Source: Nitrospira sp. (GTDB lineage Bacteria > Nitrospirota > Nitrospiria > Nitrospirales > Nitrospiraceae). Taken from it: a DNA stretch of 64,000 bases. This document shows positions 1-64,000 of this stretch, one piece after another. Both the position numbers and the translations under genes were made by a program. Numbering within the stretch: position 1 is the stretch's first letter; each line of letters starts with the position of its first letter. Location: NCBI GenBank assembly GCA_030653545.1, contig JAURZE010000026.1:1-64000 (forward strand). Reading direction: 5' to 3'. Under the pieces are notes generated by a model. That model did no database searches. It saw only the letters and a list, made by a program, of their open reading frames with translations, and was not told the DNA's origin.

Positions 1-62
1 GCCCACTGCGCCAGTTGCTGGCGTTCGGGATCAGTCAGCTGCAGGGACGGGGCAATGCGCAT
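1..62 (-). CDS. IS630-family transposase, first 20 residues only (runs off left edge)
   Basis: Reading leftwards from ATG at 62 the codons give MRIAPSLQLTDPERQQLAQW, which resembles the typical opening of IS630-group transposases (hydrophobic 'RIAP' followed by a 'T..ER..L..W' helix). A purine-rich AGGAGG lies 8 bases before the ATG, at 71-76 on the minus strand, so the start is credible. Only the amino terminus is in the window; catalytic DDE residues cannot be seen, so whether the element is intact is unknown. Family assignment is by recognition of a short motif and is moderate. Confidence 0.55.
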   Translation of the reverse strand, partial: MRIAPSLQLTDPERQQLAQW

Positions 63-299
63 AGGCCAGTCCTCCTCTTGGGGAGGAGTATACCCGTACG
101 GTATAATAAGTAAAGCTATTTATGTATCACTACACTAGCGCTTGCGGGCGAGAATCGCGCAATAGACGAGGAACCAGCTAAGGTTAGGCCTTGGTTTTCG
201 ACCCCTCACGATTCCGGTTCATTCTGGCGGCCGTGATTCTCCTCTCCCAACTGATCTTCCCCTGGTAGACGCAAGCTCTTGAAAGACTAGGGAGTCTCC
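63..299. other. Gene-free stretch between the IS start and the aromatic operon
   Basis: No convincing gene is seen between 63 and 404. The part next to the transposase has a 6-bp hairpin (CTCCTC 72-77 / GAGGAG 83-88, overlapping the transposase ribosome site) and a near-perfect palindrome TATACC-C-GTAC-GGTATA at 89-105. These could belong to the transposon end or its promoter. The exact element boundary and target duplication could not be placed. Confidence 0.4.
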
Positions 300-329
300 T
301 TGCAATGGTCGATTCGAATCCTGTATCAT
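300..329 (+). promoter_or_regulatory. Candidate sigma-70 promoter for the aromatic operon
   Basis: TTGCAA at 300-305, an 18-base spacer and TATCAT at 324-329 lie about 75 bases before pheA. A GGAGGGGG ribosome site follows at 389-396. The match is good at both hexamers but it is a visual call only. Confidence 0.4.
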
Positions 330-404
330 CTCTTGCTTACTCGCACTCGATCTGCCTCTGGACAGTCGTCCAACTCATGAGGCACGGGTGGAGGGGGTTC
401 GTGC

Positions 405-1481
405 ATGTCTGGTGACCTTTCCGGATATCGGAAGGAGATTGATCGTATCGACGATGAGATTCTCCGTCTGCTCAATGAGCGGTCGAAGAGCGTCATCGAG
501 ATCGGTCATATCAAGAAAGCCCAGGATGCGGACGCCAATCTGCATACCCCTGCTCGCGAAGCCGCCATTATTGAGCGATTAGTCGGTCAAAATACCGGTC
601 CGTTCCCATCAGAAGCCATCCGTCCCGTGTACCGGGAGATCATGTCGGCGTCCCTCTCGCTGGAAGGTCCGCAGAAGGTGGCCTATCTGGGCCCCCGCGC
701 GACGTTCACGCACATGGCCTGCATGCAGAAATTCGGATCGTCGGCCCAATACATTCCGGTCCACAGTATCAAGGAAGTGTTCAACGAAGTGGAGCGGGGC
801 CGCGCGAATTTCGGCGTCGTGCCGATCGAGAACACGACCGAAGGCGTGGTGAACCACACGCTCGATATGTTCATCGATTCGAACCTCCTGATCTACGGAG
901 AAGTGCTCCAAGAGGTCTCCCACCATCTGATGTCTAAGTCCGGGGTGGTGGAAGAGGTGAAGAAAATCTGTTCGCATCCTCAGGCGATCGCACAATGCCG
1001 CAATTGGATCGAGACCCATATGCCGCATGTGCTGGTGTCTGAAGTTGCCAGCACAGCCCGCGCTGCGGAAATGTGCCAGGAAGATACCACCATCGCTGCG
1101 ATTGCTTCGGAGCTGGCGGCTCAGCTCTACGGGCTCAAAGTGATGAAGGCGCGGATCGAAGATAATCTGAATAACTTCACTCGTTTCCTTGTTCTGTCGC
1201 AGAAGCCACCGCAACGCACTGGCAAGGATAAGACATCGCTGATGTTGTCGATTAAAGACAAGGTCGGTGCGCTCTATGATTTGCTCCGGCCCTTTGCCTC
1301 AAATGGCATCAGCATGACGAAGATTGAATCACGTCCATCCCGGCGGAAGGCATGGGAGTATATCTTCTTCGTCGATGTGGAAGGCCACATGGAAGAAGAG
1401 CGTGTGAATCGAGCGATCGAAGAAATCAAAGGCCGCTGCCTTTTTATGAAGATCCTGGGTTCGTATCCGGCCCACAATTAG
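405..1481 (+). CDS. pheA: P-protein: chorismate mutase / prephenate dehydratase
   Basis: A bifunctional cytoplasmic enzyme that converts chorismate to prephenate and then to phenylpyruvate for phenylalanine synthesis. The 358 residues show an AroQ helical chorismate mutase domain (about 1-85), a prephenate dehydratase domain (about 90-270) carrying the NNFTRF catalytic motif near 257, and a C-terminal ACT domain (about 278-350) with the ESRPSR signature that binds Phe in the family. ATG 405 is chosen because it follows a strong purine-rich site. It is the first gene of a long plus-strand run and lies 4 bases from hisC. Allosteric feedback by Phe is inferred from the ACT domain. Confidence 0.96.
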   Translation: MSGDLSGYRKEIDRIDDEILRLLNERSKSVIEIGHIKKAQDADANLHTPAREAAIIERLVGQNTGPFPSEAIRPVYREIMSASLSLEGPQKVAYLGPRATFTHMACMQKFGSSAQYIPVHSIKEVFNEVERGRANFGVVPIENTTEGVVNHTLDMFIDSNLLIYGEVLQEVSHHLMSKSGVVEEVKKICSHPQAIAQCRNWIETHMPHVLVSEVASTARAAEMCQEDTTIAAIASELAAQLYGLKVMKARIEDNLNNFTRFLVLSQKPPQRTGKDKTSLMLSIKDKVGALYDLLRPFASNGISMTKIESRPSRRKAWEYIFFVDVEGHMEEERVNRAIEEIKGRCLFMKILGSYPAHN

Positions 1482-1485
1482 ATCT

Positions 1486-2568
1486 ATGACACTGCGAATT
1501 CATCCAGACATTGCCTCGCTCAGCCCCTATGTTCCGGGGAAGCCGATTGAAGAATTGCAGCGTGAGCTGGGCCTGGCTCGCGTGATCAAGCTCGCCTCGA
1601 ATGAGAATCCGCTTGGACCATCGCCGAAAGCCCTGGCCGCACTTGTCGGGGGGCATGACAGTTTGCATCGGTATCCGGACGGTGGCGCGTATCGATTGCG
1701 TCAAGCGTTGGCCGATCGATGGAAGGTCAGCCTCGATCACATTATTCTCGGCAATGGATCAGACGAAGTCCTCGGCCTGCTGGCCCGGACGTTCCTGGCG
1801 CCGGGCGATGAAGCGGTGATGGCCGATCAGACCTTCGTGATTTACAAGATGGAAGTCACGGCCGCTCACGGAAAAGCGGTGATCGTTCCGTTGGTCAACT
1901 GGACGCATGATCTCGACGGCATGGCCAAAGCGATCACGTCCAAGACCAGGCTCGTCTTTCTCTGCAACCCCAATAACCCCACCGGCACCATGGTTGCCGC
2001 CGATGCCGTTGCCCGGTTCATGGCGCAGGTTCCTGAAAATGTGATCGTGGTCTTTGATGAGGCCTATCTCGAATATGTGCGCGATCCGCATTTTCCGGAC
2101 AGCCTGCAGTATGTGATGCAGGGGCGGAATGCGATTGTGCTGAGAACGTTCTCGAAAATTTACGGTCTGGCCGGGCTGCGGATCGGGTACGGGATTACGA
2201 CCCCGGAGATCACGAACTGTCTGAACCGCGTGCGGCCGCCGTTCAATGCCAACACGCTGGCGCAGCGTGCGGCTTTGGCCGCGCTGGGCGACGACGAACA
2301 TGTGGCAAAGAGTCGAGCCGTGAACGCGGCGGGCATGCAGCAACTCGAAAGCGGTTTACGAGCGCTGGGATTTGCCGCGATTCCCAGCCAGGCGAATTTC
2401 GTGTATTTCGACGTCAAGCGCGATGGTCGGGCTCTGTTCGATGCCTTGCTGCGCGAGGGCGTGATCGTGCGGCATATTGAAGGTACGATGCTGCGTGTCA
2501 CGATCGGGCAGACGGACGAGAATGACGCATTCCTGACCTCGTTGAAGAAAGTCTTGCAGTCGAAGTGA
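1486..2568 (+). CDS. hisC: Histidinol-phosphate / aromatic aminotransferase
   Basis: A class I/II PLP-dependent aminotransferase of 360 residues. Family features seen are the N-terminal IKLASNENPLGPS segment, CNPNNPTGT near 160, FDEAY near 190, and the PLP lysine Lys224 in TFSKIYGLAGLRIGYG. HisC enzymes transaminate histidinol phosphate, and several also act on phenylpyruvate and 4-hydroxyphenylpyruvate. Lying 4 bases after pheA and upstream of aroF and tyrA, with no his gene nearby, it is likely to be the aromatic aminotransferase of this operon; a dual role in histidine synthesis is possible. Confidence 0.92.
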   Translation: MTLRIHPDIASLSPYVPGKPIEELQRELGLARVIKLASNENPLGPSPKALAALVGGHDSLHRYPDGGAYRLRQALADRWKVSLDHIILGNGSDEVLGLLARTFLAPGDEAVMADQTFVIYKMEVTAAHGKAVIVPLVNWTHDLDGMAKAITSKTRLVFLCNPNNPTGTMVAADAVARFMAQVPENVIVVFDEAYLEYVRDPHFPDSLQYVMQGRNAIVLRTFSKIYGLAGLRIGYGITTPEITNCLNRVRPPFNANTLAQRAALAALGDDEHVAKSRAVNAAGMQQLESGLRALGFAAIPSQANFVYFDVKRDGRALFDALLREGVIVRHIEGTMLRVTIGQTDENDAFLTSLKKVLQSK

Positions 2569-2586
2569 AGCAATAGAGAGGGCACC

Positions 2587-3600
2587 ATGATTATCGTCTT
2601 GAGACCTGACGCATCTGAACGCGAAGTCGATCACATTATCGATCGGCTGCGAGAGTTGGGACTGAAGTCGCAAATCTCCACCGGTCAGGAGCGCACCATC
2701 ATCGGGGTGATCGGCGACGATCGGATCTTGCACAATCAGCCCCTGACCGCGTTGCCCGGGGTGGAAAGCGTGTTGCCGATTCTCGCTCCCTGGAAACTGG
2801 TGAGCCGGGAATTCAAGAAGGAACCGACCATCATCGATGTGGGCGGAGTGAAGATCGGCGGGAAGAAGCTCGTCATCATGGCGGGCCCCTGTGCGGTGGA
2901 GCGCCTCGAACTTACGGTCGGGATTGCCCATGAAGTGAAGGCCGCCGGAGCTTCGGTGCTGCGCGGCGGAGCCTATAAACCAAGAACGTCGCCCTATTCC
3001 TTCCAAGGCTTGGGCCGTGAAGGGCTGGACTATCTGCTTGAGGCCAAGAAGCAAACGGGGTTGCCGGTCGTCAGCGAGATTTTGGACACGAGAGACATTG
3101 AGCTGTTTCTGGAGAAGGCCGATATCATTCAGATTGGCGCCCGCAATATGCAGAATTTCGAACTCCTGAAGGAGGTTGGTGCTTACGATAAGCCGGTGCT
3201 GTTGAAGCGCGGATTGTCGGCGACCATCAAGGAGTTTCTCCTGTCGGCGGAGTACATCATGTCGCGCGGCAATCGCAACGTCATGCTGTGTGAACGCGGC
3301 ATCCGGACGTTTGAAACCCAGTATCGCAATACGCTGGATCTGGCGGCGATTCCGACCCTGAAAGAGCTGTCGCATCTCCCCGTCATTGTCGATCCCAGCC
3401 ATGCGACAGGGAAATGGCAGCTGGTGGCGCCCATGTCCAAGGCGGCGATTGCGGCTGGGGCTGATGGCCTGTTGATCGAGGTTCATTCCAATCCGGAATG
3501 TGCCTTGTGTGACGGCGAGGAATCGATTAAGCCGTCAAAGTTCAAAGAGCTGATGCACGATCTTGGCAATATTGGCAGAGCGGTCGGGCGAGAAATTTAG
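2587..3600 (+). CDS. aroF: 3-deoxy-7-phosphoheptulonate (DAHP) synthase, type I beta
   Basis: Condenses phosphoenolpyruvate with erythrose 4-phosphate, the first step of the shikimate pathway. The 337 residues have an N-terminal ferredoxin-like regulatory domain (about 1-75) followed by the catalytic barrel, with GPCAVE at 100-105, the [15 protein letters not shown] segment and DPSHATGK near the end. This layout matches the Thermotoga/Bacillus-type enzyme, in which the extra domain mediates feedback inhibition. It lies 18 bases after hisC with ribosome site GAGAGGG, so entry into the pathway is co-transcribed with the Phe/Tyr branch. Confidence 0.95.
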
Positions 3601-3641
3601 TCTGTCACAAATTCTCTCAGGGGAATAGGCCGCGATAGCTC

Positions 3642-4535
3642 ATGGCAGTTCATTTTAAACAGGTCGCGATTATCGGAGTGGGTCTGATCGGCGGGTCGCT
3701 CGGGATGATCCTGCGCCGCAAGGGGTTGGCCGATCAGGTGGTCGGCATAGGCCGGCGGGTGGAGAATCTGAAGACGGCCGTCGAGTTGGGCGCAATCGAT
3801 CGCTATGTCGCCGACCCTCAAGAAGGTGTGCGTGGCGCAGATCTCATAATTCTGGCCACCCCGGTCGATACCTACGACCGGCACCTGAAGGACTGGGCCT
3901 CGTGCCTTTCCCCGGGGGCGATTGTGAGCGACGTCGGGAGTGTGAAGGGCTTATTGGTCGAACAGTCCGAAGCCAGCATGCCGGACGGCGTCCATTTCGT
4001 CGGAGCGCATCCGATTGCCGGAAAAGAAAAAACCGGTGTGGCGGCAGGAACTGATCAGCTGTTTCAGGGGGCGCGCTGCATCCTGACGCCTACCTCAAAA
4101 ACCAATGTGGAAGCGTTGGAGCGAGTGCGGGCGTTATGGCAGGAGACGGGCTCGATCGTGCTGACCATGGATCCGCATTTGCACGATCAGATTCTGGGCG
4201 CCGTGAGTCATTTGCCGCACGTTGCGGCCTTCGCGCTGATCACAGCGTTGGCGAATCTTCGCGACCGTGAAATTACAACCCTCGACTTGGCCGCTCACTC
4301 CGGAGGCGGGCTGCGGGATACGACGAGGATTGCGGCGAGTTCTCCTGAGATGTGGCGGGATATCTTCCTCTGGAATCGCGAGAACGTGGTGCACTTCATC
4401 GATGCCTATCAGGAATCGCTCCAGGAATTCCGGCGCTTAGTTCATGCGGGTGACGGGGCCGGGATCGAAAAGGCGCTTGAGCGTGCCAAATTCGAGCGCG
4501 AGAAATTGAACGTTCGTCCTTCTGTACCGGTGTAA
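3642..4535 (+). CDS. tyrA: Prephenate dehydrogenase
   Basis: Oxidatively decarboxylates prephenate to 4-hydroxyphenylpyruvate for tyrosine synthesis. The 297 residues begin with a Rossmann fold (GVGLIGGSLG near 12-21) and carry the conserved active-site His123 in GAHPIAGKEKTG, followed by the all-helical dimerisation domain. No ACT or chorismate mutase domain is present, so this is the short monofunctional type. ATG 3642 starts 41 bases after aroF; the purine run CAGGGGAATAGG lies further upstream than usual. It is followed after 7 bases by aroA. Confidence 0.94.
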   Translation: MAVHFKQVAIIGVGLIGGSLGMILRRKGLADQVVGIGRRVENLKTAVELGAIDRYVADPQEGVRGADLIILATPVDTYDRHLKDWASCLSPGAIVSDVGSVKGLLVEQSEASMPDGVHFVGAHPIAGKEKTGVAAGTDQLFQGARCILTPTSKTNVEALERVRALWQETGSIVLTMDPHLHDQILGAVSHLPHVAAFALITALANLRDREITTLDLAAHSGGGLRDTTRIAASSPEMWRDIFLWNRENVVHFIDAYQESLQEFRRLVHAGDGAGIEKALERAKFEREKLNVRPSVPV

Positions 4536-4542
4536 CTGAACG

Positions 4543-5859
4543 ATGGCTTCATTGACGATCACCCCAGGCCGCGCGCTCACAGGGACCATTACGGTGCCCG
4601 GGGATAAGTCTGTGACCCATCGCGCGATCATCCTCACGTCATTGGCGGAGGGCGAAAGCCGATTGTCCAGCTACTGTCGCGGGGAAGACTGCTTGAACAC
4701 GATGCGTGCATTTCAGGCACTCGGCATTCACATTGATGAACAGCCGGACGTGCTTTGCGTGCATGGAAAAGGGATGTGGGGTTTGCGGGAAGCCGATGCC
4801 CCGATCGATTGCGGCAATTCAGGGACCGGGACTCGTTTATTGACCGGGCTGTTGGCCGGTCAGGATTTCTTCACGATTTTAACCGGAGACGAGTCGATCC
4901 GTCGGAGGCCGATGGGGCGTGTGGTGAAGCCCCTGCGAGAGATGGGCGCGGTGATTGCCGGGCGTAAAGGCGGCGAACTGGCTCCGCTGGCCATTACCGG
5001 CGCGCGGTTGCACGGGATTGATTACACCTCGCCGGTGGCCAGTGCACAGATCAAGTCGTCACTATTGTTTGCAGGGCTCTTTGCCGAAGGCACCATGCGG
5101 TTTCGCGAGCCGCGCCTGTCCCGCGATCATACGGAGCGGATGTTCCAGTCGTTCGGGATTCCGTTGCGGCAGGATGCCGGGACCTTGGTTCTACAGGGGA
5201 GGCCATCGTCCGGCTGGACCGGCCGCGCGATCGTGATCCCCGGAGATTTTTCCGCTGCGGCATTCTTTCTGGTCGGAGCGAGCATTATTCCAGGTTCTGA
5301 CGTGACGATTCAGAATGTCGGGATCAATCCGACCAGAACCGGACTGATTGATGTATTGACGGCCATGGGAGCCAAGATCGACGTGCTCAATCGGCGCGAT
5401 CAAGCCGGTGAACCGGTGGCGGATCTTCGTGTCAGGTCGGCTGGGCTGAAGGGTGTGGCGGTTGGTCCTGAACTCATCCCGCAGACGATCGACGAATTCC
5501 CGATCCTCTGTGTGGCGGCGGCGGTTGCGGAAGGTGAGACGACGATCTCCGGCGCCGAAGAGCTCCGTGTGAAGGAAAGCGACCGTATTGCCACGATGAG
5601 TGCCGAGCTGAAAGCCATGGGAGCTCAGATCACAGAACAGCCTGACGGTATGGTGATCCGAGGGCTGGGACAGGCGGGAAAGAATGGCCGGTTGGTCGGC
5701 ACGATGAAAGGGCAAAGCCATGGCGACCATCGCGTGGCGATGTCGTTGGCCATCGGTGGGTTAACGGCGAGTACTCCCACAGCTGTCGCGGAAACGGGCT
5801 GCGTGGATACCTCGTTCCCGAATTTCGAGCGCACCCTGGCGAGCTTGTTGACGGCATAG
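4543..5859 (+). CDS. aroA: 3-phosphoshikimate 1-carboxyvinyltransferase (EPSP synthase)
   Basis: Transfers the enolpyruvyl group of PEP to shikimate 3-phosphate. The 438 residues show the family marks PGDKSVTHRA near 19-28, GNSGTGTR near 91, LSRDHTERM near 190 and a late RVKESDRI segment. Length fits the two-domain, inverted-alpha/beta-barrel enzyme. It directly follows tyrA in the same direction and precedes cmk, an order also found in other bacteria. Other shikimate genes aroE and aroK are at 23-24 kb; aroB, aroC and aroD are not in the window. Confidence 0.96.
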   Translation: MASLTITPGRALTGTITVPGDKSVTHRAIILTSLAEGESRLSSYCRGEDCLNTMRAFQALGIHIDEQPDVLCVHGKGMWGLREADAPIDCGNSGTGTRLLTGLLAGQDFFTILTGDESIRRRPMGRVVKPLREMGAVIAGRKGGELAPLAITGARLHGIDYTSPVASAQIKSSLLFAGLFAEGTMRFREPRLSRDHTERMFQSFGIPLRQDAGTLVLQGRPSSGWTGRAIVIPGDFSAAAFFLVGASIIPGSDVTIQNVGINPTRTGLIDVLTAMGAKIDVLNRRDQAGEPVADLRVRSAGLKGVAVGPELIPQTIDEFPILCVAAAVAEGETTISGAEELRVKESDRIATMSAELKAMGAQITEQPDGMVIRGLGQAGKNGRLVGTMKGQSHGDHRVAMSLAIGGLTASTPTAVAETGCVDTSFPNFERTLASLLTA

Positions 5860-5910
5860 GCCTGAGGGCTATAATACGGCTCTTTTGGCTTGAGGAGGCA
5901 GGTAGCGGCA

Positions 5911-6570
5911 GTGATCATTGCGATTGATGGACCAGCCGGCGTGGGGAAAAGTACGGTTGCTCGGCAGCTGGCGTCGAGGCTGGGCTATCTCTATCTTGAT
6001 ACGGGAGCGCTCTATCGGGCGGTAGCTTGGAAGACGCTGCGGAGCGGAATCGATCCGTCGCATCAGGAGCAGGTGACGGCCCTGCTTCCATCCCTCTCGA
6101 TTCAGATGTTGTTTCAAAACGGTGCGATGCTGGTATTGGTCAACGATGTGGATGTCACGAATGAATTGCGTACGCCCGACGTGACGGCAGCGGCCTCTAT
6201 CGTCTCGGCGATCCCTGCCGTCCGCGAATGGCTCTTGCCGGTGCAACGCCAAATCGGGCAGCGCGGCTCGGTCGTGGCTGAAGGCCGTGACATCGGGACC
6301 AAAGTGTTTCCTTCAGCGCCGGTGAAATTCTTTCTTGAGGCAGACGCGACCGTGCGGGCCGAGCGTCGCCATCGCGAGCTGGTGGCTGCCGGCCATGGCG
6401 GGCCGATGGAGAAGACCTATCAGGATTTGTCCGGTCGCGACGAACGGGATCGAACGCGCGCGGTCGCGCCGCTCGTGCCCGCAGCCGATGCGCGATTGAT
6501 CGATACCTCGTCGTTGCGGATTGAAGATGTGGTGGAGCAGATGCTGGCGGTGGTTGCGGCGATCTCGTGA
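5911..6570 (+). CDS. cmk: Cytidylate kinase
   Basis: Phosphorylates CMP and dCMP. The protein starts VIIAIDGPAGVGKST, giving the P-loop at about residues 8-16; the family's GRDIGT motif (EGRDIGTKVFP) and the Asp/Arg-rich lid (RDERDRTR) follow. GTG 5911 is preferred over an upstream TTG at 5890 because GAGGAGG at 5892-5898 would fall inside the longer version and sits about 12 bases before GTG. 219 residues is normal. The next gene starts inside its stop codon, so translational coupling is likely. The cmk-rpsA neighbourhood is conserved in many bacteria. Confidence 0.93.
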   Translation: MIIAIDGPAGVGKSTVARQLASRLGYLYLDTGALYRAVAWKTLRSGIDPSHQEQVTALLPSLSIQMLFQNGAMLVLVNDVDVTNELRTPDVTAAASIVSAIPAVREWLLPVQRQIGQRGSVVAEGRDIGTKVFPSAPVKFFLEADATVRAERRHRELVAAGHGGPMEKTYQDLSGRDERDRTRAVAPLVPAADARLIDTSSLRIEDVVEQMLAVVAAIS

Positions 6571-7265
6571 GCGGGTTGGTCTACGGGATCCTCTGGGTCT
6601 TGGTGCGAGTCTCCGCAGCGGTCTTGTTTCGGTACAAAGTGGAAGGGACGTTGCCGCGGACCGGCGGAATACTCATTGCGGCCAATCACGCCAGTTACGT
6701 CGATATTCCGCTTCTGGGTTGCGGGATGAAGCGGCGGGCCTGGTATCTCGGACGCAACGACTTGTTTCCTGTGCCGGTGCTTAACGGGATTTTGCAGCGG
6801 CTTGGCTGGATCCCGCTCCGACCGGGCCGGTTAGACCGGGAGGCGTTCGGGAAAGCGATCAGCCTGATTCAGGCCGGTAAGGTCGTGGTGATCTTTCCGG
6901 AAGGCGGACGCAGTCACGATGGCCATTTGCGGCAGCCGAAATCGGGCATCGGGGTGATCGTTTCGCAGACCGGTTGTCCGGTGGTGCCAGCCTATTTGAA
7001 AGGGACATTCGACGTCTTGCCGACCGGTGCCAGGTGGCCAAGGTTTCGGCAGGTGACGGTGAAGCTGGGAGACCCGCTGACTTTCGAGAGCGGGCATCCC
7101 AAAGAACACGATAAGGGAGATGCCAAGCGATTTTACCAACAGGTCAGCCGCACGGTGATCACGCATATCGCCGCCCTCGGAAATGTTCCTCCTCCCATGG
7201 TGGGACATGAAGGCGGGCGAGTGTCACCGGAGCCGCCGACTACCGGAGCTCGCAACGCTGAGTGA
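6567..7265 (+). CDS. plsC: 1-acyl-sn-glycerol-3-phosphate acyltransferase
   Basis: A membrane-associated acyltransferase that makes phosphatidic acid from lysophosphatidic acid. Seen: a hydrophobic start (about 1-22), the NHxxxxD catalytic box NHASYVDIP (His41, Asp46) and the FPEGGRS box near 110-116 that binds the glycerol phosphate. GTG 6567 overlaps the cmk stop by 4 bases. 232 residues is typical. The tail after about 205 is proline-rich and not conserved-looking. Its last codons form one arm of the terminator-like hairpin at 7243-7277. Confidence 0.92.
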   Translation: MSGLVYGILWVLVRVSAAVLFRYKVEGTLPRTGGILIAANHASYVDIPLLGCGMKRRAWYLGRNDLFPVPVLNGILQRLGWIPLRPGRLDREAFGKAISLIQAGKVVVIFPEGGRSHDGHLRQPKSGIGVIVSQTGCPVVPAYLKGTFDVLPTGARWPRFRQVTVKLGDPLTFESGHPKEHDKGDAKRFYQQVSRTVITHIAALGNVPPPMVGHEGGRVSPEPPTTGARNAE

Positions 7266-7277
7266 GCCCGGTTTTTT
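7243..7277 (+). terminator. Intrinsic terminator or attenuator between plsC and rpsA
   Basis: CCGG-a-GCTC at 7243-7251 pairs with GAGCCCGG at 7264-7271 with one bulged A and a 12-base loop, followed at once by TTTTTT at 7272-7277. This is a classic intrinsic terminator layout that overlaps the end of plsC and leaves only 43 bases to rpsA. It should reduce read-through from the aromatic operon into rpsA. Confidence 0.6.
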
Positions 7278-7320
7278 CACCATCAGCACCCGGCCCATGC
7301 CGGAGGATTAGGATCTGTCC

Positions 7321-9030
7321 ATGAGTACCGCATCAACAGGGAATGAACCGAAGTTAGACCGCGCCGCGTTGGCCGCCCTCTATGAGGAGACCTTCCGTAA
7401 TCTTGAGGAGGGCACGATCACCGAAGGCCGCGTAGTGGCATTGACGAAGGATAAAGTCGTCGTCGATATCGGCTACAAGTCCGAGGGCATGATTCCGAGC
7501 GATCAATTCTCGCCGGATGATCTCCAGGCGCTCAAGGTGGGCGACAGCCTCCAGGTCTACATCGAAGAATGTGAAGATGACGACGGCAACTTGGTTCTTT
7601 CCAAGGAAAAAGCCGACAAGATGAAGATCTGGGAAGAGCTCGAAAAGCTCTTCAATGAAGAAAAGAGCATTGACGGGAAAATCATTTCGCGGATCAAGGG
7701 CGGCATGATGGTCGATATCGGCGTCAAAGCGTTTTTGCCGGGCTCCCAGATCGACCTGCACCCCGTGCGCGATTTGGACGGTCTCGTCGGCAAGACCTTC
7801 CCGCTGAAGATCATCAAGATCAACCATCGGCGAGGCAATGTGGTGGTGTCTCGTCGTGTCCTTCTTGAGGAGACTCGCGATACGAAGCGGAAGACCACGC
7901 TTGCCAATCTCAAAGAAGGCCAGCTGATTCAGGGTATGGTCAAGAACATCACCGATTACGGGGCGTTTATCGACCTCGGCGGAATCGACGGCTTGCTCCA
8001 TATCACGGATATGTCGTGGGGTCGTGTCGGCCATCCGTCGGAAATGTTCACCGTCGGCGATCGTGTGGAAGTCAACGTGTTGAAATACGATCGGGAGACC
8101 GGCCGTATCTCGCTCGGACTGAAGCAGAAGTCCGCCGATCCCTGGACCAATGTGGCCGGGAAGTATCCGATCGGCACGCGGGTGCGCGGGCGGGTAGTGA
8201 GCTTGACGGATTATGGAGCATTCATCGAGCTCGAGCCGGGCGTTGAAGGATTGGTCCATGTCTCGGAAATGTCCTGGACTCATGAAGTGCGTCATCCTTC
8301 GCGTGTCGTGACCGTGGGCGATCAGGTGGAAGCTGCCGTGTTGAACGTGGATCCCGCCAGCCGGAAGATTTCGCTGGGCATGAAGCAGACCGCGCCCAAT
8401 CCCTGGGACATGATCGAGAGCAAGTATCCGATCGGGACGAAGATCGAAGGGAAAGTGAAGAGCTTGACCGATTTCGGGGCCTTCATTGGACTGGAAGAGG
8501 GCATCGATGGTTTGATTCACATCTCCGATATGTCGTGGACCAAGCACATCAAGCATCCGTCAGAGCTGTTCAAGAAGGCGCAGAAGGTCGACGCGGTCGT
8601 GTTGCGGATCGATAAAGAAAAGGAACGGCTGTCACTCGGGTTCAAGCAGCTCTCACGCGATCCGTGGGATGATGAAATCCCGGCGCGCTACCATGTCGGC
8701 GATTCGGTGACCGGGAAGGTCAGCAAGGTGGCCGACTTTGGAATCTTCATCGAGCTGGAAGGCGGCGTCGAAGGGTTGATTCACATCAGCGAAGCCGGAC
8801 TGGACGGCGCGGCGAAGCTCGAAGAGAAGTTCAAGCTGTTAGATGACGTGGCCGCGAAGATTATCAAGGTCGATCGCGAGGAGCGGAAGATTGCGCTCAG
8901 CTTGCGCGAACATCAATCCGACTCCGATCGCCGACAGGTCGATGAATATCATTCAACGCAGGGCGCGCTCGATCAAAGCCTCGGACGAGCCGCGAAGCAG
9001 AGCCGTAAAAAGTCGCAGGCGGAAGACTAA
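7321..9030 (+). CDS. rpsA: 30S ribosomal protein S1
   Basis: Binds mRNA on the small subunit to assist initiation. The 569 residues contain six S1/OB-fold repeats at about 30-96, 117-185, 200-270, 285-357, 372-444 and 459-530. The last four share the sequence pattern 'G..V.G.V....DFGAFI.L..G..GL.HIS..SW'. Six domains and this length are standard for Gram-negative S1. The likely ribosome site is AGGA 8 bases before ATG 7321. It sits between cmk/plsC and an IHF gene, as in the cmk-rpsA-ihfB order of proteobacteria. Confidence 0.97.
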   Translation: MSTASTGNEPKLDRAALAALYEETFRNLEEGTITEGRVVALTKDKVVVDIGYKSEGMIPSDQFSPDDLQALKVGDSLQVYIEECEDDDGNLVLSKEKADKMKIWEELEKLFNEEKSIDGKIISRIKGGMMVDIGVKAFLPGSQIDLHPVRDLDGLVGKTFPLKIIKINHRRGNVVVSRRVLLEETRDTKRKTTLANLKEGQLIQGMVKNITDYGAFIDLGGIDGLLHITDMSWGRVGHPSEMFTVGDRVEVNVLKYDRETGRISLGLKQKSADPWTNVAGKYPIGTRVRGRVVSLTDYGAFIELEPGVEGLVHVSEMSWTHEVRHPSRVVTVGDQVEAAVLNVDPASRKISLGMKQTAPNPWDMIESKYPIGTKIEGKVKSLTDFGAFIGLEEGIDGLIHISDMSWTKHIKHPSELFKKAQKVDAVVLRIDKEKERLSLGFKQLSRDPWDDEIPARYHVGDSVTGKVSKVADFGIFIELEGGVEGLIHISEAGLDGAAKLEEKFKLLDDVAAKIIKVDREERKIALSLREHQSDSDRRQVDEYHSTQGALDQSLGRAAKQSRKKSQAED

Positions 9031-9069
9031 TGCGAGGCCAACGGTTGTCTGACACAAACATGAGTCATC

Positions 9070-9969
9070 ATGGCTGACGACCAACCAACAGAACGCAGTC
9101 CCAAACGCTCTCTGCTGCGCAAGTTCCTTTGGGTCGTGGGGGGTGGTTTGGGGTTGCTGTTCCTGGTCAATGTATTGTTGCCCGATCTTGATCTCTCGGG
9201 CGAGGATCGCATTGCGCTGATCCGCATCGAGGGCGTCATTCTTGACGCCCAGGAAACGCTCGGCGAGCTGAAGAAATTCAGTGAGAATCCTTCCGTTAAG
9301 GCGATCGTGCTTCGAATCGATAGCCCGGGCGGAGGGGTGGTCCCCTCGCAGGAGATTTACGACGCGGTGCGCCGGGTGCGGACCAAGAGCAACAAAGCCG
9401 TGATTGCGTCGATGGGGAGCGTGGCGGCGTCGGGCGGCTACTATATTGCCGCCGCGACCGACCGTATCGTGGCGAACCCCGGAACCCTGACCGGAAGTAT
9501 CGGGGTAATCATGGAGATGGCCAATGTCGAGGGCCTTCTCCAGAAGATCGGCGTCGAAGGCGTGGTTGTGAAAAGCGGGAAGTACAAAGACGTCGGCTCT
9601 CCGCTGAGAAAGATGAGCGAGGAAGAGCGGGGGTTGTTGCAAACTGTTATGGACGATGTCCATAAGCAGTTCATTGAAGCCGTCGCCGAAGGCCGCTCGC
9701 TCGAGGTGACCGAGGTTCAGGCGTTGGCCGATGGCCGGATTTTTACCGGGCGCCAGGCGAAAGCCGCGAAGCTGGTCGATGAGCTTGGTAACCTGGATGA
9801 TGCGATTCAGTTGGCGGCCGATGTCGTGGGAATCGAAGGTGAGCCGAAGGTCATTGAGCAGCGCCGTCGGTTTTCGATTCGTGAGCTGCTGGAGTCGAAG
9901 CTCTCGTCGGTCTTGCCTAAATTCGATTTCCATTCAGGGGTGAATCTGAAATATCTCATGGCCTATTAA
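9070..9969 (+). CDS. sppA: Signal peptide peptidase SppA (short form)
   Basis: A membrane serine protease that degrades cleaved signal peptides. The 299 residues have one N-terminal membrane segment (about 19-37) and a single ClpP-like catalytic domain, so this is the short form rather than the doubled E. coli enzyme. Nucleophile candidate Ser121 is in GSVAASGGYY, and the catalytic lysine should lie in the KSGKYKDVGSP segment (about 168-178). The stretch DSPGGGV near 84-90 is the usual glycine-rich loop. No clear ribosome site precedes ATG 9070. Located 39 bases after rpsA. Confidence 0.93.
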   Translation: MADDQPTERSPKRSLLRKFLWVVGGGLGLLFLVNVLLPDLDLSGEDRIALIRIEGVILDAQETLGELKKFSENPSVKAIVLRIDSPGGGVVPSQEIYDAVRRVRTKSNKAVIASMGSVAASGGYYIAAATDRIVANPGTLTGSIGVIMEMANVEGLLQKIGVEGVVVKSGKYKDVGSPLRKMSEEERGLLQTVMDDVHKQFIEAVAEGRSLEVTEVQALADGRIFTGRQAKAAKLVDELGNLDDAIQLAADVVGIEGEPKVIEQRRRFSIRELLESKLSSVLPKFDFHSGVNLKYLMAY

Positions 9970-10028
9970 TCGCGCGGCAATGGCGTGCAAGGGCACTTGT
10001 CCATCAACGGTGCGAAGGGAGGGCGGAC

Positions 10029-10307
10029 ATGACGAAAGCGCAGATCATCGAGCAGATGTCGGAGAAAGTCACCACGTTGACTAAGCGGCAGGCCGAAGTC
10101 GTCGTGAATACCATTTTTGATTGTATTCGAGACTCTCTGAAGAACGGGGATAAGACCGAGATCCGCGGGTTCGGAAGTTTTCGGTTGCGTGCGAGGCGGA
10201 TGAAAGAAGGGCGCAATCCGAAGACCGGTGCGACTGTCGCGGTGCCGGCGAAACGCGTCCCGTTTTTTAAGGCCGGCAAAGAACTCAAAGAGTTACTGAA
10301 CCAATAG
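10029..10307 (+). CDS. Integration host factor / HU-family DNA-binding protein
   Basis: A 92-residue nucleoid protein of the HU/IHF fold. The DNA-binding arm signature GFGSFRLRARRMKEGRNPKTG and the closing VPFFKAGKELKELL are clear. The ribosome site GGGAGGG lies just before ATG 10029. Its place after rpsA suggests the IhfB lineage, but HU and IHF cannot be separated safely by eye, so no symbol is given. It probably shares transcription with sppA and the following PCP_red protein. Confidence 0.9.
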   Translation: MTKAQIIEQMSEKVTTLTKRQAEVVVNTIFDCIRDSLKNGDKTEIRGFGSFRLRARRMKEGRNPKTGATVAVPAKRVPFFKAGKELKELLNQ

Positions 10308-10326
10308 CGAGCGAGAAGGAGCTCCC

Positions 10327-11328
10327 ATGTCATCCTCAGATTCTCTTGAGTCTGCCGGCGCCGAGATTCGCTGGACCGATGGTGCGCTGAAGCGCATGGA
10401 ACGTGCTCCGGTCTTCCTTCGCGGCATGGTCCGGCGATTGGCTGAAAAGAAAGCACGGGAACTCGGTTACGAGGAGATCGACGAAGTTAAGCTGGACCAG
10501 TTCAAGGGCCAGATGATGGGGTCGATGGGGGGCGCGACCGGTATGGCGTCGGCGGCGGAGGCCATGGAGAAAGGGCAGTTGCCCTGGACCGCTGCCGCCA
10601 AAGCACGGCTCGATGCCGTTCCCGAGTTCATGCGCGGGATGATCAAGCAGATTGCGGAAGAGATGGCTCGCGAAGGCGGGCATATGGAAGTCAATATCGA
10701 TTTACTCGATCGGGTCGAATCGATGGCCGATGCCCGTGAGCGCGAGTTGCCCCCGTTGACATGGAGCGAGGGCGCGTTGGCGCTCCTGCAACAGAAGATC
10801 AAAGACTCGCCGCCGATCGCGCTGGAATTTGTCAGTGACATGATCCGACACGACACGGAAGAGGTGGCCAGGGAAAAAGGGTTCACGACCATCGATGAGA
10901 CAAATGTCGTGCAATTGTGGGAGGCGCCTCAGCAGAAAGTGGCCTGGTCAGATGAGGCGTGGAAGCGACTCCAGACCTCGCCTGATTTCGTCAGGAGCGG
11001 TATCCGAAAGGCGGCGGAACGGCGTGCGAGGAAGCTGGGCTTGTCTGAGATCGACTCGGACTCCCTGACGACGTTTCGCAATCAGGCGATGATGAAAGCG
11101 GTGAAACGCATTCGATCGTTCGGCTACAACGAGCTGACGTTTGACGCGTTTGATACGGCGCTAACCAAGACGAAGCGGCTTCAGGGGAACGATCAAGCTG
11201 AAAAGCGTTTGCAGGAAATCCGTGGGCATTTCTCCGATCCCAACGCGAAAAAGCCCGAGGGGGGGACGCTTGGGGCCGATCTTATGGGTCGATTCCGCAG
11301 GTATCTCAAGGGCGAAGGGGCGCTCTAA
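10327..11328 (+). CDS. Protein of four tandem PCP_red-like repeats
   Basis: 333 residues built from four related units at about 13-60, 85-135, 143-200 and 204-285. Each has the pattern 'W...A...L...P.F.R..I...AE..AR..G...I': for example IRWTDGALKRMERAPVFLRG, LPWTAAAKARLDAVPEFMRG and VAWSDEAWKRLQTSPDFVRS. This matches the small 'PCP_red' domain known from the C-terminus of light-independent protochlorophyllide reductase subunit B and from stand-alone proteins in non-photosynthetic bacteria. Function is unknown. It starts 19 bases after the IHF/HU gene with AGGAG as ribosome site, and ends the plus-strand run at a symmetrical hairpin. Domain call moderate; no pigment synthesis is implied. Confidence 0.75.
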   Translation: MSSSDSLESAGAEIRWTDGALKRMERAPVFLRGMVRRLAEKKARELGYEEIDEVKLDQFKGQMMGSMGGATGMASAAEAMEKGQLPWTAAAKARLDAVPEFMRGMIKQIAEEMAREGGHMEVNIDLLDRVESMADARERELPPLTWSEGALALLQQKIKDSPPIALEFVSDMIRHDTEEVAREKGFTTIDETNVVQLWEAPQQKVAWSDEAWKRLQTSPDFVRSGIRKAAERRARKLGLSEIDSDSLTTFRNQAMMKAVKRIRSFGYNELTFDAFDTALTKTKRLQGNDQAEKRLQEIRGHFSDPNAKKPEGGTLGADLMGRFRRYLKGEGAL

Positions 11329-11443
11329 CGCGCCATGCAGCTTTCGTCAACCTTCAGCGCACCCCTCTGTGCCGGGCATACGCAAACATCAACCCCGATC
11401 GTTGTGTCAGAGGTTACGGCACTGTGGCAGATAGATGAGGGTC

Positions 11444-11469
11444 CCCGGAATCGCTCACGCGATTCCGGG
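11444..11469. terminator. Symmetrical hairpin between convergent genes
   Basis: CCCGGAATCG (11444-11453) and CGATTCCGGG (11460-11469) form a perfect 10-bp stem with loop CTCACG. It lies between the plus-strand PCP_red gene and the minus-strand gene ending at 11485, so it could end both transcripts. No T-run follows on either strand, so it is not a textbook intrinsic terminator. Confidence 0.5.
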
Positions 11470-11484
11470 AGCACAGTCTCGAGG

Positions 11485-11805
11485 CTAGATCGCGCCGACC
11501 GCTTGCGGCCAGAATTTGTGACGGATCTGCGGAAGCGGTTCGTTGTCGAAATTCGGGATATCGTATAGGCACCGATCGATCGTAGCCACTTCATCTTCTG
11601 TCAAATCGAGCGTGACCTTCTTCTTCCAGAACTGATCCAGGGTGAAGTAGTCCGCCGATTGCGGCTTCTCCGCCAGTAACGTCTTCATCTTCTGGAAGCC
11701 CTCGGTATCGACCCCACCGATGCGGCCTTTGTTTCGGTCGTGACACCAGCTCAGGACCTCCGCGATCCCGTACATGGTGATGTCCACTTTCACATGTTTG
11801 CTCAT
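11485..11805 (-). CDS. Conserved-looking hypothetical protein (106 aa)
   Basis: A soluble, mixed-charge protein starting MSKHVKVDITMYGIAEVL with no signal peptide, membrane segment or recognised motif. Seen: a single Cys and several aromatic residues (DYFTLDQFWKKKVTLDL). AGGAGGACGC before the ATG is a strong ribosome site, which supports the reading frame. It stands alone, convergent with the PCP_red gene. Function not recognised. Confidence 0.7.
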   Translation of the reverse strand: MSKHVKVDITMYGIAEVLSWCHDRNKGRIGGVDTEGFQKMKTLLAEKPQSADYFTLDQFWKKKVTLDLTEDEVATIDRCLYDIPNFDNEPLPQIRHKFWPQAVGAI

Positions 11806-11896
11806 TGCGTCCTCCTCAAAGTGAGCCTCATTCTAGCGCAAGTCTCGTGACATCAACAAGGCTGATTCTTACCCCAAAAGAAGAAATCATGTTGAT

Positions 11897-11926
11897 TGCA
11901 TGGTGAAACACGCCCTCTGTATACTC
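11897..11926 (+). promoter_or_regulatory. Candidate promoter of the FG-GAP lipoprotein gene
   Basis: TTGCAT at 11897-11902, an 18-base spacer and TATACT at 11921-11926 form a good sigma-70 match. Transcription would begin near 11933. Confidence 0.5.
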
Positions 11927-11971
11927 CGGCGGGACCACGCGTTCGTTGCATAGGGCAATAGGGCGTGAATC

Positions 11972-11991
11972 AATAGGCCGATAGGCCTATT
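11972..11991 (+). promoter_or_regulatory. Leader hairpin before the FG-GAP gene
   Basis: AATAGGCC (11972-11979), loop GATA and GGCCTATT (11984-11991) form a perfect 8-bp stem inside the predicted 5' leader, directly before the AGGGAAG ribosome site. It may be an operator-like palindrome or an mRNA structure affecting translation. Confidence 0.45.
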
Positions 11992-12054
11992 CTTGCGAAG
12001 AGGGAAGTTGTGAAGCTTGTCTCGCCTCGTCCCGCTCATCGAGCGGTTGACGCG

Positions 12055-13212
12055 ATGAAAATCGCCCTGTGCTGGCTTTTGGCTATCGGGATGTGGTCCT
12101 GCACCAAGGCCGATCCATACCAACCCCCCGATCTGTTTTACTACTACGCGAGCTACAAAGTCGGGAAGAACCCCACCACGATTACGACCGGCGATTTCAA
12201 TCACGATACGTTTACGGATCTCATCACTACCAATATATCCAGTAACACCCTCTCGATCCTGCTGGGCAATGGTGATGGAAGTTTTAGAGACCAAACTCAA
12301 ATCAAAGTGTGTGTCGAGCCACGGACTTTGGTTATGGCGGACTTTAACCACGACACCCATGCGGACATCGTGCTGGCCTGCTCGGGAGGCGATGAAATCG
12401 CATTTCTCATGGGGCGAGGAAACGGCAAGTATGAAGAGGGACCGCACTACCCTGTCCATCGAACGCCCGTGGCCCTCGCCACCGAAGATCTGAATGGTGA
12501 CGGCCACCCTGACGTTGTTGTTGCGTTACGAAACGATAAGATCCAAGTCTTTCTTGGAACCGGAACCTCAGAATTTCACCATGGGGCGCAATATACCTAT
12601 GGTGATACGCCTACGTCTGTGGCGCTGTCGGATCTCAATGGCGATGGGAAGATCGACATGGTCGTCACCAACGGCGGACCCATGTCCAATGCTGTCTCGA
12701 TCTGGCTGGGCAACGGAGACGGGACGTTTCGCGACCCTAAAGACTATCGGACCGGCAAACGACCGCTCTCCGCGACGTTTGCCGACTTTAATAACGATCG
12801 CCACCGCGACCTGCTCGTGATCAATGGAGAGCGAGATAGCTTCACGACATACCTCGGCAATGGCACTGGCACATTTTTGCCGGGCAAGGATTCAGGTGCC
12901 GATGCCGGTCCTATCGCAGGTGTTACTCGCGATTTCGATGGCGACCGGATCCTCGATGTCGCCATTGCAAATTTGCAATCCAACGATCTATCGATCCTCT
13001 TCGGTAACGGTGATGGAACCTTTCACTATCCACCCAGGAACTATCCTACAAAGGCGGGCCCGTTTGCACTGGCGACATTCTGGGTAACCACCAATGCCGT
13101 CGAAGAGCCGGGATTGGTAACGGCCGACAATGGAAATGGGACGGTTTCAATTTTTCTTCATCGTGGACTGAAAGCGGTAAAGCCAGCGCCAATTGCTTCA
13201 AATGAGCATTAA
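12055..13212 (+). CDS. FG-GAP/VCBS repeat lipoprotein, probable beta-propeller
   Basis: From ATG 12055 the protein starts MKIALCWLLAIGMWSC, a signal peptide ending in a lipobox-like Cys16; a GTG at 12010 would add 15 residues and cannot be excluded. The rest carries about seven repeats with calcium-binding DxNxDGxxD-type loops (DLNGDGHPDV, DLNGDGKIDM, DFNHDTFTDL, DFDGDRILDV), alternating with LGNGDGTF-type turns. This is the integrin-alpha/FG-GAP pattern, usually a seven-bladed extracytoplasmic propeller. A surface binding role is inferred; the ligand is unknown. It has its own promoter and leader hairpin. Confidence 0.85.
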   Translation: MKIALCWLLAIGMWSCTKADPYQPPDLFYYYASYKVGKNPTTITTGDFNHDTFTDLITTNISSNTLSILLGNGDGSFRDQTQIKVCVEPRTLVMADFNHDTHADIVLACSGGDEIAFLMGRGNGKYEEGPHYPVHRTPVALATEDLNGDGHPDVVVALRNDKIQVFLGTGTSEFHHGAQYTYGDTPTSVALSDLNGDGKIDMVVTNGGPMSNAVSIWLGNGDGTFRDPKDYRTGKRPLSATFADFNNDRHRDLLVINGERDSFTTYLGNGTGTFLPGKDSGADAGPIAGVTRDFDGDRILDVAIANLQSNDLSILFGNGDGTFHYPPRNYPTKAGPFALATFWVTTNAVEEPGLVTADNGNGTVSIFLHRGLKAVKPAPIASNEH

Positions 13213-13244
13213 CTCCTCTGCGAGACACGCAATGCCAGGACTTC

Positions 13245-13273
13245 TTGACAGGTCTTGGACCCTCCGTTAGAGT
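13245..13273 (+). promoter_or_regulatory. Strong candidate sigma-70 promoter
   Basis: Perfect TTGACA at 13245-13250, a 17-base spacer and TAGAGT at 13268-13273. It points at the two small genes at 13321 and 13549 and possibly the carboxypeptidase gene after them, which supports those short genes being expressed. Confidence 0.55.
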
Positions 13274-13320
13274 GGCCGACAGGTGTGAGTCGGTGACACA
13301 TTGTTGTCCGTGTGAGTGTA

Positions 13321-13527
13321 ATGCCCCTGAGAACATTTACCTGGTGGTTTGCAATGGGTTCAGTCCTGACCCTTGCTGTTCTCATGGTGCAGGGGGGAAT
13401 ACGCGATCTGTTGGAAGGTACCCAGCCTGCTTCAGGCACCACCGCGGTAGTCTCCTTCGGCACAACCATTCTTGGTGGAGGCCTTCTGGCCGGATGCTTA
13501 GCGGTTGTTCTCAATCGAATTCGGTAA
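13321..13527 (+). CDS. Small two-span membrane protein (68 aa)
   Basis: ATG 13321 gives MPLRTFTWWFAMGSVLTLAV, with two hydrophobic segments (about 7-24 and 43-62) joined by a short polar loop. A GTG at 13312 would add three residues. No family is recognised. The strong promoter at 13245-13273 and the absence of another gene here support it, but no clear ribosome site is seen. Confidence 0.45.
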   Translation: MPLRTFTWWFAMGSVLTLAVLMVQGGIRDLLEGTQPASGTTAVVSFGTTILGGGLLAGCLAVVLNRIR

Positions 13528-13548
13528 TGATCCCATAGACGCGATGGT

Positions 13549-13737
13549 ATGCGTTGCTTGAAATGCAAAGGGTTTATGATGGTCGAGCGTCACTATACGC
13601 TCATGAATCGGCGGCTCTTTGCGCGCTGTCTGAACTGCGGATTCTGGATTGATCTCGCGGATGTCCTGCGGTTCTTTCATAAGGTAATTGATAGCGGTGT
13701 TCGTGGCGGGAAAGTGCGGGAATCCTACCCGCTGTAA
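13549..13737 (+). CDS. Two-knuckle zinc-ribbon microprotein (62 aa)
   Basis: Starts MRCLKCKGFMMVERHY and has a second knuckle RCLNCGFWID, so two CxxC pairs about 23 residues apart should bind one zinc ion. The arrangement 'C.KC.G.M..ER ... CLNCG' is shared with the 50-residue protein at 44470-44622, suggesting paralogues. It follows the small membrane gene by 21 bases and precedes the carboxypeptidase gene by 40. Function unknown; nucleic-acid or protein binding is typical of such ribbons but not shown here. Confidence 0.65.
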   Translation: MRCLKCKGFMMVERHYTLMNRRLFARCLNCGFWIDLADVLRFFHKVIDSGVRGGKVRESYPL

Positions 13738-13777
13738 TGTGTCCCTGTAGCTCACCGTCCGGGTAAGGAGCACCTCA

Positions 13778-14668
13778 TTGGTTAAGTCATTTGTCCTCAC
13801 GTCAACGGTTCTGGCTGCGGTATTGGGGACCTTGGTCTTGGGAATTCCTCTCGACGCCCAGGCCGAGTATAGCCATAAACATAAGCGCCAGGTCAGAGCA
13901 GTGAGTACAACGGGCGACCGCCTTCCTTGGCGAGTGGCTCCCGCTCATAGCATTTTCATGAAAGAGCTTCGATCCGGCCGTGTGCTCTACCAGCATGAAT
14001 CTCTCAAGCGACTCTCGCCTGCAAGCCTCACGAAAATCATGTCCGCGCTGGTGATTTTGGAGAAGGGGAAGCTCGATGATCAGGCGACCATCAGCCGCAA
14101 TGCCGCGCGGGCGCCCAAAACGCATCTTCGGCTCCGTCCAGGTGAAGTGTTCAAACTCGAGGACTTGCTCAAAGCGATGCTGATCGTGTCGGCCAATGAC
14201 GCCTGTCTGGCCGCCGTGGAACATGTCGGCGGCGATGAAGAGCAGTTTGTCATGCTCATGAACGCAAAAGCTGCCGCACTCGGGTTGACCGATACCCACT
14301 TCAGCAACGGCTGTGGATTCGATGGTCCTGAGCACTATTCAACGGCCGAGGATCTGGCGAAGCTCAGTGAGGTCGCGCTACAGAATCCGATCTTCCGTGC
14401 GCTCGTGCGCGAGGAACGTGAGATTATCACTCCGATCAGTGGCCACCGTGCGTATGTCTTGCACAGCACTAATCGGCTATTGGGACGCATCCCAGGGGTG
14501 GAGGGTGTCAAAACCGGGTTCACCTCAAAAGCGGGCCGATGCCTCATTGCGAAAGTTTCACAGAACGGCAGCGACTTGTTGGTCGTGATCTTAAACTCCA
14601 ATCGTCGCTGGAACACCGCCGTGAGTCTTATTGATTTCGGGCTGAAATCTACTGCAACGATGCAGTAA
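13778..14668 (+). CDS. D-alanyl-D-alanine carboxypeptidase, peptidase S11 (PBP5/DacF type)
   Basis: A periplasmic penicillin-binding protein that trims the terminal D-Ala from peptidoglycan stem peptides. All three active-site motifs are present: SLTK (SPASLTKIMSA), SAN (VSANDACLAA) and KTG (GVKTGFTSKAG). A signal peptide spans about residues 1-29, ending DAQAEY. The start is TTG 13778, chosen because TAAGGAG at 13764-13770 lies 7 bases before it and no ATG fits. At 296 residues it lacks the long C-terminal domain and membrane anchor of classic PBP5, like shorter DacF or PBP7 forms. A weak hairpin with T-rich tail follows. Confidence 0.93.
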   Translation: MVKSFVLTSTVLAAVLGTLVLGIPLDAQAEYSHKHKRQVRAVSTTGDRLPWRVAPAHSIFMKELRSGRVLYQHESLKRLSPASLTKIMSALVILEKGKLDDQATISRNAARAPKTHLRLRPGEVFKLEDLLKAMLIVSANDACLAAVEHVGGDEEQFVMLMNAKAAALGLTDTHFSNGCGFDGPEHYSTAEDLAKLSEVALQNPIFRALVREEREIITPISGHRAYVLHSTNRLLGRIPGVEGVKTGFTSKAGRCLIAKVSQNGSDLLVVILNSNRRWNTAVSLIDFGLKSTATMQ

Positions 14669-14685
14669 GTCCATCTTCATCTCTT

Positions 14686-14705
14686 CCCTGTCTGCAGGGT
14701 TTAAT
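14686..14705 (+). terminator. Weak intrinsic terminator after the carboxypeptidase gene
   Basis: CCCTG (14686-14690), TCTG loop and CAGGG (14695-14699) form a 5-bp stem followed by TTTAAT. It is short and only moderately convincing. Confidence 0.35.
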
Positions 14706-15010
14706 CAGCGCACAACCCTTCGAATACTGCCAGCCCCGTTTTTCATACGGATGGTTTTTCGGCAGACGTGATGGGTGTCGCGAAGCCCCCTTATCTACTG
14801 GGCATCCAGGTATCATGGGATTCTCCATAAATCAGTTGGTGTCAGCGACCTTGGATTTGGGTTTGCTTGGTATTGTCCCGTTAGGATCTCAGGGTCCTAT
14901 TGAGATTCGTGCAGCAGCAGGGCTGGGAGCCCTGCTGCTGCAACGTATAAGAGGAGAAAATAATCGATTCGTGATAAACGCGGGAGAGGTATTAGTTACA
15001 CAACAGAGAG
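14706..15010. other. Gene-poor gap with a 15-bp hairpin
   Basis: No supported gene. The striking element is an inverted repeat: GCAGCAGCAGGGCT at 14911-14924, a GGG loop and AGCCCTGCTGCTGC at 14928-14941, 14 perfect pairs extended by one T-A pair. It lies between convergent genes. No T-run follows on either strand. A 69-codon frame at 14815-15024 crosses it and is judged spurious. Confidence 0.55.
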
Positions 15011-15544
15011 CTAGTGGGGGGTAGAAAATTCGATATTGACGTCCTTCCCGAGGTAATTTACCTGAAAGCCTTGTTTGTCATAGGCCATGACGGCGCCCAT
15101 CACGTTTTCATCCCCGTATTCTTCTTTTCCCAACAATTTCCGGATGTCCTCGGGGCTTTCGCTGTTCAACACATTTCTAAAGATGCCGCGAGCCTTGTGG
15201 GTGAAGCGGTTATTGATGAAAATCAGGTCGACTTTCCCATCCTGGACACGGACGCCAGCCATTGGGCCGGTGGGCTTTCGTTGATCGATCAGGAAAATAA
15301 AGGCTGCTTCCTGTTCGGCTTTGATCCCGGCAATCTTTTCATTGACCAAAACATCCAGTGCCTTCGCTTCAGTGTCGCCTAACTTCACTCCGAACAGCGA
15401 CACGGTTGCGCTGGAAATCTCCTTCGATTCCATCACATCATTCTTGCTCAGCTCGTAGGGTTCAGCATGCAACGATGAGGTCGCGCTGGTGAGGATCGCC
15501 ACGAGTATTCCGGCCAGCACAGGCAATCCGTATTTCTTCCTCAT
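15011..15544 (-). CDS. Secreted hypothetical protein (177 aa)
   Basis: A signal peptide (about 1-27, ending SSLHA before EPYELS) directs it to the periplasm. The mature part is soluble with no cysteines or recognised motif; a segment VSLFGVKLGDTEAKALDVL resembles the openings of small periplasmic proteins that respond to envelope state, but this is weak. GGGGAG lies just before the ATG. It is monocistronic by appearance and convergent with the carboxypeptidase gene. Confidence 0.75.
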   Translation of the reverse strand: MRKKYGLPVLAGILVAILTSATSSLHAEPYELSKNDVMESKEISSATVSLFGVKLGDTEAKALDVLVNEKIAGIKAEQEAAFIFLIDQRKPTGPMAGVRVQDGKVDLIFINNRFTHKARGIFRNVLNSESPEDIRKLLGKEEYGDENVMGAVMAYDKQGFQVNYLGKDVNIEFSTPH

Positions 15545-15727
15545 CGTCTCCCCTTTCGCAGATTAAAGATGTCAGTTGATCGTGCTGATTATTCAGATCA
15601 TTTCAAGGATAGGCAGGTTTCATTGGGCTTGAAACATTCTATCCAAGGGAAGATGAACTTGCAAGAAAGGTCCAACTGGGAGTGAGAAGAACCGTGAGCA
15701 GGGGAAATCGAAAAGACGAGACATGCC

Positions 15728-16027
15728 TTAGGCGGTTATCGTGGTGGCCAGCAGCAGTTCACCTAGACGATGCAGGCGTACAAAATACGGTTGACAATCC
15801 GATTCCAGCTCCGACGTCACCTCTTCTAGGTCCGCCAAGCAGTCTTTCAGAATCTCGACTCGCTGATGGTCTAACCCTTCCGGACTGTCCAAGAAAAACA
15901 CGACGCAGCCGCTAATGACGGTATCGAGGGTCATCAGCTGTCCCTGATTCGGGCTGGCAAAGGTCGGCCAGCCTTCGCTGCAATGTGTTTCCCATGCCGA
16001 TATGATCGTGGCTCGATTCACGGTCAT
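15728..16027 (-). CDS. Hypothetical protein (99 aa)
   Basis: A small acidic soluble protein beginning MTVNRATIISAWETHCSEGW and rich in helical Leu/Glu patterns in its second half (EILKDCLADLEEVTSELESD). No domain is recognised. GGAGGGG lies about 11 bases before the ATG. It follows the membrane protein gene at 16046 on the same strand by 18 bases, so the two may be co-transcribed. Confidence 0.5.
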   Translation of the reverse strand: MTVNRATIISAWETHCSEGWPTFASPNQGQLMTLDTVISGCVVFFLDSPEGLDHQRVEILKDCLADLEEVTSELESDCQPYFVRLHRLGELLLATTITA

Positions 16028-16045
16028 GATCCGTTGCCCCTCCAG

Positions 16046-16357
16046 CTATGACTGTCCCAGCCACCCTAGCGCATGGAGGAGCAGTGCGGCAAGCGTGCAT
16101 AAACCGATACCGACAAACCGGTAATCCACATCGTCCCGGCTTAGGCACCATTCCACCAAACGTGATCGCCACGTCTCAGGTCCCAGAGCAAGGAACCCTC
16201 CTTTGATAAGCATGGTTAGAGCGGTCACAATCCATAGGGGTTGGTACATGAGCGGAAGGGCCGCGATCAGGAGGACGGCTCCCGCGACGACAGACAGCCA
16301 TTGCCAGGTCCAAATCGCCGGTTGTTGGCGGATCACCTCCCGCAGACGTTCAACCAT
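16046..16357 (-). CDS. Small membrane protein (103 aa)
   Basis: From ATG 16357 (MVERLREVIRQQP) the protein has three hydrophobic stretches at roughly 18-36, 38-55 and 80-98. A TTG at 16375 would add six residues. No family is recognised and no strong ribosome site is seen. Its neighbours give no functional hint. Confidence 0.5.
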   Translation of the reverse strand: MVERLREVIRQQPAIWTWQWLSVVAGAVLLIAALPLMYQPLWIVTALTMLIKGGFLALGPETWRSRLVEWCLSRDDVDYRFVGIGLCTLAALLLHALGWLGQS

Positions 16358-16478
16358 GAAGCGGGGCGCCAACAATAGTGAACACCCGTCAGCGAGCTAG
16401 ATTCCCGCGATGGCGGCTAAGGCATAGTCCCTCATGATGAACCAGAGGGAATAGTGAGAGATATGAAGAACGTCCGGC

Positions 16479-17735
16479 TCAAGGGTACAGACCCCGTTGC
16501 AAATGCGCCTGGGCGACCTTATCGATTCCGTTCATCAGTGCGGCCATCCGCATGGAGACTCGCTTTTCGGTGGCGAAGAGCGTGGTCTGGTGAAATGCCG
16601 AGGTGATAATGTCCTGGAGGCGTTTTCGGATGTCCGTCTCATTCCAGAAGAACCGTTGCAGATCCTGGACCCACTCGAAATAGGACACAATGACGCCGCC
16701 GGAATTGGCTAGGATGTCAGGGATAATAAACACACCCTTGTCCTCGAGGATCCGATCGGCCTCAAGGGTGGTCGGGCCATTGGCGCCTTCCGCGAGGATC
16801 CGGCACCGAAGGGCGGCGGCATTGTGCTCGGTGATTTGTTCCGACAGCGCGGCAGGCACCAACACGGTGCATGGAAGCTGGAGCAGCTCCGCGTTCGTGA
16901 TCCAATCGCCCATCTGGGTGTCCTTAAGTGTCTGGCCCTTGGTCTTGTAGCGGTCCAGGAGTTCCCGGATATTGAGTCCCTTCTCGTTATAGAGACCGCC
17001 GGTGACATCGCTCACTGCAATGACACGAGCCCCTTCTTGCTCCATGATGAGGGCGGTGTGCATTCCGACATTCCCAAATCCTTGAACCGCCACGGTAGCG
17101 CGGTCGATGGAGAGATTGAGATGCCGAAGTGCTTCCAACGTGACGTACACGACCCCTCGTCCCGTCGCTTCCTCCCGACCTAAGCTGCCGCCGATCGAGA
17201 GAGGCTTTCCTGTCACCACACCAGGGACGGCATAGCCGACTTGCTGGCTATAGGTGTCCATTATCCAGGCCATAACCTGCGCATCCGTTCCGACGTCGGG
17301 TGCCGGCACATCCTTATCGGGGCCGATCAGCGGGAAGATCTCTGCGGCGTAGCGCCTGGTCAGCCGCTGAAGTTCTCCGTGCGATAACTGTTTAGGCGCG
17401 ACGGCCACGCCACCCTTGGCCCCGCCGTAGGGCAATCCCGCCAAGGCGCATTTCCATGTCATCCACATGGCGAGTGCGGCCACTTCTCCGAGGTTGACCT
17501 CGGGATGGTAGCGGACACCGCCCTTAGAAGGGCCACGCGAGGAGTCATGCTGGACGCGGTATCCAGTAAATACCTCGACGCGGTTGTCGTCCATTCGGAC
17601 AGGAATGCTGACGACGAGCGAGCGCTGGGGTTGTTTGAGCCGCTCTCGCAGGTTGTGATCCAGGTGCATCGCTTCCGCTGCCTGGTCGAACTGGGAGACG
17701 GCTAATCGAAACGTCGGGGTGTCGTACTCTTTCAT
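16479..17735 (-). CDS. gdhA: Glutamate dehydrogenase (Glu/Leu/Phe/Val dehydrogenase family)
   Basis: Reversibly converts glutamate to 2-oxoglutarate plus ammonia. The 418 residues carry the substrate-side lysine motif LPYGGAKGGV (Lys107), the upstream KGGVRYHPEV segment and a nucleotide-binding GFGNVG near 216. Length matches the hexameric ~420-residue class rather than the large 1600-residue type. It follows lipB by 36 bases on the minus strand. Cofactor preference cannot be read safely. Confidence 0.94.
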   Translation of the reverse strand: MKEYDTPTFRLAVSQFDQAAEAMHLDHNLRERLKQPQRSLVVSIPVRMDDNRVEVFTGYRVQHDSSRGPSKGGVRYHPEVNLGEVAALAMWMTWKCALAGLPYGGAKGGVAVAPKQLSHGELQRLTRRYAAEIFPLIGPDKDVPAPDVGTDAQVMAWIMDTYSQQVGYAVPGVVTGKPLSIGGSLGREEATGRGVVYVTLEALRHLNLSIDRATVAVQGFGNVGMHTALIMEQEGARVIAVSDVTGGLYNEKGLNIRELLDRYKTKGQTLKDTQMGDWITNAELLQLPCTVLVPAALSEQITEHNAAALRCRILAEGANGPTTLEADRILEDKGVFIIPDILANSGGVIVSYFEWVQDLQRFFWNETDIRKRLQDIITSAFHQTTLFATEKRVSMRMAALMNGIDKVAQAHLQRGLYP

Positions 17736-17771
17736 GTCGCCCTCACGCTGCTGCCGGAAAGAATGTCGAGT

Positions 17772-18533
17772 TCATGGTCTCGCCAAATTATTGAATGCGG
17801 TGGGAGCCGGTGTCTCGGTCCATTTGAGAGCCAATGTCTGTTTCAGTTGCTCGAGAAGCGAGTGTGTCACAGTCAATAAGGAAACCGGTTGCCCAACGAC
17901 TTCAGCCATTGACGTCGCGTGGCAGCCTTGCAGGCCGCAGGGAGTGATCCCTCGAAATGGTGAGAGATCCATGTCCACATTGAGTGCCACTCCATGCATG
18001 GTCACGCCTCGATCCACACGAATCCCGATCGAGGCGATTTTGGCCTCGTGGGGATTTGTCACCCAGACGCCCGGAGTCTTTGGTTTCCGATGGCCGGTAA
18101 TTCCGTTCTCCAGCAGGCATTGGATCACAGCCGCTTCCAGTTGCTCTACATATGAACGTACGCCTGTGGCATGGTCTGTCAGGCGAAGGATCGGGTATAC
18201 CACCAGTTGTCCTGGCCCGTGATAAGTGACAGACCCGCCCCGGTTGACGTGCTGAATCTCGATACCATCCATGTGTGCCGCCGTGGGGTCACCGCCCCAG
18301 TCCGCAATCCGCGTTCTTCGGCCGACGGTATAGACCGGGTGGTGCTCGAGGATGAGGAGGGTATCGAGTCTTGAGCCCATGACGCGCTCGTGATGCAGGC
18401 GCATCTGAAGGTCCCATGCCTCAGCGTAGCGAACGGGCGAAGAGAACCAGAGCAGATCCGTCGGAGTGTGGAAACCGAGCACGTTGGACGGGTCAGCGAC
18501 GCTAGGCATGCGTAGAGCCATCGGTGTTGTCAT
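17772..18533 (-). CDS. lipB: Octanoyltransferase (lipoyl-ACP protein N-octanoyltransferase)
   Basis: Moves octanoyl from acyl carrier protein to lipoyl domains, the first step of lipoate assembly. Seen: RGGSVTYHGPGQLVVYP (about 98-114), the catalytic Lys165 in EAKIASIGIR and the catalytic Cys199 in ITPCGLQGC. At 253 residues it is slightly longer than usual because of an N-terminal extension; internal ATGs exist but the start at 18533 overlaps the upstream protease gene by 4 bases, which supports it. lipA is not in the window. Confidence 0.94.
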   Translation of the reverse strand: MTTPMALRMPSVADPSNVLGFHTPTDLLWFSSPVRYAEAWDLQMRLHHERVMGSRLDTLLILEHHPVYTVGRRTRIADWGGDPTAAHMDGIEIQHVNRGGSVTYHGPGQLVVYPILRLTDHATGVRSYVEQLEAAVIQCLLENGITGHRKPKTPGVWVTNPHEAKIASIGIRVDRGVTMHGVALNVDMDLSPFRGITPCGLQGCHATSMAEVVGQPVSLLTVTHSLLEQLKQTLALKWTETPAPTAFNNLARP

Positions 18534-19576
18534 GGCACGAATTTCTGTACCGGCGGTCGTGGCATGGTCAACGTGGTCTGGCCGGTACGCCCTTGGATTG
18601 TCATGTGGAGGGACGCCGATTCGCCTTCCTGCATCGCGCTGTGCCAGAAGTCGCCCATGTTGTAGAGCTGGCGTTGATCCAACGCTGTGATGACATCTCC
18701 GGTTTGCAAGCCTGCCGCGCCGGCAACCTTGGCCGGATCCACATTCAGAGCGAGAATCCCGCGCTCCGCCTCCAACCCGAAGCTGGCGGCGACACTCGGA
18801 GTGACCGTCACCGGCGTAAACCCGAAGTCCGGACGAGAGATGGTTCCGCGAAGCATCATCGAATGGATGTGAGGATAGACGGCTTCAATGGCAATGGCGT
18901 AACTGATCGCCTGGGCCGATGGCGCTATCGCGACATTGATGCCCACTACCTGGCCGGATAAATCCACGAGCGGGCCCCCGCTATTGCCGGGATTGATCGC
19001 CGCATCAGTCTGGATCAGATCGTACAACGTCTCACCGTTCGGAGTGAGCACCGAACGGTCCAAGGCGCTGACGACTCCTACGGTGACGGTCGATCCTCCC
19101 TTGAGGGCCAAAGGGTTCCCGATCGCGACCACGGTTTCTCCAATTTCCAAAGATGCCGAAGCGTTCAGCGTAGCCGGGACCAGATCTGTCGCATTGATTT
19201 TGACTAATGCGAGATCCAACAAGAAGTCTCGCGCGGCCACGCGCCCCGGTGTCAACCGTCCGGTCGGTAATCCCACGACGAGACTTGTGACCCCTTCCAC
19301 CAGATGATTGTTCGTCAGGATGTAGCCGGTTGAATCGAGCACAATGCCTGAGCCGGAACCTGACTGTGTTCCATGGAGGGATGGAGCCGAGGGCATACCA
19401 CGTGTCAAAATCGTCACGACGGAGGGGCGGACCTTGGCTACGACGGACGGCACCGATAAGGGTTTGTCGTCAGCGATCGCGTGATTGTTCCACGCGAAGG
19501 TCCCAAGGAACGCGATCACGAGGATCATCACCGCCTGTGGCAACAGAGACCTGATAGTTGGTTGGGGCTGCTTCAT
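18530..19576 (-). CDS. HtrA/DegP-like periplasmic serine protease with PDZ domain
   Basis: A trypsin-like quality-control protease. An N-terminal hydrophobic segment (about 11-29) acts as signal peptide or anchor. The triad is complete: His91 in LTNNHLVEG, Asp121 in FLLDLALVKI and Ser199 in NPGNSGGPL. One PDZ domain occupies about 245-335 (LNVDPAKVAGAAGLQTGDVI). 348 residues fits the DegS-like single-PDZ layout. AAGGA lies 7 bases before the ATG. It overlaps lipB by 4 bases; grouping with lipB and gdhA looks positional rather than functional. Confidence 0.92.
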   Translation of the reverse strand: MKQPQPTIRSLLPQAVMILVIAFLGTFAWNNHAIADDKPLSVPSVVAKVRPSVVTILTRGMPSAPSLHGTQSGSGSGIVLDSTGYILTNNHLVEGVTSLVVGLPTGRLTPGRVAARDFLLDLALVKINATDLVPATLNASASLEIGETVVAIGNPLALKGGSTVTVGVVSALDRSVLTPNGETLYDLIQTDAAINPGNSGGPLVDLSGQVVGINVAIAPSAQAISYAIAIEAVYPHIHSMMLRGTISRPDFGFTPVTVTPSVAASFGLEAERGILALNVDPAKVAGAAGLQTGDVITALDQRQLYNMGDFWHSAMQEGESASLHMTIQGRTGQTTLTMPRPPVQKFVP

Positions 19577-19647
19577 CGGTGTCCTTCAAACAAGCCGGAG
19601 ACGAGGATCCAACGTGGGTCGTATTCTCTCATACCTGAGTTGGAGGG

Positions 19648-19691
19648 GGAAAGAAGGAACAGGCGCACGAGTTCTCTATCTCGTGCGCCTG
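19648..19691 (-). terminator. Strong intrinsic terminator of the sigma-factor gene
   Basis: On the minus strand CAGGCGCACGAG (19691-19680) pairs perfectly with CTCGTGCGCCTG (19671-19660), a 12-bp stem with an 8-base loop, followed by TTCCTTCTTTCC. It begins 18 bases after the sigma-gene stop and isolates that gene from the protease gene downstream. Confidence 0.8.
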
Positions 19692-19709
19692 GTAATTGGG
19701 AGGATAGGG

Positions 19710-21011
19710 CTACTTGATTGCCGCAAACAGCTCTTTGATTTCCGGAGTCTTGAGCTTCTTCAGGGCTTTGGCCTCGATTTGCCGGATTCGTTCACGCGTC
19801 ACCGACAGGTTCTGGCCGACTTGCTCAAGGGTGCAGGGCTCATCGTGCCCGATTCCGAACCTGAGCCGGATCACGGTCTGTTCTCTCGGCGTCAAAGTGC
19901 CCAGGATTCGATCCAGTTGCTGCGTCATCTCGGTACGATGCACATGGGCATCAGGCGGTGGTACTTGGTGATCAGGAATCATCTCCCCGAACTCCGTATC
20001 ACCGTCCCCGACTGGGCGTTCGAGTGCGACTGGTTCCTGAAACGCCTGCACGGTTTCATGCAACCGCTCCGGTCTCATCCGCAGCACGTTGGCAATTTCT
20101 TCTAGCTTAGCCGGACGACCGAACTGTTGCCCGAGTCGGCGCGTAACCCGGAGAATCCTACTGGAAGCCTCGGTCTGGTGGACCGGGATACGGATTGTCC
20201 GTGATTGATCAGCCAGGGCTCGCGTGATGCCTTGACGGATCCACCAGGTTGCATAGGTACTGAACTTAAAGCCTTTCCGGTGCTGATACCGTTCGGCCGC
20301 CTTCATCAAGCCGATATTCCCTTCCTGCACCAGATCGAGCAGGGTTAGCCCGCGATGGGTGTAATGTTTCGCGACATCTACCACCAGGCGGAGATTGCAA
20401 CGTACCATCTCGTCTTTTCCTCGCTCCAAAACGAGCCGGGCGGCCCGAATTTCATCGAGCAAGGCCTTGAGTTGTTTCGTGATCGTGGCCGCCGGTTTCA
20501 TCTCCCGGATCGCAGGTTTCAGAATATTCAGTATGGCCTGCTCGACTTTATCGAGCGCGGTGGCGGAAAACCCGCTGAGCCCGCGTGCGAGTTGAAGGGA
20601 CTTTGTCGATTCCAGCAGAATGGGAGTGCGCTTCGCGCGCGCCATGACTTTCAGCGTCTCTCGCAAAGCTACCCGGATACGGCGCGAACCTTCGTCCAGC
20701 CGCTTGGCCAAGGTAATTTCTTCCTCTCGTGTCAGGAGCGCCCGCTCCCCGAATGAGCGAAAGTAGAGTGACTCCAGGAGAAAGGGGCTCGCGCCGGAAC
20801 TTGTTTTGAGCGTGGCGGCGTCCAAGTCTTTCCCGTCCTTCTCAGTCGGCTCAGCCTCCACTTCCGCCTCCCGTCCGATCGCTTCCATGGCATCGCTGGC
20901 GTCGGAATCGTCGGTGTCGACATCGGCTGTCGCGGTCTGGTCGTCTATGCTTTCTGTTGTCCGCAGGTCTTCATGTTCCATCGCGTCACCTCTTGTCTCC
21001 TGGTTTCGCAT
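19710..21011 (-). CDS. RNA polymerase sigma-70 family factor (RpoD/RpoS-like)
   Basis: Directs promoter recognition. After a very acidic N-terminal tail (about 1-70) come region 1.2 (FGERALLTREEEITLAKRL), region 2 (NLRLVVDVAKHY, DLVQEGNIGLMKAAERY and FSTYATWWIRQGITRAL), region 3 and region 4 with the helix-turn-helix TLEQVGQNLSVTRERIRQIE. ATG 21011 is preferred because AGGAG lies 8 bases upstream; ATGs at 21044 and 20981 are alternatives. It lacks the long non-conserved insert of proteobacterial RpoD, so it may be an alternative group-2 factor; main versus alternative role cannot be settled here. Confidence 0.9.
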   Translation of the reverse strand: MRNQETRGDAMEHEDLRTTESIDDQTATADVDTDDSDASDAMEAIGREAEVEAEPTEKDGKDLDAATLKTSSGASPFLLESLYFRSFGERALLTREEEITLAKRLDEGSRRIRVALRETLKVMARAKRTPILLESTKSLQLARGLSGFSATALDKVEQAILNILKPAIREMKPAATITKQLKALLDEIRAARLVLERGKDEMVRCNLRLVVDVAKHYTHRGLTLLDLVQEGNIGLMKAAERYQHRKGFKFSTYATWWIRQGITRALADQSRTIRIPVHQTEASSRILRVTRRLGQQFGRPAKLEEIANVLRMRPERLHETVQAFQEPVALERPVGDGDTEFGEMIPDHQVPPPDAHVHRTEMTQQLDRILGTLTPREQTVIRLRFGIGHDEPCTLEQVGQNLSVTRERIRQIEAKALKKLKTPEIKELFAAIK

Positions 21012-21044
21012 CTGTTCACTCCTGTTAGAGTTATCTTGAATCAA

Positions 21045-21429
21045 TAAGATTCACCGATATTTCTGCCACTCTATAGTCCTTCTACGAAGCAAGAGTGATG
21101 CTGGATTGAACATGAGAAGCCCGACGCGCAATCCCGAAGATATTGCAGCAAGATTAGGGGGGGTTAATGAGAGAAACTGAACCGAAGTGTGATGCGAATG
21201 CGGCAACTATGTAGGAATTGCACTGCGTCCCAACCGATCTGCCTCACCCGTTCTCTCTCCGACCATCTTCGCTGGTCGATGCGGGTCGTCGCGCTCACTG
21301 AAAACCGCGAATCGTTTTGGGATTGACGCTGAGAGAGGTGCGCACTTCATGGAATAGAGGGGAGAATGATTACGGCGCTCCCTATCATCGGTTGCAAAGG
21401 GGAGAACGAACCCCCTAGAATGCCGCCCC
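21045..21429. promoter_or_regulatory. Divergent intergenic region with a palindrome near the sigma gene
   Basis: 385 bases between the divergent sigma-factor and trmI genes, without a supported gene. A palindrome TGAATC-AATAA-GATTCA lies at 21037-21053, directly upstream of the sigma-gene ribosome site (21018-21022), and could be an operator or leader structure. TATAGA on the minus strand near 21070 is a possible -10 element but lacks a good -35. Confidence 0.35.
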
Positions 21430-22308
21430 ATGTCACAACTTCTATCAGGCGAACGCATCCATCTCGTCGACAAGAAAGGGCGGCAGTACGCGCTGACGCT
21501 CAAGGCCGGGGAGACGTATCAATTCAGCGGGCAAAAGATTCCTCACGACGAGATGATCGGCCGTCCCGATGGGACGGTGGTGACTTTGTCGGGGGGCAAG
21601 AAGATGCTGGCGTTACGTCCGACCTTCGGTGACTATGTCTTGAAAATGCCGCGTGGCGCCCAGGTGCTGTATCCCAAGGATCTGGCACTCATTCCAATGT
21701 GGGCGGATGTGTATCCTGGCGCGCGGGTCTTCGAAGCCGGGACCGGTTCCGGTGCGTTGACCATGGCGCTGTTGCGTCTCGTAGGGCCGCAAGGCCTTGT
21801 TGTCACGTATGACTTGAGGGAAGACTTTGCGAAAACAGCGTTGACTAATATCAATCGTTATCTAGGGCCGACGCCGAATCTTGTGTCTTTGAGAAAGAGC
21901 GCTTACGAGGGGATTGATTTACTGGACGATGGGGTCCCGTTTGATCGCGTTGTACTCGATTTGCCGGAGCCCTGGCAGGTGGTCCCGCACGCGGCCAAAG
22001 CCTTGCGGTCAGGCGGCATCTATTTGAGTTTTGTACCGACGGTTCCGCAAGTCGTTCAAACCGTTGAAGCGCTTGAGCGGGCAAAGGTGTTTGGCATGGT
22101 GGAGACCTTCGAATCCCTCATCCGTACCTGGTCGGTGTTGGGGCGAAGCGTTCGTCCCGATCATCGGATGGTGGCCCATTCGGGTTTTATCACGGTGGCG
22201 AGGAAGGTCGAGCCGGGTCTGCTGGGAATCGGTCGCGAGCCGGAACTTGCGGAGGCGTTTCTCTCAGAATCCCTCGGGGCCAGCGAGACAGAAGGGGCAG
22301 CGTCATGA
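21430..22308 (+). CDS. trmI: tRNA (adenine-58-N1)-methyltransferase
   Basis: Makes m1A58 in the T-loop of tRNAs. The 292 residues show the N-terminal beta-domain, then the Rossmann methyltransferase core with motif I FEAGTGSGALTMAL (about 96-109) and the LDLPEPWQVV motif that is typical of TrmI catalytic sites. A long tail after about 265 is not conserved-looking. It overlaps the SDR gene by 4 bases and heads a four-gene run ending in aroK. Confidence 0.93.
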   Translation: MSQLLSGERIHLVDKKGRQYALTLKAGETYQFSGQKIPHDEMIGRPDGTVVTLSGGKKMLALRPTFGDYVLKMPRGAQVLYPKDLALIPMWADVYPGARVFEAGTGSGALTMALLRLVGPQGLVVTYDLREDFAKTALTNINRYLGPTPNLVSLRKSAYEGIDLLDDGVPFDRVVLDLPEPWQVVPHAAKALRSGGIYLSFVPTVPQVVQTVEALERAKVFGMVETFESLIRTWSVLGRSVRPDHRMVAHSGFITVARKVEPGLLGIGREPELAEAFLSESLGASETEGAAS

Positions 22309-23060
22309 AACGGTTGGAGGGAAAAGTTGCGTTAATCACGGGCGGGAATGCCGGCATTGGGGAGTCCGTCGCCAAGCGGTTCGCCGAGGAGGGTGCGGCT
22401 GTTGTGATCACGGGCCGACGCCAGGCCGAACTCGATCGGGTAGTCCGTGAGATCTCAGCGCACGGTGGCAAGGTGCTCGCTGTCGTCGGGTCGGTCACGG
22501 ATGACGGTCATGTGCGGGCGGTGGTTCAGCAGGCATTAGCGTCGTTTCGAAAAATTGATGTGTTGGTGAACAACGCCGGTGTCGGAGATTTTGGAAAACG
22601 CCTTCATGAGATGGATGATGCGGCCTGGGCGAATGTGTTGGATGTGAATTTGACCGGCGTGTTCCGGATGACCCGGGCGGTGATTCCGGAAATGCTTAAG
22701 CAGGCCGGCGGAGCCATCGTCAATATTTCATCGGTTGCCAGCCTGGTCGGCATCCCACTCTTGTCCGCCTATGCGGCTTCCAAAGGAGCGCTCGACGCGC
22801 TGACTCGATCGATCGCGATTGATTACGCAACGGATGGGATTCGGTGCAATGTGGTGAACCCGGGCTTGATTGATACGCCAATGGCCGCTCCGTTGATGGC
22901 CAATCCCGATCAGCTTGGATCGATCTTGTCGCACTATCCGATCCGCCGCCCCGGCAAACCAGAAGAAGTGGCGAACATGGTCCTGTATCTTGCGTCGGAC
23001 GAATCGGCCTGGGTCACCGGCGGGACGTTTCGCATTGATGGCGGAATGACCGTGTGGTGA
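22305..23060 (+). CDS. Short-chain dehydrogenase/reductase (FabG-like)
   Basis: An NAD(P)-dependent oxidoreductase of the classical SDR fold. Seen: cofactor motif TGGNAGIG (12-19), NNAG (89-92), a Ser near 142-143, and the YAASK catalytic pair Tyr156/Lys160. 251 residues is standard. Its substrate cannot be told; 3-oxoacyl-ACP or sugar/aldehyde reduction are both possible. ATG 22305 overlaps the trmI stop, suggesting translational coupling, and aroE follows after 35 bases. Confidence 0.88.
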   Translation: MKRLEGKVALITGGNAGIGESVAKRFAEEGAAVVITGRRQAELDRVVREISAHGGKVLAVVGSVTDDGHVRAVVQQALASFRKIDVLVNNAGVGDFGKRLHEMDDAAWANVLDVNLTGVFRMTRAVIPEMLKQAGGAIVNISSVASLVGIPLLSAYAASKGALDALTRSIAIDYATDGIRCNVVNPGLIDTPMAAPLMANPDQLGSILSHYPIRRPGKPEEVANMVLYLASDESAWVTGGTFRIDGGMTVW

Positions 23061-23095
23061 ACAGTCCCGTTGGCCTCAGAGTACAGGTGAGCTGA

Positions 23096-23953
23096 ATGAT
23101 GGAGATTGATGCACACACAGGGTTCTGCGGGGTTATCGGGAATCCCGTCGAACATTCGCTTTCTCCCGCCATCCACAACGCGGCGTTTCAACAGCTCCGG
23201 CTGAATCTGGTGTACCTCGCGTTTCGAGTCGAGGCGATCGGTGAAGCGATCAGGGGGCTCCGTGCGTTGGGTGGATTTCGGGGCGCCAGCGTCACGATCC
23301 CTCATAAAGTTTCGTCGATTCCGTTTCTCGACGAGGTTGACCCCACCGCCGGGCACATCGGCGCCATCAATACGATCGTGGTAAAGCAGGGCGCGCTGAT
23401 TGGGTACAACACCGATGCCATCGGTGCATTGCGTGCGCTTCGTGGAGGGGCGGGGCCTCTCGCCGGAAAACGCGTCGTGATGGTGGGATCGGGAGGAGCA
23501 GCCAGGGCGATTGCCTTTGCGCTTGCCGGTGAGTCGGGACTTGCGGGACTAACGTTGCTCGGCGTGGACGCGAATGAGCGGTCGCGATTGGCGGCGGATA
23601 TTCGATCGAAGACGTCGCTTTCAGTGGAGGAGGCTCATCTCGACGAAGCCGTGCTGGCGAAGACTCTTCCCGCTTCGCACATCCTGGTCCATTGTACTCC
23701 GATCGGCATGTCCCCAAAAACTGAAGGGACTTGCGTGCCGGCACCGCTCTTACACGCCGGCTTGGCCGTCATGGATATTGTCTACAATCCGCGCGAGACG
23801 CAATTGCTCAAGGATGCCCGGCAGGCAGGATGCGTCACGATTCCCGGGTTGGAAATGTTTCTGCATCAAGCTGCCGCGCAATTTGAGCTGTGGACGGATC
23901 AGCCCGCTCCGGCGGATACCATGCGAGCCGTGCTGGAGTCTCGCTTTCGATGA
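23096..23953 (+). CDS. aroE: Shikimate dehydrogenase (NADP+)
   Basis: Reduces 3-dehydroshikimate to shikimate. Markers are GNPVEHSLSPAIHN (shikimate-binding SLSP), the catalytic lysine in VTIPHKVS, GYNTDAIGA with the second catalytic Asp, and a Rossmann motif GSGGAARA for NADPH. 285 residues is usual. Two ATGs stand side by side at 23096 and 23099. It overlaps aroK by 4 bases (ATGA), so two consecutive shikimate-pathway steps are translationally coupled, away from the main aromatic operon at 0.4-6 kb. Confidence 0.95.
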   Translation: MMEIDAHTGFCGVIGNPVEHSLSPAIHNAAFQQLRLNLVYLAFRVEAIGEAIRGLRALGGFRGASVTIPHKVSSIPFLDEVDPTAGHIGAINTIVVKQGALIGYNTDAIGALRALRGGAGPLAGKRVVMVGSGGAARAIAFALAGESGLAGLTLLGVDANERSRLAADIRSKTSLSVEEAHLDEAVLAKTLPASHILVHCTPIGMSPKTEGTCVPAPLLHAGLAVMDIVYNPRETQLLKDARQAGCVTIPGLEMFLHQAAAQFELWTDQPAPADTMRAVLESRFR

Positions 23954-24456
23954 ACATCGTACTGATCGGATATCGCGGGACGGGGAAAAGTACGGTTGGG
24001 AAAGTACTGGCTGCGAGGCTCGTGTTGCCGCTGGTCTCGACGGATGCGGAAATTGTTCGTCGGGCGGGGCGATCAGTTCCGGAGATAGTTGCGCAGCATG
24101 GGTGGGAGCATTTTCGTGATCTTGAGTCGACGGTTTGTCGGGACTTTTCCGTACAAGATGGACTGATTATCGACACAGGCGGAGGGGCGATTCTTCGTCA
24201 GGAGAACGTGGCTTGTTTGAAGAAGAACGGCACGCTGTTTTGGCTGACTGCTTCGATCGCAACGATCGCGTCGCGCATCGGGCGTGATACTCAGCGCCCA
24301 TCACTGACGGGCACCAAATCATTCGTCGAGGAGATTGAGGAAGTCCTGGCGGTGCGAACGCCCAAGTATCGCGAGGCCGCCGACCATATTGTGCCTACCG
24401 ATGGATGCACCATCAATCAAATCGTCGAGACGATTCTTTCTTCCATCCAGCGGTAG
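23950..24456 (+). CDS. aroK: Shikimate kinase
   Basis: Phosphorylates shikimate at O3. The protein starts MNIVLIGYRGTGKSTVGK with its P-loop at 7-15, followed by a TDAEIVRRAG segment where Asp contacts shikimate, the FRDLES segment and DTGGGAIL (shikimate-binding Gly-rich loop). 168 residues is typical. ATG 23950 is chosen because it overlaps the aroE stop and gives the standard family start. It is the last gene of the run before tRNA-Arg. Confidence 0.95.
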   Translation: MNIVLIGYRGTGKSTVGKVLAARLVLPLVSTDAEIVRRAGRSVPEIVAQHGWEHFRDLESTVCRDFSVQDGLIIDTGGGAILRQENVACLKKNGTLFWLTASIATIASRIGRDTQRPSLTGTKSFVEEIEEVLAVRTPKYREAADHIVPTDGCTINQIVETILSSIQR

Positions 24457-24511
24457 ATCGAGTATGCCGCTAAGTTTCGTGCTGGTGTATGGGGTGGGGG
24501 TCCAGCCATCC

Positions 24512-24540
24512 TTGACATTTCTGCCACAGAAGTGATTGAA
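24512..24540 (+). promoter_or_regulatory. Possible tRNA-Arg promoter
   Basis: Perfect TTGACA at 24512-24517 with ATTGAA at 24535-24540 after 17 bases. The -10 match is poor, but the position just before the mature tRNA is right. Confidence 0.35.
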
Positions 24541-24550
24541 GTGTCGTTGT

Positions 24551-24627
<77 letters not shown>

Positions 24628-24791
24628 CTCGCATCGAGGGACTGACTGCTAAGTGATTGACAAGTAAGAAGTGTATTCTGCCAGGCGTTTTTAATTCCCT
24701 ATTAGCTCACACGCCCTATCTCCCGCCAACGGGGAATAGTATTCAGATAGCCCTTGCCCTAAAATAAAAATAGTTCTGGCGGGGGTGTTCC

Positions 24792-24959
24792 ATGGGTGGT
24801 TATTGCCGAAAAGAGAGACATGGAAGAAAGCGGTCTGGTAAGCTTCTAACATCAGCTCGGTGGCGATGGACGCGTTCCTGCCCTTGCTGTGGTCGGATCC
24901 TCCAGAAAGAAGAGCCCATGGGTGCCTGGTACTGCACATGTGGATGGCAGTGTGGGTAA
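24792..24959 (+). CDS. Zinc-ribbon microprotein (55 aa), basic N-terminus
   Basis: From ATG 24792 to TAA 24957-24959. The first half is strongly basic (CRKERHGRKRSGKLL); the second half is a compact zinc ribbon, CPCCGRILQ followed by WYCTCGWQCG. The two cysteine knuckles about 17 residues apart are hard to obtain by chance. A GGGGGTG lies about 6 bases before the ATG. It sits 164 bases after tRNA-Arg and is followed after 18 bases by another microprotein gene. Function unknown; nucleic-acid binding is a reasonable guess from the basic arm plus ribbon. Confidence 0.6.
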   Translation: MGGYCRKERHGRKRSGKLLTSARWRWTRSCPCCGRILQKEEPMGAWYCTCGWQCG

Positions 24960-24977
24960 ATAGATTGGGAGGGAGCG

Positions 24978-25121
24978 ATGATGATCCCCGGATTGCATGA
25001 AGTAAAGGCAGGTTTTCTTCTTGCCGTGGGGCTTGCGATGCTGGCGTTAATCTGCGCTGTTGCCGGATTGGGGACGGTTATGCGACCGGCCCGGTGGTCG
25101 GACCGTAAGGTTTCACGCTAG
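24978..25121 (+). CDS. Single-span membrane microprotein (47 aa)
   Basis: Two adjacent ATGs at 24978 and 24981 follow a strong GGGAGGGAG ribosome site. The product starts MMIPGLHEVKAGF and has one hydrophobic helix of about 22 residues (FLLAVGLAMLALICAVAGLG) and a basic tail (MRPARWSDRKVSR). This is a textbook short membrane protein with the tail predicted inside. It is 18 bases after the zinc-ribbon microprotein, suggesting a two-gene unit. No family recognised. Confidence 0.55.
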   Translation: MMIPGLHEVKAGFLLAVGLAMLALICAVAGLGTVMRPARWSDRKVSR

Positions 25122-25520
25122 TTAAGGCGTCGTCGTGTAACTCGGTATCTCGTCCGCTCCGTGCTCTCTTATAACGTCGGGGTGCCCTCTCTTCGGTTGG
25201 CTGCAGTTCTCAAGCATCAGCGTTTCCCCCAATAATTTAATGGCTTGCGGCTGCTAAGCGTCAGTCCCTCCAAGGTTTTCCGAGTTAGAGTTTTCTGGCC
25301 CCTGCAATCCCCGATCAACTCTATCGCTAAATACCCAAGAGCGGCCCCCTCTCGGGGAAGACAATTCTGAACCTGGTGCTATAGTTGATCTAACGATTTG
25401 TACTGATCGTCTTCACGCAGGGACGCCGAGGCCTCTTGCAGAATTCTGAGATTCACACGCAATCGAAAAGAGGCTCTGACGATCGCATCACGATAGGAAT
25501 TATTAACTGAGGAGAATTGT
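25122..25520. other. Gene-free gap before pal
   Basis: 399 bases in which no gene, tRNA or convincing terminator is seen. The sequence looks untypical of coding DNA in this window. A GAGGAG ribosome site for pal is at its end (25509-25514). Confidence 0.4.
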
Positions 25521-26189
25521 ATGACGGGAAGAACTGCTTCTATGGCCAGTGTGGTTATGCTGGGTGTAGTCATGATTGTGAGTCAGGGTTGCGGGATGAA
25601 ATGGCTTCAGTCCGACGGAGAGGTCTCGTCAGCACAGTCTGACAAGTCAAAAAACTGGAATGGAGAAGGCGTCAATCCCAATTTCCCTGGCATGGCCCGT
25701 GGGGGGGCTTCAGGCGAACTCAGAGGGTTTTCTCAGAATCCCGATGAAGAGCGATTGGCTCAAAGCGGCTATCGAGCTTCGCTGAATCCTTCCGATGTCG
25801 CCGTAAGGCGGCGCGCCGAATTGACGAAGGAAGAGAAGGCCGCCATTGAAGCAGGACTCCAGGACGTATTTTTTGGTTACGATCAGTGGACCGTATCCGA
25901 TGCCGCTATGGAAGCGCTGAATCGCGATGCAAGCTGGTTGAAGGATCATCCTGGTGCCGTCCTGAAAATTGAAGGCCATTGCGACGAGCGAGGAACGACC
26001 GATTACAACATGGTTCTTGGCGACAAGCGGGCGAAGGCAGCAAAGACATACCTTCATGAAGCCGGAATCAGTCCCAAGCAGGTCGCTATTGTATCATTCG
26101 GTAAAGAGCAGCCGTTTTGCTTTGACCATGCCGAGTCATGCTACCAGCAAAATCGCCGTGGACACATGTTGCTTCAGGTGAAGCAGTAG
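25521..26189 (+). CDS. pal: Peptidoglycan-associated lipoprotein (Pal/OmpA family)
   Basis: An outer-membrane lipoprotein that grips peptidoglycan as part of the Tol-Pal system. The signal peptide ends in a lipobox (VSQGC, Cys24). The C-terminal OmpA-like domain (about 105-222) has the DAP-binding signature with EGHCDERGTTDYNMVLGDKRA and the closing SFGKEQP. The sequence is closer to Pal than to OmpA because of the HCDERGTxxYN core. tolA/B/Q/R are not next to it. The region between about 35 and 100 is low-complexity linker. A hairpin terminator follows. Confidence 0.9.
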   Translation: MTGRTASMASVVMLGVVMIVSQGCGMKWLQSDGEVSSAQSDKSKNWNGEGVNPNFPGMARGGASGELRGFSQNPDEERLAQSGYRASLNPSDVAVRRRAELTKEEKAAIEAGLQDVFFGYDQWTVSDAAMEALNRDASWLKDHPGAVLKIEGHCDERGTTDYNMVLGDKRAKAAKTYLHEAGISPKQVAIVSFGKEQPFCFDHAESCYQQNRRGHMLLQVKQ

Positions 26190-26210
26190 AAGGTCAGAGT
26201 TCATTTCATC

Positions 26211-26265
26211 GCGAGGCGTCCTTCGCAAGATCATGATGAGGGATGCCTCGCTTAAGAATTGTTTG
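26211..26265 (+). terminator. Intrinsic terminator after pal
   Basis: GCGAGGCGTCC (26211-26221) pairs with GGATGCCTCGC (26241-26251) through 11 positions including one G-T pair; a T-rich stretch TTAAGAATTGTTTGG follows. Confidence 0.6.
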
Positions 26266-26291
26266 GTTAAACCGCCACGCAGCTTGCCGAT

Positions 26292-26693
26292 ATGCCAATT
26301 TCAGCGCTGAATAAAATGGCCTCGCTACTCAAGCCTGAGAAGAAGTCGACGGAGACCATCTTCTCGAGTCCTGATGAGCGTCGGAATCAACCTCGCTTTA
26401 CCACGCAGTTTCGCAGCACCTTCTCAGGCGGCCCAAACGAAGGGAATGGACGAACGCTCGATCTGTCTATCGGAGGGTGCAAGATCGAAAGCGGAACGGT
26501 TGTCGGCCAAGGGGATAAGTTTGAATGTCGTCTCCATATTCCAGACCTCGATTGGCCAATTATGATCGATGAAGCAATCGTTCGCTGGGTTGAGGGGAAG
26601 ACATTTGGGCTGGCTTTCACACGTATCAGGTCGGGAGAGCAAGATAAGATCACTGCCATTATCAGCAAGATTGAGCAGGAGCAGCAGGCCTGA
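26292..26693 (+). CDS. PilZ-domain protein (133 aa)
   Basis: A small cytoplasmic protein with a PilZ fold, the usual c-di-GMP receptor. The RRNQPR motif near 35-40 corresponds to the RxxxR element and DLSIGGCKI near 58-66 to the D/NxSxxG element, so the ligand-binding residues look complete. It may control motility, adhesion or exopolysaccharide. It lies 100 bases after pal beyond a terminator. A second PilZ protein is at 54119. Confidence 0.85.
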   Translation: MPISALNKMASLLKPEKKSTETIFSSPDERRNQPRFTTQFRSTFSGGPNEGNGRTLDLSIGGCKIESGTVVGQGDKFECRLHIPDLDWPIMIDEAIVRWVEGKTFGLAFTRIRSGEQDKITAIISKIEQEQQA

Positions 26694-26985
26694 CCGCTCC
26701 CCATCGTCGCCCATCCGCTTCGACGATCATACGTGCCGGATTCTCTTCCTTCCCCTAGCTACATCTCCAGGCGTGACAACTCTCGGCTGAACCATTGTCG
26801 TCAAGGGGCGGTCACTACTTGGCTTGGAGTACCAGCTCGCGCACATTATGAGGGGGACTACCGATTGACATGCTCCCTCTCGCTGTAACAAAGTACCGCC
26901 ACTAGACAGGATGAAACGGAGAGTCCCTTCGTGGCCCTCGTTCTCAGCCTTTTCATTTTTGCAGGGGAACCGAAAGGAGTGTGGA

Positions 26986-27147
26986 GTGGAGCAACGGTAT
27001 GCGATTACAGTCAAGTTCTTGGTCAACGCTGATTCGGCTGAAGATGCTGAGGAAATGATAGAAACTGCCTGTGAAAAGGCGACTGCCGCATTTCCAGAAA
27101 TGAGCTATGAGGGGATCGAGGATATTGAAGAGGAAGAAGACGACTAA
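26986..27147 (+). CDS. Small acidic protein (53 aa)
   Basis: GTG 26986 is preceded by AGGAG at 26975-26979 with a 6-base gap, a better start than an upstream ATG at 26911. The product begins VEQRYAITVKFLVNADSAED and ends in the acidic run DIEEEEDD. The pattern 'Y.ITVKFLV.A.S..DAEE' recalls small proteins with a ferredoxin-like beta-alpha fold, but no family is claimed. The 290 bases before it hold no other gene. Confidence 0.55.
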   Translation: MEQRYAITVKFLVNADSAEDAEEMIETACEKATAAFPEMSYEGIEDIEEEEDD

Positions 27148-27230
27148 TATGCCGGAAAGCCTGACGCCATGAAGGCACGCGGTCGATTTGGAAACGGACA
27201 ACTGGGGCACGGTGGGAGGATGGCTGCGCG

Positions 27231-27773
27231 ATGAGCACCGGAAGCGAAGTCATCACTCTGGCGGGCGGGTGCTTCTGGTGTCTGGAGGCGGTCTATGACC
27301 AAATCAAGGGCGTCCTTTCGGTTGAATCCGGGTATATCGGAGGCGCCCTTGAGAATCCTTCGTACGAAGCGGTATGCGGTGGAAGGACAGGCCATGCCGA
27401 AGCGGTGCGGGTCACCTATGATCCCTCGCTGATTTCGTGTCGGGAGTTGATCGAGATCTTTTTCTCGATCCATGACCCCACGACGCTGAATCGCCAGGGC
27501 AACGACGAAGGCACGCAGTATCGTTCCGCCATTTTCTACCATTCACCCGAGCAGCGGCAGGTAGCTGAGGCGGTCAAGGCCGCGGTCACAGCCCAAGGGT
27601 TGTATCCTAACCCGGTCGTTACTGAGATTGTTGCGGCGACAACGTGGTATGAGGCTGAACGACATCACCAGGAATACTTCGCCAGGAATCCGCTTCAAGG
27701 GTACTGTCAGTTTGTGGTCAGTCCAAAGGTGGCCAAGTTTCGGAAACAGTTTGTGTCAAAGCTGAAGCTCTGA
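27231..27773 (+). CDS. msrA: Peptide-methionine (S)-S-oxide reductase
   Basis: Repairs methionine sulfoxide in proteins. The active-site motif GGCFWCLEA (nucleophile Cys14) is at the N-terminus, and DPTTLNRQGNDEGTQYRS and HHQEYF are the other family blocks. 180 residues is usual. A second Cys near the C-terminus (GYCQF) could act as recycling cysteine. Convergent with the minus-strand gene at 27788; only 14 bases separate them. Confidence 0.95.
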   Translation: MSTGSEVITLAGGCFWCLEAVYDQIKGVLSVESGYIGGALENPSYEAVCGGRTGHAEAVRVTYDPSLISCRELIEIFFSIHDPTTLNRQGNDEGTQYRSAIFYHSPEQRQVAEAVKAAVTAQGLYPNPVVTEIVAATTWYEAERHHQEYFARNPLQGYCQFVVSPKVAKFRKQFVSKLKL

Positions 27774-27787
27774 CCGGAGTCCCGCCG

Positions 27788-28222
27788 TCACTTCCCAATA
27801 ATCCACGACAGCCCTCGTTTCGGCGCATCCCATGGATCAGGCTTCTGAAAAATCTGATGAGTGCTCAAGAGTACTCGGGTATGGGGTGGGCAGAACGGCC
27901 ATTCAGAAGCAGGATTTCCTTGTACGGTACCGAGCATGGCATCTTCTTCCCGCTCATCATGCAATTCGAGAATGATGAGGGGGGTGTTGGGGTCGAGTAG
28001 GCAGGTATCCCCTATCGGCGTCCCTACCGCCATTCCGGATACAGCCACCTGCACCTGCTGCTGACCTTGAGAGAAAATGGTGTCCCCCGTGCGCAGCGGG
28101 CCTGGCGGGGCGAGGGAGTACAAGATTAAAGGAGCGGCAAGGATGACGAGGACGGCCAGTCCTATCGACCAGAGTGGCGGATCGGATCGAACGTCATCAT
28201 CAGAATCACGTAAGTCACCCAT
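27788..28222 (-). CDS. Single-span membrane-anchored hypothetical protein (144 aa)
   Basis: ATG 28222 is chosen because longer versions run back into ttcA. The product has a short acidic N-terminus (MGDLRDSDDDVRSDPP), one membrane helix (about 17-37) and a roughly 100-residue outer domain with three cysteines. The domain is beta-rich by pattern (GDTIFSQGQQQVQVAVSG), but no family is recognised. It follows ttcA by 58 bases on the same strand. Confidence 0.6.
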   Translation of the reverse strand: MGDLRDSDDDVRSDPPLWSIGLAVLVILAAPLILYSLAPPGPLRTGDTIFSQGQQQVQVAVSGMAVGTPIGDTCLLDPNTPLIILELHDEREEDAMLGTVQGNPASEWPFCPPHTRVLLSTHQIFQKPDPWDAPKRGLSWIIGK

Positions 28223-28280
28223 TTCTCGACTACACCTGAGGTGATGTGGTTTCCTGTCGAGCGTCAATTCCTTTGCGGCG

Positions 28281-29153
28281 CTACTGCGGTGGATGTGACT
28301 CAGCATCCAACCAGGCATCGCCTTCGCCAGCATTGTCGTGTGCCGTGCGAAGCGTTTGAAAATCAAATAGACGTTGATCCATGAGCAGCGCCGGTGCGAC
28401 GTTGGCGATCGCCGCCGCAATGCTGTCCGAGCAGCCGGGCGATCGTGTTTCCCACTGACGGAGCAAGGCCTTTACGTCTTTTCGCTTCAGATCCTCTTGA
28501 GATCCGCATAGATCACAGGGGATGATCGGAAATCTCCGGAGTTCCGCGTATCGGGCCAGGTCTACTTCCTTCACAAAGGCGAGCGGTCGGATGACAAGAT
28601 GTCGCCCGTCTTTTGAACGGAGTTTTGGTGGCATGGCCTTGAGCTTGCCCGTGTACAGGAGATTCAGAAACAATGTTTCATTGATATCATCGCGGTGGTG
28701 GCCGAGTGCGATCTTGGTGGCGCCCAAATCAGAGGCAATGCGATAGAGATGCCCGCGCCTGAGCCGAGAACAGAGGGAGCACGTGGTCTGGCCCTCAGGG
28801 ATCAGACGCTTCACGATGGAGTAGGTGTCGCGCGTTTCAATGTGAAATGGAATGCCCCGGTTCGTCAGGTAGTCCGGCAGAATGTGCGCGGGGAAGCCAG
28901 GCTGTTTTTGGTCTAAGTTGACGGCCACGAGATCAAAGTGAACGGGTGCACGCTGTTGCAGAAGGAGCAGGATATCGAGTAAGCCATAACTATCCTTCCC
29001 GCCTGACAGGCAGACCATGATCTTATCCCCGTCTTCAATCAGCCGATAGTCGGCGATGGCTTGGCCGACCAGGCGACAGAGCCGGGTCCGGAGTTTTTCA
29101 GTTTCCTCGTCTAACTTTCCGAGGGTCGTTGGAGGGCCTGGTGATGAAGGCAT
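28281..29153 (-). CDS. ttcA: tRNA 2-thiocytidine biosynthesis protein TtcA-like
   Basis: An ATP-dependent tRNA thiolase of the PP-loop superfamily. Seen: the PP-loop SGGKDS (about 50-55), the CSLC pair and the later CDLCGSQ, which together would ligate the Fe-S cluster of TtcA, and GHHRDD. Expected to make 2-thiocytidine at position 32 of certain tRNAs. 290 residues fits. It is divergent from the phosphatase gene at 29215. A related Ncs6/TtuA-like thiolase function is the main alternative. Confidence 0.88.
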
Positions 29154-29214
29154 GGGAGCGATTGTACCTGCTCAATTATCCGGCTGTCGATGATGGAGCA
29201 ACGGTAAGACGATC

Positions 29215-29700
29215 ATGACCGACAATAAAGTGAAGTCGATTCTCTTTGTTTGCACAGGCAACATTTTTCGGAGCCTGGCAGCAGAGTATGCGCTCAAGCA
29301 GTATCGTGGTTCGCAAGGCTTGTATTGCGTCGGGTCTGCCGGGATCGAGGCCAAGCCACAATCGATCCATCCCATCGTGCGTGCCAGACTCCTGGAGCAT
29401 GGCGCTGATCCTGCCGGGCATATGCAACGCAAGCTGACGCAACCCTTACTGGATGAGGCGGACTGTGTCGTGGCAATGGGGCGCGACCATCAAGAAGCGG
29501 TGCAACGATTGTTTGGACGATCGATCCCGCTCTTCAGTCAACTGTGTTTTGCTCGCGACGAACCGGTCCTTGATCTGCACGAGGCGCTTCCCAACTGGGA
29601 AGAAGATCCCGAGGTGGCGCAGGCCTATGTCGTATCGGTTGTGGATCACATTTGCGATGCAATCCCTTACTTCGCGGCACGATTGCCACATCTTCTGTAA
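29215..29700 (+). CDS. Low-molecular-weight protein-tyrosine phosphatase family
   Basis: 161 residues with the CX5R signature near the start: FVCTGNIFRS (Cys13, Arg19). The usual late Asp loop appears as a diverged DLHEALPNWEEDPE segment. Members dephosphorylate tyrosine on kinases of polysaccharide export or act as arsenate reductase; no partner kinase or ars gene is adjacent, so substrate is open. ATG 29215 follows a purine run ACGGTAAGACG. Divergent from ttcA. Confidence 0.85.
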   Translation: MTDNKVKSILFVCTGNIFRSLAAEYALKQYRGSQGLYCVGSAGIEAKPQSIHPIVRARLLEHGADPAGHMQRKLTQPLLDEADCVVAMGRDHQEAVQRLFGRSIPLFSQLCFARDEPVLDLHEALPNWEEDPEVAQAYVVSVVDHICDAIPYFAARLPHLL

Positions 29701-29819
29701 CTTTCGACACAACGCTCTCACTCCTCGGTTCATTCTTGTACGCTCAATGACAAATTATTCCGCTCTTTTGTCATGCGCAAGCGTGGTCATGCCCAGTGGC
29801 CGACGAAATCCACTTCGAA

Positions 29820-29828
29820 TGCTATAGT
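29820..29828 (+). promoter_or_regulatory. Extended -10 promoter candidate
   Basis: TG-C-TATAGT at 29820-29828 fits the extended -10 element; the -35 region is poor. It would drive the metallopeptidase/ATP-grasp pair starting at 29879. Confidence 0.4.
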
Positions 29829-29878
29829 TTCTCAAGCAGCATAAGTTTTCTGTCGAGAATGTATGAAGCGGTTGCACG

Positions 29879-30940
29879 ATGCATCGATCAGCACTTGAGA
29901 TCGCCAAACACCCTGCACATGACTTGATTGATCCGGAGTGGGTCGGGTGGTCTGACGACCAGTTGTTGGATCTGCCGATGGGCCGGCTCAATGTGGAAAT
30001 TAAAGGCGGCTTTCTGGAAGGCCCAATTGCTGAATTGGACCGTGAGTTGGAATCGCGGCACTTGCGATTCCGTCCGCACTATTGGCTGTCGAATGAGTGG
30101 TTCACGCCGGATGGTATCCCGGGCATTGCGATTCCGTTCTATCTGGCGCATCCCCGGCTGGCCAAGCTGGAGTTGACGCAGATGCTGGAAGTGGAAGGCG
30201 GGACGCCTGATTGGTGTCTGCGGATTCTCCGGCACGAAGCCGGACACGCGATTGAAAATGCGTATCGCATCCGCCGCCGCCGCACGCGGCAAGCCATCTT
30301 CGGCAAATCGTCCCAGGCCTATCCCAAATATTATAGCCCCAGACCCTACAGCCGGAGTTTTGTCCGGCATCTCGATGTGTGGTACGCCCAGAGTCATCCG
30401 GACGAAGACTTCGCCGAGACGTTTGCCGTCTGGCTGACGCCGGATTCCACCTGGCATGACCGGTATCGCGGGTGGCCGGTGCTGAAGAAACTGAAATATG
30501 TCGATGCGTTGATGCATGAGTTGGCCGAGGTCGAGCCGACCGTCGTGACGACTGAAGAGATCGATCCGCTCCCCAGCCTCAAGAAGACGCTACGTGAACA
30601 TTATGAGCAAAAGCGCGCGCGTTATGGCGTGGAACATTCCCTCCTCTATGACCCCGACCTCAAACGGCTGTTTTCGGATGGGTCGGCGCAACCGGGCAAA
30701 CCAAGCGCCGCGACCTTTCTCAACCGGTTTCGACGGGAAGTGCGCCGGAAGGTTGCCAGTTGGACCGGAGAGTACCAGTACACCATCGACCAGGTGTTGG
30801 AGGACATGATTCAACGATGTCGCCAATTGGACCTTCGCTTGTCGGTGGCAGAAGAGCAGGCCAAGCTGGATTTTACCATTCTGCTGACGGTGCATACGAT
30901 GAATTATTTGCGTAGCGGCCGGCATCGGGTGGCCCTATGA
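29879..30940 (+). CDS. Putative zinc-binding metallopeptidase
   Basis: 353 residues with an HExxH site, RHEAGHAIENAY (His119, Glu120, His123), and a downstream DEDFAETFAVWL segment (about 175-186) that can supply the third zinc ligand. No signal peptide is seen, so it acts in the cytoplasm. The family is usually named 'putative zinc-binding metallopeptidase' and its substrate is unknown. It overlaps the ATP-grasp gene by 4 bases, so the pair is coupled, implying that hydrolysis and ligation of a related amide bond belong together. Domain call is good; role is inferred. Confidence 0.82.
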   Translation: MHRSALEIAKHPAHDLIDPEWVGWSDDQLLDLPMGRLNVEIKGGFLEGPIAELDRELESRHLRFRPHYWLSNEWFTPDGIPGIAIPFYLAHPRLAKLELTQMLEVEGGTPDWCLRILRHEAGHAIENAYRIRRRRTRQAIFGKSSQAYPKYYSPRPYSRSFVRHLDVWYAQSHPDEDFAETFAVWLTPDSTWHDRYRGWPVLKKLKYVDALMHELAEVEPTVVTTEEIDPLPSLKKTLREHYEQKRARYGVEHSLLYDPDLKRLFSDGSAQPGKPSAATFLNRFRREVRRKVASWTGEYQYTIDQVLEDMIQRCRQLDLRLSVAEEQAKLDFTILLTVHTMNYLRSGRHRVAL

Positions 30941-31959
30941 GGCGACTGCGTATCCTCGTGCTGATGCATGAAGATCTGGTGCCGCCAGACGAGCTGAACG
31001 GCCACGATCTGAGCAAGGTCGGATGGAAGACCGAATACGATGTCGTGTCAACGCTCAGGAAATTGGGCCACGAGGTGCACCCGCTCGGAGTGAAGAGCGA
31101 TTTAGGGGTGATCAGGACGGCGATCGAAGCATGGCGTCCGCACATCGCTTTCAATCTGCTGGAAGAATTCGACGGGATATCGGTGTATGACCAGAATGTC
31201 GTGTCATACCTCGAGTTGCTGCATATGCCCTATACCGGCTGCAATCCGCGCGGGCTCATGTTGGCGCGCGACAAAGCGCTGACGAAAAAGGTTCTTTCCT
31301 ATCACCGGATTCCCTATCCCGACTTCATGGTCGTGCCCCAAGGCCGGAGCGCCAAGCGACCCAAAGATCTAACGTTCCCGCTCATCGTTAAGTCCATCAG
31401 CGAGGAAGCGTCGTTAGGCATCTCTCAAGCGTCGATTGTGGAAGATGATGAGAAGCTCAAAGAGCGGGTGGCCTTCATCCATCAAAGCGTCGGGACCGGT
31501 GCTCTGGTGGAACGGTATATCGAGGGGCGAGAGTTCTACGTCGGGATTATGGGCAATGGTCACATTCAGGTGTTGCCCGTGTGGGAACTGGTCATGGACA
31601 AACTCCCTGAGGATGCCAGGCGCATTGCCACTCAGCGGGTGAAGTGGAGCCGAAAGTATCAAGATAAGTACGGCATCACATCGGAGGAAGCCAGAAATCT
31701 TCCGGCCGGCAAGGCCGAGGAGATCCAACACATGGCCAAGCGGGTCTATCGAGCGCTCGGTCTCAGCGGATATGCGCGAATCGATGTTCGGATGGATGCG
31801 GAGGGGAAAGTCTATGTGCTGGAGGCCAATCCCAATCCGCAAATCGCGCATGAGGAGGACTTTGCCGATTCCGCCGAGAAAGCCGACTATAGCTACAAAG
31901 ATCTACTCCAGGAACTGCTGAATGTCGGCTTGCGCTGGCAGCCGGCCAAAGCCGCTTAA
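30937..31959 (+). CDS. ATP-grasp ligase, D-alanine--D-alanine ligase-like
   Basis: 340 residues with an ATP-grasp fold: N-terminal alpha/beta domain (about 1-110), the substrate loop CNPRGLMLARDKALTKKVL, the nucleotide-binding PLIVKSISEEASLGIS and VERYIEGREFYVGI, and the metal-binding end VLEANPNPQIAHEEDFADSA. This resembles Ddl but the N-terminus differs from cell-wall Ddl and the operon lacks mur genes, so it may form another amide bond. Start ATG 30937 lies within the stop of the metallopeptidase gene. Acceptor and donor are unknown. Confidence 0.82.
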   Translation: MRRLRILVLMHEDLVPPDELNGHDLSKVGWKTEYDVVSTLRKLGHEVHPLGVKSDLGVIRTAIEAWRPHIAFNLLEEFDGISVYDQNVVSYLELLHMPYTGCNPRGLMLARDKALTKKVLSYHRIPYPDFMVVPQGRSAKRPKDLTFPLIVKSISEEASLGISQASIVEDDEKLKERVAFIHQSVGTGALVERYIEGREFYVGIMGNGHIQVLPVWELVMDKLPEDARRIATQRVKWSRKYQDKYGITSEEARNLPAGKAEEIQHMAKRVYRALGLSGYARIDVRMDAEGKVYVLEANPNPQIAHEEDFADSAEKADYSYKDLLQELLNVGLRWQPAKAA

Positions 31960-32076
31960 TCTCCCGCAAGCAATTTTCTCTAGATCTTGAGATGGAAATC
32001 AGCCGGCACTTGGGCCGAATGGCACTTGCTGCCAGTTGGGCTACTGGCATGCCCAGGGAGAGCGTCGGCAGCGTGT

Positions 32077-32652
32077 CTACGGTCCCCAACGGAAGCCGAA
32101 CATCAGACTGATACTGGTTCGGTCTTTCTCCGGCAGGGACGGCTGGAGATTGATGTCGTGGAGATTCACCATCAGCGTTGAGGACAACGCGATGTTGTGA
32201 ATGACTTGATATTCCAAAGAGAGGCCGATGGGAATGTACCAACTGGTGTCGTTTCGATTGATTTGAGAAGGCCCGGTGCCGCGGTCCAGGTCGGCATGGA
32301 TGAGACCGATGCCAGTGAAGGGGACCAGGTTGAACCCGTTATTCAGTCGGAGGTGGTATTTCCCGACTCCTGCAAACGCAATCTGAAAGAGATTGCCCGT
32401 GGGACTGATCTGCATCATCGGTCCGAAGGAAAAGTTCCGATCGGCGTAATAGTCGACATTGAACCCGAGGGCGAAGACGGTTCCATTGACCGTGCCGGTC
32501 GTCAGTCCGAGGTCTGAGCCGAATCCCCAGCGGTTCTCATCGGCACGGACTGGCCCGGGGAAGAGACTGCTCCATATCAGAATGACCAGTGCGAATGCTC
32601 CGATAAAGTGGAGCGGACGGGTGCTCGGTGTGAAGACATCTTGTGAACGCAT
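32077..32652 (-). CDS. Outer-membrane beta-barrel-like protein (191 aa)
   Basis: A signal peptide (about 1-37, ending GPVRA before DENRW) is followed by alternating beta-strand patterns with aromatic girdles (WGFGSDLGLTTG, GFNVDYYADRNFSFGPMMQI, YIPIGLSLEYQV) and a C-terminal SISLMFGFRWGP that ends in an aromatic-rich strand. This is the look of a small eight-strand barrel. No specific function is recognised. Longer N-terminus than necessary; ATG 32652 keeps the hydrophobic core central. Confidence 0.75.
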   Translation of the reverse strand: MRSQDVFTPSTRPLHFIGAFALVILIWSSLFPGPVRADENRWGFGSDLGLTTGTVNGTVFALGFNVDYYADRNFSFGPMMQISPTGNLFQIAFAGVGKYHLRLNNGFNLVPFTGIGLIHADLDRGTGPSQINRNDTSWYIPIGLSLEYQVIHNIALSSTLMVNLHDINLQPSLPEKDRTSISLMFGFRWGP

Positions 32653-32762
32653 GTCGGGAATCTAGCATAGCGTTTTGACTCGAACAAGGCGCTTGAGAGT
32701 CGAGTCGCAGGTGCAGTACCCTGCAAGGCGCTCATCGACCTGCGAAGTGGAGATCCGTTACC

Positions 32763-33239
32763 ATGACACCGAAAGATGCTGCTGTCGGCCTATTCGCGGC
32801 CCTTCCGAAACCTATCTCGGTCGATCAGATCCAGGAATACGGGATCGAGGTTACCGAGTCTCAGGCCCGCCATCTCGCGAGGGAAATCCTGTCGCTGAAT
32901 CTGTATTGGATTCTTGCGGCGGTCGATGCCCATATTCTGCAGAAGTATCGGGCGTTGATCGGCGGGCTCTTGCTCGAATCGGTCACCGCTCAATGGTCGT
33001 CAGATACATTCGGCCTGGAGCGTTGGGACGGATATCGGCAGGAGCTCGACGAGCGGCGGGAGCATTATGCGCGGCTGATGGACGACCGGTTGAACCCGAT
33101 GGGGCTCAGCGCGGAAGCCGCCACGCTGTTGGAAGACCAGGGCGTGGTGTCGTCCGACGACCGGCAGAAGCTGCTGGTGCTCTTGATCGACTACGCACCG
33201 GTCGATCAGTATGCGGAACTCCTCGACGACGTCACGTAA
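32763..33239 (+). CDS. Hypothetical protein (158 aa)
   Basis: A soluble, mostly helical and acidic protein starting MTPKDAAVGLFAALPKPISVD, with two copies of a loosely similar 'L..L.L.Y' pattern. GGAG lies 11 bases before ATG 32763. No cysteine cluster, membrane span or known motif. Between a divergent barrel protein and a convergent gpmA. Not recognised. Confidence 0.6.
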   Translation: MTPKDAAVGLFAALPKPISVDQIQEYGIEVTESQARHLAREILSLNLYWILAAVDAHILQKYRALIGGLLLESVTAQWSSDTFGLERWDGYRQELDERREHYARLMDDRLNPMGLSAEAATLLEDQGVVSSDDRQKLLVLLIDYAPVDQYAELLDDVT

Positions 33240-33264
33240 GTTCCTGCCGACGAGTGCCGTCCCT

Positions 33265-33870
33265 CTACAAATATCGGTGAGACACCACCTTCCCGTTCTT
33301 GTCGAGTTCGTACAGGAGCGGAGCGCCGGTGGGGATGTTGAGTTCCAACACTTGTTCCTTCGTAAGCTGTTCCAATTCCATGACCAATGCGCGCAGGCTG
33401 TTGCCATGTGCGGCGATCAGAATCGTTTCGTCCTTCAGGACGTAGGGCTTGATCTTGCTTTCATAGTAGGGAAGCACCCGCTCGGCCGTATCCTTCAAGC
33501 TCTCTCCCCCCGGCGGACGCACATCAAAACTCCGACGCCAAATTTTGACCTGGTCGTCGCCATACTTCTTCGCCGTCTCGGCCTTGTTCAGCCCCTGTAG
33601 CTCTCCGTACATCCGCTCGTTCAGCGCTTTATCTTTCTCGATCGGGATATTCGTTTGCCCGATGCCCTCAAGCGCCAGACGCAAGGTTTCATTTGCGCGG
33701 GCCAGTACAGAAGTAAACGCCCGGTTGAAAGAGAAGCCGCGCAGCTTATCGCCGGCATTCTTGGCTTCTTGGATGCCGCGCGGGGAAAGCGGGACATCGA
33801 CCCAGCCGGTGAACCGGTTCTCCAGATTCCATTGCGATTCACCGTGACGCAGCAAGACCAAGCGGGCCAT
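33265..33870 (-). CDS. gpmA: 2,3-bisphosphoglycerate-dependent phosphoglycerate mutase
   Basis: Interconverts 3- and 2-phosphoglycerate in glycolysis/gluconeogenesis. ATG 33870 gives MARLVLLRHGESQWN with the phosphohistidine His9, placed 7 bases after AAGGAG; a longer start 63 bases upstream lacks a site. NERMYGELQG and AAHGNSLRAL are the other catalytic blocks. 201 residues is the short class found in many bacteria. Sits alone on the minus strand; functionally related to the glycerate kinase at 48104, whose 2-phosphoglycerate product enters the same pool. Confidence 0.94.
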   Translation of the reverse strand: MARLVLLRHGESQWNLENRFTGWVDVPLSPRGIQEAKNAGDKLRGFSFNRAFTSVLARANETLRLALEGIGQTNIPIEKDKALNERMYGELQGLNKAETAKKYGDDQVKIWRRSFDVRPPGGESLKDTAERVLPYYESKIKPYVLKDETILIAAHGNSLRALVMELEQLTKEQVLELNIPTGAPLLYELDKNGKVVSHRYL

Positions 33871-34007
33871 AGTCGTCTCCTTTTCTCGGGAAGCCAAGTA
33901 CCTGTCAGCAAGAATACTGGATCGGGCGGTCAAGTCAAGCCGTTGCTTTCATCCGGAACCGGCAGTACCATGCCGCTCTATTCGCTCCACGCAGGAACAG
34001 ACGATCC

Positions 34008-34835
34008 ATGACGGTCCCGCCGGCAGCTGATATGAATTGGTCCGCGCTTGAAGCCTGGTGGTGCGCGATGGGCGCGCGGCTCGCCGTGTTGGACCGGGCG
34101 CAGGCCTTCTTCACCGCCGTTCAGGCGGGCAATCATTTCGACCGCATTGCCCAGGTCGGCGCGCAGGCCGATTATGTGCTGTTCGTGCTCATGCGCTATT
34201 GGGTGCCGACCGTGCTGCCTCCGCCAGGTCGCGAACGGCTGACGAAGAGCGATCCGGACTACTGGCTTGAATCGGAACACATTCTCAAGGCGGCCGCCGT
34301 TCGCTTACGGGAACTGAAGCCACTGATCGAATTGTTGACCGCCCCTGGTCCCTTATCCGAATCCTCCCAGGGGAAGGGCCTCAGCGCGTCGCCGGTCACA
34401 GAGCTTGAACTGGCGAACATCGTCGAAGGGATTGCCGAAGCCGCAGGGACCTACGGCGGTCCGGATTACACGTCGATTGTCAAAGCCTTTGATCCCGTGC
34501 CGCTCCGCCAGACCCAGCCGTTCAAACACAACAAGAAACATAGTGCTGAACTGTGGGTGGTCTTTCTGCTGCGGGAACACTTCCGCAGTCTCGGGCTGGG
34601 AAAAGACCGCTACTGGCCGCTGGTCGCCCCGCTCTGTGCCGCCGCCGGTATTCTGAATCCCAACGGCCAGCCCTATCCGCCGGACGAACTCAAGTCCTGG
34701 TGGCAGAAAAACTGGCCGCGCACGTATACCCAACTTGAACAGCGACAGGAAGCGACCGATGCGGGCGGGGCCGCGTACGAACAGGACTTTCAATGGTTCC
34801 AGGCCTGGATGGGCTGGCAACAAGGAAGAGGTTGA
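34008..34835 (+). CDS. Hypothetical protein (275 aa)
   Basis: A tryptophan- and leucine-rich soluble protein without signal peptide. Seen: a helical N-terminal half (ALEAWWCAMGARLAVLDRAQ) and a C-terminal part with several Trp residues (KSWWQKNWPRTY, QWFQAWMGWQQGRG). No known motif. AGGA about 10 bases before ATG 34008. Convergent with the zinc-ribbon membrane protein at 34866. Not recognised. Confidence 0.6.
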   Translation: MTVPPAADMNWSALEAWWCAMGARLAVLDRAQAFFTAVQAGNHFDRIAQVGAQADYVLFVLMRYWVPTVLPPPGRERLTKSDPDYWLESEHILKAAAVRLRELKPLIELLTAPGPLSESSQGKGLSASPVTELELANIVEGIAEAAGTYGGPDYTSIVKAFDPVPLRQTQPFKHNKKHSAELWVVFLLREHFRSLGLGKDRYWPLVAPLCAAAGILNPNGQPYPPDELKSWWQKNWPRTYTQLEQRQEATDAGGAAYEQDFQWFQAWMGWQQGRG

Positions 34836-34865
34836 CGGAATTTCTAAGACCGTTGCTTGGCGGAA

Positions 34866-35537
34866 CTAGGTAGAGACAGTCGAAACAGGCTTCGCCGGTC
34901 GTGTCGGGATCTTGTCTCCGTCCAGCTGTCCTTCCTCAAGCATTTTGGCCACGCCGGCCAGCGCAATCACGTAGAGCACGATTCCCACGTAGATCACATA
35001 CGGCTGGACCCCGCCGGCGTCCTGCAAGGCGGCCTCCTGCGCCGCGGGGTTGAGCTTTCCCGCTTTCTTGATCTCTGCGATCTCTTCCTTGCAGTGCCAG
35101 TAGTACAGGTAGTTGGCCGTGGCGCCGGCCATGACGCTCCACACGAGGCCGACGGTCATGTCGCCGGTGACATAGGTCGAGGCCATGGGGCCGATGGCGT
35201 ACACAAAGGCGTGCAGATACATCTTCCGGTAGAGAAACCAGAGAAACGAAATGTACAGGAAGGCCGGCCAGTTCCAACTGAGGGCGAATCTGGGCTGCCC
35301 GTCGGAGGAAAACTTCTTGAACTGTTCGAGATAATAATCGGCCTTCGGGCCGACGAACTGCCGCCAGAGATCCTGATCGGTTGCGAGGGGCGTGTAGGGT
35401 GTTGCTTCGGGTGGTGCATCAGCAGTCGTACTCCCAGCGGAGTCGGCAGACGAGGCGAGGGCGAGGGCCATTCCACATTGCGCGCAGAAGTTGGCGTCTT
35501 CAGAGTTCTGTTGGCGACAGTGCTGACAGGATTTCAT
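34866..35537 (-). CDS. Zinc-ribbon membrane protein with DUF2628-like domain
   Basis: ATG 35537 gives a clear N-terminal zinc ribbon, MKSCQHCRQQ ... NFCAQCGMAL, then a linker, then about 150 residues with three or four hydrophobic segments. The block WNWPAFLYISFLWFLYRKMY matches the DUF2628 pattern of small inner-membrane proteins. 223 residues. The ribbon presumably faces the cytoplasm. Function unknown. It is divergent from argD. Confidence 0.78.
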   Translation of the reverse strand: MKSCQHCRQQNSEDANFCAQCGMALALASSADSAGSTTADAPPEATPYTPLATDQDLWRQFVGPKADYYLEQFKKFSSDGQPRFALSWNWPAFLYISFLWFLYRKMYLHAFVYAIGPMASTYVTGDMTVGLVWSVMAGATANYLYYWHCKEEIAEIKKAGKLNPAAQEAALQDAGGVQPYVIYVGIVLYVIALAGVAKMLEEGQLDGDKIPTRPAKPVSTVST

Positions 35538-35699
35538 GGAGACGCAGCTTATCACACTCGGACATCCGGGCTGAGGCCTTATTGTGCGGAGACGGATAGG
35601 GCACGGTCTGATACCGTGGAGGAAGGGAGCAAATAGATGCCCGCGTCTAAACACCCTGAAGAACGGGGCTGAAATCCTCCCGGGCGGCCGTCGCCGTTA

Positions 35700-35728
35700 T
35701 TGATTTCGACTCAACCCTATGCTAGCTT
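35700..35728 (+). promoter_or_regulatory. Possible promoter of the arginine-lysine cluster
   Basis: TTGATT at 35700-35705, 17-base spacer, TAGCTT at 35723-35728, about 30 bases before argD. The -10 match is only fair. A CCCCT/AGGGG hairpin follows at about 35730-35748. Confidence 0.35.
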
Positions 35729-35759
35729 TCCCCTTCTTTCTTGAGGGGATACGTCTGCC

Positions 35760-36977
35760 ATGCCGACAGAGGAACTGAAAGATTACGCAGCCAAGTATTT
35801 GATGCAAACCTATGCGCGTCAGCCGATTTCAATCGTGCGGGGGCGTGGAGCCAAGGTCTACGACATGGAAGGCCGGGAGTACATCGACTTTGTCGGTGGC
35901 ATCGCGGTCAATATTTTGGGGCATGGCCATCCGGATCTGGTACAGGCGATCCAGCGCCAGGCGGCCCAGCTGATCCATGTGTCGAACCTCTACTACACGG
36001 AGCCGCAGGTCAGACTCGCGCAAATGCTGGTCGATCATTCGTGCGCCGACCGGGTCTTTTTCTGCAACAGCGGCGCAGAGGCGAATGAAGCGGCGATCAA
36101 GCTGGCGCGGCGCTACGGGCATGAGAAGTACGGAGCGAACCGGTTCGAGATCATCACGATGAAGAATTCCTTCCACGGCCGCACGATGGCGACGTTAACG
36201 GCGACCGGCCAGGAGAAGGTGCAGAAAGGCTTTGAGCCGCTCGTTCCGGGATTTGTCTATGCGCCGTTCAACGATTTTGCAGCGATTGAATCGCTCGTCA
36301 CGGAGAAGACCACGGCGATCATGTTGGAGCCGATTCAGGGTGAGGGGGGCGTGCATGTCGCCGATCAAGCCTATCTGAAGAATCTGCGGGAGCTGTGCAC
36401 GCAGAAGGATATCCTCCTGATTTTCGACGAAGTCCAGACCGGAATGGGGCGGACCGGGACGTTGTTTGCCTATGAGCAGCTGGGCGTGGAGCCCGACATC
36501 ATGACGCTTGCCAAAGGGCTCGGTGGCGGGATGCCGATCGGCGCCTGTTTGGCCAAAGAGGCGGTCGCTGCAGTCTTCACGGCCGGGTCGCATGCCTCGA
36601 CATTCGGCGGCAATCCGTTGGCCTGCGCTGCGGGGCTTGCGGTCTGTCGGATCTTGATCGAAGGGCGTGTGCTTGAGCAGGCCCGGCGCATGGGGGATTA
36701 TCTGGCTAAAGGGCTGGCCGACTTCAAAGACCGTCATCGTGCGGTGCGGGACGTTCGAGGATTGGGGTTGTTACAGGGCCTGGAAGCGGAGATTGATGCG
36801 AAAGCCGTCGTGGCGGACTGTTTGAGCCGCGGCGTGCTGGTGAATGCCACCAGTGAACGGGTGCTGCGGTTTGTGCCGCCGCTCATCATTTCCCAGGCGG
36901 AAATCGATCGCGTCCTGGAGACGTTATCGTCCATCTTCAATCAACGGACGATGGCGGAAAAGGATCAGCCGCACTGA
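35760..36977 (+). CDS. argD: Acetylornithine aminotransferase
   Basis: Makes N-acetylornithine from N-acetylglutamate semialdehyde. A class III PLP aminotransferase of 405 residues: NSGAEANEAAIKLAR near 103-117, FDEVQTGMGRTG near 222-233 and PLP Lys252 in LAKGLGGGMPIGA. ArgD enzymes often also act as succinyl-DAP aminotransferase, but a dedicated dapL here makes that unnecessary. First gene of an 8-kb arginine-lysine cluster; argF begins one base after its stop. Confidence 0.95.
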   Translation: MPTEELKDYAAKYLMQTYARQPISIVRGRGAKVYDMEGREYIDFVGGIAVNILGHGHPDLVQAIQRQAAQLIHVSNLYYTEPQVRLAQMLVDHSCADRVFFCNSGAEANEAAIKLARRYGHEKYGANRFEIITMKNSFHGRTMATLTATGQEKVQKGFEPLVPGFVYAPFNDFAAIESLVTEKTTAIMLEPIQGEGGVHVADQAYLKNLRELCTQKDILLIFDEVQTGMGRTGTLFAYEQLGVEPDIMTLAKGLGGGMPIGACLAKEAVAAVFTAGSHASTFGGNPLACAAGLAVCRILIEGRVLEQARRMGDYLAKGLADFKDRHRAVRDVRGLGLLQGLEAEIDAKAVVADCLSRGVLVNATSERVLRFVPPLIISQAEIDRVLETLSSIFNQRTMAEKDQPH

Positions 36978-36978
36978 T

Positions 36979-37956
36979 ATGACAACTTCACGCAAGTCGA
37001 AGAAGCGGGCAGCCTCATTTGCCAAAGACTTGCTGGATGTGGCGACGATGCCGCGTCCCCAAATCGATGCCTTGTTGCGGCTGGCGACGGCGCTAAAAAC
37101 GAAGTTGCGACGGGGCACTGCCCATTCGTTGTTGGCGGGGAAGACGCTCGGGCTGCTCTTTCAGAAGCCGTCGACCAGGACTCGCGTGTCGTTCGAGGCC
37201 GGCATGAATCAGTTGGGTGGCCATGCGATGGTACTGCCTATGGCGGATATTCAACTTTCACGGGGCGAGAGTGTGCCGGATACCGCTCGTGTGCTGTCAC
37301 GGTACCTCGACGGGATCGTGATCCGCACCTACGACCACGGCATTGTCCAGGAGTGGGCGGAAGAAGCCGCCATGCCGGTGATTAACGGCTTGACCGATCT
37401 GAGCCATCCCTGTCAGGCCCTGTCTGACTTGATGACCATCAAGGAAAAGAAGGGGCGTCTCAAAGGGCTGAAGCTCGCCTATGTCGGCGACGGGAACAAT
37501 GTGGCGAATTCGTTGATTGAGGCGGCTGCCAAGGTGGGAATGCATATCGCGTTGGGGTGTCCCATCGGCTATCAACCGGATCAGCATGTGGTGGATCGGG
37601 CACGGCAGGAAGCGGCGCGCTACGGATCGGACATCGAGGTGGGGGTCGATCCGCAAATCGCCGTAAAAGATGCTGATGTGCTGTACACCGATGTCTGGAT
37701 CAGCATGGGGCGCGAACGGGAACAAGCCCGGCGTTTGCGGACGCTGGCGCCCTATCAGTTGAATGGGCGGTTGCTGCAGAAAGCGAAACCCGATGCCATT
37801 GTCATGCATTGTCTGCCGGCGCATCGCGGCGAAGAAATCACGGCCGAAGTGCTCGATGGACCACAGTCCGTCATTATCGATCAAGCGGAAAATCGGCTGC
37901 ATATGCAGAAAGCGATCTTGGTTCAGTTGCTGACTCAGAAGAAAGGCAGGGCGTAA
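36979..37956 (+). CDS. argF: Ornithine carbamoyltransferase
   Basis: Forms citrulline from ornithine and carbamoyl phosphate. Seen: the carbamoyl-phosphate motif KPSTRTRVSFE, HPCQALSDL near 150 and the HCLPAHRGEE motif whose Cys binds ornithine. 325 residues. ATG 36979 is chosen; upstream frame extends only into argD. Starts immediately after argD and precedes argG by 9 bases. Confidence 0.95.
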   Translation: MTTSRKSKKRAASFAKDLLDVATMPRPQIDALLRLATALKTKLRRGTAHSLLAGKTLGLLFQKPSTRTRVSFEAGMNQLGGHAMVLPMADIQLSRGESVPDTARVLSRYLDGIVIRTYDHGIVQEWAEEAAMPVINGLTDLSHPCQALSDLMTIKEKKGRLKGLKLAYVGDGNNVANSLIEAAAKVGMHIALGCPIGYQPDQHVVDRARQEAARYGSDIEVGVDPQIAVKDADVLYTDVWISMGREREQARRLRTLAPYQLNGRLLQKAKPDAIVMHCLPAHRGEEITAEVLDGPQSVIIDQAENRLHMQKAILVQLLTQKKGRA

Positions 37957-37965
37957 GCACTCATC

Positions 37966-39180
37966 ATGAAACAGACATCGATCAAGAAAATTGTCCTCGC
38001 GTATTCCGGCGGGCTTGATACCTCAGTCATCTTGAAGTGGTTGCAGGAAACCTATCAGGCGGAAGTGATTGCGTTTTGTGCGGACCTCGGCCAGGGCGAA
38101 GACCTGCAGGCGATCAAGGCGAAAGCCAAGAAGCTGGGTGTGAAGAAGGTCTATGTCGAGGACCTGCGCGAGACCTTCGTGAAGGACTATGTGTTTCCGA
38201 TGTTGCGTGGGAACGCAATGTACGAAGGTTGCTATCTCCTGGGTACATCGATTGCGCGGCCGCTCATCGCCCGCCGCCAGGCCGAAATTGCGTTGCAGGA
38301 GGGGGCCGAGGCGGTGTCGCATGGCGCGACCGGGAAGGGCAACGATCAGGTCCGGTTCGAGCTGACCTATATGGCGCTGGCTCCAGGGCTGAAGATCATT
38401 GCGCCCTGGCGCGAGTGGACCCTGCGATCACGGCGCGAATGTATCGAGTATGCCGACAAGCACGGCATTCCCGTGACGGCGACGAAAGCCAAGCCCTACA
38501 GTATGGACCTCAATCTTTTTCATGTGAGTTACGAGGGCGGCATCCTTGAAGATCCCTGGAAGTCTCCGCCGGATGAAATTTTCCAGATGACGGTGTCTCC
38601 AGAAAAGGCGCCCAACAAGCCGCTGGAAGTCGAAATCGAGTATGAGCAGGGGAACCCGGTCGCCGTTGACGGCAAAAAGATGAGTCCGGCGAAGCTGCTC
38701 GCGCATCTCAACAAGCTGGGCGGAGCCCATGGGATTGGCCGGGTCGATCTGGTCGAAAACCGCTATGTCGGGATGAAGTCCCGTGGTGTGTACGAAACGC
38801 CGGGCGGGACGATTCTGCACGTCGCGCATCGGGGACTCGAATCGCTCACGATGGATCGGGAGGTTCTGCACTTCCGTGACAGCCTGATTCCGCGGTTTGC
38901 CGATCTGATTTACAACGGATACTGGTTCAGCCCGGAACGGGAAATGATGCAAGTAGCGATCGACGAAGCGCAAAAAGATGTTTCCGGGACGGCCCGCGTG
39001 AAGCTCTATAAGGGGAGTTGCACTCTCGCCGGCCGGAAGTCGAAGAATTCCCTCTACCGGCTGGATATTGCGACGTTTGAAGAAGACGATGTGTACAACC
39101 AGAAAGACGCCGAGGGTTTCATCCGGTTGAACGCGCTGCGGTTGAAGATCCGGGCACAGAGGCGGAAAGCGAAGTCCTAA
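37966..39180 (+). CDS. argG: Argininosuccinate synthase
   Basis: Joins citrulline and aspartate with ATP. The N-terminal P-loop-like [10 protein letters not shown] (about 12-21) and the later [12 protein letters not shown]-type block ([15 protein letters not shown]) are diagnostic, with the [11 protein letters not shown] segment. 404 residues. Ribosome site GGCAGGG is modest; short 9-base gap to argF. Its TAA overlaps the argH ATG by one base. Confidence 0.96.
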
Positions 39181-40592
39181 TGGCCAGTCGGAGATCCGGC
39201 AAAGCAGGGGCAGGCCAGCCGAGCAAAGCATGGGCGGGACGGTTTCGCGAGCCCACCGATCGGTTGGTCGAAGCCTTCACCCGTTCCATTGCGGTGGATA
39301 AGCGGTTGTACGCGCACGATATCCGCGGCAGCATCGCCCATTGCCAGACGCTGGCCAAGGCCGGTGTACTCAGTCGTCGCGAGACCGCGACAATCGTCCG
39401 CGGTCTGCAATTGGTTCAGCACGAACTGGAGCGGGAACGGTTCACGTTTCTGCCGGAAGACGAAGATATTCACATGGCGATCGAGCGCCGATTGACCGAG
39501 TTGATCGGTCCGGTCGGCGGCAAATTGCATACGGGCCGCAGCCGGAACGATCAGGTGGCGCTCGATGTGCGGCTCTATGTGCGTGATCAGCTCACGGTTC
39601 TGATCGCACGGCTGACGGAATTCCAACGGGTGTTGGTGACGCAGGCAGCGGAACATCTTGATGTCCCGATGCCGGGCTACACGCACTTGCAACGCGCGCA
39701 ACCCGTGTTGTTGGCCCATCATCTGCTGGCGTACGTGGAAATGTTTCTGCGCGATAAGGCGCGTCTAGCGGATGCACGGACGCGGGTCAACGTGATGCCG
39801 CTGGGTTCCGGGGCGCTGGCGGGATCGAATTACCCGGTGGATCGCCTCTATACGGCGGCGCTATTAGACTTCCCTGCGGTGACGCAAAATAGCCTCGACG
39901 CGGTGTCCGACCGCGACTTCATGATTGAAGTGGCATCCGCATTAGCGATCGTCATGATGCACTTATCGCGCATGAGCGAAGAACTCATTCTCTGGGCCAC
40001 GCAGGAATTTCATTTCGTGGATCTGCCGGACGGATTCTGCACCGGCAGCAGCATGATGCCCCAGAAAAAGAATCCCGATGTGCCAGAGTTGGTGCGCGGG
40101 AAGACCGGCCGCGTCTACGGTCATCTCATCGGATTGATGACGACGTTGAAGGCCTTGCCGCTCAGTTACAACCGCGATTTGCAGGAAGATAAACCGGCGC
40201 TGTTCGACGCGCTCGACACCACGCAAGACTGTGTCGAAGTCATGACGGAGTTGATGCGTCGGCTCAAAGTGGACCGGGCCGCGCTGACCCGCGCCCTCAC
40301 GGGCGGCGGGATGTTGGCAACGGAGCTGGCTGACTATTTGGTGATCAAGGGTGTACCATTTCGGGAAGCGCACGCGATCACCGGTCGGGTCGTCCGGTGG
40401 GCCTTGGATGCCGGGCGCGAACTCTCCGAACTCACCGTCAAAGAGCTCTGCGTGTTTTCGCCTCGCTTCGAGAAATCCGTGCTGGATCGGCTCACGGTGC
40501 AGGGGGCCATCGACCGGAAGGCGCAGATTGGTGGAACTGCCAGGTTGCAAGTGGTTCGCCGCCTGAAGGAATTGGCGAAGTTGTTGGCATGA
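39180..40592 (+). CDS. argH: Argininosuccinate lyase
   Basis: Splits argininosuccinate to arginine and fumarate. The fumarase/aspartase signature GSSMMPQKKNPD (about 286-297) and TGRSRNDQVALD near 117 are clear. 470 residues. Starts inside the argG stop. Last arginine gene here; the next coding unit overlaps its stop by 4 bases and leads into lysine synthesis. Confidence 0.96.
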   Translation: MASRRSGKAGAGQPSKAWAGRFREPTDRLVEAFTRSIAVDKRLYAHDIRGSIAHCQTLAKAGVLSRRETATIVRGLQLVQHELERERFTFLPEDEDIHMAIERRLTELIGPVGGKLHTGRSRNDQVALDVRLYVRDQLTVLIARLTEFQRVLVTQAAEHLDVPMPGYTHLQRAQPVLLAHHLLAYVEMFLRDKARLADARTRVNVMPLGSGALAGSNYPVDRLYTAALLDFPAVTQNSLDAVSDRDFMIEVASALAIVMMHLSRMSEELILWATQEFHFVDLPDGFCTGSSMMPQKKNPDVPELVRGKTGRVYGHLIGLMTTLKALPLSYNRDLQEDKPALFDALDTTQDCVEVMTELMRRLKVDRAALTRALTGGGMLATELADYLVIKGVPFREAHAITGRVVRWALDAGRELSELTVKELCVFSPRFEKSVLDRLTVQGAIDRKAQIGGTARLQVVRRLKELAKLLA

Positions 40593-40855
40593 TACAAACG
40601 AGTGACATGTTTCTTGCCGGTGTGAGCCTGACCGTATTGACCGTCGTGACGGGTTGCGGCGTCGTGGGTGCTCCCATTGCTCCGGAAAACGTGGGCGTCA
40701 ATCCGACGATTGCCAGACAGAAGATGGAGTTGAAAAAACTGGGAGAGACTCAAGAGGCAGTCAATCCAGCAACATCTTCGGATCAGGTCGCCCCGGGCGA
40801 GATCAAAGGGCAGGATGAAGAGTTGCCGCCCTTGCGGCCGGTTGGAACGAGATAG
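40589..40855 (+). CDS. Small LptM/LppL-like lipoprotein (88 aa)
   Basis: ATG 40589 overlaps the argH stop (ATGA). The signal peptide MIQTSDMFLAGVSLTVLT ends in a lipobox VVTGC and is followed by GVVGAPIAPENVGV, which recalls the CGxKGPLYxP start of the small LptM/LppL (YifL) lipoproteins. A small lipoprotein gene just upstream of lysA is a known arrangement in proteobacteria (lppL-lysA). Role in LptD assembly is inferred by analogy only; the C-terminal part is longer than usual and charged. Confidence 0.6.
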   Translation: MIQTSDMFLAGVSLTVLTVVTGCGVVGAPIAPENVGVNPTIARQKMELKKLGETQEAVNPATSSDQVAPGEIKGQDEELPPLRPVGTR

Positions 40856-40911
40856 TGCGGGCAGAGAGTTTTTGGCGAGTGGACTCAACTTACTGAACGA
40901 GGATTGTGACG

Positions 40912-42174
40912 ATGCATGATTTCGAATATCGCCAGGGCGAATTATATTGCGAGCAGGTGCCGATCAGCCGAATTGCCAAAGAGGTCGGTACGCCTTGTTA
41001 TGTGTATAGCCACTCGACGCTCATTCGGCATTTCAGGGCCTACGATCACGCGTTCAAGAACATCCCTCACGTCGTCGCCTTCGCCATGAAATCGAACTCG
41101 AATTTGGCCATCCTCAGTCTGATGGCCAAGGAGGGCAGCGGCGTCGATATCGTTTCGGGCGGCGAGTTGTTTCGCGCCCTCAAGGCCGGCGTTCCTGCTT
41201 CCAAAATCGTGTTTGCCGGGGTCGGAAAAACCGCCGACGAAATCCGGGATGCCCTGAAGGCCGACATCTTGATGTTCAATATCGAGTCATCGGCTGAACT
41301 GCTGGCGATTCAAGAGGTTGCGGCGTCCGTCGGCAAGAAAGCCCGCATCGCGTTGCGGATCAATCCGGATGTCGATCCCAAAACGCATCCCTATATTTCA
41401 ACAGGGATGAAGAAGAGCAAGTTCGGAATTGCCGCAGACCGCGCGCTGCAAGAATACAAGATGGCCGCCTCACTGAGCCATATCGACGTGGTGGGCGTTC
41501 ATGCCCATATCGGGTCCCAACTCACGGAGGTGACCCCGTTCGTTGATTCGTTAAAGAAGGTCGTCGCGCTCATCGGAACGTTGAAAGCGCAGGGAATTAA
41601 TATCCGGTATCTGAACATCGGAGGTGGCTTGGGGATTACCTATTCCGAGGAAAAGCCTCCGCTGCCGCAAGAGTTGTCGGACGCCATTTCACCGATCATC
41701 ACCGATCTCGGCCTGACCTTAGTGATGGAGCCGGGGCGTGTCATCGTCGGCAACGCCGGTATCCTGGTGACCAAGGCGTTGTACTTGAAAGAAGGGGAGG
41801 CGAAGAGCTTCGTCATCGTCGATGCCGCAATGAACGATCTCATTCGCCCCAGCCTTTATGGCGCCTATCATGAAATCAAGCCGGTCAAGGAAGAGGCCGG
41901 GCATCGCGCCAAGCAGCAGGTGGATATCGTCGGTCCGGTATGCGAATCGGGAGATTTTCTGGCCAAGGACCGCTTGTTGGCCGCCGTGAAGCCGGGCGAA
42001 TTAATGGCGGTGATGAGCGCGGGGGCCTACGGGTTCGTCATGGCTTCAAATTACAATTCCCGGCCCCGCGTCCCTGAAGTACTGGTCAAGGGCGGAGACA
42101 TTCATGTCATCCGTGAGCGTGAAACCTACGAGGATCTGGTCAAGGGCGAGATGATCCCGGCGTTCTTGAAGTAA
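40912..42174 (+). CDS. lysA: Diaminopimelate decarboxylase
   Basis: Converts meso-diaminopimelate to lysine. A fold III PLP enzyme: PLP lysine in FAMKSNSNLAI near 60, GVHAHIGSQL, GGGLGITY and GPVCESGDF are all present. 420 residues. ATG 40912 is preferred to the GTG at 40906 because GAGGA lies 8 bases before it. Follows the small lipoprotein and precedes dapA by 52 bases, forming the lysine half of the cluster. Confidence 0.95.
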   Translation: MHDFEYRQGELYCEQVPISRIAKEVGTPCYVYSHSTLIRHFRAYDHAFKNIPHVVAFAMKSNSNLAILSLMAKEGSGVDIVSGGELFRALKAGVPASKIVFAGVGKTADEIRDALKADILMFNIESSAELLAIQEVAASVGKKARIALRINPDVDPKTHPYISTGMKKSKFGIAADRALQEYKMAASLSHIDVVGVHAHIGSQLTEVTPFVDSLKKVVALIGTLKAQGINIRYLNIGGGLGITYSEEKPPLPQELSDAISPIITDLGLTLVMEPGRVIVGNAGILVTKALYLKEGEAKSFVIVDAAMNDLIRPSLYGAYHEIKPVKEEAGHRAKQQVDIVGPVCESGDFLAKDRLLAAVKPGELMAVMSAGAYGFVMASNYNSRPRVPEVLVKGGDIHVIRERETYEDLVKGEMIPAFLK

Positions 42175-42226
42175 TACGCGGCGCGGGCGGCCCGTAGATT
42201 CTCCCGTACCGTGAGAAGGAGCCATT

Positions 42227-43099
42227 ATGTTTACCGGTTCTCATGTCGCGATCGTGACACCCTTTCGAAAGGGCAAAGTCGACGAGCGGGCGCTGGGTGA
42301 TCTGATCGAGTGGCAGATCGCGAAGGGCACGAACGGTATCGTCCCTTGTGGCACTACCGGAGAGTCCGCCACGCTGTCACACGAGGAGCATAACCGTGTG
42401 ATCGAGCTGACGGTGGAGGTGGTCCGTCGTCGAGTCCCCGTCACGGCAGGGACCGGCTCCAATTGTACTGAGGAGGCCATCTCGCTGACGAAGCATGCCA
42501 AGGAAGCCGGGGCCGATGCCGCGCTGCTCATTACGCCGTACTACAACAAGCCGACGCAGGAAGGCTTGTATCGTCATTATAAGGCGATCGCCGAGGCGGT
42601 CGATTTGCCGCTGGTCCTGTACAACATTCCCGGGCGAACCGGGGTGAATATGCTTCCGGCGACGATTGCTCGATTGGCCGTGATCCAGAACATTGTCGGG
42701 GTGAAAGAGGGGAGCGGGGTGATTCAGCAGGCCTCGGACATTGTGCAGACATGCGGTAACCGCCTTGCGGTGCTTGCCGGAGACGATGCAATGACGCTGC
42801 CGATGATGGCGGTCGGCGGGCAAGGCGTGATTACCGTCACCGCCAATGTCGCTCCCACCGAGATGGCGAATATGGTCAAGGCGTTTGCGGCCGGGAACAT
42901 TGAGGAGGCCCGACGCATCCACTTCCAGCTGTCCCCTTTGTTTGCCGCGTTGTTCTACGAGACGAATCCGATCCCCGTGAAAGAGGCGCTGGGCATGATG
43001 GGGAAGATTGACCCTGAGCTTCGTTTGCCGCTTTGCCCGATGGGGAAAGAGTATCGCGACAAGCTGGTGCAGGTGATGAAAGAGGCTCGCTTTATTTAG
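42227..43099 (+). CDS. dapA: 4-hydroxy-tetrahydrodipicolinate synthase
   Basis: Condenses pyruvate and aspartate semialdehyde. Schiff-base Lys near 162 in VGVKEGSG and Tyr near 134 in LLITPYYNKP are visible, with GTTGES near the N-terminus. 290 residues. AGAAGGAG lies before ATG 42227. Entry enzyme of the DAP/lysine pathway, followed by dapB after 28 bases. Confidence 0.96.
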   Translation: MFTGSHVAIVTPFRKGKVDERALGDLIEWQIAKGTNGIVPCGTTGESATLSHEEHNRVIELTVEVVRRRVPVTAGTGSNCTEEAISLTKHAKEAGADAALLITPYYNKPTQEGLYRHYKAIAEAVDLPLVLYNIPGRTGVNMLPATIARLAVIQNIVGVKEGSGVIQQASDIVQTCGNRLAVLAGDDAMTLPMMAVGGQGVITVTANVAPTEMANMVKAFAAGNIEEARRIHFQLSPLFAALFYETNPIPVKEALGMMGKIDPELRLPLCPMGKEYRDKLVQVMKEARFI

Positions 43100-43127
43100 C
43101 GTTCCGGTAGAAAGATGAGACGCGGTC

Positions 43128-43931
43128 ATGATTAAAGTTGTGGTGGCTGGTGCGGCGGGACGGATGGGTTGCCGGTTGGTGGCGCTGGTGCGTGATTCGA
43201 CGGCGCTGACATTGGCCGGGGCGCTCGAGGGGAGTGGGCATCATGCCATCGGCGATGATGCCGGCGAGACCTCCGGGACCGGGCGCGCCGGGGTGGCCAT
43301 CACCAGTGATCTGGCCGCGTTGATGGACCGCGGTGAAGTCGTGATCGATTTTTCCGCTCCCGAAGCGACGCTCGAGCATTTCCGCATTGTCGCCCAACAT
43401 CGGCGGGCCATGGTCATCGGCACGACGGGGCTCAATCCGTCTCAACTTGAAGAGATCAAGGGGCTTGCGAGACACGTTCCCTGCGTGTTGTCACCCAATA
43501 TGAGCGTGGGAGTCAATTTGATCTATAAAGTCATCGGGGAAATGGCGAAAACATTGGGCGACGACTACGACATTGAAGTAATTGAGGCCCACCACCGTCT
43601 CAAGAAAGACGCGCCGAGCGGTACCGCATTGAAAATTGCGGAAGTGCTCGCGCGCGCCGTCAATCGCGACCTGGACCAGGTCGGCGTCTATTCCAGAAAA
43701 GGCCTGATCGGGGAACGAACGAAACAGGAAATCGGTATTCAGACCATCCGGGCCGGCGATATTGTGGGAGATCACACCATTCTCTTCGGCGGGATGGGTG
43801 AGCGCATTGAGGTGACGCACCGTGCCAGCAGCCGCGACACCTTTGCGCGTGGCGCGTTGCGCGCGGCTCGATGGGTGGTACGCCAGCCCCCGGGCCTCTA
43901 TGACATGATGGATGTGTTAGGTCTGAAGTGA
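43128..43931 (+). CDS. dapB: 4-hydroxy-tetrahydrodipicolinate reductase
   Basis: Reduces the DapA product to tetrahydrodipicolinate. N-terminal GAAGRMG nucleotide motif (about 7-13) and the catalytic EAHHRLKKDAPSGTA block are present. 267 residues. The tetrahydrodipicolinate made here is the direct substrate of the LL-DAP aminotransferase at 56348. Ends the 8-kb arginine-lysine run. Confidence 0.95.
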   Translation: MIKVVVAGAAGRMGCRLVALVRDSTALTLAGALEGSGHHAIGDDAGETSGTGRAGVAITSDLAALMDRGEVVIDFSAPEATLEHFRIVAQHRRAMVIGTTGLNPSQLEEIKGLARHVPCVLSPNMSVGVNLIYKVIGEMAKTLGDDYDIEVIEAHHRLKKDAPSGTALKIAEVLARAVNRDLDQVGVYSRKGLIGERTKQEIGIQTIRAGDIVGDHTILFGGMGERIEVTHRASSRDTFARGALRAARWVVRQPPGLYDMMDVLGLK

Positions 43932-44104
43932 ATCAGTTCTGAGCCGTGCCGGTCACGGTCTACTTGCATCGCCCTGCCAACTTCATCGCGCTTTCTTATT
44001 CGCCCTGCGCAGCCTGATCCGGATGGATGGTGCGGCCGATCCGCTACTCCCCAGTGGGAGAGGGCCGTAACCAAGACCGACAATTTGTGTCAGATAAGCC
44101 GGAA

Positions 44105-44263
44105 CTAGTTCGACGAAGGGGAAGCTTGCGGAACACTCTGTCCGCAGGCATTGCACGCAATGATAAGTTGGTCGCGTGTGTAACTGATCATGCGATAGCA
44201 GGAGGGACAGCACAGGACGGCAGTCCGGGGAACGGCAGTCAACTTAATCACCGCGGGTTTCAT
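44105..44263 (-). CDS. Zinc-ribbon microprotein (52 aa), third gene of a micro-operon
   Basis: Reading leftwards, ATG 44263 to TAG 44107-44105. Product MKPAVIKLTAVPRT..., with two knuckles LCCPSCYRM and ACNACGQ about 19 residues apart, the pattern of a compact zinc ribbon. Its ATG overlaps the stop of the preceding gene (ATGA), a classic coupling signature that supports both. No family recognised. Confidence 0.6.
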   Translation of the reverse strand: MKPAVIKLTAVPRTAVLCCPSCYRMISYTRDQLIIACNACGQSVPQASPSSN

Positions 44264-44463
44264 CGACGAGACGTATTCCCATCCTGAATCGCGGACCAGG
44301 TTGACGCGCCGATCGGTTCTTTCGCGCGAGTCTGGATCGTCGCCGAAAGTCTAGCGTAGAGCAGTTGAGCGGCCTCCGTCCATTTCGGATTCGAAGGGGC
44401 GCCAACAAAAGCTGCCTCGGCAGCTTTCTGCTCATCGTACGTAAGTGGTTTTGGTTCTGCCAT
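44260..44463 (-). CDS. Small hypothetical protein (67 aa), second gene of a micro-operon
   Basis: Starts MAEPKPLTYDEQKAAEAAF, helical and Ala/Glu-rich, with a Trp-containing amphipathic pattern (PKWTEAAQLLYARLSATIQ). It begins 6 bases after the stop of the zinc-ribbon gene at 44470 and overlaps the next gene by 4 bases. No clear ribosome site of its own, consistent with coupling. Not recognised. Confidence 0.6.
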   Translation of the reverse strand: MAEPKPLTYDEQKAAEAAFVGAPSNPKWTEAAQLLYARLSATIQTRAKEPIGASTWSAIQDGNTSRR

Positions 44464-44469
44464 AGACGG

Positions 44470-44622
44470 TCAATGTCTTGCCGTGATGGGCCGTGGTTCT
44501 TGGTCCGCTGCTTTTCTCCGACCACAGTTTAAGCACGCAAACACTGTGATCGCAAGTCCTGCGTCCAAATCCACCGCCCGCTCTGGCAACATTGAACCGC
44601 GGCATTTATCGCATGTCTTCAT
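44470..44622 (-). CDS. Zinc-ribbon microprotein (50 aa), first gene of a micro-operon
   Basis: ATG 44622 to TGA 44472-44470. Product MKTCDKCRGSMLPERAV... with second knuckle ACLNCGRRKA; two CxxC pairs 26 residues apart. The 'C.KC.G.M..ER ... CLNCG' layout matches the protein at 13549-13737, so the two look paralogous. The ribosome site is weak. First of three closely packed small genes on this strand. Confidence 0.6.
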   Translation of the reverse strand: MKTCDKCRGSMLPERAVDLDAGLAITVFACLNCGRRKAADQEPRPITARH

Positions 44623-44824
44623 AGGCGGACTCTAACACTTACAGAAATGGATGCATATCCTTCTGAAGTACTGGATGGTAAGGGCAAGAGTCCTTTTTGA
44701 CCAACGATGTACTAGGCCATTTGGCCATTTCTGCACAATGAGACAACCCGCATCGCAGGAGGCTCAGCCTTGACAGCTCTAGGGCGCTTCCATAGGATTG
44801 TGGTCGGTTTGGCAGGAACACACT

Positions 44825-45076
44825 ATGTATAGATTATTTCTAATAATCGGATTGCTGGTCATCTTATTTGTGCTTGTGAAAAGCATTTATCGGAATTCCA
44901 AACAAGCCGGTAGACCGGCACGACCACCGTTAGATGGAGATCAGATGGTCCAAGATCCGGTCTGCGGGGTGTTTGTGCCTAGAAAAACTGCAATTGTCCA
45001 GCAGGTCGGAGGCGTCTCCAATTGCTTTTGCAGTCAGGAATGCGCAGAGAAGTTTCAGGAGCAGCGAACGAGTTAG
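44825..45076 (+). CDS. Membrane-anchored YHS/PP0621-type small protein (83 aa)
   Basis: ATG 44825 gives MYRLFLIIGLLVILFVLVKS, an N-terminal membrane helix, then a metal-binding-looking domain with DPVCGVFVPRKTAI and FCSQECAEKFQ. The pattern DPVCG ... CFCSxxCxxxF is the YHS/PP0621 type. AGGA lies about 8 bases upstream. Possibly a thiol/metal handling protein; function unproven. Its stop overlaps the convergent gene ending at 45073 by 4 bases. Confidence 0.75.
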   Translation: MYRLFLIIGLLVILFVLVKSIYRNSKQAGRPARPPLDGDQMVQDPVCGVFVPRKTAIVQQVGGVSNCFCSQECAEKFQEQRTS

Positions 45077-45384
45077 CAGCCTGAGTAGCTGTAGTCCGAC
45101 AACTTTTCTTCCTTGTCGAACTTCAGCAGAATCTGACACTGGTTCGGTGAGAAGTTAAACAGAGGAGGACCGGACTTTCCGCCGGCGATGCGGTAATACG
45201 TCCATGTTTCGCCGCCGAAGAAGCGAGACGCTTTCCCGTCCGGGGTGCCCCAGTTTTTTTCAAACCAGGCTTTATCTTTCCCCTGGAGTTCTGCCGGTTT
45301 GAGCGAGGCTTCAAGGTAGGGATTACTGGAGCTACAGGCGGTCAGAGCCAAGCAGCTGATCAAAAGCATAACAGAGAGACGCAT
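45073..45384 (-). CDS. Small lipoprotein (103 aa)
   Basis: ATG 45384 after GAGGAGG starts MRLSVMLLISCLALTAC, a lipoprotein signal with Cys17. The mature part contains KDKAWFEKNWGTPDGKASRFFGGETWTYYRIAGG, like the SmpA/BamE-style 'W-G-x-P ... WxY' module, and a C-terminal Cys-ending tail. BamE-like fold is only a suggestion. Convergent and slightly overlapping with 44825-45076. Confidence 0.72.
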   Translation of the reverse strand: MRLSVMLLISCLALTACSSSNPYLEASLKPAELQGKDKAWFEKNWGTPDGKASRFFGGETWTYYRIAGGKSGPPLFNFSPNQCQILLKFDKEEKLSDYSYSGC

Positions 45385-45569
45385 GAGTGAGTTCCTCCTC
45401 GGATGCGACACACAACGTACGATGCGTGGCTTGGTTGACGTGCAAATTCTAACCCCCGACCGGATAGCTGTCAAACCACGGCGTCGCGTTGCGTCGTGCA
45501 TGAGTTCCCCCTAAAATGGAAGACACAGAATACGCGCAAACGTCATCTCGGTAATGAAAGGATGTTCTT

Positions 45570-46217
45570 ATGAAATTCTATCTCGATACGGCGAACGTGA
45601 AAGAAATTCAAGAAGCGGCCAGTCTTGGGTTGCTCGACGGGGTGACAACCAATCCCTCGCTTGTAGCCAAAGAAGGCCGCAGCTTCAAGGAAATGCTCGT
45701 CGAAATCTGCAACATTGTCGACGGGCCCATCAGTGCGGAAGTCGTCAGTGTCGAAGCGGATGCCATGGTCAAAGAAGGAAAAGAGCTGGCCAAGATCCAC
45801 AAGAATATTGTGGTCAAGGTCCCGCTTATTGCGGAAGGGTTGAAGGCGACCAAACGGATGGCCGCTGAAGGTATCAAGGTGAACGTCACCCTGTGCTTCT
45901 CGCCCACCCAAGCGCTGCTTGCGGCGAAAGCCGGAGCCTGGTGTGTGTCGCCCTTCATCGGGCGTCTAGACGATATCAGTTCCAATGGCATGGAGCTCAT
46001 CCGCCAAATCCTCACCATCTACAAGAATTACGACTACAAGACCTTCGTCTTAGTGGCCAGCGTCCGCCATCCGCAGCATGTCGTCGAAGCTGCTTTGGCC
46101 GGCGGCCATATCTGCACGATGCCGTTTTCAATTTTCCAGCAAATGGTCAAGCATCCATTGACGGACATCGGGCTCAAGAAGTTCTTGGCCGATTGGGATG
46201 CCCAGGCGAAAAAATAA
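45570..46217 (+). CDS. Transaldolase / fructose-6-phosphate aldolase (short TalC type)
   Basis: A class I aldolase barrel of 215 residues. [13 protein letters not shown] at the start, VTTNPSL near 26-32 and the Schiff-base Lys83 in NIVVKVPLI are diagnostic of the short TalC/FSA subfamily. Most bacterial members of this size act as transaldolases of the pentose phosphate pathway; FSA activity needs confirmation. Ribosome site AAAGGA at 45557-45562, 7 bases before ATG 45570. Confidence 0.93.
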
Positions 46218-46226
46218 GGCTCGTGG

Positions 46227-46925
46227 CTACTTGGCGGGATGGGGCGTGCCGAGTTCGCGGCGCGCCTGCGCAAAGACTGAATGGAACATGGGGCGGGTAA
46301 GCTTCCCGGTAAACGTATTCTGCTGACTGGGATGATAAGAGCCGAGCAAGAGGTCTCCCCACGGAAGTCGATACGCAACGCCATGTCCAAACTTGGGCGT
46401 CGGTGACGGGATGGTGTGACCATCGGCTCTGTGCATCTTCAGATAGTGATCGAAGGCAATCTTCCCGAGCGTGATGATGATGCGTTTCCGTTTGAGGAGA
46501 CGCATTTCATCACGCAAGAATCGGCCGCACTGTGCAAACTCATCGGGCGACGGCTTATTCCCGGGAGGCGCACAGCGGACGGTCGCGCCGATATAGCAGT
46601 TCGTGAGGGTCAACCCGTCGCCGCGATGCGTCGATGAGGCTTGGTTGGCGAATCCGAAGTGATGCAAGGCTTCGTAGAGCCAGTCCCCGCTGCGATCGCC
46701 CGTAAAGACCCGACCGGTTCGATTTCCGCCATGAGCCGCCGGTGCGAGCCCGAGCACATAGAGTTCCGCCTCTGGGTCGCCGAATCCGGGGATCGGCTTT
46801 CCCCAGTACGTCCATTCCAGATACTGTCGGCGTTTGGTTTGGGCCACAGTCTCCCGGTAGGTCACTAGGCGTGGGCAGGCCGTGCAATCGGTGATCGTAT
46901 GATTCAGGACGGTGAGGGAGCGCAT
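46227..46925 (-). CDS. Uracil-DNA glycosylase, family 5 (UdgB-like)
   Basis: Removes uracil and related deaminated bases from DNA. The motif GLAPAAHGGNRTGRVFTGD is characteristic of family 5, whose active site lacks the usual catalytic acid; the late YHPSQQNTFTGKL matches the second motif. Four cysteines (CTACPRL near 14-18, CAPPG and CGRF) are placed to hold a 4Fe-4S cluster as in families 4 and 5. 232 residues. Convergent with transaldolase. Confidence 0.92.
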   Translation of the reverse strand: MRSLTVLNHTITDCTACPRLVTYRETVAQTKRRQYLEWTYWGKPIPGFGDPEAELYVLGLAPAAHGGNRTGRVFTGDRSGDWLYEALHHFGFANQASSTHRGDGLTLTNCYIGATVRCAPPGNKPSPDEFAQCGRFLRDEMRLLKRKRIIITLGKIAFDHYLKMHRADGHTIPSPTPKFGHGVAYRLPWGDLLLGSYHPSQQNTFTGKLTRPMFHSVFAQARRELGTPHPAK

Positions 46926-47042
46926 GGCGGCGTCACTCTATCATGAACGAGAAGTCATTCGTGCTTGCCGGGGTTTGGGCTTGCTGTTAGCATGACCACG
47001 ATCAACATTCATCAGTCTAAGAATAACAGAGGAGTACCTCGG

Positions 47043-48098
47043 ATGGCAGAGTCTGGTATGCGAATCGGATATTGGGTCCTTGCGGGGCTTCTCAGCTGGG
47101 GGGCAAGCCAGGCCTGGGCGGAGCCGGTCCAGGGCCATCCTGAAGGTAAAGATGCGGCAAAGTCAGATTCTGGATTTCGCGATCTCATCCTCCCCGAGCC
47201 GCTGGACAATCAACCCGAGCCGGAAGACCGATTGGTCATTCTTCCGGAGATCAAACGGGAAGGAGAACGGTACTTTCTGAGTTCGTTCAAACTCCCCGAC
47301 AAAATAACATTCGGAGGGGTACCGGTTCCGCTCGATAACTGGCAGGTCAGAGAACGCATTGAATACGAGTTCTATCAGTTTCTCGAAGATCAGGGCGAAA
47401 GTATCATCCTGGCGAAACGCACCGGACGGTGCTTCCCCCCAGCCGAAAAGCAGCTGGCCGACGCCGGGCTCCCGGACGATCTGAAGTACATGTTATTGGT
47501 CGAGAGCAAGTGTATTGCGGCTGCCTATTCCAAGGCCAAAGCCTCCGGCCCGTGGCAATTCATTCCGTCTACCGGGAAGCGGTATCGTCTCAAGAGCGAC
47601 TCCGTCCTCGACGAACGCCGCAACCTCGAAATGTCGACCGAGGCCGCGGTCAAGTACCTCAAGTACCTCAAAGATTTCCAGCAGAACGATTGGTTTCTGG
47701 CGATGGCCTCCTACAATGCCGGTGAAGAACGGGTGCGCAAGCTTCTCAAGGAGCAGAAGATCACGGACTATTGGAGAATGAGCGGGCCACGCGAAACCAT
47801 GCGCTATGTGCCTCGGATCATCGCGGCAAAAGAGATCTATTCGCAGCCGGAGAAGTATTTGGGGTTGAGCAAGAAGGATCTCTACGTGCCGTTGGAAACC
47901 GAGACCGTCACGGTCAATGTAAAGGAATCGCAGCGGGCTCTGACGTCGATCGCCGAGGAGTACGGGACCTATTTTCTTGAATTGAAGATGCTGAATCCTG
48001 AGTTTAAGAAGGACGTCCTCCCGCAGGGCATCTACCAGATCAGGGTTCCACGGCAAACCTGCCCGAGCCGCTGTTTCAAGCAGGCCAAAACTCCGTAG
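47043..48098 (+). CDS. Membrane-bound lytic murein transglycosylase (MltD-like)
   Basis: Cleaves peptidoglycan glycan strands. ATG 47043 follows GAGGAG by 8 bases; signal peptide about 1-26 (ending AWAEP). The SLT domain has catalytic Glu154 in LLVESKCIAAAYSKAKASG, GPWQFIPSTGKRYRL and ASYNAGEERVR. A C-terminal module (ALTSIAEEYGTYFLELKMLN) resembles LysM. 351 residues. MltD assignment is by architecture; the lipobox of E. coli MltD is not obvious. Confidence 0.9.
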   Translation: MAESGMRIGYWVLAGLLSWGASQAWAEPVQGHPEGKDAAKSDSGFRDLILPEPLDNQPEPEDRLVILPEIKREGERYFLSSFKLPDKITFGGVPVPLDNWQVRERIEYEFYQFLEDQGESIILAKRTGRCFPPAEKQLADAGLPDDLKYMLLVESKCIAAAYSKAKASGPWQFIPSTGKRYRLKSDSVLDERRNLEMSTEAAVKYLKYLKDFQQNDWFLAMASYNAGEERVRKLLKEQKITDYWRMSGPRETMRYVPRIIAAKEIYSQPEKYLGLSKKDLYVPLETETVTVNVKESQRALTSIAEEYGTYFLELKMLNPEFKKDVLPQGIYQIRVPRQTCPSRCFKQAKTP

Positions 48099-48103
48099 AA
48101 CCC

Positions 48104-49441
48104 ATGCGTCTCACGCTACCCCCTTCTCCCGCCCGATCCATTCTTCGTCGTGTGATCGGGGCGGGGTTGCGGGCGGCGGATCCCGCCCACGCTCTGTGCC
48201 AGCATGTTCATCGAACCGGCCACCGATTGCAGGTGGGCCGCCGCACGTATGATCTGCGATCATTCGATCGGGTCGTCGTGGTCGGGGCGGGAAAAGCCTC
48301 CGCGCGAATGGCGCAAGCCCTTGAGCGGGTGTTAGGCTCGTATTTGAACAGCGGGCTCATTGTCGTCAAAACCGGCCATCGTCTGCCCACCAAACGCATC
48401 ACTGTGATCGAAGCCGGTCATCCGGTTCCTGATCGAGCCGGACTGGAAGCGGCCGAACGACTGCGCGCCCGAGTGGCAGAGGTAGGCGCTCGCGACCTCC
48501 TCATTGTGCTGCTCTCTGGCGGGGCATCCAGTTTGATCCCTGCTCCGGTCGAGGGGGTCAGCCTTGCCGATAAACAGACCATTACGCAATTACTCCTGAG
48601 AAGCGGTGCGACGATTCAAGAGATCAACGTGGTCAGAAAACACCTCTCGACGATCAAGGGGGGGCGCCTCGCCGAAGCCACTGGCGCAAGGATTGTGACG
48701 CTGATCCTCTCGGATGTAATCGGCGATGAATTGACGGCCATCGGCTCCGGTCCGACGGCGCCCGACCCTTCGACCTATCGAGAGGCAATCGCGATCATGA
48801 AGCGGCGACGAATCTGGACGAAGGCGCCTGCTTCAATCCGCCGACACTTCAAGCGTGGTGATTGCGGCGACGTCAATGAGACGCCGAAGCCGGGTACGGC
48901 CAGATTCCGAAGAGTGCAGCATGAGATCATCGGGAATAACGAGATGGCGCTCGTTGCAGCCGCGCAAGCGGCTCAACAGGCGGGTCTGCGAACCGTTCTG
49001 TTTTCGATGCCCTTTGTCGGCGAAGCCGCTCAAGCCGGAAAGACATTCGCGTCACTCGCAGAATGCTTGTCTGAGGGGAAGGGAATCGTCCGGCGGCCCT
49101 ATTGTATTGTGGCCGGCGGGGAAACAACCGTCACAGTCACAGGGCGCGGCAAAGGTGGTCGTGCACAGGAGTTCGCTGCCGCAGCGGCCTGTGCGATCGC
49201 CGGTCTTCACAACGTCTGGGTTGCTGCAGTCGGGACCGATGGGACCGACGGTCCGACCGAGGTGGCTGGTGCGGTGGTGGCCGGGGCCACGTTTGGAAAG
49301 GCGAAAATAAAAGGGGTGAATCTTCGTCGCGCACTCGCGCGGCACGATACCTATCCAGCCCTTCACGCGCTCAAGAGTCACATTGTCACGGGACCTACCG
49401 GCACCAACGTGAACGATCTTTACCTTCTGCTCGCACTCTAG
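48104..49441 (+). CDS. Glycerate 2-kinase (GckA/MOFRL family)
   Basis: Phosphorylates D-glycerate to 2-phosphoglycerate. The 445 residues show the N-terminal GckA domain with VVGAGKASARMAQAL and LLSGGASSLIPAPV, and the C-terminal MOFRL domain. The GGETTVTVTGRGKGGRAQEF block near 350-370 and GTDGTDGPTEVAGA are typical. Starts 5 bases after the transglycosylase stop, ends 14 bases before the PEP-synthase-like gene. Possible role: glycerate salvage or photorespiratory-type glycolate recycling in an autotroph. Confidence 0.92.
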   Translation: MRLTLPPSPARSILRRVIGAGLRAADPAHALCQHVHRTGHRLQVGRRTYDLRSFDRVVVVGAGKASARMAQALERVLGSYLNSGLIVVKTGHRLPTKRITVIEAGHPVPDRAGLEAAERLRARVAEVGARDLLIVLLSGGASSLIPAPVEGVSLADKQTITQLLLRSGATIQEINVVRKHLSTIKGGRLAEATGARIVTLILSDVIGDELTAIGSGPTAPDPSTYREAIAIMKRRRIWTKAPASIRRHFKRGDCGDVNETPKPGTARFRRVQHEIIGNNEMALVAAAQAAQQAGLRTVLFSMPFVGEAAQAGKTFASLAECLSEGKGIVRRPYCIVAGGETTVTVTGRGKGGRAQEFAAAAACAIAGLHNVWVAAVGTDGTDGPTEVAGAVVAGATFGKAKIKGVNLRRALARHDTYPALHALKSHIVTGPTGTNVNDLYLLLAL

Positions 49442-49455
49442 TTAGTATCTGGGCC

Positions 49456-52086
49456 ATGTCATCCCCGCTGATCCTGCCTCTCAAAGCCTGCACCGATCGC
49501 CGCTTCGTTGGCGGGAAAGCCGCGGGATTAGCACGCCTGATAGCTGAAGGGTTTCCCGTCCCTCCGGGGCTGTGTCTCACCGTCGAAGCGTACCGCCAAT
49601 TCTTGCGTGATCAAGGAATGGATCCTGCGGCGATCTGGAGGCAGGTGCAGGATGCCAAAGGAGTCGCTCGCGCAGCACTCCTTGAAGACTGCCGGAGGAG
49701 AATTCAGCAAGGCCGCCTCTCCGGCGAGTGCCTGTCAGAACTGCAGAGGCATCTCCGGGCAATGCAGCGGCCGGTTGAACAGCTCTGGGCTGTGCGATCT
49801 TCTGCCACCAATGAAGACGAGACTCACGCCAGCTTTGCGGGGCTGTACCACACAGAGCTGGGAGTCGCCGGAGAGCAGTTGGGGCCCAGTGTGCAGACGG
49901 TCTGGGCGTCGCTGTGGGACGAGCCCGTGGCGACCTACTACGAGCGGGTCGGGTGGAGCGATCGCCCGCCGGCCATGGCAGTGGTGATTCAGCCAGTTCT
50001 CGAAGCTCGGGCCGCCGGCGTGCTCTATACGATTCATCCTGTCACGGGGCGTGACGATCAGGTCGTGGCGAATGTAGTGCCGGGTTTGGCGGCGGGTCTC
50101 GTCGACGGTACGAGGACTCCGGATCAGTTCACGTTGCAGTGGGATGTCTCGACTTCACGGGCCTCCGTGCAGGAACGAGTCATTGCGAACAAAGACCGCG
50201 CAATACGGCTGGGGACAGCCGGCATCCTTGATCACGCGCTTGATCCATCTGAGCGCGAGCGACCTTCGGTCACGGACGATGAGCTTGAGGCGTTGGTGCG
50301 ACTGGGGAAGCGAGTCGAGGCGGCGCTGCATCAGCCCGTCGACATCGAATGGGCCATGGACGGGCAGGGACTTTGGCTCTTGCAGGCCCGCCCGGTCACA
50401 GTCGTGACGACACAGCCTTCGCGCCTCGATGATGGCTGCGAATGGTCCCGCACCAATTTCAAAGAGACGATGCCGGATGTGCCCAGCCCGCTCGGGATCT
50501 CGTTTCTCGAACAGTTTATGGATCTGTTTCTGATGGGACCTTACCGACGGTTGGGGTGCCAGATCCCTCGCGGGATGGCGTCGGTTCGAATATATCGAGG
50601 CCGTCCCTATCTCAATGTGAGTCTGATGCATGCGTTGATCGAACAGCTGCGTGGCGACACGTCGACGCTTGCGGAGCATATGGGCGGACATACGGTTTCC
50701 CGGCCTCTCCCGATCAAACAACTCAGTCCCGGGGCTCTGCTGCGGGCGGGATTGCTGGTCGCTTGGTGGATCCGTCAGGCCTCTCGTCAGTCGGAGCACT
50801 GGTTTGCCGACATGAAGCGGATGGGGCTGGAGAATCATCGCGAGGCGGTGCAGGCGCTGACGCTGGTCCAAGTCCGTGAACGGATCCAGGCATTGAACGA
50901 AGAGTTTCTTCGCCGGGAAATGACGTTCGGCATCGCCGGCGGTGTGACGCAATGCCTGCAGGCACTGGGGTTTCTGTTGCCGCGATGGCTGGGAGAGGAC
51001 TGGCGCGGACTGCTCAACGCGGCACTCCAGGGGCAGGCCCAAGCCATCAGTGCACAGCAGATCGTCAGGCTGGCGGCATTGGTCGAGGTGGCGCGTCGTG
51101 ACGAATCCGTGCGACGCGTGTTCGAAAGTGCGGAGTGGGACGGGCGGGTTGCGGGTCAGAGGCTCCGCGGGACTCGATTCTACGATCTGTTCGAACAGTA
51201 CTTGCTCGACTATGGGCATCGGGGGCTGGGGGAGTCCGATATTATGTCCCCGCGATTTGCGGATCAGCCGGAAATCGTGCTGGACGTGCTGCGTCATCAG
51301 ATCACTGCCTTGACGGCGCAATCGCCGGCTGATATTGCGGCGCGGCAGCGGAGGATACGTGAGCAGGGCTGCGCGGACATTCGCGCCCGGTGCGGCCGGC
51401 TTCGTTGGACGGTCTTTTCCTGGTGGTACCGGCGGCTCTGCCGGTTCTATGCGCTCCGGGAAGCCAATCGACACCATTTGATGTACTACGCGGGGGCGAC
51501 GCGCCGGCTGCTATTGCGCGCCGGCGCATTGCTGACGGAGCATGGCCGGTTGGATCAGGCGGAGGATGTCTTCTTTATCCGTGTGGAAGAACAATCACCG
51601 TTGCTCAGTCTCGAGGCTCGGGATTGGCGGGCCTTGGTGGCGTCGCGCAAGCAGGCGCGTGTTCGCGATCTTCAGATGGTAGCCCCAGATCAATTGATCG
51701 ATGGAGCGAAAGAGATCTCGGCAGAACTTGCGCCGGAGGCAGCAGGGTGGCGGGGGGTGCCGATCAGTGCCGGTGCTGCAAGGGGTCCGGCGCGAATAAT
51801 CCGAACGGTAGAGGATTGGAAGAGAGTGGTTCCAGGCGACATTCTTGTTAGTCCTGTGATCGACCCAGGGATGGCGCCATTGTTCGGGATTGCCGCGGGA
51901 CTCGTCGTAGAAATGGGCGGGACGTTGTCGCACGGCGCGATCATCGCGCGTGAATATGGATTGCCGGCGGTGGCCAACATCCCGGGGATCACGACCTCTG
52001 TGCGCGATGGGGAGATCATCGAGCTTGATGCGGCCGCTGGTACTATGCGACGGCCGCTGCCATCTCAGGATGGTTCTCTCGGGTGA
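49456..52086 (+). CDS. PEP synthase-like / rifampicin phosphotransferase-like dikinase
   Basis: 876 residues. The N-terminal ATP-binding domain (about 1-325) begins FVGGKAAGLARLIAEGFPV, and the phosphohistidine domain with GGTLSHGAIIAREYG (His about 826) closes the protein. No PEP-binding barrel follows, unlike PEP synthase or PPDK. This ATP-linker-His order and His position are those of rifampicin phosphotransferase (His825 in the Listeria enzyme), so it phosphorylates some acceptor with ATP's beta-phosphate; the acceptor is unknown. The ATG at 49456 is chosen over a frame extending back to 49102 inside the glycerate kinase. Follows glycerate kinase by 14 bases. Confidence 0.82.
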   Translation: MSSPLILPLKACTDRRFVGGKAAGLARLIAEGFPVPPGLCLTVEAYRQFLRDQGMDPAAIWRQVQDAKGVARAALLEDCRRRIQQGRLSGECLSELQRHLRAMQRPVEQLWAVRSSATNEDETHASFAGLYHTELGVAGEQLGPSVQTVWASLWDEPVATYYERVGWSDRPPAMAVVIQPVLEARAAGVLYTIHPVTGRDDQVVANVVPGLAAGLVDGTRTPDQFTLQWDVSTSRASVQERVIANKDRAIRLGTAGILDHALDPSERERPSVTDDELEALVRLGKRVEAALHQPVDIEWAMDGQGLWLLQARPVTVVTTQPSRLDDGCEWSRTNFKETMPDVPSPLGISFLEQFMDLFLMGPYRRLGCQIPRGMASVRIYRGRPYLNVSLMHALIEQLRGDTSTLAEHMGGHTVSRPLPIKQLSPGALLRAGLLVAWWIRQASRQSEHWFADMKRMGLENHREAVQALTLVQVRERIQALNEEFLRREMTFGIAGGVTQCLQALGFLLPRWLGEDWRGLLNAALQGQAQAISAQQIVRLAALVEVARRDESVRRVFESAEWDGRVAGQRLRGTRFYDLFEQYLLDYGHRGLGESDIMSPRFADQPEIVLDVLRHQITALTAQSPADIAARQRRIREQGCADIRARCGRLRWTVFSWWYRRLCRFYALREANRHHLMYYAGATRRLLLRAGALLTEHGRLDQAEDVFFIRVEEQSPLLSLEARDWRALVASRKQARVRDLQMVAPDQLIDGAKEISAELAPEAAGWRGVPISAGAARGPARIIRTVEDWKRVVPGDILVSPVIDPGMAPLFGIAAGLVVEMGGTLSHGAIIAREYGLPAVANIPGITTSVRDGEIIELDAAAGTMRRPLPSQDGSLG

Positions 52087-52175
52087 CGGTGGTCCCTGAT
52101 AACGAACGGCTCGCGTGCAGGAGCTACCAGAGACTGACAACGCTAGGGCCGAATGACATTGGGACTTTTCGCTGC

Positions 52176-52204
52176 TTGACCTTTTTTGACGTATCTCGTA
52201 CGCT
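52176..52204 (+). promoter_or_regulatory. Candidate promoter of rmuC
   Basis: TTGACC at 52176-52181, 17-base spacer, TACGCT at 52199-52204; transcription would start near 52211, about 80 bases before rmuC. Confidence 0.45.
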
Positions 52205-52292
52205 CCAAAAATTCTCCAGGCCTTACTGTATCACCCAATAGATTCTCTGTCCGTGAGGATGCCGCGCGTCAGAAGACGGAGAGGATAGCGTT

Positions 52293-53681
52293 ATGGATGT
52301 GACCGGCATATTGCTGGGGATTGTCATCGGTCTCGTTCCTGGCGCGCTCGTCGGTTGGTTTCTTGGCGCGGGTCGCCTCTCCCGGAAATTCCAGCAGCAA
52401 ACAGTCGAGTTGAGCGCCAGAGCTGAGCGGGCGGAGTCGCTTGAGGCGGAGTTGCGTCGCCAACTGGAACAGGATCGCCTGGAAGGGGTGCAGCTTCGGG
52501 CAGACCTGGCGACCGCCCAGCAAGCGCGGGCCTCAGCCGAAGTGCGGACCGAAGAAGCGCTGAAGCACGTCGCCGAACAAAAGCAACTCGTCGATCAATC
52601 CCGCCAGCAGCTCCTCGAATCGTTCCAAGCGCTGTCGAATGACGCGCTCACCAAAAACAATCAGGCCTTCTTAAATCTGGCTCGCGTGTCGTTCGAAACG
52701 CTCCAGGCCAAAGCCGAGGGCGAACTGTCGCAACGGCAACAGGCGATCGACGGACTGGTGAAGCCGCTCCATGATTCGTTGCAGCGCTACGATGAACAAA
52801 TGCGGCTGCTCGAACAATCGCGCCAATCGGCCTATGGCGGGTTGGATCAACACCTGAAATCGCTGGCGGAGTCCCATCAACGTCTCCAGCAGGAGACCGG
52901 CAACCTGGTTAAGGCCCTCCGCGCGCCGACGGTCCGCGGTCAGTGGGGTGAAATCACGCTGAAGCGGGTAGCTGAGTTGGCGGGGATGGTCGATCATTGC
53001 GATTTCTTCGAGCAGGAAAGCGTCACCGGCGAGGATCGGCGGTTCCGTCCAGACATGGTCGTGCGGCTGCCGGGCGGACGGCAGATCATCGTCGATGCGA
53101 AGACGGTTCTGGCGGCCTACCTCGATGCTCATGAAGCCCCGGACGATCAGCGTCGGATCGAAGCCTTGCGCCGGCATGCCGCGCAGGTCCGCAGTCGGAT
53201 GGACGAGTTGTCGTTGAAGGCCTACTGGACGCAATTTGAGCGGGCCCCCGAGTTTGTGGTGCTCTTTCTTCCCGGTGAGCAATTCCTCGGCGCGGCGCTG
53301 GATCACGATCCGCGTTTGATCGAAGAAGGGTTTACACGCGGGGTGGTGCTCGCCACGCCCACGACATTAATCGCGCTATTGCGGGCCGTGGGGTATGGCT
53401 GGCGACAGGAGCAGATGAATGCCCATGCCGAAGAAGCCGGACGGCTCGGCAAAGATCTTTACGAGCGCATGGCGGTGCTGGCTGAACATGTGAATGATGT
53501 CGGACAGGCGTTAGGCAAGAGTGTGTCGGCCTACAATCGAGCGGTGGGTTCGTTGGAGACGAGAATTCTTCCGGCGGCGCGCCGATTCAAAGAGCTTGGG
53601 GTCGCGTCTGAAAAAGAGATCCCGCAGTTGGAGCCGGCTGAGCTGGTGCCGCGCCGGACATTGCCTTTTGACGGCGAATAA
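52293..53681 (+). CDS. rmuC: DNA recombination protein RmuC
   Basis: A predicted nuclease-fold protein that limits inversions at short repeats. Seen: an N-terminal membrane anchor (about 4-26), a long coiled-coil (about 35-195) and the RmuC domain with GQWGEITLKRVAELAGM near 211 and VDAKTVLAAYLDA near 267. 462 residues. GAGAGGA is the likely ribosome site. Followed after 9 bases by a MazG-like gene. Biochemistry of RmuC is not settled. Confidence 0.93.
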   Translation: MDVTGILLGIVIGLVPGALVGWFLGAGRLSRKFQQQTVELSARAERAESLEAELRRQLEQDRLEGVQLRADLATAQQARASAEVRTEEALKHVAEQKQLVDQSRQQLLESFQALSNDALTKNNQAFLNLARVSFETLQAKAEGELSQRQQAIDGLVKPLHDSLQRYDEQMRLLEQSRQSAYGGLDQHLKSLAESHQRLQQETGNLVKALRAPTVRGQWGEITLKRVAELAGMVDHCDFFEQESVTGEDRRFRPDMVVRLPGGRQIIVDAKTVLAAYLDAHEAPDDQRRIEALRRHAAQVRSRMDELSLKAYWTQFERAPEFVVLFLPGEQFLGAALDHDPRLIEEGFTRGVVLATPTTLIALLRAVGYGWRQEQMNAHAEEAGRLGKDLYERMAVLAEHVNDVGQALGKSVSAYNRAVGSLETRILPAARRFKELGVASEKEIPQLEPAELVPRRTLPFDGE

Positions 53682-53690
53682 GGAGTACGC

Positions 53691-54122
53691 ATGACGGACG
53701 AGCAGTCGATGGTCGAAGAGTTCCATAAGAAATTCGACATTCTTGTGCAGGCCAGCCCGACAGACGCCAGCGAGGACACAAAGCGCCTCCGCATCCGTCT
53801 GATTCAGGAGGAGTTTGACGAACTCAAGGAATCCATGGCGGAGGGCAATCTTGCCGCGCTGGCCAAGGAGATGGCGGATCTGCTCTATGTCGTGTATGGA
53901 ACAGCCGTCTCGTATGGTATTGATATAGGACCGGTGTTCCGAGAGGTCCACCGGTCGAATCTCAGTAAAGTCGGCGGATATAAGCGCGAGGACGGCAAGT
54001 GGGTGAAGCCTCCGACCTATTCGCCGGCCAAGATCGAACCCTTGTTGGCGATGCAAATGACTGCTCCCGAAGAAGCGCAGAGGCCACTCGGAGGTGTTGA
54101 GGAGATGCTGCGAGGCGCATGA
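53691..54122 (+). CDS. MazG-like NTP pyrophosphohydrolase (143 aa)
   Basis: An all-alpha NTP pyrophosphatase. The metal-binding helix pair is visible: LIQEEFDELKESM (EExxE) near 39-51 and EMADLLYVVYGTA near 63-75, with SNLSKVGG as the downstream substrate loop. Such proteins hydrolyse damaged or excess NTPs. It lacks the second domain of full MazG. Ribosome site AAGGAG 5 bases before ATG 53691; overlaps the next gene by 4 bases. Confidence 0.85.
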   Translation: MTDEQSMVEEFHKKFDILVQASPTDASEDTKRLRIRLIQEEFDELKESMAEGNLAALAKEMADLLYVVYGTAVSYGIDIGPVFREVHRSNLSKVGGYKREDGKWVKPPTYSPAKIEPLLAMQMTAPEEAQRPLGGVEEMLRGA

Positions 54123-54628
54123 AATCGTTGCACTGTCCAAGTTGCGGAACGACGTTCGTTCGAGTGACGTCAAATGAGGGGATGGTTGAGAAAGCCCTCA
54201 ACCGTATCCGCATGTTTCCGTTTCGCTGCCAGCTCTGCACCAATCGTTTTCGCGCCTTCTATCTGAGCGCTCGCCAAAGCACGCAGGAGTTTGATCGTCG
54301 CCAGTTCAAACGCCTCGCAACGGCGATGGACGCCCAAGTGATCGACAGCAAGCAGTTGCCCTTTACCAATCGCATTACCGATATTTCAATGGGGGGCTGC
54401 GCGATCCTGGCGGGGGGATTGGCCAAGGGGGCGTTTGTCGAGCTGGTCTTAAAGTCGAGTATCGAAGGCGAGGAAATCAGAATCGAAACGGCGATGGTCT
54501 CTTCAGTCAGGTCTGAATCGGTAGGGATACAGTTTTTGGAGCTCCATCCGGATGAGCAGCGCCGCCTGAGTCAAGTCGTGCTCGGGCTGCTCGTCGGCCA
54601 GGGCGGACAACCGAATACCTGCTCCTGA
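54119..54628 (+). CDS. Zinc ribbon - PilZ fusion protein (169 aa)
   Basis: The N-terminus is a zinc ribbon, MKSLHCPSCGTTFVRV ... FRCQLCTNRFRAFY (two CxxC pairs 32 residues apart). From about residue 58 it is a PilZ domain with RRQFKRLATA and ITDISMGGCAI, so c-di-GMP binding residues look present. ATG 54119 overlaps the MazG-like stop (ATGA). This links a second-messenger sensor with a metal-binding knuckle; the output is unknown. Confidence 0.85.
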   Translation: MKSLHCPSCGTTFVRVTSNEGMVEKALNRIRMFPFRCQLCTNRFRAFYLSARQSTQEFDRRQFKRLATAMDAQVIDSKQLPFTNRITDISMGGCAILAGGLAKGAFVELVLKSSIEGEEIRIETAMVSSVRSESVGIQFLELHPDEQRRLSQVVLGLLVGQGGQPNTCS

Positions 54629-54650
54629 CTGTATCGTACCCAGTGTGGTC

Positions 54651-55517
54651 CTAGCGCCGTCCCCGTGTTGCCGGTCTCTTCACGAGTAGATTATCGATGA
54701 GCCTCACACTCCCGATACGGACTGCTCCCAGCAGTACCGCTCGATCGCTCACGGATTCGAGCGGTGTGAGGGTGTCCGGATTGCACACTGCAAGGTAGTC
54801 GACCGCTGCAGCAGGCTCCCGGCGCAGAATCTGGGTCATCACTGTTTGAATCTTCCGGCCCGATGTTATTCCGTCTTTGATTGCCGCCGCCCCGGCCTGC
54901 AAACTCTTATAGAGTATGGGGGCCAGTGCGCGATCAGACGCGGACAAATACACATTCCGTGAACTCATCGCCAGTCCGTCCTGCTCGCGTACGGTCGGAT
55001 GGACGATCAGCGTGACTCCCAGGCTGAGGTCCTCGATCACGCGTCGAACCAGGGCCGCTTGCTGAAAATCTTTCTGCCCGAAGACGGCGACATCCGGCCG
55101 GATCATCCCGAAGAGCTTCGTGACGACCGTGGCGACGCCGGCAAAGTGATGCGGGCGAATCTCACCTTCCCAGCGCTGCGCGATTCCGGGGACCGTGACG
55201 ACCGTTTCAAATCCCTCCGGATACATCGCCTTGACGGGGGGTTCGAAGCAGATATCGACTCCTTCCGCACGACAGAGCGCGCGGTCGTTTGCGATCGGCC
55301 GCGGGTATTTGGCGAGATCTTCTGTCGGGGCGAATTGCGTCGGGTTGACGAAAATGCTGACGACGAGCGCATCGCATTGCAGCCGGGCAGCGCGGATGAG
55401 GGCGCGATGGCCGTCGTGCAATGCCCCCATCGTCGGAACGAATCCGATCGTGACCCCTTCACAGTGGAGCCGCCGGCTCCAGGCGGTCATGGCCTTGGGC
55501 GTTCGAAGGATGTTCAT
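54651..55517 (-). CDS. panC: Pantothenate synthetase
   Basis: Ligates pantoate and beta-alanine via a pantoyl-adenylate. Seen: VPTMGALHDGH near 27-37 (HIGH-like), GQKDFQQAALV near 149 and MSSRNVYLS near 186 (KMSKS-like). 288 residues. Its ATG overlaps the folK stop by 4 bases, so two vitamin-related enzymes are coupled. panB and panD are not in the window. Confidence 0.95.
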   Translation of the reverse strand: MNILRTPKAMTAWSRRLHCEGVTIGFVPTMGALHDGHRALIRAARLQCDALVVSIFVNPTQFAPTEDLAKYPRPIANDRALCRAEGVDICFEPPVKAMYPEGFETVVTVPGIAQRWEGEIRPHHFAGVATVVTKLFGMIRPDVAVFGQKDFQQAALVRRVIEDLSLGVTLIVHPTVREQDGLAMSSRNVYLSASDRALAPILYKSLQAGAAAIKDGITSGRKIQTVMTQILRREPAAAVDYLAVCNPDTLTPLESVSDRAVLLGAVRIGSVRLIDNLLVKRPATRGRR

Positions 55518-56068
55518 AAATCCTGACGAGGGCTACAGCTCGGGCGTGACCCGTAGCGCGTGGACGGCTGGGGGAAGAGCAGGCGAACTTCCGACCGGTC
55601 TTTGACCTCTGCGAGCAATTGTGTGGCGGTGCGCTCAAGCGAGGGATGGACCAAGAGCGGATCGAGTTCGTTTAACGGCATCAGGACGAACCGCCGGTCG
55701 TGCAGCCGGGGATGCGGCACGACAAGATCCGCTTCGTGGATGACCCTGGTGCCGTAAAACAGAATATCCAGATCGATCGTGCGAGGGCCCGAGCGATTGT
55801 CCTCATCGCGTCCCAACGAGCGCTCGATCTCGCGTAGGATCGTGAGCAAGCTGCGGGGCGTGATGTCGGTGTCGAGCTGCACGACGCCGTTGAGAAACCA
55901 AGTCTCTCCCGGTTGCGCATGGTCGAGCACGGGTTCGGTTTCGTAGAGCAACGAAATCCCGGTGACCTGCGAATGGGGAAGCAGGCTCAACAGGGTCACT
56001 GCGCGATCGCAGAAATCAAGGCGATCGCCGACATTTGATCCGAACCCGATGTAAACCGTTTCGCGCAT
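55514..56068 (-). CDS. folK: 2-amino-4-hydroxy-6-hydroxymethyldihydropteridine pyrophosphokinase
   Basis: Pyrophosphorylates the pterin in folate synthesis. ATG 56068 gives MRETVYIGFGSNVGDRLDF, the standard opening; RSLGRDEDNRSGPRTIDLDI and HPRLHDRRFVLMPLNEL are the catalytic blocks. 184 residues; a longer start 75 bases upstream runs into repeat-like DNA and is rejected. Overlaps panC by 4 bases. Upstream lies a mosaic relic that repeats 14 bases of this gene's start region. Confidence 0.94.
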   Translation of the reverse strand: MRETVYIGFGSNVGDRLDFCDRAVTLLSLLPHSQVTGISLLYETEPVLDHAQPGETWFLNGVVQLDTDITPRSLLTILREIERSLGRDEDNRSGPRTIDLDILFYGTRVIHEADLVVPHPRLHDRRFVLMPLNELDPLLVHPSLERTATQLLAEVKDRSEVRLLFPQPSTRYGSRPSCSPRQDL

Positions 56069-56072
56069 ATTC

Positions 56073-56160
56073 GTGATGAGCGATCTGTGATCAGTGATGG
56101 GTGAGAAGGAAATGAGACTGGTCCGACGCTCATCACCCTTCACTCAACACGCATCACTAG
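56073..56160. repeat. Degenerate GTGAT-rich repeats upstream of folK
   Basis: Four GTGA units stand in 56073-56105 (GTGATGAGCGATCT, GTGATCA, GTGATGG, GTGAG), and 56131-56160 carries the same motif inverted (CATCACCC, CATCAC). Together they give a loose inverted repeat framing about 25 bases. It could be a local slippage product or a member of an intergenic repeat family. Confidence 0.4.
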
Positions 56161-56270
56161 AATCCTGCCTTTTTAATCCGCGCCACCGCTTCCGCCAGCC
56201 GTTCTTTGGTCGTGCAGACGGTCATGCGGATGGAGCCCTTGTTCGATTGCACCGAACCCGATGTAGGCGG
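56157..56270 (-). pseudogene. Mosaic relic: copy of the dapL 3' end next to a folK-like segment
   Basis: Bases 56160-56239 match the end of the neighbouring aminotransferase gene (56351-56430) with three differences and encode ...SIRMTVCTTKERLAEAVARI and a TAG stop at 56159-56157. Just upstream, 56252-56265 repeats exactly 14 bases from the folK start region (56040-56053, coding YIGFG). The two parts are out of frame with each other and no start is present, so it is a non-functional remnant of a duplication or recombination. Confidence 0.8.
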
Positions 56271-56347
56271 GTCCTCGTATGTCCGTCAACCACCACGTGT
56301 CAATCGTGAGGAATCTGCACGGTTGACGAGTGGCGAATGACGCCCAC

Positions 56348-57523
56348 TCAGAATCCTGCCTTTTTAATCCGCTCCACCGCTTCTGCCAGCCGTTCTTTGG
56401 TCGTGCAGACGGTCATGCGGATGTAGCCCTCGCCCGGCGCGCCGAATCCGTTGCCCGGCGTGGTGACGATACCGGCCTTTTCCAGCAAATGCGCGGTGAA
56501 CGAGGCGGACGAATACCCCTTCGGCACGGTCACCCAGATGTAGAAAGCGGCAGGCGGCGAATCCACCTCGAGCCCGAGCTCCTTCAGGCCCGGCACCAGC
56601 GTATCGCGCCGTTCCTGATAAATCTTCCGCAGCCCGTCCGTTACCGAATCGTCCAGCCCCAGTGCCGTGATGCCGGCGGCCTGCACCGCCTCGAACACGC
56701 CTGAGTCCAGCTGGCTTTTCACCTTGCCGAGCCCGGCCAGCACGTCCTTGTTGCCGACAGCGAACCCGATGCGCCAGCCGGTCATGTTGTAGGTCTTGGA
56801 GAGCGAGTGGAATTCCACGCCGACATCTTTCGCGCCATCCACTTCGAGGAAACTCGCCGGGCGTTTGCCGTCGTAAAAAATCTCCGAGTAGGCCGCATCG
56901 TGGCAGACGATGACCTGATTCTCCTGTGCGAACTCGACCACCCGCTTGAAGTAGTCCTTCGTCATGATGACGGAGGTCGGATTGTTGGGCGAGTTCAGCC
57001 ACATCAGCTTAGCCTTCTTGGCGACGTCTTTCGGAATCGCGCTCAGGTCCGGCAGGAACCCGTTGGCCTTGGTGAGCGGCATGATGTGCGAGACGCCGCC
57101 GCAGAAGCTCGTGCCGACCGGATAGACCGGGTAGCCGGGGCTGGGGACCAGCACGGTATCGCCCGGATCGACAAACGCCAGATGGATATGGCCGATGCCT
57201 TCCTTCGAACCGATTAAGGTCAAGACTTCGTCGGCGGGATTCAACGTCACGTTGAACCGGCGCTTATACCAGTCGGCCACCGCCGTGCGGAACGACAGCA
57301 TGCCCTCATAGGAGGGATATTGATGGTGCTTGGGGTTCTTGGCGGCTTGCGCCAGACTCTCGATGATCGGCGCGGGTGTAGGCAAATCCGGATCGCCGAT
57401 GCCGAGGTTGATGATATCCACGCCCTTGGCAATCGCCGCCTGCTTCATCTTGTCGATGGCGGCGAAGAGATAGGGGGGCAAGGTTTTAATTCGGGTTGCG
57501 ACTTCGATGGGGAAACCAGCCAT
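56348..57523 (-). CDS. dapL: LL-diaminopimelate aminotransferase
   Basis: A class I/II PLP aminotransferase of 391 residues: NLGIGDPDLPTPAPI near 39-53, SPNNPTSVIM near 173, CHDAAYSEI, and the PLP lysine in HSLSKTYNMTGWRIGF near 235-250. This resembles the DapL group that converts tetrahydrodipicolinate directly to LL-DAP. Together with dapA, dapB and lysA at 41-44 kb it completes a short lysine/DAP route. Related alanine aminotransferase (AlaC-type) activity is the main alternative. Its last 80 bases occur again at 56160-56239. Confidence 0.88.
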   Translation of the reverse strand: MAGFPIEVATRIKTLPPYLFAAIDKMKQAAIAKGVDIINLGIGDPDLPTPAPIIESLAQAAKNPKHHQYPSYEGMLSFRTAVADWYKRRFNVTLNPADEVLTLIGSKEGIGHIHLAFVDPGDTVLVPSPGYPVYPVGTSFCGGVSHIMPLTKANGFLPDLSAIPKDVAKKAKLMWLNSPNNPTSVIMTKDYFKRVVEFAQENQVIVCHDAAYSEIFYDGKRPASFLEVDGAKDVGVEFHSLSKTYNMTGWRIGFAVGNKDVLAGLGKVKSQLDSGVFEAVQAAGITALGLDDSVTDGLRKIYQERRDTLVPGLKELGLEVDSPPAAFYIWVTVPKGYSSASFTAHLLEKAGIVTTPGNGFGAPGEGYIRMTVCTTKERLAEAVERIKKAGF

Positions 57524-57602
57524 GTCCGATGCACTCCTTTGCTAGATGGGGGGCCCTCGGGCCGAACGAAGCCCCTAGGCTACTTCAGGAATGAGCCGGT
57601 AA

Positions 57603-58286
57603 TCAATGATTGGATTGCAGGAGATGCCCGATCAGCCGGTCGGCAATCTGGTGGGACAGCCACATATGGGGAAGGAAGCTGATCGAGGCCTTCGACGCCG
57701 TGATGTGCACCCGGTCCAGATCGGATGGACACTCGCGACAAAGGGCTTCGATTCCCTCCGCCTCGATTTCCAAGTGAAACAGCAGACCATAGGCCCTGGT
57801 TCCGTAGCGAAACGCTTGCAGCGGCGCAATGTCAGAACCGGCCAGGGGCACGCAATCAGCGGGGAGGTCGAACACCTCTCCGTGCCATTCGAAGACCGAG
57901 AGGGTTTCGGGAAAGCCGCCGAACACCGGATCGGTTTTCCCTTCGCCGGTTAGATGTATTCGTGTCGTGCCGATTTCCAGAGCCTTGCCTGGTTTCACGG
58001 CTGCGCCCAACGCCTTCACCATCAACTGACTGCCGAGGCAGACGCCGATGACAGGTGTTCCAGCGAGGAGGGCGGAGCGAATGAACGCGGTCTCCTCGGT
58101 GATCCAACGATCCGAATCGTTCACCGACATCGGCCCGCCCATCACGATCAACAGATCGCCCGCCTCTTTCGGCAGCCCGTCTTGCGGGACGAGATACCGA
58201 TCGAGACTCACGCCCCGGTCAGTCAGCGCCGCGGCGAACGCCCCAGGACCTTCGAAGGGAACATGTTGAAGGCAAACGGCTCGCAT
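57603..58286 (-). CDS. Class I glutamine amidotransferase (GMP synthase-like GATase)
   Basis: A stand-alone GATase1 domain of 227 residues. The nucleophile elbow VIGVCLGSQLM and a downstream HLEIE (His/Glu pair) complete the triad. ATG 58286 gives MRAVCLQHVPFEGPG; ATG 58304 would add six residues. No synthetase partner is adjacent, so its acceptor is unknown; similar proteins are annotated as gamma-glutamyl amide hydrolases. Ribosome site not evident. Divergent from 58437. Confidence 0.85.
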   Translation of the reverse strand: MRAVCLQHVPFEGPGAFAAALTDRGVSLDRYLVPQDGLPKEAGDLLIVMGGPMSVNDSDRWITEETAFIRSALLAGTPVIGVCLGSQLMVKALGAAVKPGKALEIGTTRIHLTGEGKTDPVFGGFPETLSVFEWHGEVFDLPADCVPLAGSDIAPLQAFRYGTRAYGLLFHLEIEAEGIEALCRECPSDLDRVHITASKASISFLPHMWLSHQIADRLIGHLLQSNH

Positions 58287-58436
58287 GCAGACAGTAAGTC
58301 TCATAAACTTAAAAGTGGGGTCAAGGCGCATGCTTTCCAATAGCCAAGCGCGACGTGAGCCTTCGCTGCTGCCCTGGCTCAATGTCAATTCCGGTTCCCC
58401 TCTTCAGCTTTCACGCTAAATTGCCGAAAAGTAGTC

Positions 58437-59282
58437 ATGATTGCCGAAATCGATTGCCCGGTACAGGAGACGGAAGGGACGCTGCCAGCCGTGGTCACGT
58501 CCGCGCCACGCTATTCATTGCCGCAACGGATCCGCTCGAGCTATCACGCCTTCTGGTACTGGCTTGGCGAAGGATTGGAGTGGTCGCGCGGTCTGTATCG
58601 CGAACGACCTGTGGGTCAGCTGACGCATCTCAGCGGGAGCCAGCAAGCGCGGATTGCCCTGTTGCGGCGCCAATTCGATGTCCGGTTTGAACAGCATTGC
58701 GCCGCGCTCACGACACTGAAGAGCTACGACTACCTCGACATTCTCGACCAGGCGTGGGCCGCCTGGGGGCAGCCCCGGCCGGTCGGCGGCGTCGTGCACG
58801 ATGTGGGCGCCTCCAACTTCTGGTACGCCCGTGCGCTCCACGCCTTTTTCCTTCCGTCGGCCCTGACCGGGGTCGAAGTGGAAGGCCATCGCATTTACTA
58901 CAACGGCTACAGCCGTCACGACTATGCGCAAGGGTACGTGCGCAATCTGCCGCAGACCGACTTTGTAATCGCCGACTATGCGCAGTATGCGCAGCCGGCC
59001 GATACGATCGTGGCCTGGTATCCCTTTGTAACCCCTGCGCCGGTGCTGGCGTGGCGGATGCCGCTGGCGTTTCTGGCGCCGCAGGCCTTGTTCGCGCGCA
59101 TCGCAATGAATTTGAATCCGTCCGGTGTCTTCGTGATGGTCAATCAGGGTCGGGAAGAAGCCGACGTGGCCGCCGGTCTTTGCCGGCAGGCGGGACTGAG
59201 ATGTGAGAGTTCCTGTGAATTGCGAGTGACATTGCGTCGGCGGCGCATTCCCCCGGTCGTATCCTGGTGGCGTTGTCTCTAG
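58437..59282 (+). CDS. Hypothetical protein with methyltransferase-like core (281 aa)
   Basis: The central block GGVVHDVGASNFWYARALHAFF is placed like motif I of a Rossmann-fold SAM methyltransferase, followed by TGVEVEGHRIYYNGYSRHDY (a motif II-like acidic end) and a DFVIADY segment. The N-terminal 115 residues are helical and unassigned. Such a fold is a suggestion only. Weak ribosome site. Followed by another unknown gene after 29 bases. Confidence 0.65.
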   Translation: MIAEIDCPVQETEGTLPAVVTSAPRYSLPQRIRSSYHAFWYWLGEGLEWSRGLYRERPVGQLTHLSGSQQARIALLRRQFDVRFEQHCAALTTLKSYDYLDILDQAWAAWGQPRPVGGVVHDVGASNFWYARALHAFFLPSALTGVEVEGHRIYYNGYSRHDYAQGYVRNLPQTDFVIADYAQYAQPADTIVAWYPFVTPAPVLAWRMPLAFLAPQALFARIAMNLNPSGVFVMVNQGREEADVAAGLCRQAGLRCESSCELRVTLRRRRIPPVVSWWRCL

Positions 59283-59311
59283 CCGTTCTCTATGGGGCTG
59301 CGTTACAATCC

Positions 59312-60127
59312 ATGACCATGCAACACGCAATTAAAACGGTCGAAGATCTGCGGTGGCTGATGGCCCACACGGGCGGCTTCCGTTCCGGCTATGTGACCGA
59401 CCTGCAGATGGCCAAGCGCCGGCTGTTCGACGAAGAGTCCGGCCGTGATGTGCTGGCCGACACCACGGTGTCGATGACGATCCGCTATCAGCTGCGAGGG
59501 ATGGTGCGGGTGGCAAAGCTGGTGATGAACGGGGTGACGGATTTTTCGATCTTCGAGCAGGAGGGGAGCGACTCGTCGGCGCTCAGCGTGATTCAAGCGG
59601 AGCGGAGCAACGGGCGTCTGCGGTTCTGGTTCGATCCGCAGGGCGAGCTTTATGCGGTCTGTGAAGACGCGCAGCTCGAAGAAATTGCCACGCCGATTCT
59701 TGCGGAGCAGGTGCTCCCGGAGTTGGCTCGCTGGACGTTCCAGGGGCATTCCGGGGAGGCTCCGGCCATCTCGTGGTTTCTCATGGAACTCGAAGAGGCG
59801 GGCGCTCCTTGTTCTTGGGTCATCTCGAAAAAGCGCCGCGCCAGCGAGGCGCTGGCGCGATGGGAAGGGGACCTGACCCCGGTCGGCGACGGCAAGGGGC
59901 CGCGCGGAAATGCCGTGCGTGTGTTGGTCTATGGGGCGCAGGATGGCGAAGGATTCGGCGTCGTGCTCCGTGCGCTCGGCACGCCGGACCGGCAGGTGAG
60001 CCGGGTGCTGACGTTGCTGGCCGATCGCATGACGCAGCGCTATGCGGGAAGTTGTCTGGTGGGAACCACGATTATTCCTGGACGGGAGTGGGAGTCGTGG
60101 CGATCTCGAGGCGACGCCAGGCCGTAA
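59312..60127 (+). CDS. Hypothetical protein (271 aa)
   Basis: ATG 59312 gives MTMQHAIKTVEDLRWLMAHTGG; a GTG at 59267 and ATG 59318 are alternatives, none with a clear ribosome site. The sequence is soluble and beta-rich (SMTIRYQLRGMVRVAKLVMNGVTDFSIF) with one predicted helical linker in the middle. No cysteines beyond three scattered ones and no recognised motif. Convergent with the methyltransferase at 60171. Confidence 0.6.
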   Translation: MTMQHAIKTVEDLRWLMAHTGGFRSGYVTDLQMAKRRLFDEESGRDVLADTTVSMTIRYQLRGMVRVAKLVMNGVTDFSIFEQEGSDSSALSVIQAERSNGRLRFWFDPQGELYAVCEDAQLEEIATPILAEQVLPELARWTFQGHSGEAPAISWFLMELEEAGAPCSWVISKKRRASEALARWEGDLTPVGDGKGPRGNAVRVLVYGAQDGEGFGVVLRALGTPDRQVSRVLTLLADRMTQRYAGSCLVGTTIIPGREWESWRSRGDARP

Positions 60128-60170
60128 GGGCTTGCGAAACCGCCAGGCCTGTATCGAGTGCCGGATTAGA

Positions 60171-60896
60171 TTAGTGCGAGTGCCCGTTGGCGAAGTGGCC
60201 GTTGGTGCTGGTGTGGTGCTCGGTCTCATGGCCATTGCCGTTTGAATGGACCGCGCTCCCGTTTTTCACGACCTGCCCGTTCTTTCCGTTCACGCATTCC
60301 ACCAAGGCCCAGAATCGCAGCGGATTCACGTTCTGCTTGCGCGCGACCTGCAACGACGTGCCTTCCAGGACGGTGTGCAGAGAGAGGTCCGTGCGCCATC
60401 CCAGATGCTTCGTGAGCGGGGAGATGACTTTCTCCATTGCCGCGATGATTTTGTTGCCGTTGCTGAAGTGGTTGAGCATGATGATGCGGCCGCCCGGCCG
60501 GCAGACGCGGATCATCTCATTGACGACTTTGCGGTGGTCCGGCACGGCGGTGACGACGTAGGCCGCGACGACGGTATCGAAACTATTGTCGGCGAACTCC
60601 ATGGCCCCGGCATCCATGCGGTGGAGCTGCACGTGCGTCAAGCGATGCATCTCCGCCCGTTCCTTTGCCTTCCCCAGCATGCCTTCGGAAAGATCGATGC
60701 CGGTGATCTTGCAATGACGGGGATACATCGGAAGGGCGAGGCCGGTGCCCACGCCGACTTCCAGGATCTGCTCATTCGGCTGCACGTTGAGATTGCGGAT
60801 CGCCGATTCGCGTCCCTCGTGAAAGACTTTGCCGAAAATCTGATCGTACACGCCGGCATACGACGTGTAGACCCGCTCCACTTTCTTCAAATCCAT
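60171..60896 (-). CDS. Class I SAM-dependent methyltransferase with His/Asn-rich tail
   Basis: 241 residues. Motif I ILEVGVGTGLALPMYP (about 44-59), motif II GIDLSEGM and the post-motif VVAAYVVTAVPDH are standard for small-molecule/phospholipid methyltransferases; similarity to phosphatidylethanolamine N-methyltransferase (PmtA-type) is likely. The last 25-30 residues are unusual, dominated by Asn, Gly and His (NGNGHETEHHTSTNGH). GGAGG lies 5 bases before ATG 60896. It is preceded by a leader with its own promoter and terminator. Confidence 0.85.
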   Translation of the reverse strand: MDLKKVERVYTSYAGVYDQIFGKVFHEGRESAIRNLNVQPNEQILEVGVGTGLALPMYPRHCKITGIDLSEGMLGKAKERAEMHRLTHVQLHRMDAGAMEFADNSFDTVVAAYVVTAVPDHRKVVNEMIRVCRPGGRIIMLNHFSNGNKIIAAMEKVISPLTKHLGWRTDLSLHTVLEGTSLQVARKQNVNPLRFWALVECVNGKNGQVVKNGSAVHSNGNGHETEHHTSTNGHFANGHSH

Positions 60897-60974
60897 GAGT
60901 CCTCCGAATCCCGCATGACTTGGGAGTGGCCGTGCCTACTGAAGTAGGTTGGCGTGGAACCCAAACATCTGGGG

Positions 60975-61020
60975 AAAAACAAAAGGCGGGGAACCCGTGT
61001 GAGACGCGAGAGGCCCGCCT
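60975..61020 (-). terminator. Intrinsic terminator in the methyltransferase leader (minus strand)
   Basis: On the minus strand AGGCGGG (61020-61014) pairs with CCCGCCT (60990-60984) and is followed by TTTTGTTTTT (60984-60975). It lies upstream of, not after, the methyltransferase gene, so it ends a short transcript or attenuates the gene. Confidence 0.65.
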
Positions 61021-61037
61021 GAATTGCAAACGGCGCT

Positions 61038-61066
61038 ACTGTAGCCAAGTCATGATGGTGAGTCAA
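61038..61066 (-). promoter_or_regulatory. Strong sigma-70 promoter on the minus strand
   Basis: TTGACT (61066-61061), exactly 17 bases, TACAGT (61043-61038). Transcription would begin near 61031 and reach the terminator after about 55 bases. Confidence 0.6.
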
Positions 61067-61166
61067 CTGATTCTTCTGAGGCAATCAGCCCTATCAAGCA
61101 GGGGCGGAAGACGGTCCGGCAGTGCCGTCTTGATTCGCGCGGCGCGCCTATGGGATAGGTACGCGC

Positions 61167-61793
61167 ATGATGCTTGCAGGATTATTTGCCGGGGCGCTGT
61201 TCCTCGGCTTGCTCGTCGGCGACCGCTGGTACTTCCGCACCCTCTCCGCCGAAGCGAGCCGCTACGGCTGTCAGGTCGGGCGTGGAGCGACGCGGCTGGA
61301 CACCTTGAGTCTCGCGCAGATCCATGCCCGCTTCGATACCCTGGGGCTTCTTCCGATGCGGCACGGGGTGGCCCGGTTGTTCGGTGAAAGCCAGCGCGTG
61401 CTCCTCCGCCCCCGCTATCCGACCCTCTGGGCGTTTCTCTGGATCTGGCCGATGAAGGCCACGATTGATCTCCGGGCCGACGGCGAGGCGGTCGTTTTGG
61501 CGATGACGAAACGCACGCCCTGGGCCTCGGCGATCCTGACCGGCGCGTGGTTTGTTATCGTCACAGTCGGGATGCTGGCGACGATCGTGAGCTATGCGGT
61601 GGAAGGGGGCTTGGCCAGTTCCAGCGGAGTCTGGATGGCCAGCGGAATTATCACCCTCGGATTGTTCTTTCTTTTTTCCGGTCTGGTGACGGTGGTGATG
61701 GCCTATCGCATGGAGAACAGCCGGCTCGCGGTGTTGCAGCAGGAGTTCGAAGAAGTCGTGACCGGCCGGTCACGACGCGTTGAACAATCCTAA
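61167..61793 (+). CDS. Hypothetical membrane protein (208 aa)
   Basis: Starts MMLAGLFAGALFLGLLVGDR with an N-terminal membrane segment, then a soluble stretch, then two more hydrophobic segments (about 128-152 and 156-180) and a basic tail. No family is recognised. ATG 61167 follows a purine-poor region. The last 24 bases overlap the convergent gene at 61770. Confidence 0.65.
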   Translation: MMLAGLFAGALFLGLLVGDRWYFRTLSAEASRYGCQVGRGATRLDTLSLAQIHARFDTLGLLPMRHGVARLFGESQRVLLRPRYPTLWAFLWIWPMKATIDLRADGEAVVLAMTKRTPWASAILTGAWFVIVTVGMLATIVSYAVEGGLASSSGVWMASGIITLGLFFLFSGLVTVVMAYRMENSRLAVLQQEFEEVVTGRSRRVEQS

Positions 61794-62117
61794 AAAGTGA
61801 TCGAATTCGGGCGGCAGGTCCAACGCCGAACGACGGCGTGCGAGACCGGCAATGATGCCGCGATGTTTTTTCACGAGGCCGGAGGTTTCAAAGGCCTGCC
61901 GGAATTGTTGCCATTGCAACGCGGGGTCGGCGGCAATCCTGGCCTGCTCATCTTTGGGCAGCGCGTGCACGGCAGTCGTCAGCGTCCGGATCGCTTTCTC
62001 CACGCTTTCATAGGGTGGCGCAAGTTTGAGCTGTGCGTAGAACGTTTCCAGATGAGACCGGAACTCCTCGCGCAGGCGCTGCAGGGGATCCTGTGATGGA
62101 ACAGCTGGTTCAGGCAT
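61770..62117 (-). CDS. Hypothetical protein (115 aa)
   Basis: ATG 62117 starts MPEPAVPSQDPLQRLREEF; a helical, charged soluble protein (RTLTTAVHALPKDEQARIA) with no cysteines or known motif. The alternative upstream start at 62216 would run 87 bases into the divergent gene's leader and is rejected. Overlaps the convergent membrane protein gene by 24 bases. Not recognised. Confidence 0.55.
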   Translation of the reverse strand: MPEPAVPSQDPLQRLREEFRSHLETFYAQLKLAPPYESVEKAIRTLTTAVHALPKDEQARIAADPALQWQQFRQAFETSGLVKKHRGIIAGLARRRSALDLPPEFDHFLGLFNAS

Positions 62118-62208
62118 AGTCGTAGTCCGGATGATACGGTATGATGGTTTCGAGTCACAAGTCCTGCGGGAAGTATTCGTGCATTGGCTATCACAGGAGG
62201 TAGGTAAG

Positions 62209-62691
62209 ATGATCAAGATGCGTTGGATGGTGTTGTCGATGGTCGGGATGTTGGCGTTGGGCGGCTGTTCTTCCCATCATCATCACGGGATGATGGAGTC
62301 GGGCAAGAGCGATGCCTATTGGCAGAAGGGCCAGCAGGACATGGCGGGCTTGATCGACCGGACGGTGAAGGATCCGGCCAAGGCCACGCAGGTGAAAGCC
62401 ATTGTCGGCGAGATTGTCACCGAGCTGAAGGCGGGCCGTGAGCAGGAGCGCGCCGCTCATCGCCAGCTCTATGCGCTCAGCGCCAATTATGCGGCGACGC
62501 CCGAAGAGTTTACCAAGGTGATGGATGAGGCGAACAATCAGCGCATGAAGACGTCCACGAAGATTCTTGGCCTGCGGTTCAAAATGAAGGATCTGATGAC
62601 GGCCGAGGAGTGGAAAGCGCTGTCCGACCAGATGCTGTCCTACAGCAGCAAGTATCAGCATGGGAGCGCCGGAGCGAAGACAGGGTATTAA
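62209..62691 (+). CDS. Lipoprotein with N-terminal His cluster (160 aa)
   Basis: ATG 62209 follows an ideal AGGAGGT site. The signal peptide MIKMRWMVLSMVGMLALGGC has its lipobox Cys20, followed immediately by SSHHHHGMMESGKSD. The rest is helical (MKDLMTAEEWKALSDQML), with an 'LTAEEW'-like segment reminiscent of CpxP/Spy-type periplasmic proteins, a weak resemblance. The four histidines after the lipidated Cys suggest metal contact. Function unknown. Confidence 0.75.
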   Translation: MIKMRWMVLSMVGMLALGGCSSHHHHGMMESGKSDAYWQKGQQDMAGLIDRTVKDPAKATQVKAIVGEIVTELKAGREQERAAHRQLYALSANYAATPEEFTKVMDEANNQRMKTSTKILGLRFKMKDLMTAEEWKALSDQMLSYSSKYQHGSAGAKTGY

Positions 62692-62760
62692 GACGGGCTG
62701 TGAAGCGTCTCTCGTGAAGCGTTGTTCGCACGCGAGAGGCGAACGACGAGATACGAGGAA

Positions 62761-63810
62761 CTAGTTTCGGACGGCAGCGGCTTTCAATGGCATGGGCGTC
62801 CAGCGCGTGCCGCCGTCGGTGGAGTGATAGAGGCCGCTGCCGTTGGTGCCGACAAAGAGGTCTTGCGGATTCTTGGGGCTCATGGCCAGGGAACGGATGT
62901 TCAAGGACGTGAGCCCCGCATTCATCGCCTGCCAGGTTTTGCCGCTATCCAGACTTTTCCAGACGCCGCCTGGTCCCCCGATATAAAGCTGTGTCGGTTG
63001 TGCCGGATCGATGAGCAGGCTGCTGACAAAGGGGTCTTTCATCCCTTCCCCGATCCGCTCCCATGATCGGCCCCCGTTGGCCGTGCGGAACAAGCCCTTG
63101 GTCGTTCCGGCATACACAATGTCCGGGGTGACTGGGTCAATGGCGATTGCATTCACACCCAGCGCCATGGCTCCCATCAGTTCCGTCTCGGGGATGAGTC
63201 CGGTATTGATCTTCTTCCACGAGGCCGCCGCGTCTTCCGATCGATACACGCCGCCGGTGGTGCCTGCGTAGAGGATGCGGGGATTCGTGGGGTGGATCGC
63301 GATCGACACCACGATGTGCACCTCTTTCATCCCCGCCATCCGCTCTTCCCACTCGCGCCCGCCGTCTTTCGTGGAGAAGGCGCCGACCGTCGTGGCAATG
63401 TAGATCTGCTCGTTGTTGGTGGAGTCGAACACGAATTGATTGATGAACGAGACGTGTTCCTTAAGCCCGACGTTGTGGGGGAGCCAATGTTGCCCGCCGT
63501 CCGGACTCTTGTAGACGGCGTCGGCCATGGTGCCGGCGTAGATCGTGGCCGGGAACTGCGGATCAATAGCGAGCGTCGTCACGCGGCGCGCGCTGAAACT
63601 CGGAAAGCGCTCCCAGGATGCCCCGGCATCGCGGGACTTGTAGACCGCATCGTTCGTGGCGACGTAGAGAATTTGAGTATTAGTTGGGTGTAGCGCAATC
63701 GAGACAATCGACTCGCTCTCTTTCTCGCAGCCAAGGCAGAAGAGGAGAAGAGCGAACGACGCCAATCTGAAGAGAGTGCGAATCAACATAACAGGGGTGG
63801 ACCTAATCAT
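62761..63810 (-). CDS. Seven-repeat BNR/Ycf48-like propeller lipoprotein
   Basis: A signal peptide with lipobox Cys (LLFCLGCEKES) exports it. The mature part has seven repeats of the form 'I..IA.HP.NP.ILYAGT..GVY+S.DGG..W', for example IVSIALHPTNTQILYVATND and IAIDPVTPDIVYAGTTKG, giving a probable seven-bladed propeller like the sialidase/Ycf48 or sortilin-type folds. Start ATG 63810 or 63789 are both possible; neither has a good ribosome site. Function unknown; extracytoplasmic scaffold or binding role inferred. Confidence 0.82.
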   Translation of the reverse strand: MIRSTPVMLIRTLFRLASFALLLFCLGCEKESESIVSIALHPTNTQILYVATNDAVYKSRDAGASWERFPSFSARRVTTLAIDPQFPATIYAGTMADAVYKSPDGGQHWLPHNVGLKEHVSFINQFVFDSTNNEQIYIATTVGAFSTKDGGREWEERMAGMKEVHIVVSIAIHPTNPRILYAGTTGGVYRSEDAAASWKKINTGLIPETELMGAMALGVNAIAIDPVTPDIVYAGTTKGLFRTANGGRSWERIGEGMKDPFVSSLLIDPAQPTQLYIGGPGGVWKSLDSGKTWQAMNAGLTSLNIRSLAMSPKNPQDLFVGTNGSGLYHSTDGGTRWTPMPLKAAAVRN

Positions 63811-63845
63811 AGGCGTTGTTGTTGAGTCAAGAAGAAGGGGAGGGG

Positions 63846-63937
63846 CGAGGTGGCCGGCCAGTCTCTGTGCTCGCGGAACGCGCGCCCTCGGAAGGACCTC
63901 GTTCGACGCGCGCAGTGGAAACTCGCCGGCCACCTCG
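63846..63937. repeat. Long-armed inverted repeat at the window end
   Basis: CGAGGTGGCCGGC at 63846-63858 and GCCGGCCACCTCG at 63925-63937 are perfect 13-base inverted arms around a 66-base insert that itself contains CGCGCGC-type palindromic pieces. It lies just upstream of the propeller lipoprotein gene. It looks like an intergenic repeat element of the REP/MITE kind, but copy number cannot be judged from one window. Confidence 0.5.
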
Positions 63938-64000
63938 CTGAAAGTAGAGGGGAGGGGATAGCGCAGCGTAGGAAGGGGAAGGGAGGGAGGCGTGGCCCGG

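Follow-up and report, generated by a model that had tools for sequence, protein, structure and literature searches.

Four tandem PCP_red domains in Nitrospira: a candidate docking scaffold genetically linked to a heme-synthase-like radical SAM protein

The PCP_red domain (Pfam PF08369) is known almost only as an unexplained chlorophyll-enzyme tail, and in the literature passages on tetrapyrrole enzymes that were available to us no role was found for this tail in BchB. Single PCP_red proteins, represented by PDB entry 2l09, and fusions of the domain to universal stress (Usp) domains, described in a passage of PMC12159084, are already on record. A second set of enzymes that bears on the present locus comprises the radical SAM heme synthases. 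AhbD converts coproheme to heme, according to a passage of PMC7242693, and NirJ2 appears in one review table as another name for AhbD, the oxygen-independent coproheme decarboxylase (PMC10991733). Word searches of the open-access literature found no paper on PCP_red arrays, on a fusion of a radical SAM protein to PCP_red, or on PCP_red in Nitrospira. Here we describe a gene for four PCP_red domains in a 64,000-nucleotide stretch of Nitrospira sp. DNA (the window; contig 26 of its genome), together with the genes to which it and its relatives are joined in other genomes.

The four-repeat gene and its predicted fold

The gene encodes a 333-residue protein (10327..11328, + strand) and was recognized as an open reading frame, by profile match and by searches of the genome and of relatives. 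Its ATG start codon lies 19 bp after the stop codon of the upstream HU/IHF-like gene and is preceded by a ribosome-binding site, AAGGAG (10316..10321, +). Against PF08369, which has a curated cut-off of 32.5 bits, the protein scored 150.3 bits (E 1.4e-44) over four stretches in hmmscan, placing the protein as a whole in the PCP_red family. When scored singly, repeat 1 (residues 16-60; 10372..10506, +; 48.1 bits), repeat 2 (residues 87-131; 10585..10719, +; 54.1 bits) and repeat 4 (residues 207-251; 10945..11079, +; 47.1 bits) each exceeded the cut-off. Repeat 3 (residues 146-196; 10762..10914, +) is divergent, has an insertion in the loop between helices 1 and 2, and alone remained below the cut-off, at 20.3 bits and E 0.0025 in the search of its own genome. 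An earlier note on this DNA, made from the letters alone, had proposed that the repeats are PCP_red domains; this identity is borne out by the profile scores, with significant matches for repeats 1, 2 and 4 individually, and by the match of the predicted fold to 2kru. The same note had counted the motif 'W...A...L...P.F.R' four times. The number four holds for the PCP_red stretches but not for the literal motif, which by eye is matched by repeats 2 and 4 alone: M replaces L in repeat 1, and repeat 3 has the insertion before helix 2 and lacks P.F.R.

An AlphaFold2 model built from 36 sequences (mean pLDDT 68, pTM 0.49) predicted three helices for repeats 1, 2 and 4, the first short and the second 18 residues long, with a similar pattern in repeat 3, and the predicted fold agrees with the three-helix fold of solved PCP_red domains. 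The top PDB match in Foldseek was such a domain, 2kru (probability 1.00, TM-score by target 0.77, rmsd 1.5 A, E 0.05), and 2l09 also matched with probability 1.00 and a TM-score by target of 0.69. In VIA-align, repeat 1 matched 2kru with Z 8.6 over 58 residues and repeat 4 matched 2l09 with Z 7.3 over 62 residues; the AAA+ lid domains of RuvBL and RuvB followed near behind, at Z 6-7.3. Neither the PDB nor a library of viral structures gave a match under E 0.001 to the array model, so that the structural match to 2kru rests on the probability, rmsd and Z values. The matches to AAA+ lid domains, and others to histones, may reflect a common helix arrangement.

The array is followed by a conserved helical C-terminal region (11080..11325, +) with many invariant columns and low model confidence. 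It perhaps consists of a headless fifth half-repeat and then a tail; the half-repeat may span residues ~252-280, as judged by eye, and was not scored as PCP_red. Residues 200-333 modelled alone reached a pLDDT of 57, and this model was left unused.

The gene is under strong purifying selection, with dN/dS values of 0.026-0.041 against its three nearest relatives. The fetched loci gave 118 best matches, 110 of them 329-345 residues long and the other eight of 199, 309, 401, 551, 562, 706, 716 and 730 residues. The uniform length and the low dN/dS indicate that the repeat array is not a product of chance. Among 14 relatives with identities down to 41%, the tryptophans W16, W146 and W207 of repeats 1, 3 and 4 were invariant and W87 of repeat 2 was nearly so. 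The most conserved parts were repeat 4 and the region after it, and repeat 3 retained W146, P162, F168, D176, E178 and A181 without exception.

The protein contains no cysteine, and its relatives contained none in 102 of 111 sequences and one in the other 9, so it does not show the conserved cysteines of an iron-sulfur or thiol redox protein. The redox adaptor suggested in the earlier note is therefore unlikely in the form of a thiol or Cys-ligated metal protein, and we rejected the reading of the array as a redox protein. As to the nucleic-acid adaptor, the other half of that suggestion, the near-neutral pI of 6.4 (net charge ~-1 at pH 7) is compatible with binding and lends no support to a general binding of nucleic acid.

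PCP_red partners in the genome and in other lineages

The genome of the window (3.94 Mb, 99.9% complete) holds eleven PCP_red matches over the cut-off, in addition to the divergent repeat 3, in five proteins. Besides the array, these are a radical SAM/SPASM protein with a PCP_red tail (radical SAM-PCP); an adjoining protein with two Usp domains, three PCP_red domains and a rubredoxin-like knuckle (Usp2-PCP); and two Cys-rich proteins with two PCP_red domains each (2xPCP), one of which adjoins a gene for an Mrp/ApbC-type iron-sulfur ATPase. Directly upstream of the Usp2-PCP gene lies a gene for another radical SAM protein, which has weak B12-binding similarity (locus L039, 11710-13353, - strand). 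No match over the cut-off was found in this genome for the nitrogenase-like BchB/BchN domain (Oxidored_nitro; one stray match of 13.6 bits) or for BchL (best 42 bits, cut-off 345), and hmmscan found no nitrogenase-like catalytic domain in the 333-residue protein. The array itself scored 80 and 88 bits against two chlorophyll-enzyme (BchB-type) models with cut-offs of 490 and 509, matching the tail only. The genome search agrees with the earlier observation, made in the neighborhood alone, that a chlorophyll-enzyme partner is missing.

PCP_red exceeded the cut-off in 163 of 295 genomes of the phylum. With a limit of E 1e-10, 76 of 198 genomes gave a match to the array, and within the class Nitrospiria 64 of the 65 sampled genomes did so. 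The cultured species N. moscoviensis carries the gene as well (locus L132). All but two of the 76 genomes (the exceptions being G018 and G185) also gave a match of E 1e-60 or lower with the radical SAM-PCP query, although in 6 of the 74 (G030, G137, G157, G173, G181 and G183) the E-value cannot separate radical SAM-PCP from AhbD, and the loci confirmed the assignment in 4 of the 6. A search of genome contigs with the array returned 125 relatives, of which 80 were kept; their titles read Nitrospira, Nitrospiraceae, Nitrospirae or Nitrospirota, except for two Nitrosospira sp.

We fetched 18 loci around array matches outside the order and scored all of them with one query set. The array forms the C-terminal half of a radical SAM protein in G008, G049 and G054, whereas in G002, G012 and G021 repeat 4 and the C-terminal part are fused to a Usp protein with a radical SAM gene beside it. 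Two types of operon recur: one consists of Usp2-PCP, radical SAM-PCP and the four-domain array (G137, G157, G173 and G181), and the other of Mrp, Cys-rich 2xPCP, an iron-containing oxygenase-like protein and the array (G117, G129, G155 and G270). Both occur within a single 9-kb stretch of G129. In total, the array or a remnant of it was joined to, next to or in a cluster with another PCP_red gene in 14 of the 18 loci, and six of these are fusions. Foremost among the partners is an AhbD/NirJ2-like radical SAM/SPASM protein that has its own PCP_red tail and is paired with a tandem Usp protein, and the genetic link between this partner and the array is well supported. In all four loci with the second operon (G117, G129, G155 and G270), a DUF420 gene adjoins the PCP_red genes, and one also lies near the Cys-rich 2xPCP gene on contig 15 of the window's own genome. 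The iron-containing protein, which is Haem_oxygenas_2/CADD-like, adjoins the Cys-rich 2xPCP gene in L167 (5731-6501) and L169 (8566-9252); it has close relatives in genomes of the class outside the order, and inside the order the best E was ~1e-16, in three genomes.

Fusions in both directions and repeated operons are most simply explained if these proteins come together through their PCP_red modules in a shared complex, which we consider probable, with the array, in which no other domain is recognizable and redox residues are absent, as its scaffold. Of the functions put forward in the earlier note, scaffolding agrees best with the data, given that other PCP_red proteins are fused to the array or encoded with it; the physical contact itself is what we infer from these arrangements. 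Two findings count against the scaffold: the array had no other PCP_red gene nearby in 4 of the 18 loci (G006, G016, G007 and G183), and within the order it lies far from the radical SAM-PCP gene, at a distance of 84 kb in the present genome.

The radical SAM partner and the role of the array

The best models for the radical SAM core of the partner were NirJ2 (324 bits) and the heme b synthase AhbD (316 bits). Both scores are under the equivalog cut-off of 500, which counts against assigning the partner as a heme synthase. Other matches of the core were to radical SAM/SPASM families, among them TIGR04053 (269 bits), GeoRSP and mycofactocin, which include peptide maturases, and its best PDB sequence matches were PqqE and other SPASM or radical SAM enzymes. 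Genes for tetrapyrrole synthesis adjoin the radical SAM-PCP gene in some lineages outside the class: HemY in all three f19 loci (290.7 bits in the one scored, cut-off 97.85), HemL in G150 and CobS/CobQ in G083. However, such neighbors were found in only 5 of 17 radical SAM-PCP loci outside the class, in three lineages, which counts against a tetrapyrrole function. A family of ~240 residues follows radical SAM-PCP in G062, G083, G150, G263 and G265; members are encoded at 7888-8649 of L173, 7560-8291 of L174 and 5234-5968 of L170, and the L173 member has no Pfam or NCBIfam match.

The window's own genome encodes HemY (332 bits) and a ChdC-like protein that scored 130.6 bits against an equivalog cut-off of 235 and whose nearest solved relatives are coproheme decarboxylases; neither HemN nor HemF was found over the cut-off in this genome. 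HemF is present in G117, G129 and G155, and a second, AhbD-like gene was found in eight genomes (G062, G083, G098, G111, G150, G156, G174 and G176). Because other heme routes are so widespread, we rejected radical SAM-PCP as the sole last step of heme synthesis.

Our preferred hypothesis, to which we assign a probability of roughly 0.4, is that the array serves as a Cys-free docking scaffold in a multi-protein PCP_red system for the maturation of a tetrapyrrole (heme). A tetrapyrrole substrate is suggested by the AhbD-like core of the partner, by BchB, the other enzyme with PCP_red, and by the few gene neighbors described above. PCP_red domains would pair with each other, or would hold a tetrapyrrole or the enzyme that acts on it. 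By this means the array could gather the radical enzyme, its suppliers of electrons and iron-sulfur clusters, and a Usp switch, and it might aid the oxygen-independent modification of a heme-type cofactor or its hand-over to respiratory complexes.

The most probable alternative is that the partner modifies a peptide or protein, as other radical SAM/SPASM enzymes do, or acts in another cofactor pathway, the array being a substrate-recognition or docking scaffold and no tetrapyrrole being involved. Tandem docking domains are common in such systems, the core resembles their enzymes and has its best PDB matches among them, and other heme routes coexist with radical SAM-PCP. On the other hand, the two best models of the core are of heme-synthase type, HemY, HemL and Cob genes are among the neighbors, and the enzyme in which PCP_red was known before, BchB, acts on a tetrapyrrole. 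We regard this alternative as unlikely.

In 22 of 26 loci a Usp2 gene adjoins that for radical SAM-PCP, and the system might instead act as a relay of low-oxygen or energy stress, in which Usp binds a nucleotide, PCP_red passes this state on to respiratory enzymes, and the array takes part without cofactor chemistry. In N. marina, as reported in a passage of PMC8115632, four UspA proteins, which may or may not carry PCP_red, increased at low O2 alongside co-regulated electron-transport operons. However, fusions of the array to the radical SAM enzyme itself also occur, which points to chemistry and makes a pure stress relay improbable.

Under the preferred hypothesis, in which the array supports heme maturation, a respiratory enzyme would receive the cofactor. 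In several radical SAM-PCP loci, the product of a neighboring gene partly resembles cytochrome bd subunit I (50-65 bits; Cyt_bd_oxida_I cut-off, 26.2 bits). On contig 15 of the window's own genome, two bd-like oxidase genes lie 1.2 kb and ~7 kb from the Cys-rich 2xPCP gene; these are tandem oxidase genes, at 8831-10711 and 14217-16001 of locus L041, beside the Cys-rich 2xPCP and DUF420 genes. Passages of two reports propose a bd-like protein of this kind as the terminal oxidase of Nitrospira (PMC6606698; PMC12342949), to which the contig 15 pair would correspond. A bd-like oxidase gene was found in 19 of 20 genomes searched and was not found in G008. It lay less than 10 kb from a PCP_red gene in eight of the 20 (G000, G007, G049, G111, G129, G174, G176 and G263) and at 12 kb in G156; in the remaining genomes it was distant, on another contig or, in G008, not found. 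This test was post hoc, with six of the eight cases known beforehand and G049 and G129 new, the 20 genomes are not independent, and 12 of them showed no link. A rough estimate gave 0.8 of 20 genomes expected by chance and P ~1e-7 for at least eight; it was likewise post hoc, used hand-entered counts of PCP_red loci, and is a guide only. The position of the oxidase genes suggests, as a further step of inference, that this oxidase may be a client, and the Nitrospira-type cytochrome bd-like oxidase would then be the foremost receiver. A passage of PMC12342949 presents the OR-N type CydAA' oxidase of the Nitrospirales as one of unknown oxygen affinity, and the cofactor supply of this oxidase is therefore of interest. 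The full form of the hypothesis, in which bd-like (OR-N type) oxidases and nitrite-oxidation complexes receive a special heme, is doubtful at present.

Within the order, the array belongs to a conserved run of cmk, plsC, rpsA, sppA, IHF, the array and an FG-GAP gene. In the window, the upstream neighbor is a gene for an HU/IHF-like DNA-binding protein (10029..10307, +; PF00216, 106 bits). Among eligible loci, IHF was found on the same strand in 110 of 120, SppA in 107 of 118, RpsA in 72 of 79 and the FG-GAP gene downstream in 74 of 82; these counts combine two overlapping locus sets, so that a species may count twice, and include loci outside the order. One of the 110 is L167 of G117, where an HU-like gene lies 2.7 kb upstream of the array. 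In the window, the FG-GAP repeat protein is encoded at 12010-13212 (+; PF13517, 175 bits), and its gene follows the array in G129 as well, where IHF is absent. Between the array and the FG-GAP gene lies a 106-residue open reading frame on the opposite strand (11485-11805, -) that has no Pfam or NCBIfam match and has a homologue in the same orientation in 103 of 115 eligible loci. In G108 and G009, a Cys-rich 2xPCP gene is located ~14-15 kb upstream of the array. These distances would fit if contig 29 of the window's own genome directly precedes contig 26, an order suggested by the distances only.

An IHF orthologue adjoined the array in none of the 18 loci examined outside the order, and the rpsA-sppA-IHF setting is particular to the order. 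The link to translation or the nucleoid drawn in the earlier note is thus not supported. That the array is a nucleoid or translation adaptor with a histone-like helical fold, going with IHF and rpsA, is very improbable: the frequent same-strand IHF, the HU-like gene of G117 and a weak fold resemblance to H2A-H2B and AAA+ lid domains speak for it, but IHF adjoins the array in none of the 18 outside loci, 14 of these have radical SAM, Usp or 2xPCP neighbors, the pI is near neutral, and the histone matches have Foldseek probabilities of 0.1-0.3 with an rmsd of ~18 A.

Comparison with known systems

With about a dozen PCP_red copies per genome, these non-phototrophic nitrifiers and their relatives offer a direct way to learn the role of the domain. 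The fusions and operons that connect these copies with a radical enzyme resembling heme synthases point to an unrecognized maturation system for the respiratory chain in the main nitrite oxidizers. If the full form of the hypothesis is true, Nitrospirota would possess a PCP_red cofactor factory outside photosynthesis, in which a radical SAM enzyme, a stress sensor, iron-sulfur carriers and a scaffold are joined by one small domain.

The AhbD/NirJ2 radical SAM heme synthases provide the best family models for the core of the partner. Unlike them, the partner scores below both cut-offs and has a PCP_red tail, and eight genomes contain a separate AhbD-like gene. The USP-LI-POR_suB-like_C proteins of Methanomicrobiaceae (PMC12159084) join a Usp domain to a PCP_red-type domain, as Usp2-PCP does here; they come from automatic annotation of archaea, and in the passage available neither a radical SAM gene nor a four-domain array is tied to them. 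Asr4154 of Nostoc (2l09), a stand-alone PCP_red protein, has the same domain as the array but consists of one short domain, whereas the window protein is a tandem array. The C-terminal PCP_red of BchB/ChlB in the light-independent protochlorophyllide reductase is matched by the array in profile and in predicted three-helix fold; alignment with the ChlB tail of 2xdq over 45 residues gave 40-42% identity for repeats 1 and 2. The array differs from BchB/ChlB in having four copies and no nitrogenase-like catalytic domain, and its genome lacks BchN and BchL. If the full form of the hypothesis holds, PCP_red would be a general docking domain of tetrapyrrole enzymes, and the BchB tail would be one use of it.

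Follow-up and report, generated by a model that had tools for sequence, protein, structure and literature searches.

Two small genes lying 3' of a tRNA-Arg gene in Nitrospira, one for a predicted zinc-ribbon microprotein (G1) and one for a single-helix membrane microprotein (G2), are genuine microprotein genes and are probably co-transcribed. G2 is the core of this pair and G1 is accessory, because constraint on G2 persisted through at least five losses of G1. The family to which G2 belongs is linked by its gene context to phosphate uptake, and this link is the most useful new fact that emerged. Nitrospira are key nitrifiers, both as nitrite oxidisers and as comammox organisms, and the two microproteins are common in this group without being represented by a family model in the libraries searched (Pfam, NCBIfam).

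The window, a stretch of 64,000 nucleotides from a genome of 3.94 Mb, carries the tRNA-Arg gene (anticodon TCG) at 24551-24627 on the + strand, as seen with ARAGORN, with Rfam and in relatives. It is the 5' neighbour of G1 and adjoins it in many, though not all, relatives. The two reading frames that the initial annotation had placed behind this tRNA gene, at 24792-25121, are indeed present there. G1 (24792-24959, + strand) starts 164 bases 3' of the tRNA gene, and its 55 codons translate to MGGYCRKERHGRKRSGKLLTSARWRWTRSCPCCGRILQKEEPMGAWYCTCGWQCG. Its ribosome binding site is probably GGGGGTG (24781-24787, + strand); in many distant relatives AGAGG stands here instead. In a few genomes the usual G1 start codon is gone, and an in-frame ATG is present upstream.

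G2 follows a ribosome binding site, GGGAGGGAG, at 24967-24975 (+ strand), and GGAGG or better stands ahead of nearly all its orthologs. It had been described as a gene of 47 codons beginning 18 bases after G1. This distance is right for the first ATG, from which G2 reads MMIPGLHEVKAGFLLAVGLAMLALICAVAGLGTVMRPARWSDRKVSR (47 aa). However, in orthologs this ATG is replaced by a Thr, Ile, Gly or Ala codon. Since most orthologs have no ATG at this position, translation most likely starts at the second ATG, which gives a protein of 46 aa, a gap of 21 bases and the coordinates 24981-25121 (+ strand).

The leader between the tRNA gene and G1 contains a block, GCCAACGGGGAATAGTATTC (24725-24744, + strand), which is kept in an alignment of seven close relatives and is a candidate promoter or control element; a sigma-70 scan gave no match in it. 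Apart from the tRNA itself, an Rfam search of the leader gave nothing but a sub-threshold match on the antisense strand of this tRNA. In one relative (L040, 1230-1308) the last base of the tRNA-Arg gene, the A of its encoded CCA, apparently doubles as the A with which the G1 start codon begins; tRNA and mRNA would therefore overlap by one base. Elsewhere in the window, at 26977-27147 (+ strand), there is another small acidic reading frame, VEQRYAITVKFLVNADSAEDAEEMIE..., in a region that is kept in many relatives (antisense matches).

For the analysis of conservation, Nitrospira and other Nitrospirae were compared, including the cultured N. moscoviensis, which has the pair (L143). Six-frame searches recovered G1 from 52 of 98 relatives and G2 from 54 of the 59 genus genomes; for G1, E values below 1e-5 were confined to the genus. 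A profile search found G1 in other genera of Nitrospiraceae as well. The dN/dS ratios, determined according to Nei-Gojobori on disjoint nearest pairs, were 0.35 for G1 overall, 0.125 (95% 0.09-0.17) for its ribbon, 0.80 (95% 0.63-1.01) for its N-terminal arm and 0.13 (95% 0.10-0.16) for G2. When the same DNA was read in shifted frames the ratios were 1.07-2.5, i. e. no constraint was visible. This shows that both frames are under purifying selection, and conservation far beyond chance is confirmed. Frames that are not kept, or cysteines without selection, had been named beforehand as evidence against the genes; the frames are kept, the cysteines are constrained, and both genes passed this check.

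Neither protein matched any Pfam, NCBIfam or PDB family. The arm of G1 (24792-24866, + strand) had been noted as basic. Its positive charge is indeed kept (median +5 across orthologs), but its sequence changes almost freely, and it is predicted to be disordered (pLDDT about 50). The core that follows (24867-24956, + strand) has the framework WTRxCPxCGRxLxKxxPMxxWxCxCGW, in which C30, C33, C48 and C50 are the predicted zinc ligands. None of these four cysteines (CPxCG...CxCG) varies in any of the 43 G1 sequences. By contrast, the middle cysteine of the annotated CPCCG is Ser, Ala or Arg in five of the 43, and the remaining cysteines vary, too. The ribbon as first described (CPCCG...CTCG) thus holds for the four ligands and not for the other cysteines. 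AlphaFold2 with 48 natural sequences predicted a core of short beta strands (pLDDT about 80) with the arm disordered, at a pTM of 0.39, which means moderate confidence. A fold search gave no match at E <1, the nearest structure by TM-score being LysW, and no curated ribbon family exceeded its cut-off (best Pfam E 0.0055-0.3, in single members). Domains for DNA binding or signalling are absent from G1, and none of its neighbours by sequence or fold senses zinc. The initial designation of G1 as a zinc sensor is therefore unsupported. By itself, a ribbon with four cysteines would suit a structural site just as well as a sensor; the best reading of G1 is that of a structural zinc-ribbon accessory.

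G2 has one membrane helix, as annotated. Residues 12-30 (25014-25070, + strand) have a mean hydropathy of 2.69 over 19 residues, and AlphaFold2 with 42 natural sequences returned a single helix comprising residues 3-44. The helix is followed by the motif RPxRWS[DE]R (25083-25106, + strand), in which P36, W39 and R42 are invariant and R38 is nearly so, in orthologs and paralogs alike. According to the positive-inside rule the basic flank of a membrane helix faces the cytoplasm. As the C-terminal tail of G2 carries a charge of +3 to +4 and the N-terminus a charge of 0, the tail is probably cytoplasmic. Sequence similarity of G2 to solved or curated families was not found.

The two genes are linked. 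In most loci examined the order is aroE, tRNA-Arg, G1, G2, Pal, PilZ, MsrA; the tRNA gene lies farther off or is absent at some G1-G2 loci. Both genes were located in 59 named loci, and in 58 of these 19-36 bases separate the G1 stop from the G2 start. The exception (L197) is reversed: a different membrane protein of 53 aa, ending in MRPVRWSER...R, comes first and G1 follows directly. Pairs that have kept together also occur in other genera at sites without this synteny (L202, L204, L216, L217, L218), and these relocated pairs have no neighbour gene in common. An extra G1 without a membrane partner nearby was seen in L154 (1468-1638), the same genome having a normal pair (L238). G1 was never seen in a genome without a membrane protein carrying a tail of the RPxRWS[DE]R type. 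Judged by coordinates, G1 and G2 seemed to be naturally fused in one genome (G193); the locus in fact holds a decayed G1 that has undergone a frameshift and runs on into G2.

G2, on the other hand, does exist without G1. Of the 54 G2-bearing genomes, 11 lack G1 or carry it in broken form; the losses of G1 were counted on a tree of Pal and G2, and G2 in G1-less genomes has dN/dS values of 0.03-0.13. The link between the genes is therefore real but one-sided: order and gap are fixed, yet G1 can be lost while G2 remains constrained. Of the partnership first proposed for the two genes, the linkage stands, relocated copies included, whereas an obligate partnership is contradicted. The tail motif is kept in G2 where the genome lacks G1, and likewise in paralogs without a ribbon partner. 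Holding G1 is thus not its sole purpose, which shows that it has a use independent of G1.

Further insight comes from the G2 family as a whole, i. e. membrane microproteins with a single helix and with RPxRWS[DE]R at the end. In a profile search of 295 genomes of the phylum this family was confined to Nitrospiraceae, and matches elsewhere were at chance level. Outside the aroE locus lies a second branch, which is marked by M..ELRAG and VM+PDRWSER. Phosphate genes were found within about 8 kb at 16 of 18 paralog loci, some of which are orthologous positions in different genomes and hence partly non-independent. By their Pfam/NCBIfam names these genes encode PhoB-like regulators, PstS, PhoU, polyphosphate kinase (PPK), CYTH/CHAD, PHO4, PsiE, phosphate-selective porin (porin O/P) and 5'-nucleotidase. 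In three loci (L224-L226) phoU is the next gene downstream of the paralog. Paralogs in phosphate-acquisition clusters were seen in L062, L079, L206, L208, L210, L221-L229 and L232. The window genome itself has one paralog, on contig C9 at 31550-31684 (8995-9129 in L232), near PPK, a PhoB-like regulator and PstS. Just upstream of the paralogs in L221 (6300-6420) and L229 (8700-8800) there is a small membrane reading frame, MLAKLRVGFLLVKSLM...IRLRL.R, perhaps a further family branch that lacks the RPxRW tail.

Upstream of seven of the 18 paralogs we noticed a Pho-box-like 11-bp repeat, TWAC-N7-YAAY-N7-TGAY. The pattern was read from the same upstream sequences in which it was counted; the count is thus post hoc and the repeat, as a Pho-box-like element, is suggestive only. 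It occurs in 0 of 59 ortholog entries, nowhere in the window and in none of the background loci L001-L059, and the classical E. coli Pho-box pattern was not found upstream of the paralogs. Pho-type control of the window pair was rejected on the lack of the repeat there. No phosphate genes are among the neighbours of this pair either, so that its connection to phosphate is by family only. In the literature we found nothing specific on small proteins or on the Pho regulon of Nitrospira. The G2 family adds membrane microproteins to the phosphate-acquisition clusters of Nitrospira, and control of phosphate uptake by small proteins thereby becomes testable in a major environmental lineage.

In a possible interpretation, to which we assign a probability of roughly 0.4, G2 would be the modulator of a membrane partner, and the complex would have an optional structural zinc-ribbon adaptor in G1. 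G2 would be inserted in the membrane with its tail in the cytoplasm and, by analogy with MgtS, AcrZ and MgtU, would regulate or stabilise a larger membrane protein of which it is a small subunit. The paralogs in phosphate clusters could play an equivalent role for the phosphate-uptake machinery. G1 would hold Zn2+ structurally and adjust the complex of G2 from the cytoplasm. The partner of the window G2 is probably not PhoB-induced. Extended to the whole family, the idea would be that of a Nitrospiraceae-specific system of membrane microproteins sharing the cytoplasmic RPxRWS[DE]R tail, each attached to a different envelope or transport complex and many of them in the phosphate-starvation response, with the zinc-ribbon microprotein as a plug-in adaptor for one branch; in this full form we regard it as unlikely.

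The one-sided link could also mean that G2 works by itself as a small membrane subunit and that G1, a separate small protein with a ribbon, merely shares the operon; it might be, for instance, a factor associated with ribosomes or RNA. The losses of G1 under continued constraint on G2 would fit, and so would the neighbouring tRNA gene in many genomes and the weak profile matches of G1 to ribosomal eL43 and eS31. Yet these matches are not significant (all E >0.03) and the tRNA adjacency is not general. Moreover, at the relocated loci and in the reversed L197, G1 still has beside it either G2 or another membrane protein that shares its tail. A separate function of G1 therefore appears somewhat doubtful to us.

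There are two other proposals for the pair. As a zinc or redox sensor G1 would signal through G2, which would agree with the fixed pairing with a membrane protein and with four invariant cysteines able to bind Zn2+. The absence of a regulator domain and of any known zinc-sensor relative of G1, the lack of zinc transport genes among the conserved syntenic neighbours and the frequent loss of G1 from genomes that retain G2 make this improbable. If instead G1 were the antitoxin of a small membrane toxin, G2, the combination of a small soluble and a small hydrophobic protein across a short gap would be explained. However, this toxin-antitoxin pair is contradicted by the 11 genomes with intact G2 and absent or broken G1 and by the persistence of G2 after each loss; the synteny is constant rather than a sporadic spread, and G2 was not found on plasmids. 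We consider such a pair highly improbable. We continue to favour G2 as modulator of a membrane partner, with G1 as its optional adaptor.

Among known systems, the zinc-sensing regulators Zur and ZntR have metal-binding cysteines, as predicted for G1, but the 55 residues of G1 hold no DNA-binding domain. The CPxCG ribbons, such as Zn_ribbon_3 (PF13248), LysW and ribosomal eL43, share with G1 the CPxCG and CxC(G) ligand pairs, and have short beta hairpins of the kind predicted for G1. G1, in contrast, has no significant sequence or fold match to them and is built on a framework of its own, WTRxCPxCGRxLxKxxPMxxW, with a variable basic tether. Small membrane proteins are known to modulate transporters, and MgtS acts on the PiT-family phosphate transporter PitA (PMC10710835). 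Like G2, MgtS, AcrZ and MgtU have fewer than 50 aa and one membrane helix (PMC10710835), and the action of MgtS on PitA has its counterpart in the position of the G2 paralogs beside phosphate transporters. Unlike these three proteins, G2 has the conserved RPxRWS[DE]R tail and a zinc-ribbon companion gene.
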